Positions 1-64,000 of a DNA stretch of 64,000 nt are shown here, one piece after another. The notes beneath the pieces were generated by a model, which saw only the letters and a program-made list of their open reading frames with translations, was not told the origin of the DNA and searched no databases. The position numbers were made by a program, and so were the translations under genes. Location of the stretch: assembly GCA_019448385.1 (NCBI GenBank), contig JAGTXO010000058.1, positions 62,001 through 126,000 on the forward strand. The letters are read 5' to 3'. The stretch's first letter is position 1; every line of letters begins with the position of its first letter. Origin of the DNA: Diacronema lutheri. Its lineage: Eukaryota; Haptophyta; Pavlovophyceae; Pavlovales; Pavlovaceae.

Positions 1-3000
1 CCCCTGCCCTTCTGCCCCCCTGCCCTTCTGCCCCCCTGCCCCCCCTGCCCTTCTGCCCTTCTGCCCCCCTGCCCTTCTGCCCCCCTGCCCTTCTGCCCCC
101 CTGCCCTTCTGCCCCCCTGCCCTTCTGCCCCCCTTCCCTTCTGCCCCCCTGCCCCCCTGCCCTTCTGCCCCCCTGCCCTTCTGCCCTTCTGCCCCCCTGC
201 CCTTCTGCCCCCCTTCCCTTCTGCCCCCCTGCCCTTCTGCCCCCCTGCCCTTCTGCCCCCCTTCCCTTCTGCCCCTCTGCCCCCCTGCCCTTCTGCCCCG
301 CTGCCCCCCTGCCCCCCTGCCCTTCTGCCCTTCTGCCCCCCTGCCCCCCCTGCCCCCCTCTGCCCCCCTCTGCCTCCCTTCCCCGCTGCCGCCTGCCCCC
401 CTGCCCCCCTGCCCTTCTGCCCCCCTGCCCCCCCTGCCCCCCTCTGCCCCCCTGCCCTTCTGCCCCCCTGCCCCCCTGCCCCCCCTGCCCCCCCTGCCCC
501 CCTGCCCCCCTGCCCTTCTGCCCCCCTGCCCCCCCTGCCCTTCTGCCCCCCTCTGCCCCCCTGCCCCCCTCTGCCCCCCTCTGCCCCCCTTCCCCGCTGC
601 CGCCTGCCCCCCTGCCCCCCTGCCCCCCTGCCCTTCTGCCCCCCTGCCCCCCCTGCCCCCCTCTGCCCCCCTGCCCCCCTGCCCCCCTGCCCCCCTGCCC
701 CCCTGCCCTTCTGCCCCCCTGCCCCCCTGCCCTTCTGCCCCCCTGCCCTTCTGCCCCCCTGCCCCCCCTGCCCCCCTCTGCCCCCCTCTGCCCCCCTGCC
801 CCCCTGCCCCCCTGCCCTTCTGCCCCCCTCTGCCCCCTTGCCCCCCTCTGCCCCCCTCTGCCCCCCTTCCCCGCTGCCCTTCTGCCCTTCTGCCCCCCCT
901 GCCCTTCTGCCCCCCTGCCCTTCTGCCCCCCTGCCCCCCCTGCCCTTCTGCCCTTCTGCCCCCCTGCCCCCCTGCCCCCCTGCCCTTCTGCCCCCCTGCC
1001 CCCCCTGCCCCCCCTGCCCCCCTGCCCTTCTGCCCCCCTGCCCCCCTGCCCCCCTGCCCCCCTGCCCTTCTGCCCCCCTGCCCCCCCTGCCCCCCTGCCC
1101 CCCTGCCCTTCTGCCCCCCTGCCCCCCTGCCCTTCTGCCCCCCTGCCCCGCTGCCCCCCTGCCCTTCTGCCCCCCTGCCCTTCTGCCCTTCTGCCCCCCT
1201 GCCCCCCCTGCCCTTCTGCCCCCCTGCCCCCCCTGCCCTTCTGCCCCCCTGCCCCCCCTGCCCTTCTGCCCCCCTGCCCCCCCTGCCCTTCTGCCCTTCT
1301 GCCCTTCTGCCCCCCTGCCCTTCTGCCCTTCTGCCCCCCTGCCCCCCTGCCCCCCTGCCCCCCTGCCCTTCTGCCCCCCTGCCCCCCCTGCCCCCCCTGC
1401 CCCCCTGCCCTTCTGCCCCCCTGCCCCCCCTGCCCCCCTGCCCCCCTGCCCTTCTGCCCCCCTGCCCTTCTGCCCCCCTGCCCCGCTGCCCCCCTGCCCC
1501 CCTGCCCTTCTGCCCCCCTGCCCTTCTGCCCTTCTGCCCCCCTGCCCCCCCTGCCCTTCTGCCCCCCTGCCCTTCTGCCCTTCTGCCCCCCTGCCCCCCT
1601 GCCCCCCTGCCCCCCTGCCCTTCTGCCCCCCTGCCCCCCTGCCCCCCTGCCCTTCTGCCCCCCTGCCCCCCCTGCCCCCCCTGCCCCCCTGCCCTTCTGC
1701 CCCCCTGCCCCCCCTGCCCTTCTGCCCTTCTGCCCTTCTGCCCCCCTGCCCTTCTGCCCTTCTGCCCCCCTGCCCTTCTGCCCCCCTGCCCTTCTGCCCT
1801 TCTGCCCCCCTGCCCCCCCTGCCCCCCTGCCCTTCTGCCCCCCTGCCCTTCTGCCCTTCTGCCCCCCTGCCCTTCTGCCCCCCTTCCCTTCTGCCCCCCT
1901 GCCCTTCTGCCCCCCTGCCCTTCTGCCCCCCTTCCCTTCTGCCCCCCTGCCCTTCTGCCCCCCTGCCCTTCTGCCCCCCTTCCCTTCTGCCCCTCTGCCC
2001 CCCTGCCCTTCTGCCCCGCTGCCCCCCTGCCCCCCTGCCCTTCTGCCCTTCTGCCCCCCTGCCCCCCCTGCCCCCCTCTGCCCCCCTCTGCCTCCCTTCC
2101 CCGCTGCCGCCTGCCCCCCTGCCCCCCTGCCCTTCTGCCCTTCTGCCCCCCTGCCCCCCCTGCCCCCCTGCCCCCCTGCCCTTCTGCCCCCCTGCCCCCC
2201 CTGCCCCCCCTGCCCCCCCTGCCCCCCTGCCCCCCTTCCCTTCTGCCCCCCTGCCCTTCTGCCCCCCTGCCCTTCTGCCCCCCTTCCCTTCTGCCCCCCT
2301 GCCCTTCTGCCCCCCTGCCCTTCTGCCCCCCTTCCCTTCTGCCCCTCTGCCCCCCTGCCCTTCTGCCCCGCTGCCCCCCTGCCCCCCTGCCCTTCTGCCC
2401 TTCTGCCCCCCTGCCCCCCCTGCCCCCCCTGCCCCCCTGCCCCCCTTCCCTTCTGCCCCCCTGCCCTTCTGCCCCCCTGCCCTTCTGCCCCCCTTCCCTT
2501 CTGCCCCCCTGCCCTTCTGCCCCCCTGCCCTTCTGCCCCCCTTCCCTTCTGCCCCTCTGCCCCCCTGCCCTTCTGCCCCGCTGCCCCCCTGCCCCCCTGC
2601 CCTTCTGCCCTTCTGCCCCCCTGCCCCCCCTGCCCCCCCTGCCCCCCTGCCCTTCTGCCCCCCTGCCCCCCTGCCCTTCTGCCCCCCTGCCCTTCTGCCC
2701 CCCTGCCCCCCCTGCCCCCCCTGCCCCCCTGCCCTTCTGCCCCCCCCTGCCCCCCTGCCCCCCTGCCCTTCTGCCCCCCTGCCCCCCTGCCCTTCTGCCC
2801 CCCTGCCCTTCTGCCCCCCTGCCCCCCCTGCCCCCCTCTGCCCCCCTCTGCCCCCCTGCCCCCCTGCCCCCCTGCCCTTCTGCCCCCCTCTGCCCCCCTG
2901 CCCCCCTCTGCCCCCCTCTGCCCCCCTTCCCCGCTGCCGCCTGCCCCCCTGCCCCCCTGCCCTTCTGCCCCCCTCTGCCCCCCTGCCCCCCTCTGCCCCC

Positions 3001-3303
3001 CTCTGCCCCCCTTCCCCGCTGCCGCCTGCCCCCCTGCCCCCCTGCCCTTCTGCCCCCCTGCCCCCCCTGCCCCCCTCTGCCCCCCTCTGCCCCCCTCTGC
3101 CCCCCTTCCCCGCTGCCGCCTGCCGCCTGCCGCCTGCCGCCCCGCCCCCTGCCCCCCTGCCCCCCTGCCCCCCTGCCCCCCCTTCCCCGCTGCCGCCTGC
3201 CGCCTGCCGCCCCGCCCCCTGCCCCCTGCCCCCCCCCCCTCCCCCCTGCCCCCTGCCCCCCCTCCCCCCTGCCCCCTGCCCGCTGCCTGCTGCGGCCGCC
3301 GCG
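1..3303. repeat. C-rich satellite lacking adenine
   Basis: Tandem array of short C-rich units of the type CTGCCCCC and CTGCCCTT, with a recurring marker CCCCTTCCCCGCTGCCGCC (for example near 375, 590, 2095, 2925, 3010 and 3105). I see no A on the + strand before position 3304. Larger blocks of about 210 bp are repeated back to back around 2215-2634, so the array has higher-order structure. It reads as a proline/leucine/cysteine-rich open frame for most of its length, which is a composition effect. It could be a subtelomeric or pericentromeric satellite or a contig-end repeat; the window gives no way to decide. Confidence 0.95.
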
Positions 3304-3379
3304 AGCATAGCAGCACGCCTCGTTCGTCCGTCACGCGCCCAGACCCGCCTCCCTGCGCGTAACGCGCGCGAACACCTGT

Positions 3380-3428
3380 GTGACGCGTGACGCGTGACGC
3401 GTGACGCGTGACGCGTGACGCGTGACGC
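3380..3428. repeat. GTGACGC heptamer x7
   Basis: Seven perfect head-to-tail copies of GTGACGC. The array overlaps the first codons of the weak open frame that follows. The related core GTGACG recurs near 14375-14400 and in the decamer array at 19489-19553. Confidence 0.97.
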
Positions 3429-4077
3429 CCTGCCAGGCGCGCGCAACTTTTCGGCGCTCGAATGCGGCGAGACCGACACGCCCGAGACGCGCACCGACGC
3501 CGGGCGCACGGCGCTCGCGCAGCTGCGCGCGGCGAACGGCGCGCGCGCGTCGGCGGACGTCGACGCCGGCGGCAAGGGCGAGGGCGGGCGAGGCGCCGAT
3601 GTGGCTGGCGGCGCGGGCGTGGCCGGCGACGGCGACGGCGGCGCGGCGAAGAAGCGTAGGCTGGGCTGGTTCTCGTCCGTGCTGGCGTACGGCCTGGACG
3701 GCGGCGACGCCGCGGGCGCGGGCGACGCCGCGGATGCGCACTCGGGCGTGGACTCGGGCGTGGACTCAGGCGTGGTCGGCGGCGTGGTCGGCGGCGTGGT
3801 CGGCGGCGTGGTCGGCGGCGGCGGCGTTGGTTTCAGCGCGCGCGCTCGCGGCGAACGTGCGGCGGTGCCCGCGGGTGCCGCCTGTGCGGCCTGGGGTGCG
3901 AGCGAGGCGAGAGCGCGAACGGAACTGCTCGCGGCCTCTGTTGCCGAGCGATGGCCGCGCGCGCCGCTCACCGCGGCGCCGCTGAGCGGCGCGCGCGGTG
4001 TCCGCTCGGCGGAGGGTTACGCGAGCGTCGGCGGGGAGGGCGTGGCGAGCGTCCGAGTCGCGTTGTGCGCGCCGTGA
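3415..4077 (+). CDS. Hypothetical protein, weakly supported
   Basis: Open frame of 220 codons with no recognised domain. The more protein-like stretches are residues 10-35 (acidic and polar, SALECGETDTPETRTDAG) and residues 77-95 (KKRRLGWFSSVLAYGLDGG). These are followed by GVDS and VVGG tandem repeats, then an Ala/Arg-rich end. The start codon lies inside a heptamer array, so the real start may be upstream or this may be a 3' exon of a gene interrupted by the satellite. High GC alone can keep such a frame open; a competing minus frame exists at 3766-4398. No function is proposed. Confidence 0.25.
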   Translation: MTRDALPGARNFSALECGETDTPETRTDAGRTALAQLRAANGARASADVDAGGKGEGGRGADVAGGAGVAGDGDGGAAKKRRLGWFSSVLAYGLDGGDAAGAGDAADAHSGVDSGVDSGVVGGVVGGVVGGVVGGGGVGFSARARGERAAVPAGAACAAWGASEARARTELLAASVAERWPRAPLTAAPLSGARGVRSAEGYASVGGEGVASVRVALCAP

Positions 4078-4459
4078 GCGGCGTTGCTCATGGCGGCGCT
4101 TGCAGACACTCAAGCGCGGACACTCGCGCAGACACTCAAGCGCGGCAGCGGGCGCGGCGACAAGCGATGGGCTGCACGCGGCGAGGTGCGCGGCGTAAAC
4201 GCTGACGTCGAGCGATGGCGTCAGCGGCTCTTCCACCTTCCTCCATGGCCCCGCGGTGCTCAGTGTACAGTTGGCTGGCGGTGGCCGCGCCGCGTGGCTC
4301 GCCTGGCGAGAAGAGACAGCAAGGGGTCCTCGGTCGGCAGCCAAATAGAGGGGGGGGGAGGGGAGGGGGGGCGGCTTCCTTCCCCTCCTCCTCGGCACAC
4401 ATCGCGAGCGCGGCCACCACTTTGAATTTGGGCATGGTCTGCGCGCTCCTTTAGAAGCG
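4078..4459. other. Intergenic, 3' flank of the TPR/adaptor gene
   Basis: About 380 bp with no convincing gene. It holds three imperfect copies of a CACTCAAGCGCGGACACTCGC-like motif near 4107-4145, a G-run at 4349-4370 (a C-run in the sense of the gene ending at 4460), and a short AT-rich patch TTTGAATTTGG near 4421. It should contain the 3' UTR and processing signals of the minus-strand gene; I see no AATAAA. Confidence 0.5.
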
Positions 4460-7400
4460 TCACAGCAAGTCGACGAGACCCGCCGCCGTCGGTTCAGCTT
4501 TGCCCGCCTCCGCCTCGGCCGCCGAGCCGCTGCTCACCATCGGCGAGGCCATCGCCTGCTCGAGCAGGTCCACGTGGTGCTGCTCGGTCACGCTCGGCAC
4601 GCTCATCGCGCTTGGCGCGCCGAGGTTTAAACCAAACTGGTCTCCTTGTGCAAAGTCGTCGCGTGCGGCATCGGCACTGCCGACCAGCGCGGCGGGCTGG
4701 CTATCGCCACATGCGCCCAGCAGGTCGGCGAACGCCAGGTCCCCAGCGTCCGTAGTCTCACCGCCGCCCAAGTCGGCGGGAAGCGAGGCGCTGGCCACGT
4801 GCCCATATCGCGCGCCAATCGTCGAGCCGAGTGCCGACGCGTGCGGCGCGGCGGAGTCGGTGTGCGCATCAAACTCGTGGCGGACGGCGTTGCTCGAATA
4901 TGAAAAGCCCAGCTTGGGCTTTTCAATCACCGAGCCATTTGTGAGGTCCCCATCGCCACCGCTTGCCCGATCACCGACTCGCGCGCCATGCACAGGCGCA
5001 CCGCCAAGGAGCCCAAGACCAAACACATCTGTGGCCTGGTCCGCCACATCATGCGGCGCCTGCTTGTCCATGCCCGCAAAGGCCAGCGCGCCCATTGCCG
5101 TCGGCTGGAAAAAGTCGCGTCCATCACCAGTCGGCTGGAAAAAGTCGCGCCCGCCACTGCTCGGGTCGGCGACTGAAGCCTGGTCTTGCTCCAAGCCGCC
5201 CGCACGCTCCACGTGACCCAAAGGCACGGCCCAGTCCACCACATCTCCCAGGTCGAGGAGCGGCGGCGTGGCCGTCGCGCCGCCCGGCGGCGTCGCGAGC
5301 GCGTCGGCGGCGAGCACAGGCGTCAAGACCGTCGAGCCCTTCAGGTACGCCTCCGCCGTCGCGTCGACCACCTCGCCATCGCTCGAATGCTCGCCCACGT
5401 CGGAGGAGTTGGCGCCGGCGCTTGCGCTGCTGCCACCATCCGAGACGCGTGCGTCGATTGGGCTTGCGGTGTCTTGGCGCGCGCCGCCCGTCTCGACGGG
5501 CGCGAAGGGCGATAACGATGGCTGATCGGCCGTGAGCGCCGCGAGCTGTGGCAGCGGGTTGAACGGGTCGACGAGCGAATCGGCAGGCGCGGCGACGGGC
5601 GGCTGCAGCCAAGTGCGCGCGAGCGATCCGGACCCGGACGGCTCGACGGTCGGCGGCTTGAACGGGTCAAGGTTCTCGTCGGACGCGTGCGCGTCGCCAT
5701 CGTCCGCGTACGCGTGACCAGCGCGCTGCTGGTCGAGCGGCTCGGCGAGCGGCGGTGGGTTGAACGGGTCGATGGCCAGCTCGATCGTGCTCAAGGCGAG
5801 CATGCTGTTCACGCGCATGTGCGAGTGCGTGCTGTCGACGGCACCATCGCGGCCCTCACCGCCGTCGCCGCCGCTGCCGCCACCGCCGATGCGGGAGGCG
5901 TGCATGCCGCCGCCATGGCCGAGACCAAAGCCAACGTTGTCGGAGGGCGCGGTGGCGCCCGAGCCCAGCGCGCCGGCCGACTCGACGAGCGCCGCGTGCG
6001 CGGGCTGCAAAGGCGGCGCATCGTCGAGCGTTTCAAATTCGAACGGGTCGGAGCCTGACATTCTGCGCAGCAGCCGCGCGGCCGCGCGCTCCGTCGCGGA
6101 AAGCGGCGGATTGAACGGGTCGATCTCCGAGAGGCCAACTTGGTCCGGCGCTGCCGCCTGCGCGCCAGCAAGCGCAATGGCGCCACCGCCGCCGCCATCG
6201 CCGCCGCCGCCGCCGCCGGCACCGCCGCCAGCATCGCCGCCGCCGCCGGCAATAGCGCCACTGCCGGCAATAACGCCACTGCCATAACGGCCACCAAAGA
6301 AGGAAGCGTCGTCGTCGCCTCCGCGCGCGCCGCTTTCGCGCGCACTCTCGCACTCGAGCGCGGGGGACGAGTCGCGCGAACATTCGGCCGCGCCCTCTGA
6401 GAGCACGGCGGTAGCGCCTGAGAGCGCGGCGCACGCATCAAAGGGCGCGGGCGCGTGGCTCGGCGTCTCGACTGGCCGGTACCGCTCGTGATCAGCCGGG
6501 GTGGGCAGAGAAAGCATACGCGGATCATCTCGCCGGTGGTCAGCGCCGTCCGCACCGCCCGCGCCGCTCGCGCTGTCCGCGCCATCAACGCCACGGGCAT
6601 CGCCATGAGCAATGTAGGCAGCGCCATCAGCGCCGTCCACGCTGTGGGCAGCAGCAGCCGCGCCACTCGTGCCATGTGCGCCGTCCGCACCGCCGTCCGC
6701 ACCGCCACCGCCCGCATGCGCCTGGTCTGGCACCCGCTCGCCGTCAAGAGGACATGCCGCTGCAGGGGCAGACGCGCTGGGCGATGGCGGCACGGCGTCG
6801 GCGGCGGGCGGCGACGCAGAGCCGTGCGTTGAGGTCGCGTCCGGAGGGCACACACCGAACAAGTCCGACGAGTCCGACATCTCGCCCGACGTGTCGGGAC
6901 CGTCGGAAGCCGTGCCGGGACCGAGCGCACGGGACGAGTGCGCGTGCGAGGCGGAATCCGACGACGACCGAGCGTCGGAAAGCGCATCGGATGGCGCGTA
7001 CGACTCGCCAGAGGACGCGTGCCGCGCCGCGCCGCGCGCGGCGCGGCACGCGCCGCTGCCGCGCCCGGCATCGGCGGCGGGGCTCGAGGCTTGCGCCGCG
7101 AGAGCGGGCGCGCCGCCGAGCGCGTCGGCGGCGGCGGCGATTGCCGCGCCGTTGGCCGCCGCGGCCGCGGCGGTAAGGGCGTCGGCGGAGCTCATGCAAG
7201 CGATGGCCGTGGCGTCGGGCGGCCATTCTGCGCCGCCGTCCGCCGCGGCGGGCGCGTCGGTGCGCGTACCGCCCGGCGCGTCCGGATCCGCTCGGCTCGC
7301 ATTCGGATCCGGATCCGCTCGGCTCGCATTCGGATCCGGATCCGCTCGGCCTGCGCCACCCGCGCCGTCCACGCCACCCACGCCGTCCGCGCCGCCCGGG

Positions 7401-10400
7401 CCGTCCGCGCCGCCCGCACCCGCCACGCCGTCCGCGCCGCCCGCGCCGCCCGCGCCGTCCGCGCCGCCCGGGCCGTCCGCGCCGCCCGCACCCCCCACGC
7501 CATCCGCGCCAGCGCCATGCGCCGGCCGCGCGCCGCCGGCCGGCGGCGGCGACTCAGCGGCGGCCGGGTGCGCCGCGGCGGTGCCCTCCGCTCGCGGCGT
7601 GCCCTCGGCAACGGCCGGCGCAGAGTTCGCACGCGCACCGGCTGCGCGCGCACGGCCGACGGCCGCGCCAGCGCCGGCGGGCGCGCTCGCGCCGACGGCG
7701 GCGGCGGCATGCACGATGGCGGCGGCATGCACGATGGCGTATGTTGCGTCTGCAGGGTCTGCGCTGGCCTGCGCGGCGGCCGCGGCGGGCGCGGCGGCCG
7801 CGCCGTCGGCCGCGCCGGTCGCGGTGCCCGCCGCGGCGGCGGTCGCGCGCAGCTTCGCCTCGTCGCGCTGCTGCTGAATTTGGCGCGAAATCTCCTCTAG
7901 GCCGGCCATCGCAGCGGAGTAGGCGCGGCGCGCGGCCCTGGCCTCGAGCTTGGCGGCGGCGAGGCGCGCGTCCGCCTCGGCGAGCTTCTCCTCGGTGACC
8001 GCCCTGCGCGCGATCCCGAGATGCGCAGGATCCGACGCGAGCGGGATCCGGGATCGCGCGATCCCGGGATGGGGGCAGGATGTCACGGATCACAAGATCA
8101 CAGAGTTGGGGCGCGAGGGCGCGTTTGGTGAGCGCGCGCGCGCGCGGAGGGGCGCCGGCGGGAGAACGCGGCACGGCGGCGTGCAAAGGGCGCGCGCGCC
8201 GGCGCTGGTCTTTGCAAAAGGGCGGACGGGGCCAGTTGGCGCATGGCGGCCGCGAACCGCCCACGCGCGCAGAAGCAGCGCGCGCACGGCGCGGCGTGCG
8301 CGGCGGCGGCGGTGGCGGCGGCGGCGGCGGCGAGCCCACGCGCCGCGCGTCGCGCGCCGCGCGCGCGCCTGCACACGAAGTAGGGCACGAGCGCTGTGAA
8401 GACCGGGTCCATGAGGACGGCCTGCCGGAGGCTCGCGGCACGCTTGTCGTCGGCCGCCGCGCGCCGCGCCGCCGCCTCGGCCTCGAGGACGCGCAGCGCG
8501 TCGGCGACGGGCAGGCGCGCCGCTTCGGCGGTGGCGGCGGCGACGGCGGCGGTGGTGGCGGCGGCGGCGGTGGTGGCGGTGGTGGTGGCGGCGGCGGCGG
8601 TGGTGGCGGTGGCGCTGCTACCGGGCGCGCGCGTCGCATCGGACGCGGCCGACGCGCGCGAGGTGCACGGCGTCGACGGGCCGCCGCCCGCTGCCGCGCT
8701 GCCCGCGCGGCCGCACGCGGACGCGGCGGACGCGACGCTGGCGGACGACACGGACGCGGCGTCCGAGCCGCCGCCGCCGCCGCCGCCGCCGCCGGTGCCG
8801 CCGCCGCCGAGGCCGCCGCAGCCGCCGCCGCCGCCGCCGCCGCCGAGGCCGCCGCCGCCGCCGCCCGCACGGCCGCCGCCGCCATTTGCACCCGCGCCGT
8901 ACGGCGACGACGACAACGCCGCCGCCGCCTTGCGCGCGCGCGCGGGCGACGCGCGGGCGAACGCGCCCAACGCGCCGGAGAGGGCGGCGGCGGGGTTTGG
9001 CAAAGACGTGGGCAAAAAGGCCGCCATGCTGCTGCCCGTCGAGCGGCGCGGCGTTGAGCTGCTCGCGCGCGAGCGGCCCGCGCTCTGTCGCTCGGTCGCG
9101 GCCACCTCGGAGGGCGTCGGCGGCAGCGTGAGGGCCGGCGCGCGCGCCGGCCCGCCGCCACCGCCCGCCACCGCCGCCAGCGCCGCCTCGCCGTGCGCTT
9201 GGACGCGGGCGCCCGCCGCCGCCTCAGCCGCGGCGGCGGCGGCGGCGGTTGCCTCTGCCGCCTCGGCGATGAGTGGGTCGAGGGCGCCGTCCTCGCCGTT
9301 GGCGTAGCGTTCGTACGCGCGCAGCCGCGTCTCGGCGTCGGACGCGAGCGCGGCGGCCTCGGTCGCGGCGTCGCGATAGGCGTCGTAAATCTGGAGTGTG
9401 GAGAATTCAAACGGGGCGGGGGCGGGGCGGGGGCGGAGGTGGGTTAGGGGGCGGTGCGGGGCAGGTTAGGGTAGGGGCAGGGTAGGGCAGGGCGGCGGTG
9501 CAGGGCAGGGCAGGGCGGGGGCGGGGCAGGGCAGGATAGGGCGGGGCAGGGGCGGAGCAGGGCGGGGCGGGCCGGGGCAGGGGCGGGGCAGGGCAGGGCA
9601 GGGCGGGAAAGGCCGGGCAGGGGCGGGGCAGCGCGCAACGGGGCGGATGCAGTCAACGCGATCCGATGCGCACGCCGCGCGTCGGGCGGCGGCGGCGCGC
9701 GTGCGCGCCGCCGCCCGACGCGCGGCAGCGCGCGCACAGCGCCCCGCCCGAAGGCGCGGCACCGCATCGGATCGCGTTGACTGCATCCGCCCCGTTGCGC
9801 GCTGCCCCGCCCTGCCCTACCCTGCCCTGCCCCGCCCCTGCCCTGCCGGCGGCGCGGCGGCGCAGCGGATCGGCGCGCGGTGGCGCGGTCTGAAGCGCGC
9901 GGCGCGCGCCTGCAGCCTCGTAAGCATCGACTCGTTGGCCGCGTCGAGCGCGCGCAGCTGCTCGGCCGCCGCGGCCGCCGCGCGCTTGAGCCCGCGCTCG
10001 GCGGCTTGAACTTGCACCTGCGGCAGAGGCGAGGCGCGCGGGCGGGAGGGCGGAAGGGGGGGGGGGGGGGGGGGGGGGGGCGTGGGACGGGGGCGCGGGG
10101 GGGGGGGGGGGGGGGGGGGGGGGAGGGGGCAGCATGGCGGTTGGGGGCGCGGTCTGGAGGGTAGCTGGCGCGGCAAAAAGGGGGACAGGCAAAAGGCGGG
10201 CACGTGCCGCGACAGCCATGCGCATCGCTGCAGCCAAGGCAACGTGGTTGCACGCGGCGCGGCGCAGCGCGGCGCGGCGCACGGCCAAAAAGACAAAGAA
10301 AAAGGGGAAACGTAAAAGAAAAAGGAGAAAGGGAAAAGGAAAAGGAGAAACGGAAAAGAACAAAGGAGAAAGGGAAAGCAAAATGGAAGACGCGCGGCGC

Positions 10401-12518
10401 ACGCGCGCGCGCGCGATCGCGATCGCGCGCGCGCGCGCGCGCACCGCCGCGTCGTTCTGTGCGTCGCGCGTTCGGTTCACAGCGTCGATCGCCCCGCCAA
10501 TCAGCTCGTCCAACGCGGGGTCGACGGGCTCGGCGTCGGCGTCCGAGTCCGAGTCCTCCGCGCCCGCGCGCCACGCCGTCGCGTCGTCCGCGCCCACGGC
10601 TGCGGACGCGCCCACGCCCGCGCCGCTCGCAACAGGGGCGAGCGGCCCGCCGTTGCCGCCGCCGCCGCCGCCGTCGTCGGTGGTGGCGGCGGCCGGCGCG
10701 TCGCGCGGCGCGGCGGCGCCCGCGCCGGCGACGCCGGCGGGCAGCGCCGTGGCGGTGGCCGGCGCGCCCGCCGACGGCGGCGGCGGCTGCCGCGGGGCGC
10801 GCGCGTCGCCCGGCGCGGCGACGGGCGGGCCGAGCGGCGGCCGCGCGGGCGGCTGTGGCAGCGGCGGGAGGGGCGAGTTGCCGCCAGCCGCGCCGGCCGC
10901 GCCGGCCGCGCCGGCCGCGCCGGCCGCGCCGGCCGCGCCGGCCGCGCCGGCCGCGCCGGCCGCGCCGGCCGCGCCGGCGGTGCCGGCGGCGCCGGCGGCG
11001 GCCGGCGACGCGGCGGCCGGCGCGGCGGCTGCGGCGGCGGCGGCCGCGCCGCACGCGCGCGCCGCGCCGCCGCCTGCCGGGCTGTGGTCGTGGTTGAGGT
11101 CGTCGTCGTCGTCGTCGTGGTCGTCGTCGCCCGCGGCGGGCGGCGCCTCGGCGCGCGCGGCGATGGCGGCGATCTCCGCCTCTCGCGCCTCGCGCTGCCT
11201 GCGCAAGAAGCGCGTGAGCTGCTCGTCCGTGCCGAGGGCGTCGGTGGACGTGCCGTTACACGTTGTACAGCCGCACACGCTCTTGTAACGGCCAGTCCGT
11301 AGGCAGCGCCGCGCGTCATACCCGACGGAGCCCGCGTCGACCGTCCGTCCAAAGTCCGCGAGCAGCTCGTCCGCCGTCGTCGGCGCCGTCGCGGCCGCCG
11401 CCGCCGCGGCCGCGCGCTCGGCCGCCGCCGCGGCCGCGGCGAGCGCACACGGGTCGGCGCGCGCGCCGGAGGCGCGTATCCCGGCGGCGGCGCACAGCGA
11501 TCCAATCGAGACGGCGAGCTCGTCCGCGTGCGCCGACGCCGTGTCCGCGAGGGCCCGGCAAAAGTCGACGCGCGACGCGACGGTTCCATGGCTGCCGCCG
11601 CCGCCATCGCTGCCGCCGCCGCCGCCGCCGCCGTCTGCGAGCGCGCCCGCCGCGCCCGCCGCGCCCGCCGCGCCGGCGGCCGCGTCGGCGGCGGTGGCAC
11701 GCGCGGCGTCGGCCGCGCTCTGCAGCGCAGCGCGCGCGTTCTCGAGCACGAGCAACGCCGCGTGCGCCTCGCCGCGCGCGGCGAGCGCCTGCCCGTCCGC
11801 GGCGAGCGCGCGGCCGACGAGCAGCGCGCGCGCCGGCGCACGCGCGCCGGCGGTGCCGGCGGCGCCGGCGGCGGCGGCGGCGAGCGCGACGGCGGCGCCG
11901 CCCGGGTGGTGCGCGCCCGTCGACGTCGCGATCGCCGCCGAGCGCGCCTCGAGGTGGCGGCGCATCGCATCGGCGCTCATGCGTGAGAACGGATTCAGCA
12001 TGGAGGACGCCGTGACGGGTGACTCGTCGAGCTCGGCGCGTGCGAGGTCATACGCGGCGGCGGCGGCGGTGGCGTTGCCCAGGCGCTCGTATCTGCCGGC
12101 CGCGATGCCGCGCGCGCCGGCGGGCGGCGAAGCCGAGCGGGCGCGTGAGGCGCGGCGCACGCGCGGCGGCGCGCGGCGGTGCGGCGCGTCGCGGCGCTCA
12201 CGTCGCGGCGATGTTGTTGAGGGTCTTGACGATGAGCGGGTCGCCCGGCTTAAGGTACCGCCGATACGACGCGAGCGCCTGCTCGAAGAGCCGGAGCGCG
12301 CCGTCCGCGTCGCCCGCGCGGTGGAGGCTGATGCCGTCCTCGAAGATGGCCGACGTGACGCGCAGCGCGTCGGCGCGCGACGCGTCGTTCGCGGCGGTGC
12401 GCGGAACGGAGCCAGTGCGCCCGCTCGTGCGCTTGGGCGCGCCGCCGAAGAAGGAGGCGGTCGCCGCGGGCGGCGCGGCTGCGGCCGCCGGCGGCCGCGC
12501 GCCGGGCGCCTCGGCCAT
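4460..12518 (-). CDS. TPR / coiled-coil protein with clathrin-adaptor-like tail
   Basis: Five-exon model: 12518-12202, 12092-10445, 10017-9910, 9390-8375, 8003-4460, about 2210 residues; all junctions keep phase. Exon 1 and the start of exon 2 form a TPR-like unit (GDADGALRLFEQALASYRR, then LNNIAATYERLGNATAAAAAY across the first splice). Exon 2 holds Ala-rich helices, a cysteine cluster (CGCTTC) and an acidic patch. Exons 3-5 carry coiled coils (for example EEKLAEADARLAAAKLEARA). The last 600 residues are disordered, with DPF motifs (SDPFEFE, IDPFNPP, LDPFKPP, VDPFNPL) and DLL or LLDL motifs up to the C-terminus. In AP180/epsin-type proteins such motifs bind AP-2 and clathrin, so a membrane-traffic role is inferred. 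Intron 3 would be GC-AG. Alternative: two adjacent genes split near 10 kb. No ANTH/ENTH domain was seen. Confidence 0.6.
7283..7352. repeat. 24-bp coding minisatellite (DPDPNASRA)
   Basis: About three copies of a unit containing GGATCCGCTCGGCTCGCATTC inside exon 5 of the TPR/adaptor gene. They encode tandem RADPDPNAS. The unit length is a multiple of three, so copy number can change without shifting frame. A GGADG-coding array follows at about 7365-7500. Confidence 0.85.
9621..9812. repeat. Perfect 49-bp inverted repeat in intron 3
   Basis: Left arm 9621-9669 and right arm 9764-9812 are exact reverse complements with a 94-bp spacer. The spacer holds a further GC palindrome around CGTCGGGCGGCGGCGG. 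Outside the arms the intron is G-rich on the left and C-rich on the right on the + strand, extending the potential hairpin. It lies inside the third intron (9391-9909) of the minus-strand TPR/adaptor gene. It could be a MITE-like insertion; no clear target duplication can be picked out of the low-complexity flanks. Confidence 0.9.
10886..10978. repeat. GCCGGCCGC nonamer array (coding)
   Basis: About ten copies of GCCGGCCGC in exon 2 of the TPR/adaptor gene, encoding an Ala-Gly-Ala run. In frame, low complexity. Confidence 0.9.
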
Positions 12519-12644
12519 GGAATCTCAGTCAGCCCGCCTCTCCCGTAGCTCACCCGGTAGCCGTCCCGGAGCACGCCGTTTCGGACCAGTCCGGAACGAA
12601 ATGCCGCCCATCCGCACCCGGGGAAAATCGCGATCGCAATATTA
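12519..12644. promoter_or_regulatory. Divergent promoter, TPR/adaptor gene and HU gene
   Basis: Only 126 bp separate the two divergent start codons, so both core promoters must lie here or overlap coding sequence. The one AT-rich element, CAATATTAAT at 12637-12646, overlaps the HU start codon; the same 10-mer sits about 50 bp before the SWEET start. No TATA box at a usual distance was recognised. Confidence 0.45.
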
Positions 12645-14361
12645 ATGCGCGACGTGGTGCGCGAGACGCGGCCGCTCGCGCTGCTGCTGCTGCTCGCGGC
12701 GCTGTGCGCGCCGGCGACGGCGTTCGTAGCGCGCGCTGGGTCGCCGCTTGTCAGAGAGCGCCTTGCCTTCCGGCCGCGCTGCGCCACGCTGGTGCGCGCG
12801 CGCGCGCGCGCGCGCGCGACGCGCACCGCGCCGCATGCCGTCGTCGTCGCGCGCTCGCGCGCGCGCGCACGCGGCTCAACATCCGCCGCGCGAGCCGCCA
12901 ACTCGGCCGCGCGCGCCGCCTGTGCACGCGCGCGCAGGCCTCCGACCCGCCCGCCGACGCGTCGGATGCCAACGCCGACGCGCCCGCGCGCTCGACCAAG
13001 ACGAACGCGCCGACGATCAACAAGGCGGAGCTCGTCTCGCGCATCGCCGAGCGGAGCGGCGTGACGAAAAAGGCGCGCGCGCAAGGCGCGCGCCCGCGCG
13101 CGGTGCATCGTCACGATGCCGTCGCGCACACCGTGCACGGCGCCGTCGCGCGCGCGCGCGTTGACTCGCCGCCGGCCGCGCGCACGCCCGGCGCCCCGCG
13201 CCCCGCGCCCCGCGCCGCCCGGCGCGCGCAGGTGGCGGGCGACGTGCTCAACGCCACGATGGACTGCATCATCGACAGTGTTAGCGAGGGCAACAAGGTC
13301 AGGCGCACCGCGAGCCCACGCGCCGCAACCGGCCGCGCGCTCGCGCGCTCGCGCCGGCTCCGGCCGCCGCCGTGCCGCCCGCGCTCATGCTCGACCCCTC
13401 TTTCTCTCTGCTTGCTGCGCACGGCGTAGGTGATGCTCGTCGGCTTCGGCTCGTTTGCGCCCAAGCAGCTCCCCGCGCGTAACGGGCGCAACCCGCGCAC
13501 TGGCGAGAAGCTGCAGATTCAGGGTAAGACGCTGACCGTGCCGCGCCTCGGTCGCCGGCCGGCGCGGAGGCGCGCGGCTGGCACGGAGCCGCGCAGCCGC
13601 GTCGCGCGGCGGTCGCCTCGCGCGCGCGCGCGCGCGCGCTCGGCCTCGTTGCCCTGGGCGCGCGCGCTTGCCGGCGAGCGCAGTCCGCGCGCCTGTGCGC
13701 ACGCAGTCCGCAGCCCCGCCCTCCCGCCCTCGCCCCAGCCTGTGCTGGGCGGCTGCACGGCCTCCCAGCCCCAGCCTGTGCTGGGCGGCTGCACGGCCTT
13801 CCAGCCCCAGCCTGTGCTGGGCGGCTGCACGGCCTCCCAGCCCCAGCCTGTGCAGGGCGGCTGCACGGCCTCCCAGCCCCAGCCTCGGCCTGTCTTGGCA
13901 CGCCACCGCCGTCCGCCGTCCGCCATCCGCCGCGTCTGAGCGCGCCGGGCCCGGGCGCGGCCGGCGCTGGGCGGCTGCTGCGCCAAAAGCGGTTGCAAGG
14001 GCCTTCCAGCGTCGCCCGCGCGCCCACTCGCGCCGGACTGCCCACAGTCGTCAGCGCCGGACTGCCCACCAGTCGCCAGCGCCGGACTGCCCACCAGTCG
14101 CCAGCGCCGGACGGCCGAGCCATCCCCCAACCCCGGACCTCCCCCTCCAAGGGGCAGCCCTACCCGCGTCGCGCGTGCCTCCATGCTGCTGTTCACTGCG
14201 GAGCACGCGCCCGCGCCCGCCCGCCCGCACCCGCCCGCGCCCGCCCGCCCGCGCCGACGCCCGCGCCGACCCGTGCAGCCTCTCGCATCCCGTCCTTCTC
14301 CGTCGCCAAGACCTTCAAGGACCGGGTCAATGCAAACAAGGGTGAGGCGGAGGCGCCGTAA
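12645..14361 (+). CDS. HU: Plastid-targeted HU-type DNA-binding protein
   Basis: Five exons: 12645-12791, 12938-13072, 13232-13297, 13430-13523, 14279-14361; 174 residues. Exon 1 is a signal peptide (PLALLLLLAALCAPATA) followed by FVARAG, the Phe-after-cleavage layout of bipartite plastid presequences in red-lineage complex plastids. The mature part is a complete HU/IHF fold: NKAELVSRIAERSGVTKK (helix 1), VLNATMDCIIDSV (helix 2), MLVGFGSF, the DNA-binding arm with the RNPRTGE signature, and IPSFSVAKTFKDRVN (last helix). HU dimers bend and compact DNA; this one should package plastid nucleoids. Intron 2 has a GC donor, and the residue count across that junction matches HU exactly. The start was chosen because it gives the signal peptide. 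Introns and presequence make bacterial contamination unlikely. Confidence 0.9.
13732..13890. repeat. ~36-bp minisatellite x4 in HU intron 4
   Basis: Four near-identical copies of a unit containing CAGCCTGTGCTGGGCGGCTG in the last intron of the HU gene (13524-14278). Low divergence suggests recent amplification. Confidence 0.92.
14029..14122. repeat. ~25-bp minisatellite in HU intron 4
   Basis: Three to four copies of CGCCGGACTGCCCACCAGTC-type units, separate from the 36-bp array in the same intron. Confidence 0.88.
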
Positions 14362-14557
14362 CGCGTCACCAGTGATGGGTGACGCATCACGGGTGACGCG
14401 CGCACTTGCGGCGGATCGACAGCGGCCGCGTGGCCGTGAGCACAGCCACGCGATCTGCGCCTTGCTGAAACGGCTGAAACGGCTGACGCGGACGGCTCAG
14501 CAATCGGCGGCCGCGACCGGCGCGCACTTCGACGCGGAGCTGCGGACGAGCGCGGCG
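14362..14557. other. Intergenic, HU 3' flank to retroelement
   Basis: About 200 bp without a recognised gene. It contains short GTGACGC/ATGGGTGACGC repeats just after the HU stop and a doubled CTGAAACGG near 14465. It ends at the left copy of the 10-bp direct repeat flanking the LINE. Confidence 0.5.
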
Positions 14558-14567
14558 ATATTATATA
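14558..14567. repeat. Target-site duplication, element 3' side
   Basis: ATATTATATA, identical to 19227-19236. The two copies bracket the LINE coding region and its short tails. AT-only decamers are rare in this DNA, which makes coincidence less likely. Confidence 0.6.
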
Positions 14568-14677
14568 CTAACGACGCTTACACGCACAATGCGTCGACCC
14601 TGTGCACGCCGGCAGCGGGAACGGCCGGGACGGCAAGGACGTGGCAGGACGCGTCATGGGCGGACACCCACACACGC

Positions 14678-17600
14678 CTAGCCACCCCTCGCCGGCCCCC
14701 GCCGGCCGCCGCCGCCGTCGCCGCGCCGGAAGCAGAGGCCGTCCACACCGCCGCAGGCGTCCACATCCGCCTGGACGCCGTGAGCCGCGTGGCGGTGCGG
14801 CGGCGCCTGTCCGCGCGCCATCTGCGCGCGCGCGAGCAGGAGCTGCGCGTGCCCACGCACGACGCACGCGGCGAGCTGGAGGCGCATGTGGCGCTCGAGG
14901 GCCGCGCGGGCGACGTCGCGCGAGGGCGCGCCCATGCGCGCCATCCACGCGTCCGCGCCCATGTGCGAGAAGGTGACGAGCAGGTCGGCGAGGCCGGCCG
15001 ACCACTCGCCGAACGAGCCGATGACCAGCGCGCGGATCGGCGGGAACGAGTTGAGGCGCGCCTGCATCGGGCCCACCTGGCCCGGCTGCATGCCGAAGAG
15101 CTCCTCGTCGAGTTGAGCGCACGCACGCCGCCGCTCGCCGCCGACGGCCGCCGCCCGCCGCTCAGCGGCCTGGCAGCGGCGCGTGTCCGACTGGCCGTAG
15201 CGCGTGGGGCAGTACGAGATCGACTTGAGCTCGCACAGTGTCTGCACGAGCTGAGGGGCCGAGCCCGCACCGTTGAGCACTACGACGAGATCGACGGTGG
15301 GCACGCGCCGACGACGCAGGGCCGCGCGCCCGGCCGGCGGCACGCCGGCGAGCACGGAGCCAAAGATGTCCGCGTCCTCGCGCCGCGCGTAGGTCCCGGC
15401 GTATCCGCGAGCCAGCGAGGCGAGCAGGTTGAGAGCGGGGTCGTGGCGAAGCTTCGCGACGTGGTCGTGGGCGACGCCCGGTGCCGCCGCGAGCGCGTCG
15501 CCGAACGCATCGACCGGGATCGGGCGCTGGCTGCCGCTGCGCGCGAGGCGCGCGCCCGCCGCCGCGAGCTGCGCGCACACGGGGCTCGGCAGACCCAAGT
15601 AGCGCGCAACCGCCTCGGCCCACTCCGCCGGAGAGAAAGCGGCATAGGCTCGCGGCAGGGCCTCGAGGAAGAGGCCGCTCTCTTTGCCGAGGCCAAACCA
15701 GAGGCCGCGTGGGCGCGAGCCCGGCGGCATGGCGGCGTGCTCAGCGTTGAGCATGTCGAAGCGGCAGCGCTCGCGGTCGCCAGTGATGTCGGCCAAGAGG
15801 CTAGGCCGGCGTCCGGCAGCGGGAGCGGCGGGCGCGACGGAGCCGGGCGGCAGGCGGAGGACGCGCACTTCCGTGTCGCCCTGGCCGCCGCCGAGCTCGG
15901 CCTGCATGGCGTGCCAGGCGGAGGCGAGATCGCGCCCCAGGCGCGAGCCCGAGGCGAGGAACGAGCGCCACCCGTGCGCGTCCATGTCGGCGAAGGCGTC
16001 GTGCCCGACGCGCGCCGCGATGGCAGGCCGGTCGAGGACGCCCGCCTCCAGGACCGAGCCGTCCGCGGCGCGCGTGTCGAGCAGGTGCGGCAGGGCGAGG
16101 CTGGCGGCGCTCCAGATCAGGGCGGGAGCGAGGTCGACCTGCTTGCGCAGGCCGGTGCCATGCATCGCAATCGGGAGCGGCAGCCGGCGGCTCGCGATGG
16201 CATCCGTCGAGACGGAGACGCCGAGAGCGACGGTAGCCTGCCGGGCGAGGATGTCGTCGAAGGCAGCCGCGGCCTGCAGGGAGTCTGACAGGTACGAGTG
16301 GGAGATCAAGTAGGAGAAGCGGAAGATGGTGGAGCGGCGGGTGAGGACCCACAGCGACTGTTTGGCCGACGAGCCGAGCGTTGTGATCAGCTTGTTCGAG
16401 ATGCCAGCGATCTCGTCGGTCTTGGTCGCGAGTGTCCTGCCCACGTAGCCAGGTGAGCCCACCGGCACGCCGTAGATGTTGAGGCCGTAGTGGAGAGCGC
16501 CAGTGGCCGGGTCCGCCACCGAGCCGAGGGGAACGGCCCCCCGGCAGCCCTCGAGCGCATCAGCGCTGCGCGGATCGATCCAGCACGCCGACTTGGCCAG
16601 ATTGGCGTGAAGGCCGAGGCCGGCGAGCGCAGCCTCGAAGCGCGAGAGCGCAGCGGCGACGAGAGCGGGCGGGCCGACGGCGTAGACGTCGTCATGACCT
16701 GCGCGCGCGGCCCCACCGACCGCGGCGAGCTCGGCGTCGAGGGCCACGAGCGCGGGCTGGATGGCGACCGCGAAGAAGTAGCTGCCCTCCACCGAGCCCT
16801 GCTGCACGCCTTCCGAGCTTCGGAAGGGAAGCTGCGTGAGGGGCGCGCCGCCGCTACCGCCGCCGGCAAAGACGGGCGCCTGCGGGCCGAGAGTCGCGTG
16901 CGCAAGGCGAGCGAGCGCGCGGATCTCGCCGGGGACGCTGCCGTCGGACAGCTGGCGGAGGACGGCTGCGCGAGAGACGGAGTTGAAGGCGTTGGAGATG
17001 TCGAGGGTGAAGATGCCAAAGCTCAGCTCAGCGTCCAGCAGCTCGCGCAGGCCGATGATGAGTTTGGTGGCGCCCGCCGCGACCGCCACCCCAAGCTGCT
17101 GCGGCGCGAGGTGGCCCGCGAAGGTCTCCTTCAAAGACGCGTTCGCGAAGATCGCCTTCGTCACCGCCCGGCGGAGCGCGCAGGAAATGCCCACCGGCCT
17201 GGCATCCGCCGCCTCGTCAGCAGACGAGGCGCGCTTGCGCAGGGCGAGCAGCCGCACGGACGAGAAGACAAAGTTGAACCAAGCTGGCAGCGCGCCGTTC
17301 GCAAAGCGCGTCGCGAAGTACGCACCGGCGGCCGCCGCATCGGCCGCGACGAGAGAGGGGAAGGGCACGGTCGGCACCAGCGCCGTGAGGTACTCGTAGC
17401 GCCAAGCCGACGCGCCAGCAGCCTTGTCGGTGTCGAGGTGGCGAAAAGCAGTCTCGATGTCGGCGGGCAGGACCCGAAGGTGCGGAGCGTCATCCACACC
17501 GTCGAGGACAGCGTCGACGCTCTCAACACGCACCGGGTGCTTGGCCACCATCTGCGCGAGCACCTCCGGGCGCGCGATGTCAGCGATGCCGTGGCTGTCA

Positions 17601-18190
17601 AGCAGGCGAGACGCATCAGAGATCTTGCCCTTGGCAATGAGAGCGAGCGCCCTGCGGAGAGCGCGGTCCGCGGCATCCTCACGCGCGGGCCAGCGCCGCG
17701 TGGCGTGCACCGCGCAATCACGCTCCCAGCCCGCGACCAGCTCGGCGTGGGCGCGCGTCTCCCACAGCGTAAAACGCTGCGCGAGCGCGGCGCCCATGCG
17801 GCGTGGGTCAGAGCGGGGGGTGCGGCGCAGGAGCAGCGCCGGGAGGACGAGCAGCATCTTCAGCGCGCGTTCCGTCTCCGGCTGACGCACCCCCACCGCG
17901 CCGACGCCCTCGAGTGCCTCAGCGTCACGGAGGGCGTGGAGCACCTCAACGAAGGCCGTCGCGAAGCGCTCCGCAAAGCCGGGCGGCAAGGCGGCGAGCA
18001 TGGGCACCGCCGACTCGTGGAGGCCAGCGACCTGCATGACGGTGAGATGGTCGATCGCCGCGTAGCTCCCGTCAGCCGGTGCCCGGGCCGAACTGGGCAG
18101 GGTCGGCCGAGGGAGCGGCCGGGCGCGCTCCTGCGCGCGCGCGCTGGCAGCGGCCATGCTCGTCGGAGCCGTCGGGCGCGTCGTCGTCAT
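14678..18190 (-). CDS. LINE ORF2: reverse transcriptase / PD-(D/E)XK nuclease
   Basis: About 1170 residues. RT motifs: PVGISCALRRAVTKAIFAN and HLAPQQLGVAVAAGATK (finger region), IFTLDISNAFNSVSR (motif A, catalytic Asp), SEGVQQGSVEGSYFF (motif B) and AGHDDVYAVG (motif C, HDD in place of the usual YADD). A thumb/connection region follows. Near the C-terminus VPTVDLVVVLNGAG then LCELKSISY fits D...ExK of the PD-(D/E)XK fold, followed by LVIGSFGEWS, a motif I associate with related protist elements. The start at 18190 is a choice: the frame stays open to 18535 inside ORF1, and 18157 is another Met. Translation could involve re-initiation after ORF1. No frame break was seen. Confidence 0.85.
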   Translation of the reverse strand: MTTTRPTAPTSMAAASARAQERARPLPRPTLPSSARAPADGSYAAIDHLTVMQVAGLHESAVPMLAALPPGFAERFATAFVEVLHALRDAEALEGVGAVGVRQPETERALKMLLVLPALLLRRTPRSDPRRMGAALAQRFTLWETRAHAELVAGWERDCAVHATRRWPAREDAADRALRRALALIAKGKISDASRLLDSHGIADIARPEVLAQMVAKHPVRVESVDAVLDGVDDAPHLRVLPADIETAFRHLDTDKAAGASAWRYEYLTALVPTVPFPSLVAADAAAAGAYFATRFANGALPAWFNFVFSSVRLLALRKRASSADEAADARPVGISCALRRAVTKAIFANASLKETFAGHLAPQQLGVAVAAGATKLIIGLRELLDAELSFGIFTLDISNAFNSVSRAAVLRQLSDGSVPGEIRALARLAHATLGPQAPVFAGGGSGGAPLTQLPFRSSEGVQQGSVEGSYFFAVAIQPALVALDAELAAVGGAARAGHDDVYAVGPPALVAAALSRFEAALAGLGLHANLAKSACWIDPRSADALEGCRGAVPLGSVADPATGALHYGLNIYGVPVGSPGYVGRTLATKTDEIAGISNKLITTLGSSAKQSLWVLTRRSTIFRFSYLISHSYLSDSLQAAAAFDDILARQATVALGVSVSTDAIASRRLPLPIAMHGTGLRKQVDLAPALIWSAASLALPHLLDTRAADGSVLEAGVLDRPAIAARVGHDAFADMDAHGWRSFLASGSRLGRDLASAWHAMQAELGGGQGDTEVRVLRLPPGSVAPAAPAAGRRPSLLADITGDRERCRFDMLNAEHAAMPPGSRPRGLWFGLGKESGLFLEALPRAYAAFSPAEWAEAVARYLGLPSPVCAQLAAAGARLARSGSQRPIPVDAFGDALAAAPGVAHDHVAKLRHDPALNLLASLARGYAGTYARREDADIFGSVLAGVPPAGRAALRRRRVPTVDLVVVLNGAGSAPQLVQTLCELKSISYCPTRYGQSDTRRCQAAERRAAAVGGERRRACAQLDEELFGMQPGQVGPMQARLNSFPPIRALVIGSFGEWSAGLADLLVTFSHMGADAWMARMGAPSRDVARAALERHMRLQLAACVVRGHAQLLLARAQMARGQAPPHRHAAHGVQADVDACGGVDGLCFRRGDGGGGRRGPARGG

Positions 18191-19148
18191 CGTCGCCAGG
18201 GAAGGGCCGGCGCAGCGGCTGCGGCCGCGCGGGCTGCGGTGGCGGCGGCGGCGGCGGCGGGTGCGGCGGCGGCGGGGGGCCCGGCGGCGGCGCTTGCTGC
18301 TGGGGCGGGCAGCGCGCGGAGCGCGGACCGGGGCGTCCCGACGAAGGCGGGCGGCCCGGCGGCGGTGGAGGCGCGGGCCGGGTCCCCGCACCGGCGGCCG
18401 AGCGCGTCCGCTGCGAGGGGGGGCTGGACGGACCCCCCGCCCGTGCCGCGCGGCGAGCGCTCGGCGTGGCCGGCGGATGGACGGGCGTCGGCGAGGACAA
18501 GCTGTCGGCCTCCGGCAGGAGGCGCGCCGCCTCAAGGAGCGCGCGATCCCGCGTGCCGCGCGGAATCAGCGGCTGCCCGCGGCCCGCCGCGCGCAGCCGA
18601 GCGCACGCCTCGGAGCCGTAGCGGCAGGCGAGGTGCTCGATAACGGAGGGCGCCACCGCGGGTGTCGCGTGGCCAGGTGACGGCCCAAAATCGCCCCAGC
18701 CTGTCGCGACCGGACGCGGGAGGTCGAGAGCGGCGCCGGACGACAGGGGCCGGCCGCAAAGGACGTCAAGCGCACGCTCCGCCAGTTCGCGGATCCGCAT
18801 GGCCATGTACTCGTGCACGAGGGTCGCACCAGGGTGATCCCAGAGCTTGTCGGGGTGCATGCCGCGAGCCAGGGAGGCAAGCCAGGCCCGCCTGCCCGCT
18901 TGCAAGCGGCGTGCCTCAGAAGCGTCGGGCCCTGGGTTCGATGAGACCGGGAGGCTCTCGAGGACGAAGAGCGCAGCCGACGCGTCGCCCGCGAGAGGAT
19001 GAGGCCCCGGCCCACGCGTCGAGAAGAACGCGTAGAGCTGGTGATAGGATGCCGTGAGGCCGGTGAGGAAGAAGAAGCCGCGCGGTGGAGGGTCGAGTGG
19101 CGGCGACGCGCCGTCGGGAGGCATCAGGGCCAGCGGCCTCCCCGCCAT
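18072..19148 (-). CDS. LINE ORF1: unknown N-terminal protein
   Basis: 358 residues. The first 200 are helical and reasonably complex (for example GFFFLTGLTASYHQLYAFFS, RRAWLASLARGMHPDKLW). The rest is proline-rich with an acidic DDDDD patch and a basic end. No zinc knuckle, RRM or other known ORF1 domain was recognised. The last 119 bp overlap the start of ORF2 in a different frame. It probably encodes the RNA-binding or nucleic-acid chaperone partner typical of LINEs, but only its position supports that. Confidence 0.65.
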   Translation of the reverse strand: MAGRPLALMPPDGASPPLDPPPRGFFFLTGLTASYHQLYAFFSTRGPGPHPLAGDASAALFVLESLPVSSNPGPDASEARRLQAGRRAWLASLARGMHPDKLWDHPGATLVHEYMAMRIRELAERALDVLCGRPLSSGAALDLPRPVATGWGDFGPSPGHATPAVAPSVIEHLACRYGSEACARLRAAGRGQPLIPRGTRDRALLEAARLLPEADSLSSPTPVHPPATPSARRAARAGGPSSPPSQRTRSAAGAGTRPAPPPPPGRPPSSGRPGPRSARCPPQQQAPPPGPPPPPHPPPPPPPPQPARPQPLRRPFPGDDDDDAPDGSDEHGRCQRARAGARPAAPSADPAQFGPGTG

Positions 19149-19226
19149 GCCCGCGGGGCCGCGCTACGATCGCGCGGGCCGGGCGTGCAGGGAGGCCGTC
19201 GCCATTCAAAATCCGACGTAGAGCGT

Positions 19227-19236
19227 ATATTATATA
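19227..19236. repeat. Target-site duplication, element 5' side
   Basis: ATATTATATA, the partner of 14558-14567. A small palindrome TGGCAGTTTCTGCCA lies just outside at about 19243-19257. Confidence 0.6.
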
Positions 19237-19488
19237 TAGAATGGCAGTTTCTGCCAGAGCGTACGGCGTGCGCGCGCCGTGCCGCCAGCGCAACAGCATG
19301 GCGGCCAGCGCACTCACTCACTGAGCGCCACGGGCTCAGGGTGCGCCATCGATCGAAGACTGGGGCCGCGCGCGCCACCCGCGTGCACGGAGCCGCGCGC
19401 CCCCGCCGTGCGCGCGAGCGGCACGGGATGGCAGGTCGCACCCGCCACGCGGGCACTGCGCCCGACCCGTGCGCGTGACTCCCAGCGT
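19237..19488. other. Intergenic between LINE and BASS gene
   Basis: About 250 bp with no recognised gene. With the adjoining decamer array it forms the 3' flank of the minus-strand BASS transporter. Confidence 0.4.
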
Positions 19489-19553
19489 CACCGTCCGTCA
19501 CCGTCCGTCACCGTCCGTCACCGTCCGTCACCGTCCGTCACCGTCCGTCACCG
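19489..19553. repeat. CCGTCCGTCA decamer array
   Basis: Six to seven head-to-tail copies of a 10-bp unit that abut, and slightly overlap, the stop codon of the BASS transporter, so the 3' UTR of that gene begins inside a minisatellite. A shorter GTGACGGTGACG stretch lies in its fourth intron near 20470-20530. Confidence 0.92.
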
Positions 19554-21265
19554 TCACTTGCCCGTCGAGCCGCTGCCGTCTCCCATCAGGCGGAAGACGA
19601 CGGCGAGGCTTGAGCCGATCACGGCCATCCACACGACGCTCACGGCCGCCGGCACGCGCACGAGATACCTGGCGGCCGTTCATTGGGGTCAGGGTTAGGG
19701 TTAGGGTTAGGGTTGCAGTGCGGTGGCGAAGCGGCGCGCTAGCGATCAGCGACGCACGCACCCCAACCTCTGGCCCCGCGGGGGAAGGTTGGGTGGGTGG
19801 GGGGGGGGGGGGGGGGGGGGGGGCGGCTGGCTGCGTGGCGGCGGCACTCACTCGCCAAAGTGAAGCTTCGCGAGAAGGAAGCCGAACGCGGACGACTTCA
19901 TCGACGTCTCGATCGCGGCCGTGCGGCTCACCTGCCGGACGGGCGGGCGGGCGGGCGGGTGGGGTGGGGGGGGGGGGGGGGGGGGGGGGGCTGGGCGGGT
20001 GGGTGGGTGGGCAAGACGGCTGGGTGGGCGTAGCGCGGCGTCGAGAAGGGACAAGAGAAGGTGCGAGGCCAGGGCGCACGCAGCGCCCTAGCGGCTCGAT
20101 CGCCCGCGCACGCCACGCACGCCACGTGCTCGCGCGCGTGCGGCCAACAAACCTTCTCGTCCGAGCCGCTGGCTTTAAAAAGGAGGTAGGAGGCGAGGCC
20201 ACCAATGGTGTGCAAGAGGGCGGCGCCGAGCTGCAGCGGAAGTCCGGCGTTGAGGATCGGTCCGGCGACCTGCGGCGGGGTGGGTGGGCACGTGGTGTGT
20301 GTAAGTGGGGGGGGGGGGGGGGGGGGAGGGTTGGAAGGGAGGGGATGGGATGGGGTGGGATGGGGAAAGGGGGGAAGGGGGGAAAAGGGGAAATGGGATG
20401 GGATGGGATGGGATGGGGTTGTATACGTTCGTGGCGACGGCGGCAGGTGAGGGTGTGGAACGCTGTGACGGTGACAGTGACAATGGCGGGTGACCATCGA
20501 CAGTGACGCGGTGACGGTGACGGTGACGCGTGCACTGCAGGCGCGAGCGCGCGCAAGCTGCTGCGGGCGAGCGCGCCGCGCGCAGCCGGCGAAGCGGGCG
20601 CGCTGGCGAAGCGGCGGAGGGGGGGGGGGGGGGCGCAGCGGAGGGGGTGGCGCAGCGGCACGCACCTGCGCGACCGACGAGCCGACGAGGAGGCAGGTGG
20701 CGATCACGCCGACGATAGGACAGAAGGGCTCGATCTGCTTCACCTGCTCGCACGAGGGATTGTTTTGGCGGGAATTCGTGGATACGGTTTTGGGCGGGAT
20801 TTTTTTTTGGCGGGAAATGGGGGGGAAGGGGGGTGCAACAAGGGTTGTGGGCCCAACGGCGGTGTAAAGGCGGGCGCTGTGCGCGTGTCGGCGCGACGGC
20901 CCGCGTGCGCCGCAGCGCCAACTGCGCACCACGCGCCAAGAGCGCCCCTACACCACCGCCCCCTGCACCACCGCCCCCTACACCATTGCCCCCTGCACCA
21001 CCGCCCCCTGCACCACCGCCCCTTGCACCACCGCCCCTTGCACCACCGCCCCCTGCACCATTGCCCCCTGCACCACCGCCCCTTGCACCCCGCCGCCGCC
21101 TTGCGCGTACGGTCTTTGGGAAGAGCTTATTGAGGCCCATGCCGACAACGATGGGCGCGAGCACGACCTGCAAAGAATCAGACGAACAGACACACGCAAA
21201 GTGCACATGAACGGGCGCGATTTGAAATGAGGCGCGCATGGAATTGCGCGGCCGGGAAGGGCGCG

Positions 21266-21299
<34 letters not shown>

Positions 21300-23088
21300 G
21301 AGGGGGAGGCGTGGCGGATGGCGCAGGGCAGGCAGCATGGCGGATGGCGGATGGCAGGCAGCATGGCGGATGGCGCAGGGCAGGCAGCATGGCGGACGGC
21401 GCAGGGCAGGCAGCATGGCAGACGGCGCAGGGCAGGCAGCATGGCGGATGGCGCAGGGCAGGCAGCATGGCGGATGGCGCAGGGCAGGCAGCATGGCGGA
21501 TGGCGCAGGGCAGGCAGCATGGCGGACGGCGCAGGGCAGGCAGCATGGCGGACGCACGGGCAATGGCGGCGGGCATCGTTGCCCACCACACGCGCCGCGA
21601 CGGCGGGTGGCGGGTGGCGGGCAGCACGCAGCGGTGCAGCGCGCCGCGCCGCACCTGCGCCGTCGACTCGGCAATGCCGCGCGCGTCGACGGGCACCATC
21701 GTGCCAAGCAGCCACTGGCAGAGCAATGGCGTCATCCCGAGCACGCCTTTGTGTGCGTTTTTCAAAAAGCGCGGGTCCGGGTCCGGGTCCGGGTTCGGGT
21801 CCGGGTCCGGGTCCGGGCGCGGGTCCGGGCGCGGGTTCGGGCGCGGGTGCCGGGCGCGGGTGCCGGGCAGGGGTGGGCGGCGTGTGCAGGGGCGCGCGCG
21901 CGCGTCGGTGAGCGAAGTTCGCGCGAGCGGACACGCGGGCGGGCGAGCGGACACGCGGGCGGGCGGGCGGGCGAGCGGGCGGGCGGGTAGGTTCGTGGGA
22001 GGAAGGGGGGGGGGGGGGGGTGCCGCTCGCGCGCGCGCCGGCCCCGCTTGCCGCGTGGCCACGGCGCGGGTTCGGCGAGCGAGAGAGCGGCTGTGCCATT
22101 CGAGCGCGCGCTGCGTCTTTTTAAAAAAAGGCGAGGGGTGGGGCGATGGCGGCGCTGCTGCGCAGGCGGGAGGCGAAGGCTGCGCGCAAGGTGGCCACGC
22201 TGCGCGTCGGGCGCTCCACGAGCACCTCGCGCCCTGCCGTTATCCATTCCCCCCTTAGACCTCAAGCCGCCACCCCCCCCCCCCCCCCACCCCCCACCCC
22301 TCCCCCTCCCCCTAGCCGCCAATCCTCCCCCTGGCAGGCGCTCCCCCTATCTGCCATCCATTCCCCCTCCCCCTAGCCGCCCTCCCCCTAGCTGCGGTAC
22401 CGCGCCGGGAGCGCCGTAGCGCGCGCACGGGCGCAGCGGCAGCACGGGCGCATCGCCGGCGCGCCGCCGCGCGCCCACCGATCGTCGTCGACGTCGTCAT
22501 GATCACGGAGAGGGCCACGTCGCCGCGCGCGATGTACGTGCACAGGTTGGACGCCTGCCCGCCATTGATGCAGCCGATGAGGACAAGGCCGGCGGTGAGC
22601 GGCGCGGGCAGGGCGAGGGCCTTGGCGATCGCGAGCGCGAGCAGCGGCATCATCCCGTAGCACAGCACGAAGCCGAGCCCGACCGGTCCCGGGCGCGAGA
22701 GCACGCGCTTGAAATCGTCGACGGTCAACGTGATGCCCATCGAGAGCATCAGCATGGCGAGCGCGCCGGTGAAGAAGGAGGTGGAGAACCAGGCGAGCGA
22801 CTGCGGCGCTTTGAGCGCGATGCCCGCCGAGAGCACCGTCCACAGCGGGAACAGGTTGGAGAAGAGCTCCGAGAAGCGCGCGAACGCGCCCGGCCCGCTC
22901 GGCTCGGCCGGCACGGCGGCGGACGCGGCCGAGCTGGCGAGCGGGCGCGGCGCGGCGGGCGCGCCAATCCGCGCGGCGCGCCGCACGAGAAGCGCTGGCC
23001 GCGCGCCGCCGCCCAGCCGCGCGCCCACGCGCACGTGCATCGCGCCGGCCGTGCCGGCGAGCGCGAGCAGCAGCGCGATCTTCATCAT
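19554..23088 (-). CDS. BASS: BASS-family (bile acid:sodium symporter-like) transporter
   Basis: Seven exons: 23088-22479, 21746-21655, 21167-21111, 20743-20666, 20269-20153, 19931-19852, 19668-19554; 382 residues with every splice in phase. The first 60 residues are a presequence (KIALLLALAGTAGA, then Arg/Ala-rich), probably for the plastid. Family signatures: LSMGITLTVDDFKRVL, LIGCINGGQASNLCTYIARG, GMTPLLCQWLLGTMVPVD, QVVLAPIVVGMGLNKLFPK, PFCPIVGVIATCLLVGSSVA, SRTAAIETSMKSSAFGFLLA and AAVSVVWMAVIGSSLAV. Plant plastid BASS proteins move pyruvate, 2-keto acids or glucosinolate precursors with sodium; the substrate here cannot be told. Start alternatives are 23088 and 23124. Most introns carry minisatellites or homopolymer runs. 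The neighbouring two-TM gene ends only about 120 bp upstream. Confidence 0.92.
19691..19714. repeat. Interstitial telomere-type repeats (TTAGGG)
   Basis: Four copies of AGGGTT inside intron 6 of the BASS gene, close to the final acceptor site. The repeat is of the TTAGGG class on the + strand (CCCTAA in transcript sense), not the TTTAGGG of land plants. Confidence 0.9.
20945..21090. repeat. CACCACCGCCCCNTG minisatellite, BASS intron 3
   Basis: About nine copies of a 15-bp unit CACCACCGCCCCTTG and variants in the third intron of the BASS gene. Confidence 0.9.
21303..21550. repeat. 26-bp minisatellite, BASS intron 2
   Basis: About nine copies of a 26-bp unit containing GGCGCAGGGCAGGCAGCATG in intron 2 of the BASS gene, next to a G-run of about 30 (21269-21298). 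The unit is not a multiple of three, so open frames across it rotate through the same peptides (MADGAG, GQAAW). Confidence 0.92.
21774..21880. repeat. GGGTCCGGGTCC / GGGCGCGGGTCC array, BASS intron 1
   Basis: Tandem hexamer/dodecamer array just upstream, in gene sense, of exon 2. The same dodecamer family is coding in RAD4 (27414-27586) and in the membrane protein at 45037-45150. Confidence 0.9.
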
Positions 23089-23209
23089 CAGCGCGCTCGT
23101 TCGGGCTGATCGGAGCGGCGGCAAGTCACTCGCACTTCAGCATGGCGGCCGGCTCCGCCATGCGTCTCACGAGTCACGAGTCACGACTGACGACTGAGCC
23201 GCACATGAC

Positions 23210-24847
23210 TCAGATCAGCATGATCAGCTTGTCGGGCCGCTCAGGCCCGTGCGGGTCGCTTAGCGTGTCGCGCCGGCCGCGCCACTCGACGAGCTCGCGC
23301 GACGGGAGCAGCGCCCGCCGCAGCCAATCGGCGGGCGAGCGCACGAACGACGGCGGCGGTGGCGGCCGCGGCGCGGCCGTGCCGCGCAAGATCACGCGCC
23401 CGTACGAGCCGCCGCGCTGCGTGAGGACAGGCGCGGCGCGCGGCGCGCCGTGCCACGCGTGCCCCTGAGTCGGCTGGTGCCGCTGCTGCCGCTGCTGGCG
23501 CGCGTGCGCCGACGGGCACGCCGGCCGCGCGTCGGTCGGCGCGGCCGCACCGTCGGCCGTGGCGGCGGCCGCCATGCTGCGCGCGTGCGGCGCCATGGGC
23601 TCCGCCTCCGCCTCCGACGCGCGCATCGACGCGCGCAGCATGGCGGCCGCCGCGCGGCTGCCGCCCGCGTCGCGGGCGGCCGAGGCCTCGGGCACGCGGT
23701 CCGGCTCAACGAGTCCGGAGCGCTGCAGCCAGCGCCGCGCGACGAGCACGGCGAGGTGCGCGCCGAGGGCGGCGAGGAGGAGGAGGTAGGCTACGTAGAA
23801 GCTCAAATGCGGCGGCAGTTCACGGTCGATCACAACGCGCAGCTCCGACGCGCCCGAGCCCGGCCGCCGCTTTTCAAAGAGCCAGCATGGCACCGCCGCG
23901 CCGGGCTCGAGCGCGTGCGTGAACCACTCGCGCGTGCGTGAGGCGCACGCGCGGCGCGCGACGGGCTCGGGCGCGTCGGCTGGCCCGTTGCAAAAATCCT
24001 CCTGCGCGCGCCTCAGCCGATAAAAGGCGACGTGGTGCCCGAGCCGATGGGGCGCGACCGCGCCCGCGCCACCGCCGCGCGCGCCGAGCGCCGGCGCGCA
24101 CGCCGCGCGCGCCGCGTGCCGCATGGGCGTGCTCGCGTCGGCGAGGGCCCGGCGCCGACCGTCGAGTGCTCGCGCCGCGAGCTCGCGCAGCCGGCGGCGC
24201 GCGCGCATCGCGAGCGTCGCCGGCTGCGCGGTCGTGAACGCGTCTCGCGTCGCGCTGCTCGCGCTCGTCACGGCCGCCAGCCTTCGCCCCGCTTCGACGT
24301 AAAATCCGCCCACGGCCTCGGCGCGCTCGCGACGCAACTCGGCCTCCGAGTGGCGCGCGCTGCGCGGCGGCGCGGGCGCGGCGGGGTCGCAGCCCTCGCC
24401 GATCGCGACCGTCACGTTGTACGCCGCGACGAAGCGCCAGCGCTGCTTGCCCGTGCTGTACTCGGCGTCGGCCGTCGCGAACTGCTCGAGGTTCTCAAGC
24501 TCGGCGACGAGAAGCTTCGCGTTGATCTCGCACGTGACGGCGTACCAGATGCCGTGGCGGCGCGCGTGCGCCTCGCCGAGGAGCGGGTGCAGCATGCTCG
24601 AGCCGAGCGTCGCTCCCACGACGAACACGAACGCCAGGAGCGATGGGCTACGCGCGGCGCGGTGCACGGCGTACACGCAACCCCTATTGCCGAGGCCCTT
24701 GATCAGCGCGGCGGCGGAAGGCGGGCGCGCGGCGGAGGCTCTCGCGCTGCCGGCACGCCGCTCATGCGACCACATCATCGCGCCGTGGTCGCCGCAGCGC
24801 GCGAAGCTCGCGCGCTCGCTCAGCGAGGAGGGGATGTGATCGCTCAA
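23210..24847 (-). CDS. Two-TM protein with cysteine-containing loop (DUF3592/KCNMB-like)
   Basis: 545 residues in one exon. TM1 is near residues 68-90 (LLAFVFVVGATLGSSMLHPL) and TM2 near 330-352 (LSFYVAYLLLLAALGAHLAV). The roughly 240-residue loop between them has several cysteines and ends with FTHALEPGAAVPCWLFEKRR, which resembles the YxxGxxVPCWYxP pattern before TM2 in DUF3592 proteins and BK-channel beta subunits. The C-terminal 190 residues are cytosolic, disordered and His/Gln/Ala-rich. The family call is a pattern resemblance only; no function is assigned. The Met at 24847 is the first, but an internal Met-Met about 23 codons later is possible. Confidence 0.6.
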   Translation of the reverse strand: MSDHIPSSLSERASFARCGDHGAMMWSHERRAGSARASAARPPSAAALIKGLGNRGCVYAVHRAARSPSLLAFVFVVGATLGSSMLHPLLGEAHARRHGIWYAVTCEINAKLLVAELENLEQFATADAEYSTGKQRWRFVAAYNVTVAIGEGCDPAAPAPPRSARHSEAELRRERAEAVGGFYVEAGRRLAAVTSASSATRDAFTTAQPATLAMRARRRLRELAARALDGRRRALADASTPMRHAARAACAPALGARGGGAGAVAPHRLGHHVAFYRLRRAQEDFCNGPADAPEPVARRACASRTREWFTHALEPGAAVPCWLFEKRRPGSGASELRVVIDRELPPHLSFYVAYLLLLAALGAHLAVLVARRWLQRSGLVEPDRVPEASAARDAGGSRAAAAMLRASMRASEAEAEPMAPHARSMAAAATADGAAAPTDARPACPSAHARQQRQQRHQPTQGHAWHGAPRAAPVLTQRGGSYGRVILRGTAAPRPPPPPSFVRSPADWLRRALLPSRELVEWRGRRDTLSDPHGPERPDKLIMLI

Positions 24848-25066
24848 CTGCCGCGCTCACGCCACTCGGCAAGCGCGCGCGGCGCGAGCGGCAGGCCGGC
24901 GGTGAGGGCAAACGGCGGCGCGCGCCACACGCAGCGGAGGATCAAGGACGCCGGCTGTGGCCGTTTTAAGTTTTTCCCTTTTCAGCCGGCCGGGTCGCCA
25001 CGGCGCCAACCGCCCCAACGTTTGAAAAGGGGCGCAGGACGGCCGAGGAGGATCCGCTTGGCGCCG

Positions 25067-26140
25067 TCACATGGTCGCGGTCGCGTCGTACAGCTCGACG
25101 GCGCGGAGGAGGAAGCGGTCGCCGTCGAGCGAGGGGCCCTCGCCGCCCAGCTCGACGGGCACGGCGCGCGCGTCGAGCGCGCCCGGCGCGAGAAAGCCGC
25201 CGGGCGCGTGCTCCTGCCCGCGCCGGACAACGCGCATCTTTGCGCGCGTGTCGGCCGGCAGCCATGCTGAGAAGACGCGGTGCAGCAGCGAAAAGATGGC
25301 GCCCGGGTTGTAGAACCAGACGGCGCGGAGCGACTCGGGGTAGTGCGTCGTCGCGATTCGCAGCGCCTCGCGCAGCACGGGCAGGCCGTCGGCGCTCTCG
25401 ACGTGCGCGCGCGGGAAGGGGCCGGTCGCGCCGTCGGGCGCCGCGCGGCTGCGCAGCGCGGCGGAGCAGTCGCGCGCGCCGTCAGCGTTCCAGTAGCGCG
25501 CGTGGCCGTGCCGCGCCATCTCCGCTGCCGGGTACGCCGACAGGTCGAGAATGTATGACGCGCTACCGGCGAGCGCGACCGCGCGCTCGAGCACGAGGAC
25601 GCCGGCGCGCAGGTGCGTGCACGGGATCATGGCATCGGAGGGGGCGCGCCCGGGCGCGTACGCGTCGGTCATGAGTGCGATTCGGCCGAGCAGCACCGGC
25701 CGGCCCGCGCCGTCGCGCAGCCCCGCGTCGCCAAAGTAGACGCACGCGCCCGGGTTGCTCGCGTGCATGATGAGGCGGCGCGCCATCCCGCGCTTGTGCA
25801 GGTCGACGCAGCGGAAGTCGGCGCGGAACTGGGCGGTGTCACGCAGCCGGAGGAGTGTCGTGCGCACCGGCTCGGCCGAGCGCTGGTTCCGCTCCGCGCG
25901 CAGGAAGCGCGCGACGAGCGCGTCGGTCGCGCCCGGCCGGTCGGGCGAGAGCAGCGGGTCGTCGCGCGCGGCGGGCAAGAAGGCGGGCAGGATGTCGGCG
26001 AGCCACGCGCGCTTCACCTCGGCGTGCGCCTCGTCCACCAAGCCCGGCGCCTCGTCGTGCGCGCCCTCCGCGTCGAATGGCGACGCCGAGTGGAACGAGT
26101 CGGCGTCCGACTCACGCTGCGCGCCGACTCCGTCGGCCAT
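25067..26140 (-). CDS. CRAL-TRIO (Sec14-like) lipid-binding protein
   Basis: 358 residues, single exon. The N-terminal 60 residues are acidic; a CRAL-TRIO-N-like helical segment follows (DALVARFLRAERNQRSAEPV). The lipid-binding domain is seen in VYFGDAGLRDGAGRPVLLGR (D..GRPV), YILDLSAYPAAEM and the diagnostic HYPESLRAVWFYNPGAIFSL plus LPADTRAKMRVV, matching YPExL..iyivNaP.iF and the dTr.Kvrv strand of Sec14 proteins. These carry phosphatidylinositol or other lipids between membranes. The start at 26140 gives an acidic Met-Ala-Asp N-terminus; the frame stays open upstream only as a shadow of RAD4. Head to head with RAD4, 22 bp apart. Confidence 0.88.
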   Translation of the reverse strand: MADGVGAQRESDADSFHSASPFDAEGAHDEAPGLVDEAHAEVKRAWLADILPAFLPAARDDPLLSPDRPGATDALVARFLRAERNQRSAEPVRTTLLRLRDTAQFRADFRCVDLHKRGMARRLIMHASNPGACVYFGDAGLRDGAGRPVLLGRIALMTDAYAPGRAPSDAMIPCTHLRAGVLVLERAVALAGSASYILDLSAYPAAEMARHGHARYWNADGARDCSAALRSRAAPDGATGPFPRAHVESADGLPVLREALRIATTHYPESLRAVWFYNPGAIFSLLHRVFSAWLPADTRAKMRVVRRGQEHAPGGFLAPGALDARAVPVELGGEGPSLDGDRFLLRAVELYDATATM

Positions 26141-26162
26141 CGTGCACGCCACCGAGCCCAGG
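26141..26162. promoter_or_regulatory. 22-bp gap between divergent CRAL-TRIO and RAD4 starts
   Basis: Only 22 bp separate the two start codons, too short for separate promoters and 5' UTRs. Either the transcripts overlap antisense at their 5' ends, the promoters lie in each other's coding region, or one true start is further downstream (few Met choices exist in RAD4 before the acidic region). Confidence 0.5.
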
Positions 26163-28943
26163 ATGGCGCGAATCAAGCCCGTGCGTGGCCGGCGCCACGT
26201 GCGGGACGCGGCGGCGGACGGCGCGGCGGGCTTTGCGGCGGGCGCGTCGGGCGGCGAGGCGCTGGTGGCGCTCGCGAGCGCGGCGGGCGCGCGCGCGCTG
26301 CCGATCGACCACGACGTCGGCGGCGGCGGCGGCGACGACGACGACGACGACTGGGAGGCCGAGGAGGCCGTGCCGCAGCCGCCGCCGGCGCAGCCTCGCG
26401 TCGCGACGGCGGTACGCGACGCTGCGGGCGTGCTCGAGATCCGGCTCGGCTCAGGCGGCGGCGCTGGCGACGCCGACGCCGACGACGGCGGCGACGACGG
26501 CGGCGACGGCGGCGGCAGCGGCGGCGGCGACGACGACGACGACGATGACGACGACGGCGGCGGCGCGCGCGCGAGCGGCAAGAAGCCGCGCGCAACCGGC
26601 GGCGCGGCCCGGTTCACGGCTACCAAGCTCGAGCGTGCCGTCGCCGAGCAGGTGCACCGCGCGCACCTTCTCGCGCTCCTCTTCCGCGCGAAGCTCTGCT
26701 CCGACGCGTGTGACGACGCGGGCGTCCACGCGGCGCTCCTCGCGTGCATCCCGCCCGCCATGCGCGGCGCGGCCGTTACGCCGCGCGCCGACCGCGCGCC
26801 GCACCTCGGCGGGTGCAAGGCGCTCGCGAGCACGGCCGCGCTGCTCGAGCTCGTGCGCTGGCTACGCTCGCACGTCCGCCTCGACGAGGGCTTCGCGGCC
26901 GACGCGGCCGGCGTCGACTGGCCGGCGCCCGCGTGCGGCCGCGGGCGGCCGCAGTCGACGCAGCCGCAGCCGCCGGCGTGGTCGGGCGCGGCGCGGCTCG
27001 CGCGCGCGCTGCGCGAGCGACGCGCGCCAGCCGCGCTGCTGCAGCAGCTCGCCGTCGCCGCGCTGCGCGCGCTCGGCGTCGCCGCGCGCTGGGTACAACC
27101 GCTCTGCCCGACGAGCGCGCGCGACGCTCTGCGAATCGGCGCGGCGTTGGCCGGGCGGCTCGGCGACGGCGCGGCGGGCGAGGGCGAGGCGCTGCTCGGC
27201 AGCGCGCTCGCGCGCGCGGGCGACGAGGCGGCGCGCTGCTGCTGGGCGGAGGTGGCGGTCATCGCCGCGCCGCCGTCGCACCCGCCGTCCGCCGTCGCCG
27301 CTGCCTCCGCCTCCGCGGCCGCGGCCGCGGAGGCGGAGGCGGACGCGTCCGCGGGCTGCGCTGCCGCCGACGCCGGCGCCGACGGCGGCGCGAGCGCGAG
27401 CGCGCGCAGCCTGGGTCCGGGCGCGGGTCCGGGCGCGGGTCCGGGCGCGGGTCCGGGCGCGGGTCCGGGCGCGGGTCCGGGCGCGGGTCCGGGCGCGGGT
27501 CCGGCGGGTCCGGGCGCGGGTCCGGGCGCGGGTCCGGGCGCGGGTCCGGGCGCGGGTCCGGGCGCGGGTCCGGGCGCGGGTCCGGTACGTTGGGTGCACG
27601 TCGACGTGCAGCGCGGCCTCGTGGACGCACCGTGCGCGTACGAGGAGCTGAGCGCGAGCGCGAGCGCGCCCTGCGCCGTCGCCGACGCGCCGGCGGCGCC
27701 GGCGGCGCCGGCGGGCGGCGGCGCCGCGCGGCGCGCGCGCGCCTCGCGCGCAAGGTCGCTCGCGGCGCACTGGGGCTACGTGTGCGCCTTCGCGCCGCGG
27801 TATGTAACCGACGTGACGGCGCGTTACACGCACTGGTCGAACGCGCTCGCGCGGCGTGGCCGCGACGAGGCGTGGTGGGCCAGCGCGCTCGCGCGCGCGT
27901 CGGCCGACCGCGCGCTGCTCGCGGCCGCGCAGGACGCGGACGCACGCGGCCTCGCCGCGCGGCGCGCGAGCGCGCTCGTGCCGTCGACGCTCAAGGGGGT
28001 GCGTGCGGATGGTCGCTTCGTCGTGCACCGCGACTTGGGCAAGGCGCGCGGCCCGCGGCCGGGTGCGCGCGCGCGGCAGGGCATGCTGCGCGGCACGGAA
28101 TGCGTGTGGCAGGCGGCGGACATTGGCGATTTAAAAACCGGCGAGGGCTGGCATCGGGCAGGCAGGCAGGTGCGCGCTGCGGAGCTGGGCGCGCCCGTCG
28201 GGCTCGAGGGCGTGGGGTACGTGGCGCCGACCGACGAGACGGGCGCGCTCGCCGCCGCGCTCGCCGCCGCGGACGCGGACAAGGCCGCGCGGCGCGACGC
28301 GACCGCCGCCGCCACCGCCGCGGCGTTGGCGGCGGCGAGCGCGGCGGCGGCGGCGACGGGCGGCGACGCGGCGGGCCGGCCGGCCGACGCGCGTGCGCGG
28401 CTGTGCGTGACGCACGCCGCGTGGTACTTTGCGGGCGGCGCGGGCCGCGCGCCCGCCGCCGCCACAGGCGGCGCGCACGGCGGTGGTGGCGGCGGCGGCG
28501 GCGCTAGCGGCGGGCGCGCGCCGGCGCGCGCGCCGCGCGCGCTCTACGGCGATTGGCAGACGGAGCCGTTACATGTCCCAATTGCGCATGGCGGCCTCGT
28601 GCCGCGCAACGCGTATGGACTCGTCGACGCGTTCTCCGCCGCGCACGTGCCGCTCGGCTGCGAGCACCTGCGCCTGCCGGCCATCGCGCAGCTTGCGCGC
28701 GCGCTCGGCATCGAGTATGCCGTCGCGAAGGTGGGCTTCGATTGGAACGACGGAAAGGCGACGCCGCGTTTCGACGGCATTGTTGTCTGCGAGGAGGCCG
28801 TTGAGGTGCTGCGCGCCGCGCACGAGCAGATGAGCGCGGCGCAGTGGGAGGCGCAGGTGCGCGCGGCGGAGGCGGAGGCGATGCGCGACTGGCGCGCGCT
28901 TCTGCGCGCGCTCGCGACGGCGCGCCGCCTGCGCGACACGTAT

Positions 28944-28992
<49 letters not shown>

Positions 28993-29081
28993 TGGAGGCA
29001 GCCGCGCGAAGCGACGCCATTGTGCATGTAGCCCGCGGTCGCGACGGCGGAGGCGACGGCGACGGCGACGAGGAACTGTGA
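26163..29081 (+). CDS. RAD4: RAD4/XPC nucleotide-excision repair damage sensor
   Basis: 972 residues, apparently intronless. XPC/Rad4 recognises helix-distorting lesions in the nucleus and recruits TFIIH. Order: acidic, disordered N-terminus; first half of the transglutaminase-like domain (residues 155-250, KLERAVAEQVHRAHLLALLF); second half split by a GPGA repeat, then RWVHVDVQRGLVDAP, HWGYVCAFAPRYVTDVTARY; BHD1/BHD2 (VPSTLKGVRADGRFVVHRDL, LKTGEGWHRAGRQV); a second Ala/Gly-rich insertion; BHD3 (LYGDWQTEPLHVPIAHGGLV, PRNAYGLVDAF, PLGCEHLRLP). A glycine run and acidic end follow. The usual nuclear localisation and Rad23-binding stretches are not obvious. The start was chosen as the first Met outside the overlapping CRAL-TRIO gene. 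Confidence 0.93.
27414..27586. repeat. GGTCCGGGCGCG dodecamer array inside RAD4
   Basis: About fourteen copies of GGTCCGGGCGCG, one of them shortened by three bases, encoding (Gly-Pro-Gly-Ala)n in the middle of the transglutaminase-like domain. Frame is preserved. Confidence 0.95.
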
Positions 29082-29183
29082 ATCAGAACGTTGGAAGGAG
29101 GTGCGAGAGCTAAAATTCACTCTTACTTGGCTCCGCTGTCGCCACAGCGTCACCGCGCCACAACGCGACGCCCGCTCGCGCAT

Positions 29184-30365
29184 TCACATCCCTACCGCAA
29201 CGCCCGAATATGCGGGCGGATGCGTCGCGCCATCCGCGAACGTGGGGCCATCCCACGTCGCGCGCCGCGCGCCGCGCGCCATGTGCGCCGCGCGCCTCTG
29301 CCGATGGTGCGCGTGCTCGCGCTCGAGCGCGCCGAGCGCGGGCAGCGCGCCGAGCGCGTCTTCGCGGCCGAGCGCCGCGGCGAGCGCGAGGCGCGCGCGC
29401 GCCTCCTTGAAGGTGCGCGGTGGGCCGAGGGGCACCTCGACGATGGGCGCAGGCGCGAGCTCGGGCTCGGCGGCGTGCGACGGCGGCGATGGCGGCGGCG
29501 CCGTGTCGGCCGCGGCCGCTGCGCCGGCGCGCGCAGCGGCGCGGCCGCCCAACGATGGCGTCCGCTCGCGCCACTCGCGCCTGTCCGCGCGGCCGAGCCA
29601 GCGCATGGAAGTGGAGAGCAATGAGCGGCGGGCCGCCGCTAATGGGGATGGCGGCAACTTCATCTCGAGCGATTCGCGTCGGCGCGCGGGCGGTGCGGAG
29701 AACCGGGCGGCGGCGGCCACGCTGCTGCGGGTAGGCAGGGGCGGGGCGGCGGCGGAACTGCTGCGCGTGGCAACGGGCGGGCGGCAATGCTCACACAGTG
29801 GCGGCGGTGGCGGCGGCGGCGGCGGCGGCGCCGGGCGTGGCTGCGGCGACGTGGCGCGCGCGGGCTGCGCGGTGGGCTGCGCGGTGGGCTGCGCGGGCTT
29901 GGCCGGCAAGGCATGGCTGGCCGAGCACGCGTCCGCACCGGGCGCGCGCTCGCCGCCCTCGCATGGCGCGAGTGGCGCAAGCACGGCCGGTCCGTGGCGC
30001 GCGCCCGGCGCGCGCAGCCACGCGCGCGCGGTGCCGGTGCGATGTAAGGCGGCAGCGGCGGGCATGGCGGGCGTAGCGGCACGGACAGGCGTAACGTCGA
30101 GCGTAACGTCGAGCGTAACGTCGGCCGGCAGCGCGACCGCCGCGCCCACCGTCCGCTCGCGCGGCCGTTTCGCTTGCGCCGCGCCGCGCGTAACGGTCGG
30201 CACATCCGGACTCGGCACGTCCGGACGTCGCTCGGACGGCGCCGTGCCAGCCGTTACGCGCGAGGCGCGCGCGGCGCTCGCCGCGCGCGCCTCGGCCGCC
30301 ACCGCCACGCCGGGCGCGCGCGCCGGCGCCGCGGGCTCGGGCGCGCGCGCGCCGGCACGCGCCAC
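29184..30365 (-). CDS. Probable C-terminal exon of the unknown protist gene
   Basis: 393-codon open frame with polar, low-complexity N-terminal half and a more conserved-looking end (RRESLEMKLPPSPLAAARRS, VPLGPPRTFKEARARLALAA). It overlaps the end of the upstream minus frame in another phase, so I read it as the next exon of the 30254-33175 gene; I could not settle the junction. GC-AG or GT-AG splicing between about 30510 and 30400 would work. It converges with RAD4, 102 bp apart. No domain was recognised. Confidence 0.4.
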   Translation of the reverse strand: MARAGARAPEPAAPARAPGVAVAAEARAASAARASRVTAGTAPSERRPDVPSPDVPTVTRGAAQAKRPRERTVGAAVALPADVTLDVTLDVTPVRAATPAMPAAAALHRTGTARAWLRAPGARHGPAVLAPLAPCEGGERAPGADACSASHALPAKPAQPTAQPTAQPARATSPQPRPAPPPPPPPPPPLCEHCRPPVATRSSSAAAPPLPTRSSVAAAARFSAPPARRRESLEMKLPPSPLAAARRSLLSTSMRWLGRADRREWRERTPSLGGRAAARAGAAAAADTAPPPSPPSHAAEPELAPAPIVEVPLGPPRTFKEARARLALAAALGREDALGALPALGALEREHAHHRQRRAAHMARGARRATWDGPTFADGATHPPAYSGVAVGM

Positions 30366-33175
30366 CGACGCGGTGGCCGCGTCCGAGGGCTTGGACGAGC
30401 GCGCGCCAGCCGACGAATTTGAATTTGAGCGGCGCGCGAGCGTGCCTCAGTGCACGCCTGTGGGTCAAAGCACCTGCCCTCATTGCCCTCATCGCCCTCA
30501 TCGCCCTCATCGCCCAACCCGCTCATAGCGGCCGCGCGCCGAGCGGCGCCGCGCTCGACGCCAACGCCCGCACCGTTGCCGCCGGGCTCGGCGCCTCGCC
30601 CGGCGCGCCGAGCGGCGCCGGGATCTCGCGCCATCGCTAGCGAAAGCGCCGAATTTGAAACGGCGGCGGCATGCTCGTCGCCATCGCCAGCGGCGCAGGG
30701 GCCGACGCCGCGCGGCGCGCCGCGCGCCGCACCGGCCGCCGCACCGGCCGCCGCTGCCGCCGCTGCCGCCGCTGCGGCCGGCGCGGCCGGCGCGGCCGCG
30801 CCCTTCGCCACCGTCGCGTTGAGCGCGCAGGCAGCCAGCTCCACGCCGGCGACGGGCGGCGGCTCCGTCGCGCGCACGTCCGCGTCGTCAGCCGCGCGCG
30901 CGGCGCGCGCCGGCGGCGCGCCTCGCGCTGCCTCGTCGCGCGCCTTGGCGGTGGCCGTAACCACCGCCGCCGGTGTGGCGAGCGCCCGTGCCGTGCGGGC
31001 GTGCGCCCGCCCATCCCGCCCATTTTGCCCGTCCTGCCCCGTCCGCTGCCCGTCCTGCCCCGTCCGCTGCCCGTCCTGCCCCGTCCGCTGCTGCCGCGCG
31101 CGACGCCGCCATCGTTCATTGTCCGCGTGTAACCGCGCCGCAACCGGCGCGTACACGCCCACGCGCGCGGCGAGGTCCACAGCGTCGCACACGCTGTCCA
31201 GCGCGGCGGCACGCTCAACGCGCAAACGGCCGCCGCCATCATTATCTGCTGCGCGGGGCCCCGCGGCAGTGGCGCCGCCGCACGATGGTGGCTGCTGCCA
31301 CTGCAGCGGGCTAACGGCCGCCGCCATGCTGCTGGGCCCCGCTGCAGTGGCGCCACCGCACGATGGCGGCTGCTGCCACTGCAACGGGCTCACGGCCGCC
31401 GCCATGCTGGGCCCCGCTGCCGCGCGCGTGTCGCGCGCGGCGGCCACGCCGGCGGCGCGCTCGGACGCGGCGGCAAGCGCGGCGCCGAGCGCCTCGTGCG
31501 CGAGCCGCTCGACGAGCGTGTCGATGCCCTCGGCAAACTCGGCGGACGCGGCGGTCGCGGCGTCCTCGGCGGCGAGCGCAAGCAGCTCGGCGAGCTCGGC
31601 CGTGCACGCGCCGTGCGTGGCGAACTCATCGGCATTGGCGGTGGCAGTGGCGTTGGCATTGGCGTTGGCGTTGGTAGTAGCGGCGGCGGCGCCCGCGGTG
31701 GCGGTGGCGGCGGCAGCTGCCTCGGTCATCGCAAGCTCGGAGCCGGCCGCGTGCGCGAGGCGCGAGATCGAATGACGCTTGTTGCGCGGCGGCCGCAAGA
31801 TGCCGTCACGCGAGCCGTGCGCGCGCGCGCGCGTGCTCACACCCATGCCGACGCTCGCGTTGGCTGGCAGCGACGCGCGGCCAACCCGGCGCGCGCGCGT
31901 GCTTGGGCGCGCGGTGGCGTCCGCGCCGTCGTCGGCGTTCGCTGCGTCCGTTGCGTCGGGCCGCCGCTGCACGAGGGCCTGCGCGCCGCCGAGGAGCGCG
32001 AGTAGGCTGCCGATCGCGACGCGCAGCTCGTCGTGCGCGCCCTTTGCCCAGTCGCCGATCGACGCCGCCGCCGACTCGACAGGGCGCAGGCGCGTCGATG
32101 CGGCGGTGGCGCGCGACACGACGACGGCGATGGCGGCGCCCGCCTGCTCGCTCTCACGCGGCGCCGCAGCGCGCGCCTCGCCGATCGCGCCCGCCGCGTC
32201 GGCCGCTCGCGCCGCGCTCGCTCCGGCGACGGCGCGCGCCGACGCGGGCGGCGGCCGCGCGGCGGGCGCGACGGTCGCCGCGGCCGACGTGGCCGAGAAG
32301 TAGCGCGCGCGCAGCGCGGCCGCGCGCGCCACCCGCTCGCGCGCGGCGAGCGCGTCGGCGGGGTCGAGCGCGTCGGCCGCGGCGGGCGTCGAGGCCCGGC
32401 CGTCGGCCGCGCCGCGCGACGGCGCGGCCGGCGCTCTGTCGTGCGGCGGCGCGGCGGCGCGGCGGCGCCGCTGCCACGCCGCCGCCGCCGCCGCGACGTC
32501 GGCGTCGCTCTGCACGTCGTCGAGCGCGGCCAAGGTGCGCGGCTGCTCGGCGCTCGTGGCGACGAGCTGCAGCGCGAGCTGCGCCGCGTCGGTCGGCGCG
32601 TCGGCGCGCAGCAGCGCGACGACCTGCTGCGGCACCAGCCGGGCGTCGGCCGCGCGCGTGATGCGTCGGAAGAGCTTGTTCAGGAACGCGGCGTACTCGC
32701 TCTCGGATACGCCGAGCGTCCACGTGTCGGCCAGCTCAAAGAGGCTTGCGCAGAACGCGCTGCGCGGCATGCCCGCGCCGCCGTCGTCGCCGCCGCCGCC
32801 CGACCACTCGGCCAGGTCGTGCTCCCAGTCCTGCAGCGCGAGCTCGCGCGCGCGGCCGCGCACGTCGTCGCGCGACGTGACGCCGAGCGCGCGCGAGATC
32901 CTGGCGTACAGGCCGACGTACGCCTCGCGGTCGATGCGCTCCGCCTCGCCCAAGTTGGCCGTCTCCCAGAAGCGCATGGCCGCGCTGACGACCAGCGGGC
33001 TGCGCGCGAGCGCGCGCCGCAGCTCGAGCTTGTGCGCCGCCTCCTCGGCTGAGCCAAGCTCCTCGTAGCGCGCGATGCGACAAACCTCGCCCGACGCGGT
33101 GCGCGTCTCAAAGTGGAAGAGCTCCGTCGTCTCGAGCGGAGCCGGCTCCGACCGCGCATCGCCAAGCGCGCTCAT
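30254..33175 (-). CDS. Conserved unknown protist protein, helical N-terminus
   Basis: From the Met at 33175, about 970 codons, of which the last part probably lies in an intron. The N-terminal 190 residues look conserved and helical: LETTELFHFETRTASGEVCR, FWETANLGEAERIDREAYVG, YARISRALG, LFELADTWTLGVSESEYAAF and LNKLFRRIT. The FxxADxWTxxxxxxEY pattern reminds me of EF-hand-like calcium or flagellar proteins of protists, but canonical DxDxDG loops are absent. The remainder is Ala-rich with Asn/Ala and Gln/Trp repeats. An upstream Met at 33313 is possible. Function unknown. Confidence 0.6.
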   Translation of the reverse strand: MSALGDARSEPAPLETTELFHFETRTASGEVCRIARYEELGSAEEAAHKLELRRALARSPLVVSAAMRFWETANLGEAERIDREAYVGLYARISRALGVTSRDDVRGRARELALQDWEHDLAEWSGGGGDDGGAGMPRSAFCASLFELADTWTLGVSESEYAAFLNKLFRRITRAADARLVPQQVVALLRADAPTDAAQLALQLVATSAEQPRTLAALDDVQSDADVAAAAAAWQRRRRAAAPPHDRAPAAPSRGAADGRASTPAAADALDPADALAARERVARAAALRARYFSATSAAATVAPAARPPPASARAVAGASAARAADAAGAIGEARAAAPRESEQAGAAIAVVVSRATAASTRLRPVESAAASIGDWAKGAHDELRVAIGSLLALLGGAQALVQRRPDATDAANADDGADATARPSTRARRVGRASLPANASVGMGVSTRARAHGSRDGILRPPRNKRHSISRLAHAAGSELAMTEAAAAATATAGAAAATTNANANANATATANADEFATHGACTAELAELLALAAEDAATAASAEFAEGIDTLVERLAHEALGAALAAASERAAGVAAARDTRAAAGPSMAAAVSPLQWQQPPSCGGATAAGPSSMAAAVSPLQWQQPPSCGGATAAGPRAADNDGGGRLRVERAAALDSVCDAVDLAARVGVYAPVAARLHADNERWRRRARQQRTGQDGQRTGQDGQRTGQDGQNGRDGRAHARTARALATPAAVVTATAKARDEAARGAPPARAARAADDADVRATEPPPVAGVELAACALNATVAKGAAAPAAPAAAAAAAAAAAGAAAGAARGAPRGVGPCAAGDGDEHAAAVSNSALSLAMARDPGAARRAGRGAEPGGNGAGVGVERGAARRAAAMSGLGDEGDEGDEGNEGRCFDPQACTEARSRAAQIQIRRLARARPSPRTRPPRRWRVPARARPSPRRRRARPAWRWRPRRARRAPRAPRA

Positions 33176-33309
33176 CGTGGAGCAGTTGGCGGGATCCGGA
33201 ATCTGGGCATGGGCCGCGAAAGGTGACGTTTCGTCAGTGAGAAGTGACTGCCCCCCAGTGTCGGCCGTTGGGCACGCCTGACCGCGCCTGACGGCCTGAG
33301 CGATGGAGG

Positions 33310-34617
33310 TCACGCCGAGCGCGGGTCGACGAGCGCGCTCGTGGCCGCGTCGCTCGCCGACGGCGGCTCGGCCTGCGGCGGCGACGCAACCCCGGCCTCA
33401 GCCGCGGCCTTTGGCGCGTCGCCCGTGCGCCACGAGAGCCGGCGCGCCAGCCGCGAGAGGACGCCGCCGCCATCGTTCTTGTCGGCCGGCGGCGCGGGCA
33501 CAACGCCGGCGGGCGCGGCGCCAGCGTCCGCGCCGGCCGGCATAGGCTCGGTGCCCGTGCCCTTGCCCTTGGGCTTGGGCGAGGGCGGCGGCTTGGGCGA
33601 GGGCGGCGGCTGCAGCGGCGCCACCGGCGCCACCGGCGGAAGAGCCGCCGGTGGCGCCATTGCTCTGGCCGCGCTCCGAGGCGCCTGAGGCGGAAGAGCC
33701 GCCGGTGGCGCCATTGCTCTGGCCGCGCTCCGAGGCGCCTGAGGCGGCAACTCGGGTGCGGCGGCGGCCGCGCCGCCGCCAACCTTGGCGGTGGCCGCGG
33801 CGGCGGGCGAGGGCGGCGCGCGCTGCTTGGCGTGGACGGCGGCCTTCGCCGGCGCGGTCGTTGGCCGCGCGCCGCCGGCCGCCGCCGCCGCCGCCTTGGC
33901 CGCGGGCGACGGCGTGCCCGCCGCGCCCGCGGGCGTGCCGCCGCGCAGCCTGACCGGGTTGGTGACGCCGGGCTTGGTCGAGTAGCCCTGCTCGGGCAGC
34001 GCTGCGTCGAGGTACAGCCGCGCCACCGCCGCTTTAAACTCGGCGCCCTCGCCGCGCTCGGCGCGCCGCTCGGCTTCGTGCCCGACCGCGACGATGAGGG
34101 GCACGGAGAACGTGGGCGCGAGGCCGACGGCTTGGGCGACGGCGTGGTTGGAGACGAAGCGCTCCATCGCGCACGTCTGCAGCCCGTGCGCCGTCGCCGC
34201 GAGCATGAAGACCGCCGCGGCGAACGACGTCTGCTTGAAGGCCCACGCCTCGGCCGAGTTGCCCATCAGGCCGGGCAGCGCGGCCTTGAGGAAGTCGGGC
34301 GTGCTCTTCGTGAGGACGCTCTGCTCGTCCATCGCGGCGGCGAACACGATGCACACCGGCGCCGACGCCACCTTGTCTCGGTGGATCTTATCCATCGCAT
34401 CGACGAGCTTGGCGCGCGCCTCGGCCGAGCGCACGACGACGGCCGTCCACGGCTGCGTGTTCTTCACGCGCGGCGCCGCGCGGGTGAGCTCGAGGCACTG
34501 CTTGAGCACCTCATCGTCCACACCCTTGTGCGCGTCGAACGTGTAGCACGAGTACCGCGCCTGCACCACGCGCGCGAACTCGGCCGCGTCCAGCGGCGCG
34601 TCGACGACCTCCGCCAT
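33310..34617 (-). CDS. Nitroreductase-family protein with proline-rich tail
   Basis: 435 residues. The first 225 form a nitroreductase fold: VVQARYSCYTFDAHKGVDD (in place of the usual RRSxRxF), TRAAPRVKNTQPWTAVVV (FMN-binding xxNxQPW), FKQTSFAAAVFMLAATAHGL and GLAPTFSVPLIVAVGH. These enzymes use FMN and NAD(P)H to reduce nitro, quinone or flavin substrates. The tail of about 200 residues is Ala/Pro/Lys-rich with PPPSPKPPPSPKPKGKGTG, a duplicated 18-residue block and a basic helix LSRLARRLSW; this is unusual for the family. The start at 34617 gives MAEVVDAPLDAAEFARVV, the expected N-terminus; upstream open sequence is not protein-like. Divergent from the CLC gene. Confidence 0.85.
   Translation of the reverse strand: MAEVVDAPLDAAEFARVVQARYSCYTFDAHKGVDDEVLKQCLELTRAAPRVKNTQPWTAVVVRSAEARAKLVDAMDKIHRDKVASAPVCIVFAAAMDEQSVLTKSTPDFLKAALPGLMGNSAEAWAFKQTSFAAAVFMLAATAHGLQTCAMERFVSNHAVAQAVGLAPTFSVPLIVAVGHEAERRAERGEGAEFKAAVARLYLDAALPEQGYSTKPGVTNPVRLRGGTPAGAAGTPSPAAKAAAAAAGGARPTTAPAKAAVHAKQRAPPSPAAAATAKVGGGAAAAAPELPPQAPRSAARAMAPPAALPPQAPRSAARAMAPPAALPPVAPVAPLQPPPSPKPPPSPKPKGKGTGTEPMPAGADAGAAPAGVVPAPPADKNDGGGVLSRLARRLSWRTGDAPKAAAEAGVASPPQAEPPSASDAATSALVDPRSA
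33637..33745. repeat. 54-bp tandem duplication in nitroreductase tail
   Basis: Two near-identical 54-bp copies, encoding APRSAARAMAPPAALPPQ twice. In frame. Confidence 0.9.
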
Positions 34618-35490
34618 AACGCGACTTTTCGCGGAAACGTTGGCGGTTGGCCGCTCCGTTCTGGAGCGGGAACGCGAAGTTCGAATCGGGAGTAGAATCT
34701 CGAAATGACGCGCGCGTCGAGCGCGCCGGGGCTGCGGGTGACAAGCGCGCGCGTCGTCCGTCGCGAGGCGGCGCCTGCGTGAACGCAGGTTGATGCAGGT
34801 GGGCGGCGAGCAAACCCACGGCACAATGCCCGCCAGCTTCGCCGCAACGCGATCGCATTGGCGATCACCGCGTAGCTCGTCTTGGAGGCTGGACGTCCAC
34901 GCCATGAGGCGGCGGCGGCTTTCGCGCTCGTGCGTGGCGCGGAACTTGGCGAGGCCAGGCAAACAATGTAAGCCCCGTTGTGCTTGGTGACGCTCACCCA
35001 TGCGTGCTGGACGAAGACTCGATCTCGACGAAGTGCGCACGCGCAGCCGCGGCTCGGCGTCGACGACGACGACAGCGCCGCCGCAGCGCTGTACGGCGCT
35101 GGCCGGCAACAGGTCGCGCGGAAGCAGGCGCGTGCGCGCGGCTCAGCCGCGGCCCCACCACGCGAATTTGCTTATCGCGCGTTGTCCCTGCAGCCGGTGT
35201 TTGGCTGCATCGGCTGCAGCGCCGACCACCGACGCGCCGCAGCAGCGTGGGCGGGCGTGTTGTGGGTGTTGCGCCAGCGCACGGAAGCGCTCTTGTGGCG
35301 GGACGGGCGGCGCAGCGTGGCACGAGGACCACCGCCAGATCGCTCGCTTCGGCCACACGGGCATCACGGCACGCGGGGCGATCCCAAACTTGGCCCATCG
35401 TGCGGACGCCGGCCATTTTCCCCCAATTCGTGACTTTTGAAGAGGGCCGGCCCACGGCGCGGCACGAGCGCCTGGTCGGCGCGCGGGGCC
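34618..35490. other. Divergent intergenic, nitroreductase / CLC
   Basis: About 870 bp between divergent start codons. Open frames run through it but have no domain-like sequence. AT-richer patches at about 34615-34700 and 34960-34990 may mark the two 5' regions. Short coding 5' exons cannot be excluded. Confidence 0.45.
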
Positions 35491-37351
35491 ATGGCCTCGC
35501 TGCCCGACGCGCACGCGTCGCCGATCTCTACGCTTGTCGCCACGCCCGTCGACGCCGCCTACGCGCTCGCGGCCGGCGCCGAGAGCGCCGGCAGCGACGA
35601 TCGAACACCGGCCGGTGCGGACGCGCCGGCTGGCGGCGCGTGGCCACACGCGCTGCGGCGTCGAGCACGCTCCGACCTGACGCAGCGGCTCGTGCGCGAC
35701 GACGGCGCCGCGCGCTCGCCCCTCGCGCCCTTGCCGGGCTGCGCGCCCCCGCCGGGCGCGCGCGCGCGCGCGCCCGCTCGCGCGGCCCTGCCGCTCGCGC
35801 GCTCCGTGTCACGCTCGCTCCACCGGCAGCCCTCGCGCCCGTCTGCCGCGCTCTTCGCCTCCGCGGTGGGCGGCACGGCCGCGTCGGCGTCCGCCGGCTC
35901 CGCGGCGGATGCGCACGACGACGCGCAGCGGCCGTGGCGGCGTCTACGACTGACGCCCCGCGTGGACCGTTCGCTCGCTCGGCGCGGCCTACCTGGCGTT
36001 GTGCGCGCGCTGCACGAAGCAAGCCTCCTCGCGCTCGTCGGCGTGCTCTCGTCGTTCCTCGCGTACGCGGTCTCGGGCGCGTCGACCGCCATGCTCGGCT
36101 GGCGGCTGCGCGTCTCGCAGGCGCACCTCGCGCCGGACGGCGCGCAGCCGGACCGGAACGATGGCGGCCCGAGCCTCGGTGCGACGGTTACGGCCTTTGC
36201 CGCGTGGGCGGGCACTTCCGTCGCGCCGTGCATTGGCGCGGCGCTGTGCGTGCGGTGCGCGCGAAAGGCGCGCGCCGCGCGGCTGCCGGCGCGCACCCGC
36301 GCCGGGCATCGGTTGGCTGTCGGTTGGCTCACGCTGAAGCCAAGCCCACCCCTCTGCCCGTGGCTCCCGTATGCGCGCTCGTGCGCGCCTCGCCCGCCCC
36401 GTGCGCGGGGCGTCCCGTCGCGCGCAGCTACGGCTCGCCATTCGCCGCGGGCTCGGGCATTCCGGTGCTGCGCGCCGTACTGTCCGGTGCAGTCCTGGAC
36501 TCGCACCTCTCGCCAATGACGCTGCTTGCAAAGGCGGTCGGGATGACGCTGGCGCTAGGCGGCGGCCTGCCGGTGGGGAAGGAGGGGCCGTTCGTGCACA
36601 TGGCGAGTTGCATCGCGCACGCGCTGAGCCGTACGCGCGCTGCGCTGCCGCGGCCGCTGCCGCTGCTTCTGCCAAGGCAATGGCTGCCAGGGCAATGGCT
36701 GCCAGGGCAATGGCTGCCAGGGCAATGGCTGCCAGGGCAATGGCTGCCAGGGCAATGGCTGCACGGGCAATGGCTGCACGGGCAATGGCTGCACGGGCAA
36801 TGGCTGCCAGGGCAATGGCTGCCAGGGCAATGGCTGCCAGGGCAATGGCTGCCAGGGCAATGGCTGCCAGGGCAATGGCTGCAAGGGCAATGGCTGCAAG
36901 GGCAATGGCTGCAAGGGCAATGGCTGCCAGGGCAATGGCTGCCAGGGCAATGGCTGCCAGGGCAATGGCTGCCAGGGCAATGGCTGCCAGGGCAATGGCT
37001 GCCAGGGCAATGGCTGCCAGGGCGGTGGCTGCCCGTGCTGCTCACACTGTCCCCCTTGCGCCGCCTACGCCGCCTGCCTCTGCCCGCCTGCACGCTTGAC
37101 CCCGCCCGGAATGCCGCACACCACCCGGACTCCCTCTTTCAGGGACGCCGCTCTTCTCCGGACTTTTCCGCGAAGCGGATGCCGAGAGCCTGCACAGGCA
37201 GATCCTCGCCGCCGGGTGCGCGGCGGGCGTGTGCGCCACCTTTGGCTCGCCGTTTGGCGGCGTGCTCTTCTCGATCGAGGTGAGCAGCACGCCGACCGTC
37301 GGCGCGCCAGCCCGCCCGTCCGGCATCCTTCACCTCTCGCCACACACCTCA

Positions 37352-37384
<33 letters not shown>

Positions 37385-40300
37385 CCCTCCAACCCCCTGC
37401 TGCATGCACATGCATGCGTACGCCGCTTCAGGTGACATGCACATACTATTCGGTTTCGCACCTATGGAAGGCGACGTTTGCTGCCTTGTGTGGCACACTC
37501 GCGTTCCGTGCGATCCACGGGCTCGGGTACGATGCGGACAAGTCCGACTCGTCGCTCATCCAGGTGGCCGCTTCGCTGCCGGCGGCGGCTTGCCCTTGCC
37601 GCTGAACCCTACTCCCCCCCCCCCCCCCCCCCCCCCCCTCCCCCTCCCCTTCCACACGCCCGCCCCCTGCACATGCACATGCACACGCCCCTCGCCACTG
37701 CGCTCTGTCCTTTGCCCCTGCCCTTGCCCCTTGCACCCATGCCTTCTTGCTGCTGATGGCCTTTTGCTGCTTGTGCTGATGGCCTTTTGCTGCCTGTGCT
37801 GATGGCCTTTTGCTGCCAATGCTGATGGTTACTCGCTGCTTGTGCTGATGGCCTTCTGCTGCCTGTGCTGATGGCCTTTTGCTGCCTGTGCTGATGGCCA
37901 CTCGCTGCTTGTGCTGATGGCCTTTTGCTGCCTGTGCTGATGGCCACTCGCTGCTTGTGCTGATGGCCTTTTGCTGCCTGTGCTGATGGCCACTCGCTGC
38001 TTGTGCTGATGGCCTTCTGCTGCCTGTGCTGATGGCCTTTTGCTGCCTGTGCTGATGGCCTTTTGCTGCCTGTGCTGATGGCCACTCGCTGCTTGTGCTG
38101 ATGGCCTTCTGCTGCCTGTGCTGATGGCCACTCGCTGCTTGTGCTGATGGCCTTCTGCTGCCTGTGCTGATGGCCTTTTGCTGCCTGTGCTGATGGCCTT
38201 TTGCTGCTTGTGCTGATGGCCTTTTGCTGCCTGTGCTGATGGCCTTTTGCTGCTTGTGCTGATGGCCTTCTGCTGCCTGTGCTGATGGCCACTCGCTGCT
38301 TGTGCTGATGGCCTTTTGCTGCCTGTGCTGATGGCCACTCGCTGCTTGTGCTGATGGCCTTCTGCTGCCTGTGCTGATGGCCACTCGCTGCTTGTGCTGA
38401 TGGCCTTTTGCTGCCTGTGCTGATGGCCTTTTGCTGCTTGTGCTGATGGCCTTTTGCTGCCTGTGCTGATTGCCTTTTGCTGCCTGTGCTGATGGCCACT
38501 CGCTGCCTGTGCTGATGGCCTTTTGCTGCTTGTGCTGTTGGCCTTTTGCTGCCTGTGCTTGCGCTTGTGCCCATGGCTTCGCGGCTCTGCCTCTTCTGCT
38601 GTCGATCTCTGCCAGGCCAGCCAGCCCCGCCTGCCATGCCCCAGCCCCGCCTGCCATGCCCCATTTCCGCCTGCCACACCCCAGCCCCGTCTGCAATGCC
38701 GCCGCTTCATTCCACAAGTGCAGCCCCCGTCCCTGCTCGAGCGTCGCGCGCCCACCCTGAGCACTCGCCCCGCCTGGCCACGCGCTCGCGCTGCTGCCCG
38801 CCGTGCGCCGCCGTCGCCGCGCGTGCCGCGAGCCAGGTCACTTCCTTCGATCCGCTTCCGCCATTCTTATTTAATGGCGAGCTCCTGCTCTTCGCGCTGC
38901 TCGGCATCGTCGGCGGCTTCTCTGGCGGCGCGTTCGTCAACGCGACGGGGCGCTTCTTGCGCTGGCGGCGCGCCACAGCCGCTGCGCTCCCCTGGCCGTC
39001 GCGCGCCGAGTGCGCGGCACACGCGCGCGCCGCATGTCGCCAACTCGCGCGGTGGACGATCGCGCGCGCGGGCTGCGGCAGCGATGCAGGCGCGCGCGCG
39101 CTCGGCCGACGGCGCGCCGGCGCGTGCTCGGAGCTCCCGCCGGCAGACCGTGACGCGGGCTCGGGTATGCTCGGCCATGGCGACGCTGTCAATCACGATG
39201 GCGTCGGCGGCTTGGGAGGGAGCTGCGTGCGTGTAGCGGGCGATGGGGAGGCCTCCGATGTGGCCGCGCGTGCGGCGTCGACCAAGCTGCTGCATCCGAC
39301 GGCCGACGCGCACGCCGCCGGCCGCCAGCGTGCGCGCGCACGACTGCGCAGCGCAGGCCGGCTGCTCCTGTCGTTATCGGTGACGCGTTACGGCCTCGTT
39401 GTGACGGCGGCACTTGTGTCGGCATCGATCACCTTCCCGTGCGTGCGCGCGGTGGCGCCGCACGTGCCGTGCGTAGGCGCCGCTCGTGCCGCCGCGGCTC
39501 GCTGCCTGAGCCGACAGCCCGTTTCTCCCCTCCTACTATTTCTCCCGCCCTCCCCCTTTCCCTCCCTTTTCCTCCCCTCCAATTCCATCCCATCCCCTCC
39601 TCACCTTCCCCGTCTCCCCCATCTCCTCCATACCTTTCTCTTCCTCTCACACTCGCGCCCTGCCTGCCATCACGCGCCTTCGCCGGCCGCCGCCTGCCCG
39701 CCGCCGCCTGCCTGCCGCCGCCTGCCTGCCGCCGTCCGGTGCTCGCCGCCGTCCGCTGCCCGCCGCCGTCCGGTGCCCGCCACCGTCCGGTGCTCGCCTC
39801 CGTCCGGGGCCCGTTGCCGTCCGGTGCCCGCCGCCGTCCGGTGCCCGCCGCCGTCCGGTGCGCAGGTTTGCCTTCTTCCGCAAGCAGCCGCACGAGGCGC
39901 TGAACGAGCTCTTCGACTCGGCCGCGCTCGGCGCCGACTCGGAGTGGACGCAACCCTCCCTCTTCGTTGCGCTCGCGCTCAAGGTGGGCCACACCGTCCT
40001 CTTCGCCCTCCTGACGCAGGGCTGCGCGATCCCCGTCGGCGTCTTCACGCCGGTCTTCACCGCGGGCGCGGCGGGCGGCCGGCTGGTCGGCGAGCTCCTC
40101 GCCGCGTTCGCGCCGGCGGCGCAGCTCGACGGCGTGACGGCGGGCGCGTACGCCGTCGTCGGCGCGGCGGCCATGTCCGCCGCCGTGACGCAAACGGTTT
40201 CGCCCGCGGTCATCATCTTCGAGTTAACTGGCCAATCAGCGTACATGCTGCCGGTGCTCGTCGCGGTGCTCCTCGCGTCGGCGACGGCCGCGACGATCGC

Positions 40301-43300
40301 GCCGTCCGTGTACGAAATGATGGCGGAGCTCGCCGGCCTGCCATCGCTGCGCGAGCTGCCCGCCAGCTCGGCCGGCGTGAGCGCCGGCGCGGTCGACGGC
40401 GCGGAGGGCGGGCGCGGCGCGTTTGGCCTCGTACGCGCGCTCGATGTGCTTGACGGCCCGCCCGGCCCGCGCGCGCCGCCGCTCACCGTCGAGCACGTGC
40501 GCGCGCTTCCGCAGCGCCTGTCCGTTTTTGAAATTTGCGCGGCGCTTCATCGCTTCCCGGCCGAGGCTGAGTTCGCCGTTGTCGTGACGGGCTGGCCGCG
40601 CGCGGACGGCGCGGCCGACGGCGTGAGCGGCGCGCAGCTCGCGTCGAGCGATGCTGTGGTCGCGCCTCCGCTTCTCCTTGGCTCGGTACAGCGCGCGCGG
40701 CTTGAGCGCCTCGTCGACGGCGAGCTCGACCGCGCGCGCGCGACGCTGCGCGCGCGCGGCGTGCGCGCGCGTGTCCCTCGCGCTGGCAGGAGCGGAGGCG
40801 AGGGCAGAGGCGAGGGCGGAGGCGAGGGCGGCGACAGCAGCAGTGATAGCGATGGCGGCGGCAGGGGCGAGTCCGGCGAGTCCGGTGGGTACGGTGGGTA
40901 CGGGTACGGCCGGCGTGGGCTCGCGGCGCGGCTGCCTCCCGCCGTTTCGCGGCTCTTCGCTGCGCTTGGCGGTGCGCGCCAGCGCCGGCGCCGGCGGGGG
41001 CTCAAGCTCGGCGCGGCGGACGCGAGCGAGCGCGAGCTCGCGTGCGCCGACTCGGCCTCCGAGCTCTTCGTCGCGACGGGCTCGAGCGCCACGCCCGTCA
41101 TCTCGCCGTCGGGCATTGCCGCGGCGTGGCCGAGCGTGCAGGCGAGTCCGGGCGGCCACGCGCAGGCGAGTCCGGGCGGCCACGCGCTCGAGCCAGCGAT
41201 GGCCGCCGAGACGCTGCGCGCGCCCGCGCCCGCGGGCGGCGGGTGCGTCGACTTGGCCGTCGGCGGCGACGGCCGGGCCAGCTCGCCGTCGCTTCGTCCC
41301 GCCTCGCTCGTCGGCGGCGACGGCCGGGCCAGCTCGCCGTCGCTTCGTCCCGCCTCGCTCGTCGCGGCGACGGCCGGGCCAGCTCGCCGTCGCTTCGTCC
41401 CGCCTCGCTCGTCGGCGGCGACGGTCGCGGCCGCGGCGAGCGCCGCCGTCGCCACCGTCGTGGCCGTCGCCGAGCGCGGCGGGGTTGCGGCGGCGGCCGC
41501 GGCCGCGCGGCCGCGGCGGCGCAAGCGGCGCGCTTTTGAAACGTTTGAAAAGAGGCGCGCTTGCTACGCAGCGGCGGACGGCGGCACGACCGCCGCGTCG
41601 GCCGCGAGCGACGACGAGGTGGACGACGACGACGAAGAAGGTCGTGATGACGGTCGTGATGACGGTCGCGACGAAGGCCAAGGCCAAGGCCAAGGCCAAG
41701 GCGGTGGTGCTGGGGAGGCCGACGACTGGGCGGTGGTTGGCAGCGTTGCGACGGCAGCGGCGCCCGTCCGCGCTTCGGGCGCGGGCGTCGAGTCACCGCG
41801 CGATGGGGTGAGGGCGGGCGATGACATCGCTCCTACAGCGGTTGGGCGCCACGTGGGCGAAAGCACCGTGGACGAGCGCGTCGCGTCGCAGCTGCATGCG
41901 GCAGCTGCTCCGCCCGCCCTGCCACCGCCACCGCCCATGCCGCCGCCACCGCCGCCACCGCCGCAGTCGCCGCCTTCTCGCGAGCCGCTGCGGGCCGCCG
42001 AGGGCGGTTGCTGCGCGCCGCACGCCTTTCAAAACGACGCGGCCGCCATCGTGGATATTGCCGACCCTGGGGGGTGCGTGCCTTTTGATTTGGGCGCGCC
42101 GGTTGGCATGCCCGTTGGCTTCTTCGCGCCTCTGCCGGGCGAAGTGCCCGTGCCCACGCCGGCAGGCGCAGGCGCTGGCGCGCGATGCGAGGGCGCACGC
42201 GCAGGCGCAGCGGCGCTGCCGGCCGTAACGGCCGTAACGGCCGTAACGGCCGGCGCCGAGTGCGCGGGCGCAGCGGCACCCTGTGCGGCTGGTGGTGCGT
42301 GCGGCGCGGGTCCCAACGGCTCGGCGGCGGCCATTACGGACGTTACGGCCGTTACGGCCGTTACGGACGCGAGCATCGGGGCGCCGCCGGTGCCTCGGCT
42401 GGCAGCGCAGGCCGAGCAGGCACCAGCCGCGCAGCATCATCATCGCTACGACCTGCACGATGGCAGCTACGACCTGCACGATGGCTGCGCTGGGGCAGCG
42501 GCGGGCGGCGAGGAGCGCGAGGCGCTCGCGCCGCCGCCGTTTGCACCGCCGCCGCCGCCACCGGCGGCGGCGTCGCCACCCGCCCTCGCGCCACCGGCGT
42601 TCGCCGTGCCGCCGCCGCCCACCCAGCCGCCGCCGCCGCCGCCGCCATCTGCGCCGCCCGGTCCCTCGCCGCCGCCGCCACAACCGCCGCAGTCGTCGTC
42701 GTCGCCACCTCCGCGCAGCTGCGCTCGGGCCGGTGCCGCCGCTCCGCCCAGCTGCGCTCGGGCCGGTGCCGCAGCTCCGCCGCCCGCCGCCGCGCCGCCG
42801 CCGCCGCGCGCGCCGCCGCCGTCGCAGCGCGCGCCATCGCCGCAAGAGCGCGCGCCTGACCTTGTGCGTGCGTGCGTCGGCGGTCCATTCGTTACGGTCC
42901 ATGAGGTGGCGCGCGCACACCGCTTCGCGCCCGCGACGGTTGGGCTGCTGCGGCGCGCGCTCGTGCTGCTCGTCGCCGCGGACGACGGGCGGCTGCCCTC
43001 CGCCGAGTGTGGCGACGGACAGCTGTTCAGTGTGGGGTTTGAGGATGGCGCCTCACTGGGCGCTAGCGGCGATACGAGCGATGGCGGCGGCAATGGCGGC
43101 AATGGCGGCAATGGCGGCAATGGCGGCAATGGCGCGGGGCATGGCGCCGACGAGGTCTCGTCCGCGCCCGTTGCCGCACACGCTGGCGAGGCAGCGGGCG
43201 GGGAGGACGCGCTCGGCGACGCTGTCTCCGCCGACCGCCTCGTTGAGCCGACGCGCACGGACGGCGGCACGGCGACGACCCGCGCGCGCGCCACGCCCGC

Positions 43301-43604
43301 CGCAAGCGGCGCGAGCGCGGGCGCATCGGACGCGCGTCCGGTCGCCGTGCTCAACCCGTCGCCCGCGCAGGTCGTCGCGGCCGCGCCACTCGCGCAGCTG
43401 CACGTGCTCTTCGCGATGCTCGGCCTTGCGCACGTGTACGTCACGGACTGCGGCGAGCTGCTCGGGCAGATCTCGCGGGAGCAGCTCGTGGCGAAGCTCG
43501 ACGCGCTGGTCGGGGAGGTGCTTGGCCGCGCTGAGAGTGAAGAAGACGGGCGTGTGGAGACGGTCGAGGCGGCTGCCAGGCCCCGTACGCCAGCCGCGCT
43601 GTAA
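35491..43604 (+). CDS. CLC: CLC chloride channel / Cl-/H+ antiporter with giant insertion
   Basis: Six exons: 35491-36254, 36428-36630, 37143-37279, 37432-37563, 38837-39438, 39866-43604; about 1858 residues, all junctions in phase. CLC proteins move Cl- (or swap it for H+) across membranes as dimers. Signatures in order: GSGIPVLRAVLSGAVLDSHL (anion site; Val replaces the usual Glu of GSGIPE), GKEGPFVH with the gating Glu, FGSPFGGVLFSIE, FNGELLLFALLGIVGGFSGG, CAIPVGVFTPVFTAGAAGGR, AVTQTVSPAVIIFELTG. CBS1 follows at LTVEHVRALPQRLSVFEICA. CBS2 lies at the very end (LAQLHVLFAMLGLAHVYVTD). Between them is an insertion of roughly 900 residues, disordered and rich in Ala, Pro, Gly and acidic runs. 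Usual CLC length is 700-900. A donor-like GTAAGT overlaps the stop codon. Confidence 0.92.
36680..37025. repeat. 15-bp minisatellite x23, CLC intron 2
   Basis: About 23 copies of GGCAATGGCTGCCAG with variants GGCAATGGCTGCACG and GGCAATGGCTGCAAG in runs of three. The ordered variant blocks point to segmental amplification. Confidence 0.95.
37745..38560. repeat. 23-bp minisatellite x~34, CLC intron 4
   Basis: About 34 copies of a 23-bp unit TGATGGCCTTTTGCTGCCTG.. with alternating variants (CCACTCGCTGCTT, CCTTCTGCTGCCT, CCTTTTGCTGCCT). It fills most of intron 4 (37564-38836). Variants alternate in patterned order, so the array has higher-order structure. Confidence 0.95.
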
Positions 43605-43646
43605 GTCCCACGGGCCACGGCATCCCCAACCGATTCGACGTGTAAC

Positions 43647-46600
43647 ATGCTTCGTAACCGCCGTCCCGTTCGGAAAACGCCGCGGATAATAATGGACATC
43701 CGAAGCAGCACGTACGCGCTCGCAGCGGTGCTGCCGGCCGCGGCGTACGTGCTGCTCTTCACTGACAACGTCGGGTATGGCGCTGCCATTTCGGCGGCCT
43801 TTGCCGGCTCGGAACGCGCGAGCCGCACCGCGGTCGGCGCGGCGGTCGGATGCTGCGCTGCGGCGTGGGCGGTGCGCGCGCACGCGCGCCGGGCGCGTGT
43901 GCGGATGCCGGTGCTGCTCGCACTCGGCGTGGCGCTCGTATGCGCCGCCGCCGGAGCGCAGCGGTGGCTCGTCCTGGCGCCGCTCGCCCTCTACGCCGCA
44001 ATCCTGCCGGTGGCCGTCGTCGGCGCGCGCGCCGCGGCCGACGCGCTCGCACCGCGCGAGCGCGATGGCGCGCGCTCGTGGCTGCGCGCCGCGTGGCGCC
44101 TCGCGCTCGCGCGTGCCGGCATTCTGGTCATCCTCTTTGCCAGCGTCGAGCTTGCGCGCGCACGAGCGCGCGGGGCCGCGCGCGCGCTGGACGGCGCACG
44201 GACGGGCGTGGCCGACGGCCAGCTCGCGACTGCCGCTGCGTTCACGCAACTGGGTGCTGCGGCTGCCGCCCGCGCGCATGGTGCTCGGCGCGTCGCGCGC
44301 GCGCGTGCGGGCCGCGCGGTGAGATCACCGCCACCGCCGCTGTCGCCGCCGCCCGCACCGCCGCCCACCCCGGCCTCGGCGCACGCGCGCGACGCCACGC
44401 GTACGGCGCCTCGCCTGCGGCTTGGGGTGTTTGGCGGTGCCTTCTATGAGCGCACGCGCGGGGGCGACTACGAGCGCACGCGCGGGGGCGACTACGAGCG
44501 CACGCGCGGGGGCGACGTGGCGTACAGCGGCGAGCACGGCAACAGGACATCGGCCAACGAGGTGGTCAGCGCTGCCGCTGCCGACGGCGCTGGTGGCAGC
44601 GGCGCGCGCGGCGATGGGCGGAGCGCGCCGCGTTCGACGCGCGCGCCGAGCGGCGCGCCGCACTGCGCGCCGGCGGACGCGGCGTGCGCACGCCGCCTCG
44701 TCGGCCGATTTGGCGCGCTCCTTGTCGGCGTCGCCATCGAGCCTCCGTTTAGCGCGCTGCTCTTCGCCATCGCCGATCCGCCCGCGCTCGACGACGCGCC
44801 CGGCTCGCCGGCGCGCGCGCGCGCGTCGTGCGCGCGCGCGCCGTGGCCGGGGCCGCGCACGCCTCAGCTCGCGCTGCTGGTGGCGCTGGTCGTGGCGCTC
44901 GCGCTCGCGTACGCGTGCGCGTGGGGCGCTGCCGAGCTCGTGGGCGCGGGCGCGCTCTGGGCGCATAGCCTCGTCGCGCTGGGTGGCGCGCAGGTGGTTG
45001 GCTGTGCCGGCGCTCTCGCGCTGTGCGCGGGTCCGGACGCGGGTCCGGGTGCGGGCGAGGGTCCGGGTGCGGGCGAGGGTCCGGGTGCGGGCGAGGGTCC
45101 GGGTGCGGGCGAGGGTCCGGGTCCGGGCGCGCGTCCGGGCGCGGGTCCGGGCGCGGGCGCGGATGATGCGATGGTGGACTGCGTGATTGGCGAGGCTGCG
45201 GATGGCGCAGAGGCGGGCGCGGCTGCGTCGGCGGCGCGGCGCGACACGCCAGCCATTGCTGGCCGCTTGCCGGTCGGCAGCACGGCGTCGGCGCGCGCGC
45301 GCTTCGCTCCGGCGCTGCGCGCGCCCGCCGCGCAGCGCTGCGACGCTCGGCTCGGCGGCGCGGGCCTGGCGGGCGGCCGTTGCACTTGCGACCGCGACGG
45401 TAACGCGCCAGGCGGGCCTGGCGTGTCCGACATCGACCAGTCGGACGATTCCGACAGCGGCGTGTCGGAGCTTTCCGACGAGTGGCTCAGCGCGCGCGGT
45501 AGAAGCCCGGCACCGCGCGCCTCAGCCGATAGCAATCGCGGCCGGGCCTCCCCGGCGCGCGACGCGCGGCGCACGCGCGGCGCTGACGGCGGCGCCGGCG
45601 CCGGCGCCGGCGCCGGCGCGCCGCCGGGGCGTTGGGGCGCGTGCCGCATCTTCTCGGCAACTTCCGGAAGTTTCTCGGAATGGGCGCTGGCGGCTGTGCT
45701 CGTCAGCCCAGCGGCGCCGCTGCTCGGCGCGTACGCCGGCGCGCACGCGCTGCGCTCGCGCGTCGAGCGCGCGCTGGGCTGCGCGCCCGTACGCTCGCGT
45801 GCGCCGTGCGTCACGCGACCGCAGCCGGACATGTCCGGCGCCCCGCGTCAGGGCGCGGGGGGCGCCGCTGCCGCGCGCGCGAGGCACCGGACGCGACCGG
45901 ATCGGTCGGACGGCATCACGGACGGCGTTACGGACTGGCTGGAGCGCTTGGCGCTCGACTTTGCGGGCCGCGGGTCCAGCGGCTCGCGCGAGTCCGGCAG
46001 CTCGCGCGAGTCCAGTGGCTTGCGCGGTGGTCCGGGCCGAGCGAGCGGCAAAGGCGACGCCGCGCAAAAGGGCGGCGGTCGCGACGGCGCGCGCGGCGGC
46101 GGCGGCGGCGGCTGCGCGGACGGCGGCGGCTGCGGCGCGCGTCACGCGCGCGCGCGTCCTCCGCGCGCGCGCGCGCCGCGCGGCGTCACTGGCGGCGACG
46201 GCACCGACGGCCCGCCGGGCGTTGACTGGGCGTCGGTGTTTTCAAAAGCGGTGCAGTTGCAACTCGGCTACGTCACCATCGACGTTGGCGTCGGCCGGCT
46301 GACCGCTCTTGCGCTTGCGAGCCTCTCTCGAGCCATTGTGGGCCTGCCGCTGGTGCCGACGGCGGCCGTGTACGCGCTCGCTTCAATCGGAATGTTCCTC
46401 CTACCGCCCGTGCCAGGTGCGCAGTCCGGGAGCGGGCGCGCAGTCCGGGAGCGGGCGCGCTGTCCGGGAGCGGGCGCGCTGTCCGGGAGCGGGTGCGCTG
46501 TCCGGGAGCGGGCGCGCTGTCCGGGAGCGGAGCAGCGCTGTCCGGGAGCGGAGCAGCGCTGTCCGGGAGCGGAGCAGCGCTGTCCGGGAGCGGAGCAGCG

Positions 46601-49600
46601 CTGCGCGGCTCAGCGGGGGGCGAGCGGCGTGTCAGCATCGGCTGCCAGGCGGGGGGCGAGCGGCGTGTCAGCATTGGCTGCCAGGCGGGGGGCGAGCGGC
46701 GTGTCAGCATCGGCTGCCAGGCGGGGCGGCTCCCGCCCCCGCCACACGCGCGCGCGCATTCTGCACGCGCACGGCCTGCGCGCGCGGCCTGCGCGCATGT
46801 GCCGCGTGCCATGCTGACTGCCCCCTCCACCTCCTGCCCCCCCCCCCCCCCCCCCGGCCCCTACCCCCCCCCCCCCCCCTTTCCCCCCCCAAACCCCGCC
46901 CCCAACCCAACCCCCGAACCCAACCCCACCAGGCGTGCCCGTATACGTGACCGGTGGGTTTGTCATCACGCTTGCAGGCCGTAACAGCCTCGGCTTCTGG
47001 CCGTCCCTCCTCGTTGCGATCGGGCTTGGCCTGGCGCTCAAGCTCATTGCCGTGACGCTGCAGCAACAGTGCATCGGGCGCTCCCTTGCGAGCTGTGTGT
47101 CCGTCCGTGCGCTCGTTCGTGTCAACTCGGACGAGACGCGTGCGATCCGCAGAATCCTTGCGACGCGCGGGCTGAGCGCGCGGAAGGTGCGCGCCGCGCA
47201 GTGGCGTTGGTGCCAGTCAACTGGTCATTGCGCGTGCGCCCTTTTTTGAAACGGGCCTTTGTTGAAAAGGGGGAAAGGGGGATGGAGGGGGGAAGGGCAC
47301 CTGGGAATCGCGCGCCACGCGCTGCCACGCCGACCTGCCACGCCACGCGCTGCCACGCCGTCCTGGCAGGTCGCCGTGCTCGTCGGCGGCCCCGACTGGC
47401 CCACCTCCGTCCTCGCCGGCATTTTGCGCATTAGCCTTTTCCAGTGCCTTCTCGGAACTCTCCCCGCCGTCTGCTTCATCACGCCGCTCTGCCTCGCCGG
47501 CGCGTTCGCCTCGCCCGGCGCGCCCGTTCCCGAGGCCCTGCGCCGCGTGACGCTCGGCGCCGCGTCGTTCGTCGCGACGGCGCCGCTGATCGCCGCGAGC
47601 GTCGTTGTCGCGCGCGCGGTGCGCGAGGCGAGTCCGGCGAGCCGTGCGGCGACGACGCCTGAGTCCGGGGCGGCGGGTGTGGTGAGCCGTGCGGCGACGG
47701 CGTTTGAGTCCGGGGCGGCGGGTGTGGTGAGCCGTGCGGCGACGGCGTTTGAGTCCGGGGCGGCGGGTGTGGTGAGCCACGCGCGCGCCGGGCCCTGTGC
47801 CAACGCCGCGGCGGGCGCGTCAATGTGTGCAGCAGATGGTGGCAGCGGGGGCGACGCGGCTGCAGATGGTGGCAGCGGGGGCGACGCGGCTGCAGATGGT
47901 GGCAGCGGGGGCGACGCGGCTGCAGATGGTGGCAGCGGGGGCGACGCGGCTGCAGATCGTGGCAGCGGGGGCGACGTGGCTGCAGATGGTGGCAGCGGGG
48001 GCGACGCGGCTGCAGATGGTGGCAGCGGGGGCGACGTGGCTGCAGATGGTGGCAGCGGGGGCGACGCGGCTGCAGATGGTGGCAGCGGGGGCGACGCGGA
48101 GGGCCCAGCCGGGCAGTGCACGGTGGACTGGGACGTGGAGGAGGTTGAGCGAAGCGGTGCCCTCCAATCGGCCCTCTTCCGCGCGGCGACGCACTGGCAC
48201 CGCGCAGCCGCGCACACGGTCGTCGTGCGCGCAACGGCCGCGCGCGGCGCGCTCGCGTGCGCGCTGCCCGAGCCGCTGCCGCCGCTTCCGGCCATCGCGC
48301 GCGTTCTGCTCGTCGTCGGCTGGGCGTGCGCGCTCGCATGCGTGCTGCTGCTTGGCGGTGCGGGCGGGCGCTGCTTTGCCGACTTTGGCCTCGGCGATTC
48401 TGTCGCGGAGACGCTCGACGGTAACGTGCGTGCGGTGACGCCGCGCTGTGCAGCGCACGCGCAACGCGTCACGCATGCGCAACGCGTCACGCACGCGCAA
48501 CGCGTCACGCATGCGCAACGCGTCACGCATGCGCAACGCGTCACGCATGCGCAACGCGTCACGCATGCGCAACGCGTCACGCATGCGCAACGCGTCACGC
48601 ACGCGCAACGCGTCACGCACGCGCAAATGCGAGCGCCGTGCACCGTGCATGCGGTGCATGCGCGGTGCACATGAGTCCGGTGCACATGAGTCCGGTGCAC
48701 ATGAGTCCGGTGCACACGACTCCGGTGCACACGACTCCGGTGCACATGAGTCCGGTGCACGGCCTCCGCGCGATCATCGGCCGTCCGTCCACGCGCGCGC
48801 GCGCGCGCCTGCGATTTGACCGCGCGTTCACCGCGAGTGCGCGCCGTCCGGACGCCGCCGACGCCTCGCCCGCCGCGCAGCCGCTGAACGTCGTGCGTGC
48901 GCTCGGGTGGGTTGCGCTCGCGCTGCACGCGGTGTCGGTCTGCGCGTGGCTCACGTTTGTCGCGTGGGGCCGGCAGCAGGCGCGGCTGCTTGAAGCGAGC
49001 CTCGATGGCGTCGAGTGGGCGCCCGTTGCTAATATCGCCGCCGCGTTTGAAAAAGGGCGTGGTTGCGACAAGCGAGGCATGGCGGCGGGAATGCCAAGCG
49101 ACACGCACGTCGCGAGGCGACGCGCTCGCAGCCCGAGCGGCGAGGGGCCGCAGTGGCACGACGCGCGTGGCAGCTTTGCCGCGGCCGACGCAGGCGCCGA
49201 GCGAGCGACGGCGAGCGGCCCACCAGCGCGCCACGCGGAAAGCGCTGGCCAATGGCTGCCAGCGCGCCACGCGGAAAGCGCTGGCCAATGGCTGCCTGCG
49301 CGCCACGCGGAAAGCGCTGGCCAATGGCTACCAGCGCGCCACGCGGAAAGCGCTGGCCAATGGCTGCCTGCGCGCCACGCGGAAAGCGCTGGCCAATGGC
49401 TGCCTGCGCGCCACGCGGAAAGCGCTGGCCAATGGCTGCCTGCGCGCCACGCGGAAAGCGCTGGCCAATGGCTGCCTGCGCGCCACGCGGAAAGCGCTGG
49501 CCAATGGCTGCCAGCGCGCCACGCGGAAAGCGCTGGCCAATGGCTGCCTGCGCGCCACGCGGAAAGCGCTGGCCAATGGCTGCCTGCGCGCCACGCGGAA

Positions 49601-50197
49601 AGCGCTGGCAAATGGCTACCAGCGCGCCACGCGGAAAGCGCTGGCCAATGGCTGCCTGCGCGCCACGCGGAAAGCGCTGGCCAATGGCTGCCTGCGCGCC
49701 ACGCGGAAAGCGCTGGCCAATGGCTGCCTGCGCGCCACGCGGAAAGCGCTGGCCAATGGCTGCCAGCGCGCCACGCGGAAAGCGCTGGCCAATGGCTGCC
49801 TGCGCGCCACGCGGAAAGCGCTGGCCAATGGCTGCCTGCGCGCCACGCGGAAAGCGCTGGCCAATGGCTGCGCTCGCGGCCATGGCGGCCGGCCGCGCAA
49901 GTCGGCGCATGCGCGACGCAGGGGTCGGCGCGCGGTAGCGTCGGCGGTCGCATGGGGGGGTTGGACGGCGTCGGCGCTGCGACTGCCCCAGGTGGCGTTG
50001 GACACTCGGACTTCCACTCGGACTTCCTCTCGGACTTCCACTCGGACTTCCACTCGGACTTCCATCCGGACTTCCCGTCAGACATTTTCTCGGACTCCAC
50101 GATTGGCCGAGCGCGCAGTGTGCGCGGCAAGAACGACCGCGACGTCAGCTGCACCGGCCGCCCATCGCGGGCATCCGCGTGCGTCACAATGGTGTGA
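43647..50197 (+). CDS. Large multipass membrane protein, family not identified
   Basis: Exons 43647-46416, 46933-47186, 47370-48426 and 48881 to about 50197; the first two junctions restore phase cleanly. Hydrophobic segments include YALAAVLPAAAYVLLF, VLLALGVALVCAAAG, LALLVALVVALALAYACAWG, FWPSLLVAIGLGLALKLIAV, SLFQCLLGTLPAVCFITPLC, ARVLLVVGWACALACVLLLG and NVVRALGWVALALHAVSVCA. The best conserved-looking piece is VLVGGPDWPTSVLAGILRIS, which recalls uncharacterised protist proteins of VTT/DedA-like appearance. Cytosolic loops hold GPGAGE, YERTRGGD, GSGGDAAADG and WLPARHAESAGQ repeats. The 3' end is uncertain: the last open stretch is mostly minisatellite and may be intron or UTR. Starts 42 bp after the CLC stop; a second Met is at 43692. 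Confidence 0.6.
45037..45155. repeat. GGTCCGGGTGCGGGCGAG 18-bp coding array
   Basis: About five copies encoding GPGAGE within exon 1 of the membrane protein; built from the GGTCCGGG core shared with RAD4 and BASS intron 1. Confidence 0.92.
46420..46727. repeat. Two minisatellites in intron 1 of the membrane-protein gene
   Basis: 46420-46600: units GTCCGGGAGCGGGCGCGC and GTCCGGGAGCGGAGCAGCGC. 46612-46727: three copies of a 37-38-bp unit containing GGCGAGCGGCGTGTCAGCAT. C-runs follow at 46838-46890 just before the acceptor at 46933. Confidence 0.92.
47836..48107. repeat. 30-bp coding minisatellite x9
   Basis: Nine copies of a 30-bp unit GGTGGCAGCGGGGGCGACGC.. encoding GSGGDAAADG in a loop of the membrane protein. 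Variants are single-base. Confidence 0.95.
48455..48762. repeat. 18-bp and 15-bp minisatellites
   Basis: 48455-48627: ten copies of GCAACGCGTCACGCATGC. 48661-48762: seven copies of GTGCACATGAGTCCG and GTGCACACGACTCCG. In my model both lie in an intron (48427-48880). Confidence 0.93.
49218..49866. repeat. 36-bp minisatellite x18
   Basis: Eighteen copies of a 36-bp unit containing GCGCCACGCGGAAAGCGCTG, 95% or more alike by eye. Unit length 3n leaves open frames on both strands (WLPARHAESAGQ and its shadows). Whether it is translated is unknown. Confidence 0.96.
50008..50078. repeat. TCGGACTTCCAC 12-bp array
   Basis: About six copies encoding Ser-Asp-Phe-His in the last open stretch of the membrane-protein gene. 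Confidence 0.9.
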
Positions 50198-50228
50198 GAC
50201 GTGTGACCAACAAAGTATGACTGTTACG

Positions 50229-50359
50229 ATGGGTCCAGGGAATGAGATTCAGATTTCGGGGCGAGGATTATTTAGTAGGATTATTTAGTACAGAATAATT
50301 ATTGCTTTTTCGCCCCCCGAAATTTCGCCCCGATATTTCGCCTCATTCCCTGGATGGGT
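50229..50359. mobile_element. 119-bp MITE with TIRs and 6-bp TSD
   Basis: Element 50235-50353 begins CCAGGGAATGAG and ends CTCATTCCCTGG, a perfect 12-bp terminal inverted repeat. Similarity continues inward (ATTTCGGGGCGA against TCGCCCCGATATTT). It is flanked on both sides by ATGGGT (50229-50234 and 50354-50359). The centre is AT-rich and contains AGGATTATTTAGTA twice. It has no coding capacity, so is a non-autonomous DNA element. It lies in the gap between the convergent membrane-protein and CXXC genes and may also act there as a hairpin. Confidence 0.85.
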
Positions 50360-50709
50360 CAATGGCTGGGCGCGCAGCCGCGCGGCCGCGTCCGCCCCCT
50401 CGGGCAGCAATCAGCATGCATGATTGTGATGACTTCAAGCGCAGTGCCAGTGCTTTCCCAACCTCTGCGCTGCACGCCCTGACAGCATGGGCTGCATGGC
50501 TCGCCGGCGGCGACTGCCGCACCGCGCACCGCACACCGCATCCGCCCAACAGGCCTCGCCGCGGTGCGAAACGGGCGGTTCGCATGCAAACAAGGCGCTC
50601 TGCGCGCGCCGCCAGGACCGACCCTCCCCTCCCCTCCCCTCCCTTTCTTTCTTTCTTTCTTTCTCCTTGGCCACGCGGCCACGTCGGCGCGCGCCGCGCC
50701 GGCCGCGCG
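50360..50709. other. Intergenic between MITE and CXXC gene
   Basis: About 350 bp, 3' flank of the minus-strand CXXC gene. It contains a TTTC tetramer run (CTTTCTTTCTTTCTTTCTCC near 50643-50665). No gene recognised. Confidence 0.4.
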
Positions 50710-51858
50710 TCACGCGGCGGTCGACGTGTCGCACGGCGGGAGCTCGGCCATCGCCATGGCTGCCGCGTGCGCATGCGAGTGGATTTGAAAAACGAGCGGC
50801 GGGAAGGGCTCGTTCGGCTGGTCGTGCCGAGGCGCGCGGCATGGCCGGCGCGCGGAACACGGTCTGCGCAGCGTGTTGGCGCCGCCGTTCTTTGCCTTGT
50901 CCTTGCAAAACTTGCACGCGTTGCAATCATCCGCTCTGCACGTCGCGCATTGCCCGCATCGCCGCTTGCCGCGTCGGCCGCCCACGCCGGCGCCCCCGGA
51001 TCCCTGGCCGTACGCGCGGCCCCCGCCATCGTCGTACTCCCAGTCGCCGCCGTCGGCCGAGTCGGCGCCGCCGCCCGCCGCGGCGAGGTCGTCCGAGCCG
51101 TACGCCTCGCCGTCCGCCGCACCCTCGCGCGCGTGCACGGCGTCGGCGCGTGCGCGCGCGCCGGCGCCGCCGTCGTCGATGCACGCGAGGAGCTCGTGGA
51201 GCTCAAGCTCCTCCTCCTCGCCGTCGAGGAGCGAGCCGGCGCAGAAGCGCGCGAGCCAGAGCGGCTGCGGCCTGCCGAGCGCGTCTTCAAAGTCCGATTC
51301 GGCGGCGGGTAGGAACCCGATAACTCGGGCGCGCGCGACGCCGGCGAGCGCCGCGCCGTCGTACACGCACCGCGCGATGTAACGGCCGAGGTGCTCGTTG
51401 CCGTGGGTGTGCCAGTCCATCTTGGCCGCGCCCATCCCCGGGCTCGATGGCGTCAGGTCGCCGCCCGACGAGTGCACGCGCGCGGCGGCGAGGCTCGCGG
51501 CTCGGAGGAGCGCCTCATGCTTTGCGTGCTGCGCGCCGTGGAAGTCGGCGGCGGCGAGGTCGAAGCGCGGCGGGGCGGAGGAGGAGAGCGGGACGGGGCG
51601 GCGCGCGCTCACGCCGCCGGGCGGAAGCTTGAATAGCCGTCCGCCGGCGCGCAGCGACTGCGGCGAGCCGGCCATGCCCGGCAAGGCGCTCGGCGCGCCC
51701 GCGCCCGCCCAGCTGCATGCCTGCGCGCCGACGGCGGGGCTAGCGGGCAGCGAGGTCGCGCGCGCGCCCTCGTCGAGAAGTCGGCGCCTCCGCACCGACT
51801 CGCGCTGCTCGCTCCGCTCGCCCTCGCTCTCCGCGTCGCTCCCGCTCTGCGGCGTCAT
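50710..51858 (-). CDS. CXXC zinc-finger (CpG-binding) chromatin protein
   Basis: 382 residues from the Met at 51858. The C-terminal region has a CXXC zinc finger: RRGKRRCGQCATCRADDCNA, CKFCKDKAKNGGANTLRRPC, then CRAPRH, matching CGxCxxC...CxxCxxC...C and a KNGG in place of KFGG. CXXC domains bind non-methylated CpG. In the middle, DWHTHGNEHLGRYIARCVYD and VIGFLPAAESDFEDALGRPQ plus an acidic LLDGEEEELELHELL look like a conserved module found next to chromatin domains in algae (my recollection, unverified). The N-terminus is Ser/Arg-rich. Upstream open sequence to 52317 is not protein-like. In a genome this CpG-rich, what such a finger discriminates is unclear. Nuclear. Confidence 0.8.
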   Translation of the reverse strand: MTPQSGSDAESEGERSEQRESVRRRRLLDEGARATSLPASPAVGAQACSWAGAGAPSALPGMAGSPQSLRAGGRLFKLPPGGVSARRPVPLSSSAPPRFDLAAADFHGAQHAKHEALLRAASLAAARVHSSGGDLTPSSPGMGAAKMDWHTHGNEHLGRYIARCVYDGAALAGVARARVIGFLPAAESDFEDALGRPQPLWLARFCAGSLLDGEEEELELHELLACIDDGGAGARARADAVHAREGAADGEAYGSDDLAAAGGGADSADGGDWEYDDGGGRAYGQGSGGAGVGGRRGKRRCGQCATCRADDCNACKFCKDKAKNGGANTLRRPCSARRPCRAPRHDQPNEPFPPLVFQIHSHAHAAAMAMAELPPCDTSTAA

Positions 51859-52375
51859 GCGGCGCGCCCGTGCCCACCGCGGGAGGACCTTCGGTGGCGC
51901 TTTCGGTCGGGCGAAGTTGAACTCGGGCCACCTGAAACGGCCATGCGATTTGTTTAAAAAGCGGGCAAGTTCGGGCTTCGGATCGGACGCGCGGGGACGA
52001 GAGAGGAAGAGCGGAGATTGCCCATGGACCCAAGCGGGAAAGTTTGCGCGTGCGTTCTCGTCGATCAACCGCAGCTGCAGGCTCACGCCCAGCCAGGGCA
52101 CGTGCCAACAACGACCTGTCGTGGAAGTGAGCTGGCAGTCGCTGCGATGCGCGCGTCGATCGCGAAGGCCGCGACGAGGGTGCCGGCCGGGACGATGGCG
52201 CCACCCTCTCTCGCAGCGCCGAAAAGTGGCGAGGCGCACGCCGCAGCCCGCAACGGGGCGGGGCAGGTGATGGGTCTGGCGGTTGGAGTGACGGAAGTTC
52301 GCCGTCAATAAACACAATATTAATTAAAAAATCACAAAGCGGGCCCAAAGAATCCAAGCGGCCAGGCGGACGACG
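51859..52375. promoter_or_regulatory. Divergent intergenic, CXXC gene / SWEET
   Basis: About 515 bp between divergent starts. An unusually AT-rich stretch at 52305-52340 (CAATAAACACAATATTAAT then TTAAAAAATCACAAAG) lies 35-70 bp before the SWEET start and is the best core-promoter candidate. It includes CAATATTAAT (52315-52324), shared with the HU start region. Another AT patch is TTTGTTTAAAAAGCGGGC near 51949. Confidence 0.45.
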
Positions 52376-53371
52376 ATGCCGGAATGGGGCGCGGCGCTGC
52401 CAAATGCGGCCCCGATGCTCGGCCTGATGCTGTCGCAGCTGCTCTTCCTCGCGCCGCGCGACGACGTGCGTGCCGCCTCGCTCCGCGGCTCTCTCGGCGC
52501 GCTCAACCCGTGGCCGTACGCGCTGCTCGTTCTCAACTGCTCGGGTTATATAGTCTACGGCATCGACATTGCCGACCCGTACGTGTGCGCGACCAACCTG
52601 CCTGGCGTGCTGCTCGGGCTGTGGTACACGATGCGCCTCGCGCCTCTCATTTCATCTAAGGCCGAGCGCGCCAAGGTCGAGACCGTCGCGCTCGGCTCGC
52701 TCGGCGCGTGGGGATGTATCGGGCTCGCGCGCGCGCTCGCGCTGCCCGACGCGGCGTGGCCGACGATGGCGTTTGCGTGGGGCACGGTGGGCGGGATGCT
52801 GCTCTTCTTTGGCAGCCCGCTCGCCTCGCTCGCTACCGTTCTGGAGCGCGCCGACGCGTCTGCCATCCACCCGACGCTCGCGGCGCTGTCGTTGTGCAAC
52901 TGCGTCTCGTGGACGGCGTACGGCGCGCTCGGGCTGCGCGACCCGTTCATCGCGCTGCCCAACGCGGCGGGCGCGACGCTCGCCATCGTCCAGCTCGGAC
53001 TGCGCGCCTACTTCGCGCCGCCGCCCGGCGCGGGCGCGGGCGCGGGCGGCGGTGACGGCGCGCACACGGGCTGCGGCGACGGGGGTGGTGGCGGCGACGG
53101 CGGCGCGCTGCTCGAGAAGGGGCGGGGCGTGGTGACGGGCAGCGCGTCGACGGCGACTGTCGCCTCTTCGTCGTGCGCCACTTCGTCCATCCACTCCAAC
53201 GTCGCGCACCTGCCGCGCTCCGACGCGGGCCGCGCACGCCGCGCGGCGGAGCCGCGCGCGCGCCGCGGGTGGCGCGCGTGGGGCTGGTCGTCGGCTGCGG
53301 CGCCCGCGACGGTACCCGAGGCGGTGGGCGGCGCGCCGGGCCCGCCGCGAACGGCCACCGAGCTGCTGTGA
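52376..53371 (+). CDS. SWEET: SWEET / MtN3 sugar transporter
   Basis: 331 residues, intronless, about seven TM segments. Two MtN3 repeats: LNPWPYALLVLNCSGYIVYG with ATNLPGVLLGLWYTMRLAPL, and PLASLATVLERADASAIHPT with LSLCNCVSWTAYGALGLRDP and FIALPNAAGATLAIVQLGLR. The tandem N-C-x-x-(W/G) and P-N-x-x-G patterns are the sugar-pathway residues of the family, which moves mono- or disaccharides down gradients across plasma or organelle membranes. The cytosolic C-terminal 110 residues are Gly/Ala/Arg-rich and Ser-rich, longer than usual. No targeting peptide is obvious. The start has the AT-rich promoter candidate just upstream. Confidence 0.92.
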   Translation: MPEWGAALPNAAPMLGLMLSQLLFLAPRDDVRAASLRGSLGALNPWPYALLVLNCSGYIVYGIDIADPYVCATNLPGVLLGLWYTMRLAPLISSKAERAKVETVALGSLGAWGCIGLARALALPDAAWPTMAFAWGTVGGMLLFFGSPLASLATVLERADASAIHPTLAALSLCNCVSWTAYGALGLRDPFIALPNAAGATLAIVQLGLRAYFAPPPGAGAGAGGGDGAHTGCGDGGGGGDGGALLEKGRGVVTGSASTATVASSSCATSSIHSNVAHLPRSDAGRARRAAEPRARRGWRAWGWSSAAAPATVPEAVGGAPGPPRTATELL

Positions 53372-53724
53372 GCTGGCGCTCTACATGTCGGCCTGGCCAG
53401 GGGGCGGCCCAGCGTCACGCCGGGCCAGGCCTGGCCAGGGGGCGGCCCGGTCACGCCGGGCCAGGCTGCGCTCGCGGCCTTTTGCAGCCGCGCGGCGCTA
53501 CTCCAGTGCTCGTGCGGCATCAACCTGTACACCACCGCCCATTTTCAGCTCTCCAGCCGTCATAGCTCGCGTGTCGCGCTGTGACTCCCGCAGTCCCAGT
53601 GGCCGCGGCCACTCAGTCATCAGTCCGCCTCAGCCCTGACTGCGAGCATGCTGACTGCGAGCATGCGACGAAACATCGCAAACGACGTTTGCGAGGGCCG
53701 CCTGCTGCGCGGTTCGTGCGAAGG
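53372..53724. other. Intergenic with two ~38-bp repeats
   Basis: About 350 bp between SWEET stop and ArgC start. Two copies of CTGGCCAGGGGGCGGCCC plus GTCACGCCGGGCCAGG at 53393-53467, and a doubled GACTGCGAGCATGC at 53639-53665. It must hold the SWEET 3' UTR and ArgC promoter. Confidence 0.5.
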
Positions 53725-56700
53725 ATGGCGAGTCGGCTGCTGTTTTGCGCGGCAGCCCTCGCCCTCGCGTCGGGCGCGGGCGCGGCGGCGACGGGCGCGC
53801 GCGCGAGCGGCGCGCCGCTCGTTCGTGGCGTGGCGCGCCGTCTCGCGGCGCGCATGGCCGCGCCCGGCGCCGCGGGCAAGACGGTCCGCGTCGGCGTCGT
53901 CGGCGCGTCGGGCTACACGGGCGCCGAGCTCGTCCGCCTCCTCCTCTCGCACCCGCAGGCGGAGATTGCGTTCCTCTCGGCCGAGCGCTCGGCGGGCAAG
54001 CCGTATGCCGAGGTCTATCCCCAGTTCGCCCACGTCAAGGCTCTGCCCAACCTCGTGAAGCTCGAGGACGCGAGCTACGACGGCGTCGACGTCGTCTTCG
54101 CCTGCCTGCCGCACGTGCGTGCGCGCGCGCCGCGCGCCCGCGCCCACACTCGAGATCGCGAGCGTGTGCGCGCACCCGTGCGCGCGGTCCGGCCGCTCCG
54201 GGCGAGCGCGGCGCTCCGCCGCGAGCGCACGCCTCGCCGGCGCGCGCCGCGCCGCGTCGCGCGGCGTGCGCGGCTCGTGCGCCGCGCGGCGACGGCCGTG
54301 CGCCCGCCTCCAAGCACACTGTCCCTCCGCCGCCGCCACCGCCACCGCCACCGCCACCACCACCGCGCCTCCGCAGGCCATGTCACACAAGCTCGTCGCG
54401 TCCGTGCCTGCACGCTGCAAGGTGGTCGATTTGAGCGCTGACTTCCGACTGGCGGACATTCCCACTTACGAGAAATGGTCCGTCGCGTGGGAGTCGGGGG
54501 AGGGTGGGGCGGGTGGGCGGGCAGATGGGTGGGTGGGTGAGGGCGGGGGGGGGGGGGGTGGCTTGGTTACGGCCCGTGCATGTTACGCCGCGCGGGGGTG
54601 ACGCCCTCCGCCTCAATCGCGATGTTCGCTCCGTCATGCCCGTCACGCCCGCGCGCTCGCCCATCGGGCCGTGCACCCCCCCCCCCCCCCCCCTGACCTC
54701 CCCCACTTTTTATTTATTTTTATTTTTAAAAAAAACCCGCAGGTACAATGTGCCGCATGGCGCCCCTGAGCTGCAGCCCGAGGCGGTCTATGGCCTCTGC
54801 GAGCTGAACCGCGCAAAGGTGCGCCCAACGCTCCGTACGCTCGCAGCGGCGGAATTTGCACGCGCCGCGCGTCGCGTGCGCTCGTGCCGCGAAACGGCTG
54901 CCCCCCCCCCCCCCCCCCCCTTCCCTGCCCCCCCCCCCTGGCCCCCCCCCCCCCCCCCCCCCCCCCTTCCCTGCCCCCCCCCTCCCCCCCCCCTCTGCCC
55001 CCCCCCCCCCCCCCCCCTCCCCCCCCCCCCCCCCCCCCTTCCCCCGCGGCAGCTCTTGGCCGCGCAATCGCGCTCACGCGAGCGCGCGCGCACGCCACCG
55101 CGCGCGGCGCCGCGGCGGGCCCAGGTGGCGACCGCGCGCATCGTGGCCAACCCGGGCTGCTACCCAACGGCCGCGCAGCTTCCACTCGCGCCGTTACTTT
55201 CGCAGCGCCTCATTTTAAAGGAGGGGATCATTATCGACGCCAAGTCAGGCGCGACCGGCGCGGGCCGCGCGCCCAAGGAGGGGACCCTCTTCTGCGAGGT
55301 GGCGGACGGGCTCGCGCCGTACGGCATTGCCAGCCACCGGTACCACCGCGCCGCCACCTCGCCACCGCCGCGCCGCCGCCGCGCCGCGCGCTGCGCGGAC
55401 CTGCCGCGCCGCGCGCACGGCCAAGCGCGCGTCCGAGCTGGAGTTTTCATTTCATGGAGTTTTCACGTTCATGCATGTTTGAAAACCACATGGATGAACG
55501 CGTCAAGTCTCCAGGATGGCAGCCGCGCGCGCTGCGGCAATCCTGCCACCCGTCCAGCTCGGACGCCCGGCTCAGAGCGCCTGCCGCCCGTCCCCCTCCG
55601 CGCACACGTACCCGCGCCGCAGCCACCTGCCTGAGATCGAGCAAGGCTTGAGTCTGGCGGCTGGCGAGCCCGTCATGTGCACCTTCACGCCGCACTTGAT
55701 GCCCATGTCGGTGAGCGCCGCATGCTGTCTCCATCTGCTTGCATTTTGATCTACCACTCGCCACACCCAATCCAACTGACCCGCCCACCCTATCTGCTTG
55801 CACTTTGATCTGCCAATCGCCACACCCAATCCAACTGACCCGCCCACCCTATCTGCTTGCGCTTTGATCTGCCAAGCGCCACACCCAATCCAACTGACCC
55901 GCCCACCCTATCTGCTTGCACTTTGATCTGCCAATCGCCACACCCAATCCAACTGACCCGCCCACCCTATCTGCTTGCGCTTTGATCTGCCAAGCGCCAC
56001 ACCCAATCCAACTGACCCGCCCACCCTATCTGCTTGCACTTTGATCTGCCAATCGCCACACCCAATCCAACTGACCCGCCCACCCACGTACCCAACTCAA
56101 GGCGCAGTCTACGGGCGTAGCCCCCCTTCCCCCCCCCCCCCCCCCCCCCCCCTCCCCTCCCCTCCTTCTCACCCCCTCCGCCTCGGCGCTGCGCCTAGCG
56201 GCGCTGCGTGGAGTCTGGGCGCATGCGCGGTGTGTGCGGCGCTTTTGCTGCGCGCGCCGTCCGCACCGCGGCCCGCCCGCTCGTGCGTCCCCTACGCCTT
56301 AACGTCCGCTCACCCCCCCCCCCCCCCCCCCCCCCGCCATCACGCCCCCCCCCCCCCCCCCCCCCCGGCCATCACGCCGCCCCCCCGCGCCCCGCGCCGC
56401 CCCCCCGCGCCCCGCTCGAGCCCAGCGCGGGATTGAAGAGACGATCTACGTGCGCACCGCGCCCGGCGTGCGCGCGGCGCAGCTCAAGGCGGCGCTGCAG
56501 GCGCAGTACGCAAACGACGAGTTCGTGGCGATCCTCGATGGCGGCGCGGTGCCGGCGACGCGGCACGTGCGCGGCTCCAACCTGTGCACGATCAACGTGT
56601 TTGACGATCGTATTGATGGGCAAGCAATTATTATTTCGTGCATTGATAATCTGGTCAAGGGCGCGTCGGGCCAGGCGATCCAGAACATGAACATCGCGTG

Positions 56701-56749
56701 CGGGCTGCCCGAGCACCTCGGGCTGCGCGGCGCGCCCGTCTTCCCGTGA
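53725..56749 (+). CDS. argC: N-acetyl-gamma-glutamyl-phosphate reductase (ArgC)
   Basis: Six exons: 53725-54114, 54377-54477, 54743-54818, 55125-55339, 55623-55710, 56426-56749; 397 residues, every junction phase-consistent. ArgC reduces N-acetylglutamyl phosphate with NADPH in arginine synthesis. Motifs: VGVVGASGYTGAELVRLLLS (NADP site), ACLPHAMSHKLVASV, VVDLSADFRL, APELQPEAVYGLCELNRAK, ARIVANPGCYPTA with the catalytic Cys, IIDAKSGATGAGR, SHRHLPEIEQGLS with the catalytic His, FTPHLMPMSRGIEETIYV, HVRGSNLCTINV and SCIDNLVKGASGQAIQNMN. The N-terminus (RLLFCAAALALASGAGAA, then an Arg-rich linker) looks like a plastid presequence. Splicing before SRGIEET and after HR both rebuild family signatures. 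Introns carry homopolymer C-runs and a 60-bp minisatellite. Confidence 0.95.
55727..56090. repeat. 60-bp minisatellite with alternating variants, ArgC intron 5
   Basis: About six copies of a 60-bp unit including CGCCACACCCAATCCAACTG. Copies alternate between a CACTTT..CCAATC form and a CGCTTT..CCAAGC form, giving a 120-bp higher-order period. Confidence 0.95.
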
Positions 56750-57371
56750 GCGGCTGGCCGGCGGGGGTCGTCGCGGAGCCATCAGCGCGGCGCGGTCTCG
56801 TGGGCGCGCTGCCCGAGATGGACATCTTATGCTACCGTCGTCAATCGACATCTTATGCGGCGCGGCCCTTGCCTTGCCCAGACAGCACTGAATGCACTGT
56901 CGAGAGACCACGGTCCACGGGTCCGTGCGGTGTCCGCCTTGTCACGACGTCTTGTCGGACGTCCGCGTATAGATGGTCAAGCCAAATCCGATCAGGGGCA
57001 CGATCGCGCCCCGAGTGCAGCGCGGGCCGTTCGGAAGGACGTCCTTGTGAGGGAGCTCTTCGCGTTTGGCGAGCGGGGGAGCACGACGCGCAGCGTTGCT
57101 GCGGCGGCGTGCGGGCGGCGAGCAGCGGTCGGGCTGCTCGCGACGAGGCCGGAGCAGACGGCGCCGTGGCCGCCGGCGCAGGTGACGCGCGCCGACGAGC
57201 CGTAGCGAGCGTCCGTGATCCGCACGGCGGTTGGAGCGGGCCGGCTGGTGCGGCGCGCTCGGCCACGGGTGGCGGCGTGCACGGTCGTGCCGCGCGCGGC
57301 ACGCGTCGCCAGCCGCGCGCGACCTGGGCAGAGCCCGCAAAGCGTCGACCGCTGCGCGGCTCGGCCGTGCG
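56750..57371. other. Intergenic, convergent ArgC / Fanzor-like gene
   Basis: About 620 bp with no recognised gene. It contains GACATCTTATGC twice (56821-56832, 56847-56858). Being directly downstream of the Fanzor-type reading frame, it is where a guide RNA of that system would be expected, but I can see no diagnostic structure. Confidence 0.4.
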
Positions 57372-60300
57372 TCAACGCCGGCCGCGCTTCGGCCCGCGCG
57401 CGCTGCCGCCGCCGGCACTGGCGCTGGCAGCTCCGCGGGCGGGGGTGCGGGCGCGAGAGCCGCCGCCGCCACCGCCGCCGCGCCCGCCGCCGTCGTCGCC
57501 ACCGCCGTCGCCGCCGCCGCCTCCCCCGCCGTCATCGTCGTCGTCGCCGCCGCCGCCTCCGTCGCCGTCGCCGTCACCGTCGCCCTCGCCGCCGCCGCCG
57601 TCGCCGCTGCCATCGTCGTCGTCGTCGTCGTCGCCCTCGTCGTCGCCCTCGTCGTCGCCGTCGCACTCGTCGTCGCAGTCGTCGCCCTCGCCGTGCACCA
57701 TGCGCTCCTCACGCTCCCACACCTCGCCGCGCGCCCACCAGGCGAGCACGAGGGCAAAGCGCTCAGGCGTCGACGTGGTGTCGCGCCCGGCCGCGTGCGC
57801 CGCCATGTCGTGCACGTCGTAGAAGATGTTGCGCGCGGCGTTGTAGTCGCGGTGCACGGGCTTCTTGCCGCCGTTGCACGCCGGGCAGATGACGAGCGCG
57901 TGCACCGTGCGCGTGCCGCCCTTTGCCACGGGCAGGCGCGGGTTCTGCGCGAGCTCCGCGCCGCAGCGCTGCAGCCTGCCGCCCTTGGCGAGCCGCGGCA
58001 TCGAGCAGTGCATCGACGTGTACGGCTCGGGCACGAAGACGGCCGCGACGCCGCGCCGCCGCAGCTCGCGCAGCAGCCCCACCTGGAAGGCGGGCGGCGC
58101 GCCCTTGGGCTGCGCGCCCTTGTGGTCGCGCAGCCACTTGCCCACGCACACGAGCAGCCGGTCGCGCGTCACGCCGTCGACACAGTGCGCCGCGATGAGC
58201 GCCTCGGCGACGCGCGCCGCGTTGGACCGCCCGCCGCTGTCGCGCCGCCAGCGCTCCTTCCGGCGCGCCGGCGCGTCGTACACGTGCTCGGCGGCGCGCT
58301 CGCGCACCCGCGCGCTCTCGCGGTGGAAGGCGTGGAACTCGCCCTCGCCGAGCACCTTGGCGCTGTGCGCCTCGCCAAGCCGCGCCTCGTCCGCCTCCAC
58401 GCTGAACTCCTCGCCGCGCCCGTCCTTGCGCACGCGCCGCCGCGCCGCGTTGGTCTTGGCCGTCTCGCGCGCAAAGCCCGCGGCGCGCGCGCGCGCGCGC
58501 TGCGTGAACTGCCGCCAGACGGCCGCCCGCCCGACGTGCGCAGAGTAGGTGGTGATGTTGCCCATGTTCGGGTCGGCCGCGACGACGACCGCCGCCTCGA
58601 CGTCGATCGCCCGCCGCAGCTCGGAGCCGAGCGCGACGGCGATGCGCCCGTCCGGCCGGCGCCAGCGGTGCAGGACGCCCGAGCCGCCGGCCGGCGCCTG
58701 CGCCTTCGGCACGAGGACGGTCCGACGGCGTGCACGGCGACGCCATCTGTCACCACCGACTTGACGGGCTGCCGGCCCGGGAGCGGCACGCGCGGCAGCG
58801 GCGCGAGGCCAACCCACGAGCGCCGCGCGTGCCACGGCAGATCGGCCGGCGGCCGCTCGCGCCCGGCGTAGTCGAAGACGCGGTTGGAGATGTCGAAGCG
58901 CGTCGCAAAGACCGCGTACCTGACGCGCACGTCCGACATCGGCGGGGTGTTGCCGTTTGTGCCTGTCCACTTGATCGGCTCGCCATCGTGGTCGCGCAGG
59001 TCCAGCGCCTTGAGCCGCGCGCGCAGCTCCTTGCGCTCGTCATCCGAAAGCGTCACCCAGATGGCGCTCGCGGCGAGGCGCACGTTGCGCGGCACCTGCG
59101 CGCAGCGCGCGGCGCGCGAGCGCGCGGGCGCGTGACCAACCTGGCCGCGGGGCGGCGCGCACGGCGGCGGCGCGCGCGCTTGGGCGCTCGGCGGCGGCAG
59201 CGGCAGCCACGCCTCGCGCGCACATTGTGCGTGCGCAGCGGCGCCACATTGTACCGCGGCGGCCGTCCGGTCAGCTGCGTGTGGATGTGCGCGAGCCGGC
59301 AGAGCAGCGCCTGCCCCTCGGCCACGTGCTGCAGGGTGCGGATCTGCACGAGGAAGTAGCGCGTCGTGTGCCGGTCGTAGTTCCACCTTTTCGTGGGCGT
59401 GCACTTGTAGTCGATCTTGTGGAGGACCATGTCGGGCAGGTGGCGGTCGAGCGCGGCGGGGCAGCCGACGCGCGCGCCCTCCACGTCGCCGCGCAGCAGC
59501 CGCTCGCACAGCTCGCGCACGCGCGCGTTTCGCTGCATCTCGGGCAGCGCGACGAGCGCCTCGTCGCGCTCGACTGCCGCGCGGACGACGTCGCGGAGCA
59601 GCCCGTTCACGACGCGCGATGGATGCATCAGGCACGCGGTGGACACCTGCGTCGCCTCCGCCTCGAGGATCTCCGTGAGGCCCACCGCGCAGACGGGCTG
59701 GACGCCCTCGGCCATCTCGCCGACGGCGCGCGCCGTCGCCGCCTTGGTCTGCGCGGCGGCTTGCTCGGCGGGCTTGCCTCGGGGCGCTGCACCGTACGTG
59801 CTCTCGTCCTTGTGCCAGCCGATGGCCGAGAAGATCGCACGGACGGTTCCCTTGTCCATCGTGGTCGACGTGTGCACGCTGGTCGACGGGCCGCCCGACG
59901 CCGCGCCGACGGCCTGCGCGCTCGCCACCGCAGCCTCGTCGCGCACCACCTTGTTGATGACGCGGTACGCCTGTGTCGTGAGCCTGTGCACGGCCGCCGC
60001 GATGCGCCGCAGCTCCTTCCGCGCACCGGGCTGCGCCGTCACCGCCTGCGGCCCCGCGTTGAGCGTCGAGCGCTTGACCACGAAGCCCGGGAGCACGCTG
60101 ACGCGCGTGCGCGCCGTCGCGCCGCCGGCGGCGCGCGCGCTCGGCGCAGCGGGCTCGTCCACGCGCGCGCGCTCGACGCCGCGCGCGCGGGGAACGCTCG
60201 GCGCGCGCGCGCCCGCGGCGTCGCGCGCGCTCGCGGCGGCACCCGCCGCGGCGCGCTTGCCCGCGGCGCCCGACTCGCCGTGCGCGCGAAGCGGCGCCGA

Positions 60301-63300
60301 CGCCAATGCCGACGCCGCGCCCGCGCCGCCGCTGCCGCTGCCCGATACGCCCGCGCGCCGCTTCTGCTCGTCGCGCGTCTTGCGGAACTGGGCGACGAGG
60401 TCGCTGCTCACGTTGGCCTCAGGCTCCCACGTGTCGGCGCTCTCGTCGTAGCCCCGCCACCTGATCCGGAACTGGAACGTCACCTTCTTGCCCGCCTTGC
60501 GGCGCTCGTCGACGACCGCCTCGACCTCGTACGTGCGCGCCTCCTCGTCGACGCTCGCGCCCGCCGCGCTCGCGCCCGTGTCCGGCCACCCAGCGACCGT
60601 GCCGCCCAGCCTCTCGGCGGCCGCGCGCAGCTGCCGCTCGCGCTGGGCGGCCGCGGCGCCTCGCGCGACCAGCGCGGGCAGCATGCCCGCGCCGCCCGCG
60701 AGGCCGTGCGCGCCGACGCTGGCGGTCATCAGCGCGTCGAGGCACGCGAACGTTGCGAGCGCACGCGCGCCATCGTCGCCGCCGCGCGGCTGCGAGCGCA
60801 CGACGGGCGATGGCCGCGGCTCCCCCTCGGCCGCGAGCAGCGGCCAGATCGCACTGGCCAGCGCGACGGCATGCGTGCCGACCGCGACGGCCACGTCCGC
60901 GTCGAGCGGCGCAAAGTCGTAGCGCACGAGCGCGGCCGGGCGCGAGTCGTCCGTCGGCCGGTCGGCGACGAGCAGCCCGACCGGGCGCGGCGGCTCGCCG
61001 GACGGCGCGGCGACGGGCACGCAGAGGAGCACGACGAGCAGGCGCGGCGTGCCGCCGAGCAGCGCGCGCGCGGCATCCGCCCCGTCGGCTCCGCCGCGCG
61101 CGGCCGCGGCGAGCAGCTCGGCCGCGCGCGTCGGGCCCAGCGCCGTGCGCGCGTCCTTGCGCGCGCGTGCGCGGGCCGTGTACGCGGCGCAGGCGTCGTC
61201 GAGCACCGCCGCGCTGGGCGCGGTGCCAGTCGTCGCCCACGCGCGCAGCGCGTCGCGCACCCGCGTGACGATCGCCTGGTCGACCGCCGCCTCGCCGGCA
61301 GCGTGCGCCGGCGCGCACGCCGGCGGTGCGGCGGCAGGCGCGAGCGCGGGCGCGCCGTCGGCGCCGTCAACGCCGACGGCGCCGTCGGCGCGCCGCCACG
61401 CGAGCTTCGCCTCGATCTGCTGCCGGACGGCGTGGCAGTGCCGGTCGATGCCGCGCGCGTCGTCGAGCGCGGCCAGCGCGTCCTCAGCGGCGGGACGGCC
61501 GCTCGCGTCCGCGACGGCCTGCAGGCAGAGCAGCGCGGCCGCACGCGCGTTGCACGCGCTCTGCGGCTCGGGCGCGAGCGCGAGCTCGAGCTCGAGCGGC
61601 GACGCGCCTCGCGCCGCGGCGATCGCGTCCATCAGCACGTCCAACCGCTGCACCAGCGCCCTGTGCGCGTCGCGCGGCGCGCCCGTCGACGGCGCGCGCG
61701 AGCGCGTCGCCACGAGCCCGAGCGCGCGCGCCGGCGCGCCCGCCGGCGTGTGCAGCACGAGCAGCGCCGCGCCCGCCAAGCTCGCGTTGCGCGTGACGAG
61801 CGCGAAGATGCGCGTCGCCTCGTGCGCGCCCACCGACGCCCAGATCGCAGCGCGATCGGCGTCCGTCTGCGCGTCGCACAGGTCGCGCACGTCGTCCGGC
61901 GCGAGCAGCGCGCCGCCGCCGGCGGAGCGCGCGACGATCGCCCGCGCCTCCGCCACGAAGACGGCCTGCGGCAGGTCGGCGTGGCGCGCGTCGACGATGG
62001 CGCGCGTCGCGTGCACGCCGAGCTCCACGCCGCGGTAGAAGGCGCGCGCGTTGGCCGCGCGCGCGTGCGCCGGCCGTCCGTCCGCGTTGCGCCTCGCGCG
62101 CGCCTGCTTGCTCGTGCGCGCGAGGCCGTCGCGTGGCGGTGGCGGCAGCGTGGCGAGGAAGCGCGCGGCGGGCGGCGGCGCGCGCACGCCGCGCTGCCGC
62201 CGTGCGATGGCCGCGAGCCGCCGGCCCGCCGCGCTGCCGCCCGCGCCGACGTGCTGCCGGCGGCCGAGCGCCGCCGGTGGCGGCGGCGGCGGCGGCGCGG
62301 CGGCGGGCGGCGGCGCGACGGCGGGCGGCGGCGCGGCGGCGGGCGGCGGCGCGGCGGTGGGCGGCGGCGCGGCGGCGGGCGGCGGCGCGGCGGCGGGCGG
62401 CAGCGGCGGCGGCGCGGCGGCGACGGCAGCACCAGTCGGCTTGTCCGCCCACGCACCCGAGACTCTGTCCCAGACCTTGCCCCATGGCGCGCGCCCACCG
62501 CGGCCGCGCGAACTGCCCCGGCTCGAGCGCCTGGCCGCGCTTGGCGGCGGCGGCGGCGGCAGGGGGCGGGCGGCCGGCGCGCCAGTCGAAGACAGGTGCA
62601 ACCGTGGCGGCAGGCGCCGAGTGCCGCGCGTCGGTCACAGAGCGCGTGGTGCGCGCGGCGACCGTGGCACGCCTGGCGGGCGGGCGGTGAGCAGCGCCCG
62701 CCGGCGCGCCGGCGGGCGCGGCCGCCTCGAGCCCGGCGGAGGCGCCGCGCTTGCGCTTGCGCGTGCCGCCGCGCGTGCGCCTGCGCGCGCGCCCGCCGCG
62801 CGCCCGTTCGGCCTGCGCGTCGCCAGCCGCGTCGCCGGCCGCGTCGCCGCGCCGCACGTAGACGACCGCGAACGCCTCCTCGCCGGTCCCGTCGACGCCG
62901 CCGCGCGCGCGGCGCAGGACCGACCGCCACTGCAGCCGCCGCGCGCGGCCGGGCTCGCACGCAAACCAGCGCCCACCGCGCCTGACGACGGCCACAAAGT
63001 CGTCGTCGCGCCGCCCGCGCCGGCGCGTGCGCAGCAGCACGCACTGCACGTCGAGCCAGCCCTCGTGCCAGTCGGCCGTGCTGGGGGCGACGCGAATCGA
63101 CTGCGGGAGCTCGACGCCAAAGCCGGCGAGGCGCACGATGTGCGCGACGATGACGCTCGAAATGGCGGGGGCGCTCGACGGGTCGCCCGCTGCAGCGAGC
63201 ACCGCCCCGCCCCAGTGCTCACGCGTGACGCAATCCGCGTCCTCGACGTGCACGTGCGCCACGCTCGCGCCGAGCTGGTGCAGCAACGCGCAGATGTCGG

Positions 63301-64000
63301 CGTCGACCGTCCTCTCCTCCTCGGCCGCCTCGGCCGTGCCGCGGGCGGCGGCGTCGCCTGCCGGCTGCCCGAGGTACGCGATCGCCCGCTCGACGGCCGC
63401 GCGCTCCGCACGCGCTGCGATGTCGATCGCCGCATTGCCGACGGGCGCGCGCAGCGCCGCGATCGCGTCTTGCAACGCCGTCGCGTCGCCCGTCGCCGCC
63501 GCCGCCGTCACCGCCGCCGCGCTCGCGGTGCCGTGCGCGACGGCGTGCAGCGCGGCGGCGCGCGCGGCGGGGATGCGCCCGTCCAGCGCGAGCACGAGCG
63601 GCGGCCCGGCCGGCGTCTGCTGCCGCCGGTGCCGCCGGCTCGCAGCCGGGTGGTCGGCGCGCGCGCGCTCGAGCCGCGCGCGCCGCTCGACGACGCGCGC
63701 CCAGAAGGCCTGCACCCTCGGCTGCGCGAATGCAAGCCAGCCGGCGCCGCGCGTCACGACGTGCACGACGATCCGGTCCTCGTGCCTGAGGTACTGCACG
63801 TAGAGCGCTTTGCTCACGCCGAGGACGTGCATGCCGAGCTGCAGCTGATCGCGGTGCGGCTGCGGCGGCCCGTCCTCGTGCGCCGTGGCGCCCGCCTTGG
63901 TGAGCGTCTTCACCTCGACGAGGACCTGCTCGTTGTTTTCGGGGAGGATGGCGAGCCCGTCCGGCGAGAAGGCGAACGGCGCGCTCTTGTCGTGCGGGTC
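57372..64000 (-). CDS. Fanzor-type RNA-guided nuclease fused to chromodomain and YqaJ-like nuclease (partial)
   Basis: The 5' end lies outside the window. Exon-like blocks: 64000 to about 62460, about 62240-59224, 59095 to about 58720, and the rest to 57372; over 2000 residues. Block 1 starts in a PD-(D/E)XK nuclease of YqaJ type (SPDGLAILPENNEQVLVEVK, then HRDQLQLGMHVLGVSKALYV), followed by a USP-like segment (ELPQSIRV, DDDFVAVVRRGGRWFACEPG). Block 2 has a chromodomain (TYEVEAVVDERRKAGKK, RIRWRGYDESADTWEPE; 60540-60370) and the Fanzor N-terminal half. The RuvC nuclease shows VVAADPNMGN (RuvC-I Asp), EPYTSMHCSM with RCG and VICPACN (zinc finger), and KPVHRDYNAARNIF (RuvC-III Asp). The tail is Asp/Gly-rich, ending PKRGRR, a nuclear signal. 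The 59096-59223 intron is clean; the frame changes near 62.4 kb (probable intron) and near 58.72 kb without an obvious intron. Two adjacent genes remain possible. Confidence 0.75.
62275..62405. repeat. GGCGGGCGGCGGCGC 15-bp array
   Basis: About eight copies of a 15-bp unit (GCGGCGGGCGGCGGC). In one frame it encodes AAPPP repeats; in my model it probably lies in an intron between the USP-like and chromodomain parts of the Fanzor-type gene. Confidence 0.88.

Follow-up and report, generated by a model that had tools for sequence, protein, structure and literature searches.

The last part of a 64,000-nucleotide stretch of the Diacronema lutheri genome (contig JAGTXO010000058.1; the whole stretch is called the window here) raises the question of whether a Fanzor nuclease, a chromodomain, and a YqaJ-like nuclease are carried on a single protein, as a sequence-only reading of the locus had proposed. 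The motifs named in that reading are all present on the minus strand in the order that it gave, and their coordinates are confirmed. Its suspicion of a link to a mobile element was also borne out: the domains lie in a 31 kb element with ends that are found about 200 times in the 43 Mb host genome. Judged from its repeated copies in the assembly, the host feature is a recently spread mobile element, of which the window has the 3′ end.

The full element is 31.06 kb long (C49:118967-150031), and the window holds its 3′ 7.0 kb (56966..64000, minus strand), delimited by a sharp 3′ boundary that is common to the aligned copies. The start of the feature at 57372, as first read, must be moved: the 3′ terminus of the element falls at about 56966, and the 5′ boundary (C49:150031) is 24 kb past the window end. 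A genome search allowing at most two mismatches, with a backwards control of 0, recovered 203 occurrences of the 5′ end and 221 of the 3′ end, and 31 of 66 unique end pairs (contigs C1-C46) were 30.9-31.6 kb apart. Identity among aligned copies was mostly 99.2-99.9%, with copy-to-copy values of 99.86% across 24.2 kb and 99.5% across 31.1 kb. The two ends (TATATA... and ...CTATA) differ from each other; CTATATAN precedes GGCGCGG at 163 of the 5′ ends, and CTATAC was present at 18 of 20 distinct 3′ junctions read. Inverted repeats were not found at the element ends beyond the short TATA-like ends, nor was an AT duplication at the ends read, and a search for an empty site, using the two flanks of one C30 copy with a gap between them, gave no match. 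In the copies read, the element is situated at or just past the end of a repeat with 240 matches, and insertion inside that repeat was rejected on account of this position.

The RuvC half encoded by the element is a Fanzor1-type predicted nuclease. It occupies 57372..59095 (minus strand) as the C-terminal half of a Fanzor with an acidic, Gly-rich tail, and the earlier assignment to the Fanzors was upheld by a domain match, by a rearranged active site, and by alignment with other Fanzors of the genome. The domain match is to Pfam Cas12f1-like_TNB (E 1.7e-6; 28.5 bits, cut-off 26.3). The RuvC-I Asp is found in VVVAADPNMGN (58557-58589, minus strand, as for all motifs that follow), where the motif is DPN and not the usual DPG, as is also the case for SpuFz1 in the profile alignment. 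The Glu at the canonical place is lost, with a Gly there in VCVGKW (58134-58157, aligned with VAVGDW), and an alternative Glu is present in VPEPYTS (58005-58040), separated from the first Cys of the zinc finger by six residues, where VPEPYTSMHC aligns with IDESYTSQDC. Such an arrangement, with the canonical RuvC-II Glu lost and another Glu placed six residues ahead of the zinc finger, is given for Fanzor1 in PMC10711439. The RuvC-III Asp follows in HRDYNAARN (57828-57854). The zinc finger had been described as CxxC, which holds for its second knuckle, CPAC (57867-57890), but not for the first, which is C-x13-C. In alignment A1, both Asp residues, the Gly at the canonical Glu position, and the alternative Glu align with two other Fanzor families of the genome. 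Against the C1 Fanzor, the RuvC half gave a Smith-Waterman score of 134 (shuffled mean 44.3; 0 of 1000 shuffles as high). A joint profile from A1, in which the element supplies one of the four rows and other Fanzors of the genome the remaining three, matched SpuFz1 (E 4.6e-8), Cas12f1 (3.4e-4), and Parasitella Fz1 (0.0076) in the PDB. One of those other rows alone reached SpuFz1 only at E 0.55, and the element's RuvC part alone found no Fanzor in the PDB, with Cas12f1 at E 0.2 behind an unrelated enzyme at 0.19.

What may be the N-terminal (WED/REC) half of this Fanzor is located at the end of the open reading frame that encodes the chromodomain (59248..60108, minus strand), where a MAFFT alignment is collinear, at 30%, with a Fanzor1 of another family. 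By Smith-Waterman comparison with two Fanzors the similarity falls short of significance (shuffled sequences scored as high in 313 and 168 of 1000 trials), and a PDB search with this segment found no Fanzor. Structure prediction, which had been suggested as a source of support, could not serve as such: the AlphaFold models of the RuvC half and the putative N-terminal half are both too poor to use (mean pLDDT 41.8 and 46.5, respectively). The expected place of a guide (omega) RNA is the 3′ untranslated end of the element (56966..57371, minus strand), in which, compared with C3, 11 of 12 distinct copies have 0 substitutions and the remaining one has 5. The final 164 nt show no better fold than shuffled sequences (z -0.09; 99 of 200 as good), and Rfam gave no match in the element 3′ end.

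The chromodomain (60376..60537, minus strand) proved genuine, with a Pfam Chromo match at E 1.5e-12 (47.6 bits, cut-off 25.1). It includes TYEVE and RWRGY, which place Y, W, and Y at what we take to be the usual cage positions, and it is these three residues that suggest that the domain could steer the protein to chromatin. The YqaJ/RecE-like nuclease is represented in the window by its C-terminal part (63680..64000, minus strand; the left boundary was set by hand from the C3 copy and is approximate), with SPDG...EVK at 63902-63967 and HRDQLQLGMHV, which includes the QLQ motif, at 63824-63856; the GxxxE motif is past the end of the window. In the C3 copy, GILGEAV, SPDG, and VEVK match the catalytic E, D, and ExK, presumably the YqaJ/RecE-like motif set, and the window holds the last two. 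The YqaJ-like identification was sustained by this copy, the YqaJ region of which matched PHROG 434 (RecE-like exonuclease) at E 4.1e-15. Profile searches recovered Chromo and TNB in the window but not YqaJ in its own, incomplete open reading frame, for which Pfam YqaJ gave no match; the C3 copy scored 15.5 bits (cut-off 22), and among 150 candidates scored one copy alone (C71, 28.2 bits) exceeded the cut-off. NCBIfam TIGR03033 matched the YqaJ part at E 2.2e-5, below its cut-off, and sequence search found no solved relative.

Whether these domains form one chain depends on the reading frames. The window copy has its three blocks in three different frames (open reading frames 61484-64000, 59053-62634, and 57372-59039), and a single chain therefore cannot be read from it. 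The frame changes between YqaJ and chromodomain within an approximate interval of 62450..62540 (minus strand), breaking the open reading frame, and at 58590..58721 (minus strand) the window copy shifts frame relative to the C3 copy, breaking the Fanzor gene. In the C3 copy, YqaJ and chromodomain share one frame. At 101 or more of the 145 scored chromodomain places taken as belonging to this element, the open frame reaches a minimum of 4,000 codons, which leaves room for YqaJ as well, with sharing at these places judged from frame length. The RuvC half is in another frame than the chromodomain, and the switch fits a GT-AG intron of 128-152 nt. This putative intron (59096..59247, minus strand) would have its GT at 59247 or 59223 and its AG ending at 59096, and would be in phase 0 as determined by hand; a frameshift is a possible alternative. 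The proposed fusion is supported for YqaJ and chromodomain, whereas the RuvC half is joined to them in no common frame and would likely be reached through the intron; with this provision, YqaJ, chromodomain, and Fanzor are probably parts of one fused chain. An antisense frame of 1,323 codons in the window makes long open reading frames weak evidence at this G+C content, and it is therefore the domain matches that carry the claim. Between copies, substitutions that alter an amino acid are about as frequent as expected by chance, and the copies are too young for this comparison to support selection on a fused protein.

The same frames admit a reading with two proteins from one element, a YqaJ-chromodomain giant and a Fanzor that either has a transcript to itself or arises by internal initiation, the latter being possible within the chromodomain frame. 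In all eight copies fetched over this stretch, the chromodomain frame is followed by a separate one for the RuvC half, which together with an intron that is predicted only and an N-terminal Fanzor half without significant support favors separate chains. Yet the G+C periodicity keeps to the chromodomain frame up to the putative intron and switches coding frame there, and the RuvC frame upstream of this point is, by eye, rich in Arg and Ala, so that an N-terminal half, if there is any, should derive from the chromodomain frame; we regard separate chains as rather improbable. That the motifs arose by chance in long, G+C-rich open frames, of which spurious examples are common in the window, is scarcely credible given domain matches at E 1.5e-12 and 4.1e-15 and an alignment to independent Fanzors that is far beyond shuffles.

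What kind of element carries these genes is a further question. Upstream, it encodes a PIF1-like helicase (Pfam PIF1, E 1.4e-24 and 3.7e-14) and a ubiquitin-protease domain (UCH, E 4.3e-8); these, the frame-shifted state of the window copy, and the 31 kb element of which the window has the tail are points beyond the sequence-only reading. No transposase, integrase, or reverse transcriptase was found in 24 Pfam scans of element open reading frames, some of which were the same frame in two copies and which covered part of the frames of about 220 codons or more; these scans also returned neither a DDE or Helitron Rep domain nor a capsid, DNA polymerase, or packaging ATPase domain. An ordinary DNA transposon of giant size, from a known superfamily (e.g., KDZ, PHIS/ISL2EU, Helitron, or Crypton), with a transposase too diverged to recognize, and with the Fanzor fusion as cargo, is a serious contender, if short of even chances. 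In ISL2EU, YqaJ proteins are found together with DDE transposases, Fanzor1s are carried by many superfamilies, and the giant transposons of the brown alga Ectocarpus may be longer than 30 kb, according to PMC4482050, to PMC10711439 and PMC3627910, and to PMC12477816, respectively; the outcome of the scans for transposition enzymes and the ends of the element, with neither longer inverted repeats nor Helitron ends seen, tell against it. A decayed or domesticated DNA virus (e.g., a polinton-like or giant-virus relative) turned repeat is very unlikely. Large DNA viruses are known to carry PIF1-like helicases and nucleases of the YqaJ type. Fanzors are present in such viruses too (PMC3627910), but the scanned frames have none of the viral domains listed above, and viral contigs, in a search that reaches close relatives only, held no relative of the YqaJ part or the helicase. 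Viral contigs also gave no relative of the RuvC part alone, with a query partly in a shifted frame; a profile search of IMG/VR gave two short matches (L083 and L084), and phage records had no match to orfA.

On balance we lean, by a modest degree, toward a recent 31 kb element with a spliced YqaJ-chromodomain-Fanzor gene that combines RNA-guided cutting, resection, and copying. In such an element, splicing of the last two large open frames would place an exonuclease, a chromatin reader, and an RNA-guided nuclease on one chain. An omega RNA from the element 3′ end, with its guide portion read from the right flank, would direct the Fanzor to the empty site, the left side of which would be marked by the CTATA motif. 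The YqaJ nuclease could then resect the cut ends, and break-induced synthesis assisted by PIF1 could copy in the element-bearing chromosome, while the chromodomain may keep the enzyme on nucleosomes with a methylated lysine. A first insertion at a new place would need a transposase or recombinase, and none was recognized in the frames scanned. The stronger proposal, that no classical transposase is needed for the element to move or to maintain itself, with one chromatin-tethered protein that cuts by RNA guide and resects and with its own PIF1 driving break-induced copying of 31 kb, is speculative and we consider it unlikely.

Fanzors are known from many transposons, and no description was found of a YqaJ-type nuclease combined with a chromodomain and a Fanzor. 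The element resembles Fanzor1 (SpuFz1, GtFz1, and PpFz1) in its DP motif, repositioned Glu, Asp in RDYN, and carriage by a transposon; it differs in that its Fanzor is the C-terminal end of a far larger gene region that also encodes YqaJ and the chromodomain, in its first zinc knuckle, which is not CxxC, and in a guide RNA that is putative. The genome also has conventional Fanzor1 families (C1, C86, and others) with the same RuvC motifs, aligned in A1, but the C1-family Fanzor is one uninterrupted open reading frame of 1,518 codons with an upstream part without Pfam match. Like ISL2EU of the PHIS superfamily, the element is a transposon encoding a YqaJ-type exonuclease. Autonomous ISL2EU elements average about 4.8 kb and have inverted repeats and AT duplications, with a DDE transposase in an open reading frame of its own (PMC4482050); none of these features was found at the element ends or in the frames scanned. 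As in chromoviruses and algal Gypsy lineages, a mobile element carries a chromodomain thought to target marked chromatin; in chromodomain LTR retrotransposons, however, it is on the integrase, whereas here it precedes the Fanzor, the two ends of the element differ, and the frames scanned have no reverse transcriptase or integrase. Helitrons are recognized by an HUH Rep protein and 5′ TC and 3′ CTRR ends; by contrast, this element begins with TATATA and ends with CTATA, and no Rep domain was present in the frames scanned.

A seemingly fused Fanzor in an element with its own helicase and with ends found about 200 times ties an RNA-guided nuclease to steps of copying by recombination, and a YqaJ-chromodomain-Fanzor protein would offer a natural model for genome editors that are directed by chromatin and coupled to repair. 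The idea that contigs starting at the element 3′ end mark telomeres was dropped, as assembly breaks at repeat borders would explain them equally well. Several contigs stop within a few bases of element ends, and the element family may account for break points of this long-read assembly.

The minus strand of window positions 57372-64000 encodes first the C-terminal portion of a YqaJ-like nuclease, next a chromodomain and last one half of a RuvC/TNB nuclease, the order that the sequence-only reading had described, and all three lie in a giant mobile element. Alignment of copies places its sharp 3' end at window position 56966 and its 5' end at C49:150031, 31.06 kb apart; the 4.8 kb outside the 5' end has only short, diverged matches elsewhere in the genome, 67-91% identical and no longer than about 410 bases. 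Allowing two mismatches, the 5' and 3' terminal sequences occur 203 and 221 times in the genome, and a reversed control gave zero matches. Pairing of 96 5' ends (contigs C1-C46) with 100 3' ends among the matches listed yielded at least 66 unique pairs within 45 kb, with a summed length of 1.85 Mb. Of these listed pairs, 31 span 30.9-31.6 kb, 9 span 29.0-29.4 kb, 8 span 25.9-26.9 kb, and 13 span 21.3-22.2 kb. Besides the class at 31.0 kb, copy sizes thus form separate groups near 21.5, 26.2, and 29.1 kb, as though shortened copies that arose by deletion had also multiplied independently. The copy designated C49a is 99.5% identical to that of the window across 31.1 kb. In a comparison of seven other copies with the window's, identity was 99.2-99.9% across 10-24 kb, apart from the upstream part of the copy on contig C78 (97.8%). 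Because the copies are near-identical, their sequences point to a recent burst of spread.

At the 5' border, CTATATAN directly precedes GGCGCGG at 163 places; CTATATA was present at 13 of 14 junctions inspected and GTATATA at the other. CTATAC was present at 18 of 20 distinct 3' junctions inspected, two copies that occurred twice in the list being counted once. No long inverted repeats were seen in the end sequences inspected. Twelve contigs (C1, C3, C5, C6, C8, C10, C12, C13, C26, C29, C32, and C49) end within a few bases of an element terminus, probably because the assembler broke at a 31 kb repeat. In several copies the element lies at or just past the end of another repeat, with 240 matches (e.g., C1:149780) and the frequent terminus GCCGTTAGTATA. 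Additionally, the 5' part of the element holds nested inverted repeats rich in GGGTGTAGG (sequences L037-L039, about C49:147147-148032; L038:2003-2887), which resemble a small inverted-repeat transposon that inserted there and travels with the element in the two copies inspected.

Read in its own orientation, the element encodes a PIF1-like helicase, spread over two frames that overlap (Pfam E 3.7e-14 and 1.4e-24); its match (L036:369-2485) changes frame without a gap in the profile, which may reflect a frameshift, a short intron, or decay. A ubiquitin carboxyl-terminal hydrolase domain follows (Pfam E 4.3e-8), and then three large open frames: orfA (1,345 codons; L025:4871-8905), without a Pfam match; orfB (about 4,510 codons), with YqaJ and then the chromodomain; and orfC, with the Fanzor RuvC half. 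By eye, the N-terminal part of orfA resembles a cysteine protease in its HW...D...Q...C order, a likeness for which Pfam gives no support. No transposase, integrase, reverse transcriptase, DNA polymerase, or capsid was detected in 24 Pfam scans of element ORFs, some of which covered the same ORF in two copies and which took in frames above about 220 codons, apart from some longer antisense frames.

The RuvC/TNB nuclease was recovered in the window by Pfam Cas12f1-like_TNB (E 1.7e-6, slightly above the cut-off). At least 148 TNB matches occur in the genome, most of them in the giant element. Among seven inspected outside typical copies, L074-L077 are mutually alike, L079 and L080 form another family, and L078 is a deletion derivative of the element. 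Further Fanzor families are present (e.g., C1:154701 and C86:1017843); one of these lies in an ORF of 1,518 codons whose long N-terminal part is of low complexity, and comparable matches occur in frames of up to 1,779 codons. A four-row alignment of the element, L074, L075, and L080 shares the RuvC-I Asp, a Gly at the canonical Glu, an alternative Glu in ExYTS, and the Asp of RD(Y/F). Used as a profile against the PDB, it matched Spizellomyces Fanzor1 (SpuFz1; E 4.6e-8), a Cas12f1 (3.4e-4), and Parasitella Fanzor1 (0.0076). The element's RuvC half alone gave no Fanzor match in the PDB, nor did the frame-shifted window reading, and the C1 Fanzor alone reached SpuFz1 at E 0.55. A repositioned Glu and a DPG motif are among the Fanzor signatures named in PMC10711439; the element, like SpuFz1, has DPN in place of DPG. 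Both Asp residues of the sequence-only reading align with those of other Fanzors of the genome; the first zinc knuckle deviates from CxxC.

The chromodomain is evident in the window (Pfam Chromo E 1.5e-12). The window holds the C-terminal portion of the YqaJ-like part, the remainder lying past its end, and the assignment is borne out by the copy on contig C3, which matches the RecE-like exonuclease PHROG 434 (E 4.1e-15). That copy scored under the cut-offs of an NCBIfam lambda-exonuclease family (E 2.2e-5) and Pfam YqaJ (15.5 bits); genome-wide, with 150 of 203 candidates scored, one copy, on contig C71, passed Pfam YqaJ (28.2 bits). Against the PDB, the YqaJ part had no relevant match. In a genome search for the chromodomain, 150 of 260 candidate places were scored, 149 were used, and 4 were set aside by score as other proteins; of the 145 places assigned to the element, 101 have frames that run for 4,000 codons or more, long enough for the chromodomain frame to reach the YqaJ part.

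Whether the three parts form a single chain, as had been suggested, is answered in part: YqaJ and the chromodomain share orfB, but the RuvC half lies in another frame and would be joined across a putative intron. Judged by G+C content at the three codon positions, coding passes from the frame of orfA to that of orfB near C3:8560-8750 and on to that of orfC near C3:21890-22060, with phase-0 GT...AG pairs at both shifts; at the second, the putative minus-strand intron would run from a GT at window position 59247 or 59223 to an AG ending at 59096, the phase having been worked out by hand. On the simplest reading of these frames, the N-terminal half of the Fanzor would close orfB and the RuvC half would be the next exon, making YqaJ, chromodomain, and Fanzor one protein. 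The corresponding protein of the C1 family is a single uninterrupted ORF. A frameshift, or separate genes, may instead account for the arrangement. Against the C1 and C86 Fanzors, the putative N-terminal half scores no better than chance (313 and 168 of 1000 shuffles scored as high by Smith-Waterman); for the RuvC half against another Fanzor of the genome, none of 1000 did. Structure prediction for the RuvC half and for the putative N-terminal half gave poor models and no support. In L078, an old deletion derivative, sequence ahead of the chromodomain is fused in frame to the RuvC half.

The window's copy itself differs from the C3 copy by two indels within its last 7 kb. Its YqaJ, chromodomain, and RuvC blocks occupy three frames, and frame is lost near 62.5 kb and within 58590-58721, so both parts are broken here. 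The indels are possibly assembly errors, because repeats are hard to polish; copies with intact frames are present elsewhere in the genome.

Proteins of the YqaJ/lambda-exonuclease kind digest DNA from its ends, and break-induced replication is assisted by Pif1 helicases. Guided by an omega RNA, Fanzors cleave DNA beside short motifs, for example CATA and TTAA (PMC11423790; PMC10432273). We infer that the element could cut its own empty site and then get itself copied into the cut. No omega RNA signal emerged from a fold test of the element's 3' end, no empty site from a flank-pattern search based on one C30 copy, and no signal of selection on protein from substitutions between copies.

Fanzors are known from many transposons and from viruses (Bao and Jurka, 2013; PMC3627910), in the available text of which YqaJ does not appear, and ISL2EU is a eukaryotic transposon already known to carry YqaJ. 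A Fanzor-chromodomain fusion is not described in the accessible part of PMC6338049, and the literature search found no report of a Fanzor together with YqaJ or of a eukaryotic transposon combining YqaJ with PIF1. Among the titles listed, none fitted the YqaJ/chromodomain/Fanzor architecture or this element in D. lutheri, and one review came up for Fanzors and haptophytes. With its parts each known and no report of their union, the combination appears new in the literature searched, which lay outside most subscription journals and the repeat databases.

The genome comprises 43.49 Mb in 103 contigs, the window being C49:62001-126000; for the published D. lutheri assembly the figures are 43.503 Mb, 103 contigs, and 73.25% G+C, and repeats make up 22.9%, LTR elements forming the largest class annotated (PMC8379373); the word stems transpos and telomer are absent from the main text of that paper. 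Within the window, the element lies about 0.2 kb past the stop codon of a gene of the semialdehyde dehydrogenase family, presumably argC. Between coding stretches of this gene, a 59-bp unit is repeated in tandem six times (55733-56085), probably in an intron. At the opposite end, positions 1-3290 form a C-rich minisatellite of about 3.3 kb with units like CCCCCCTGCCCTTCTG, nearly without A on the plus strand (AT skew -1.0 over the window's first 2 kb).
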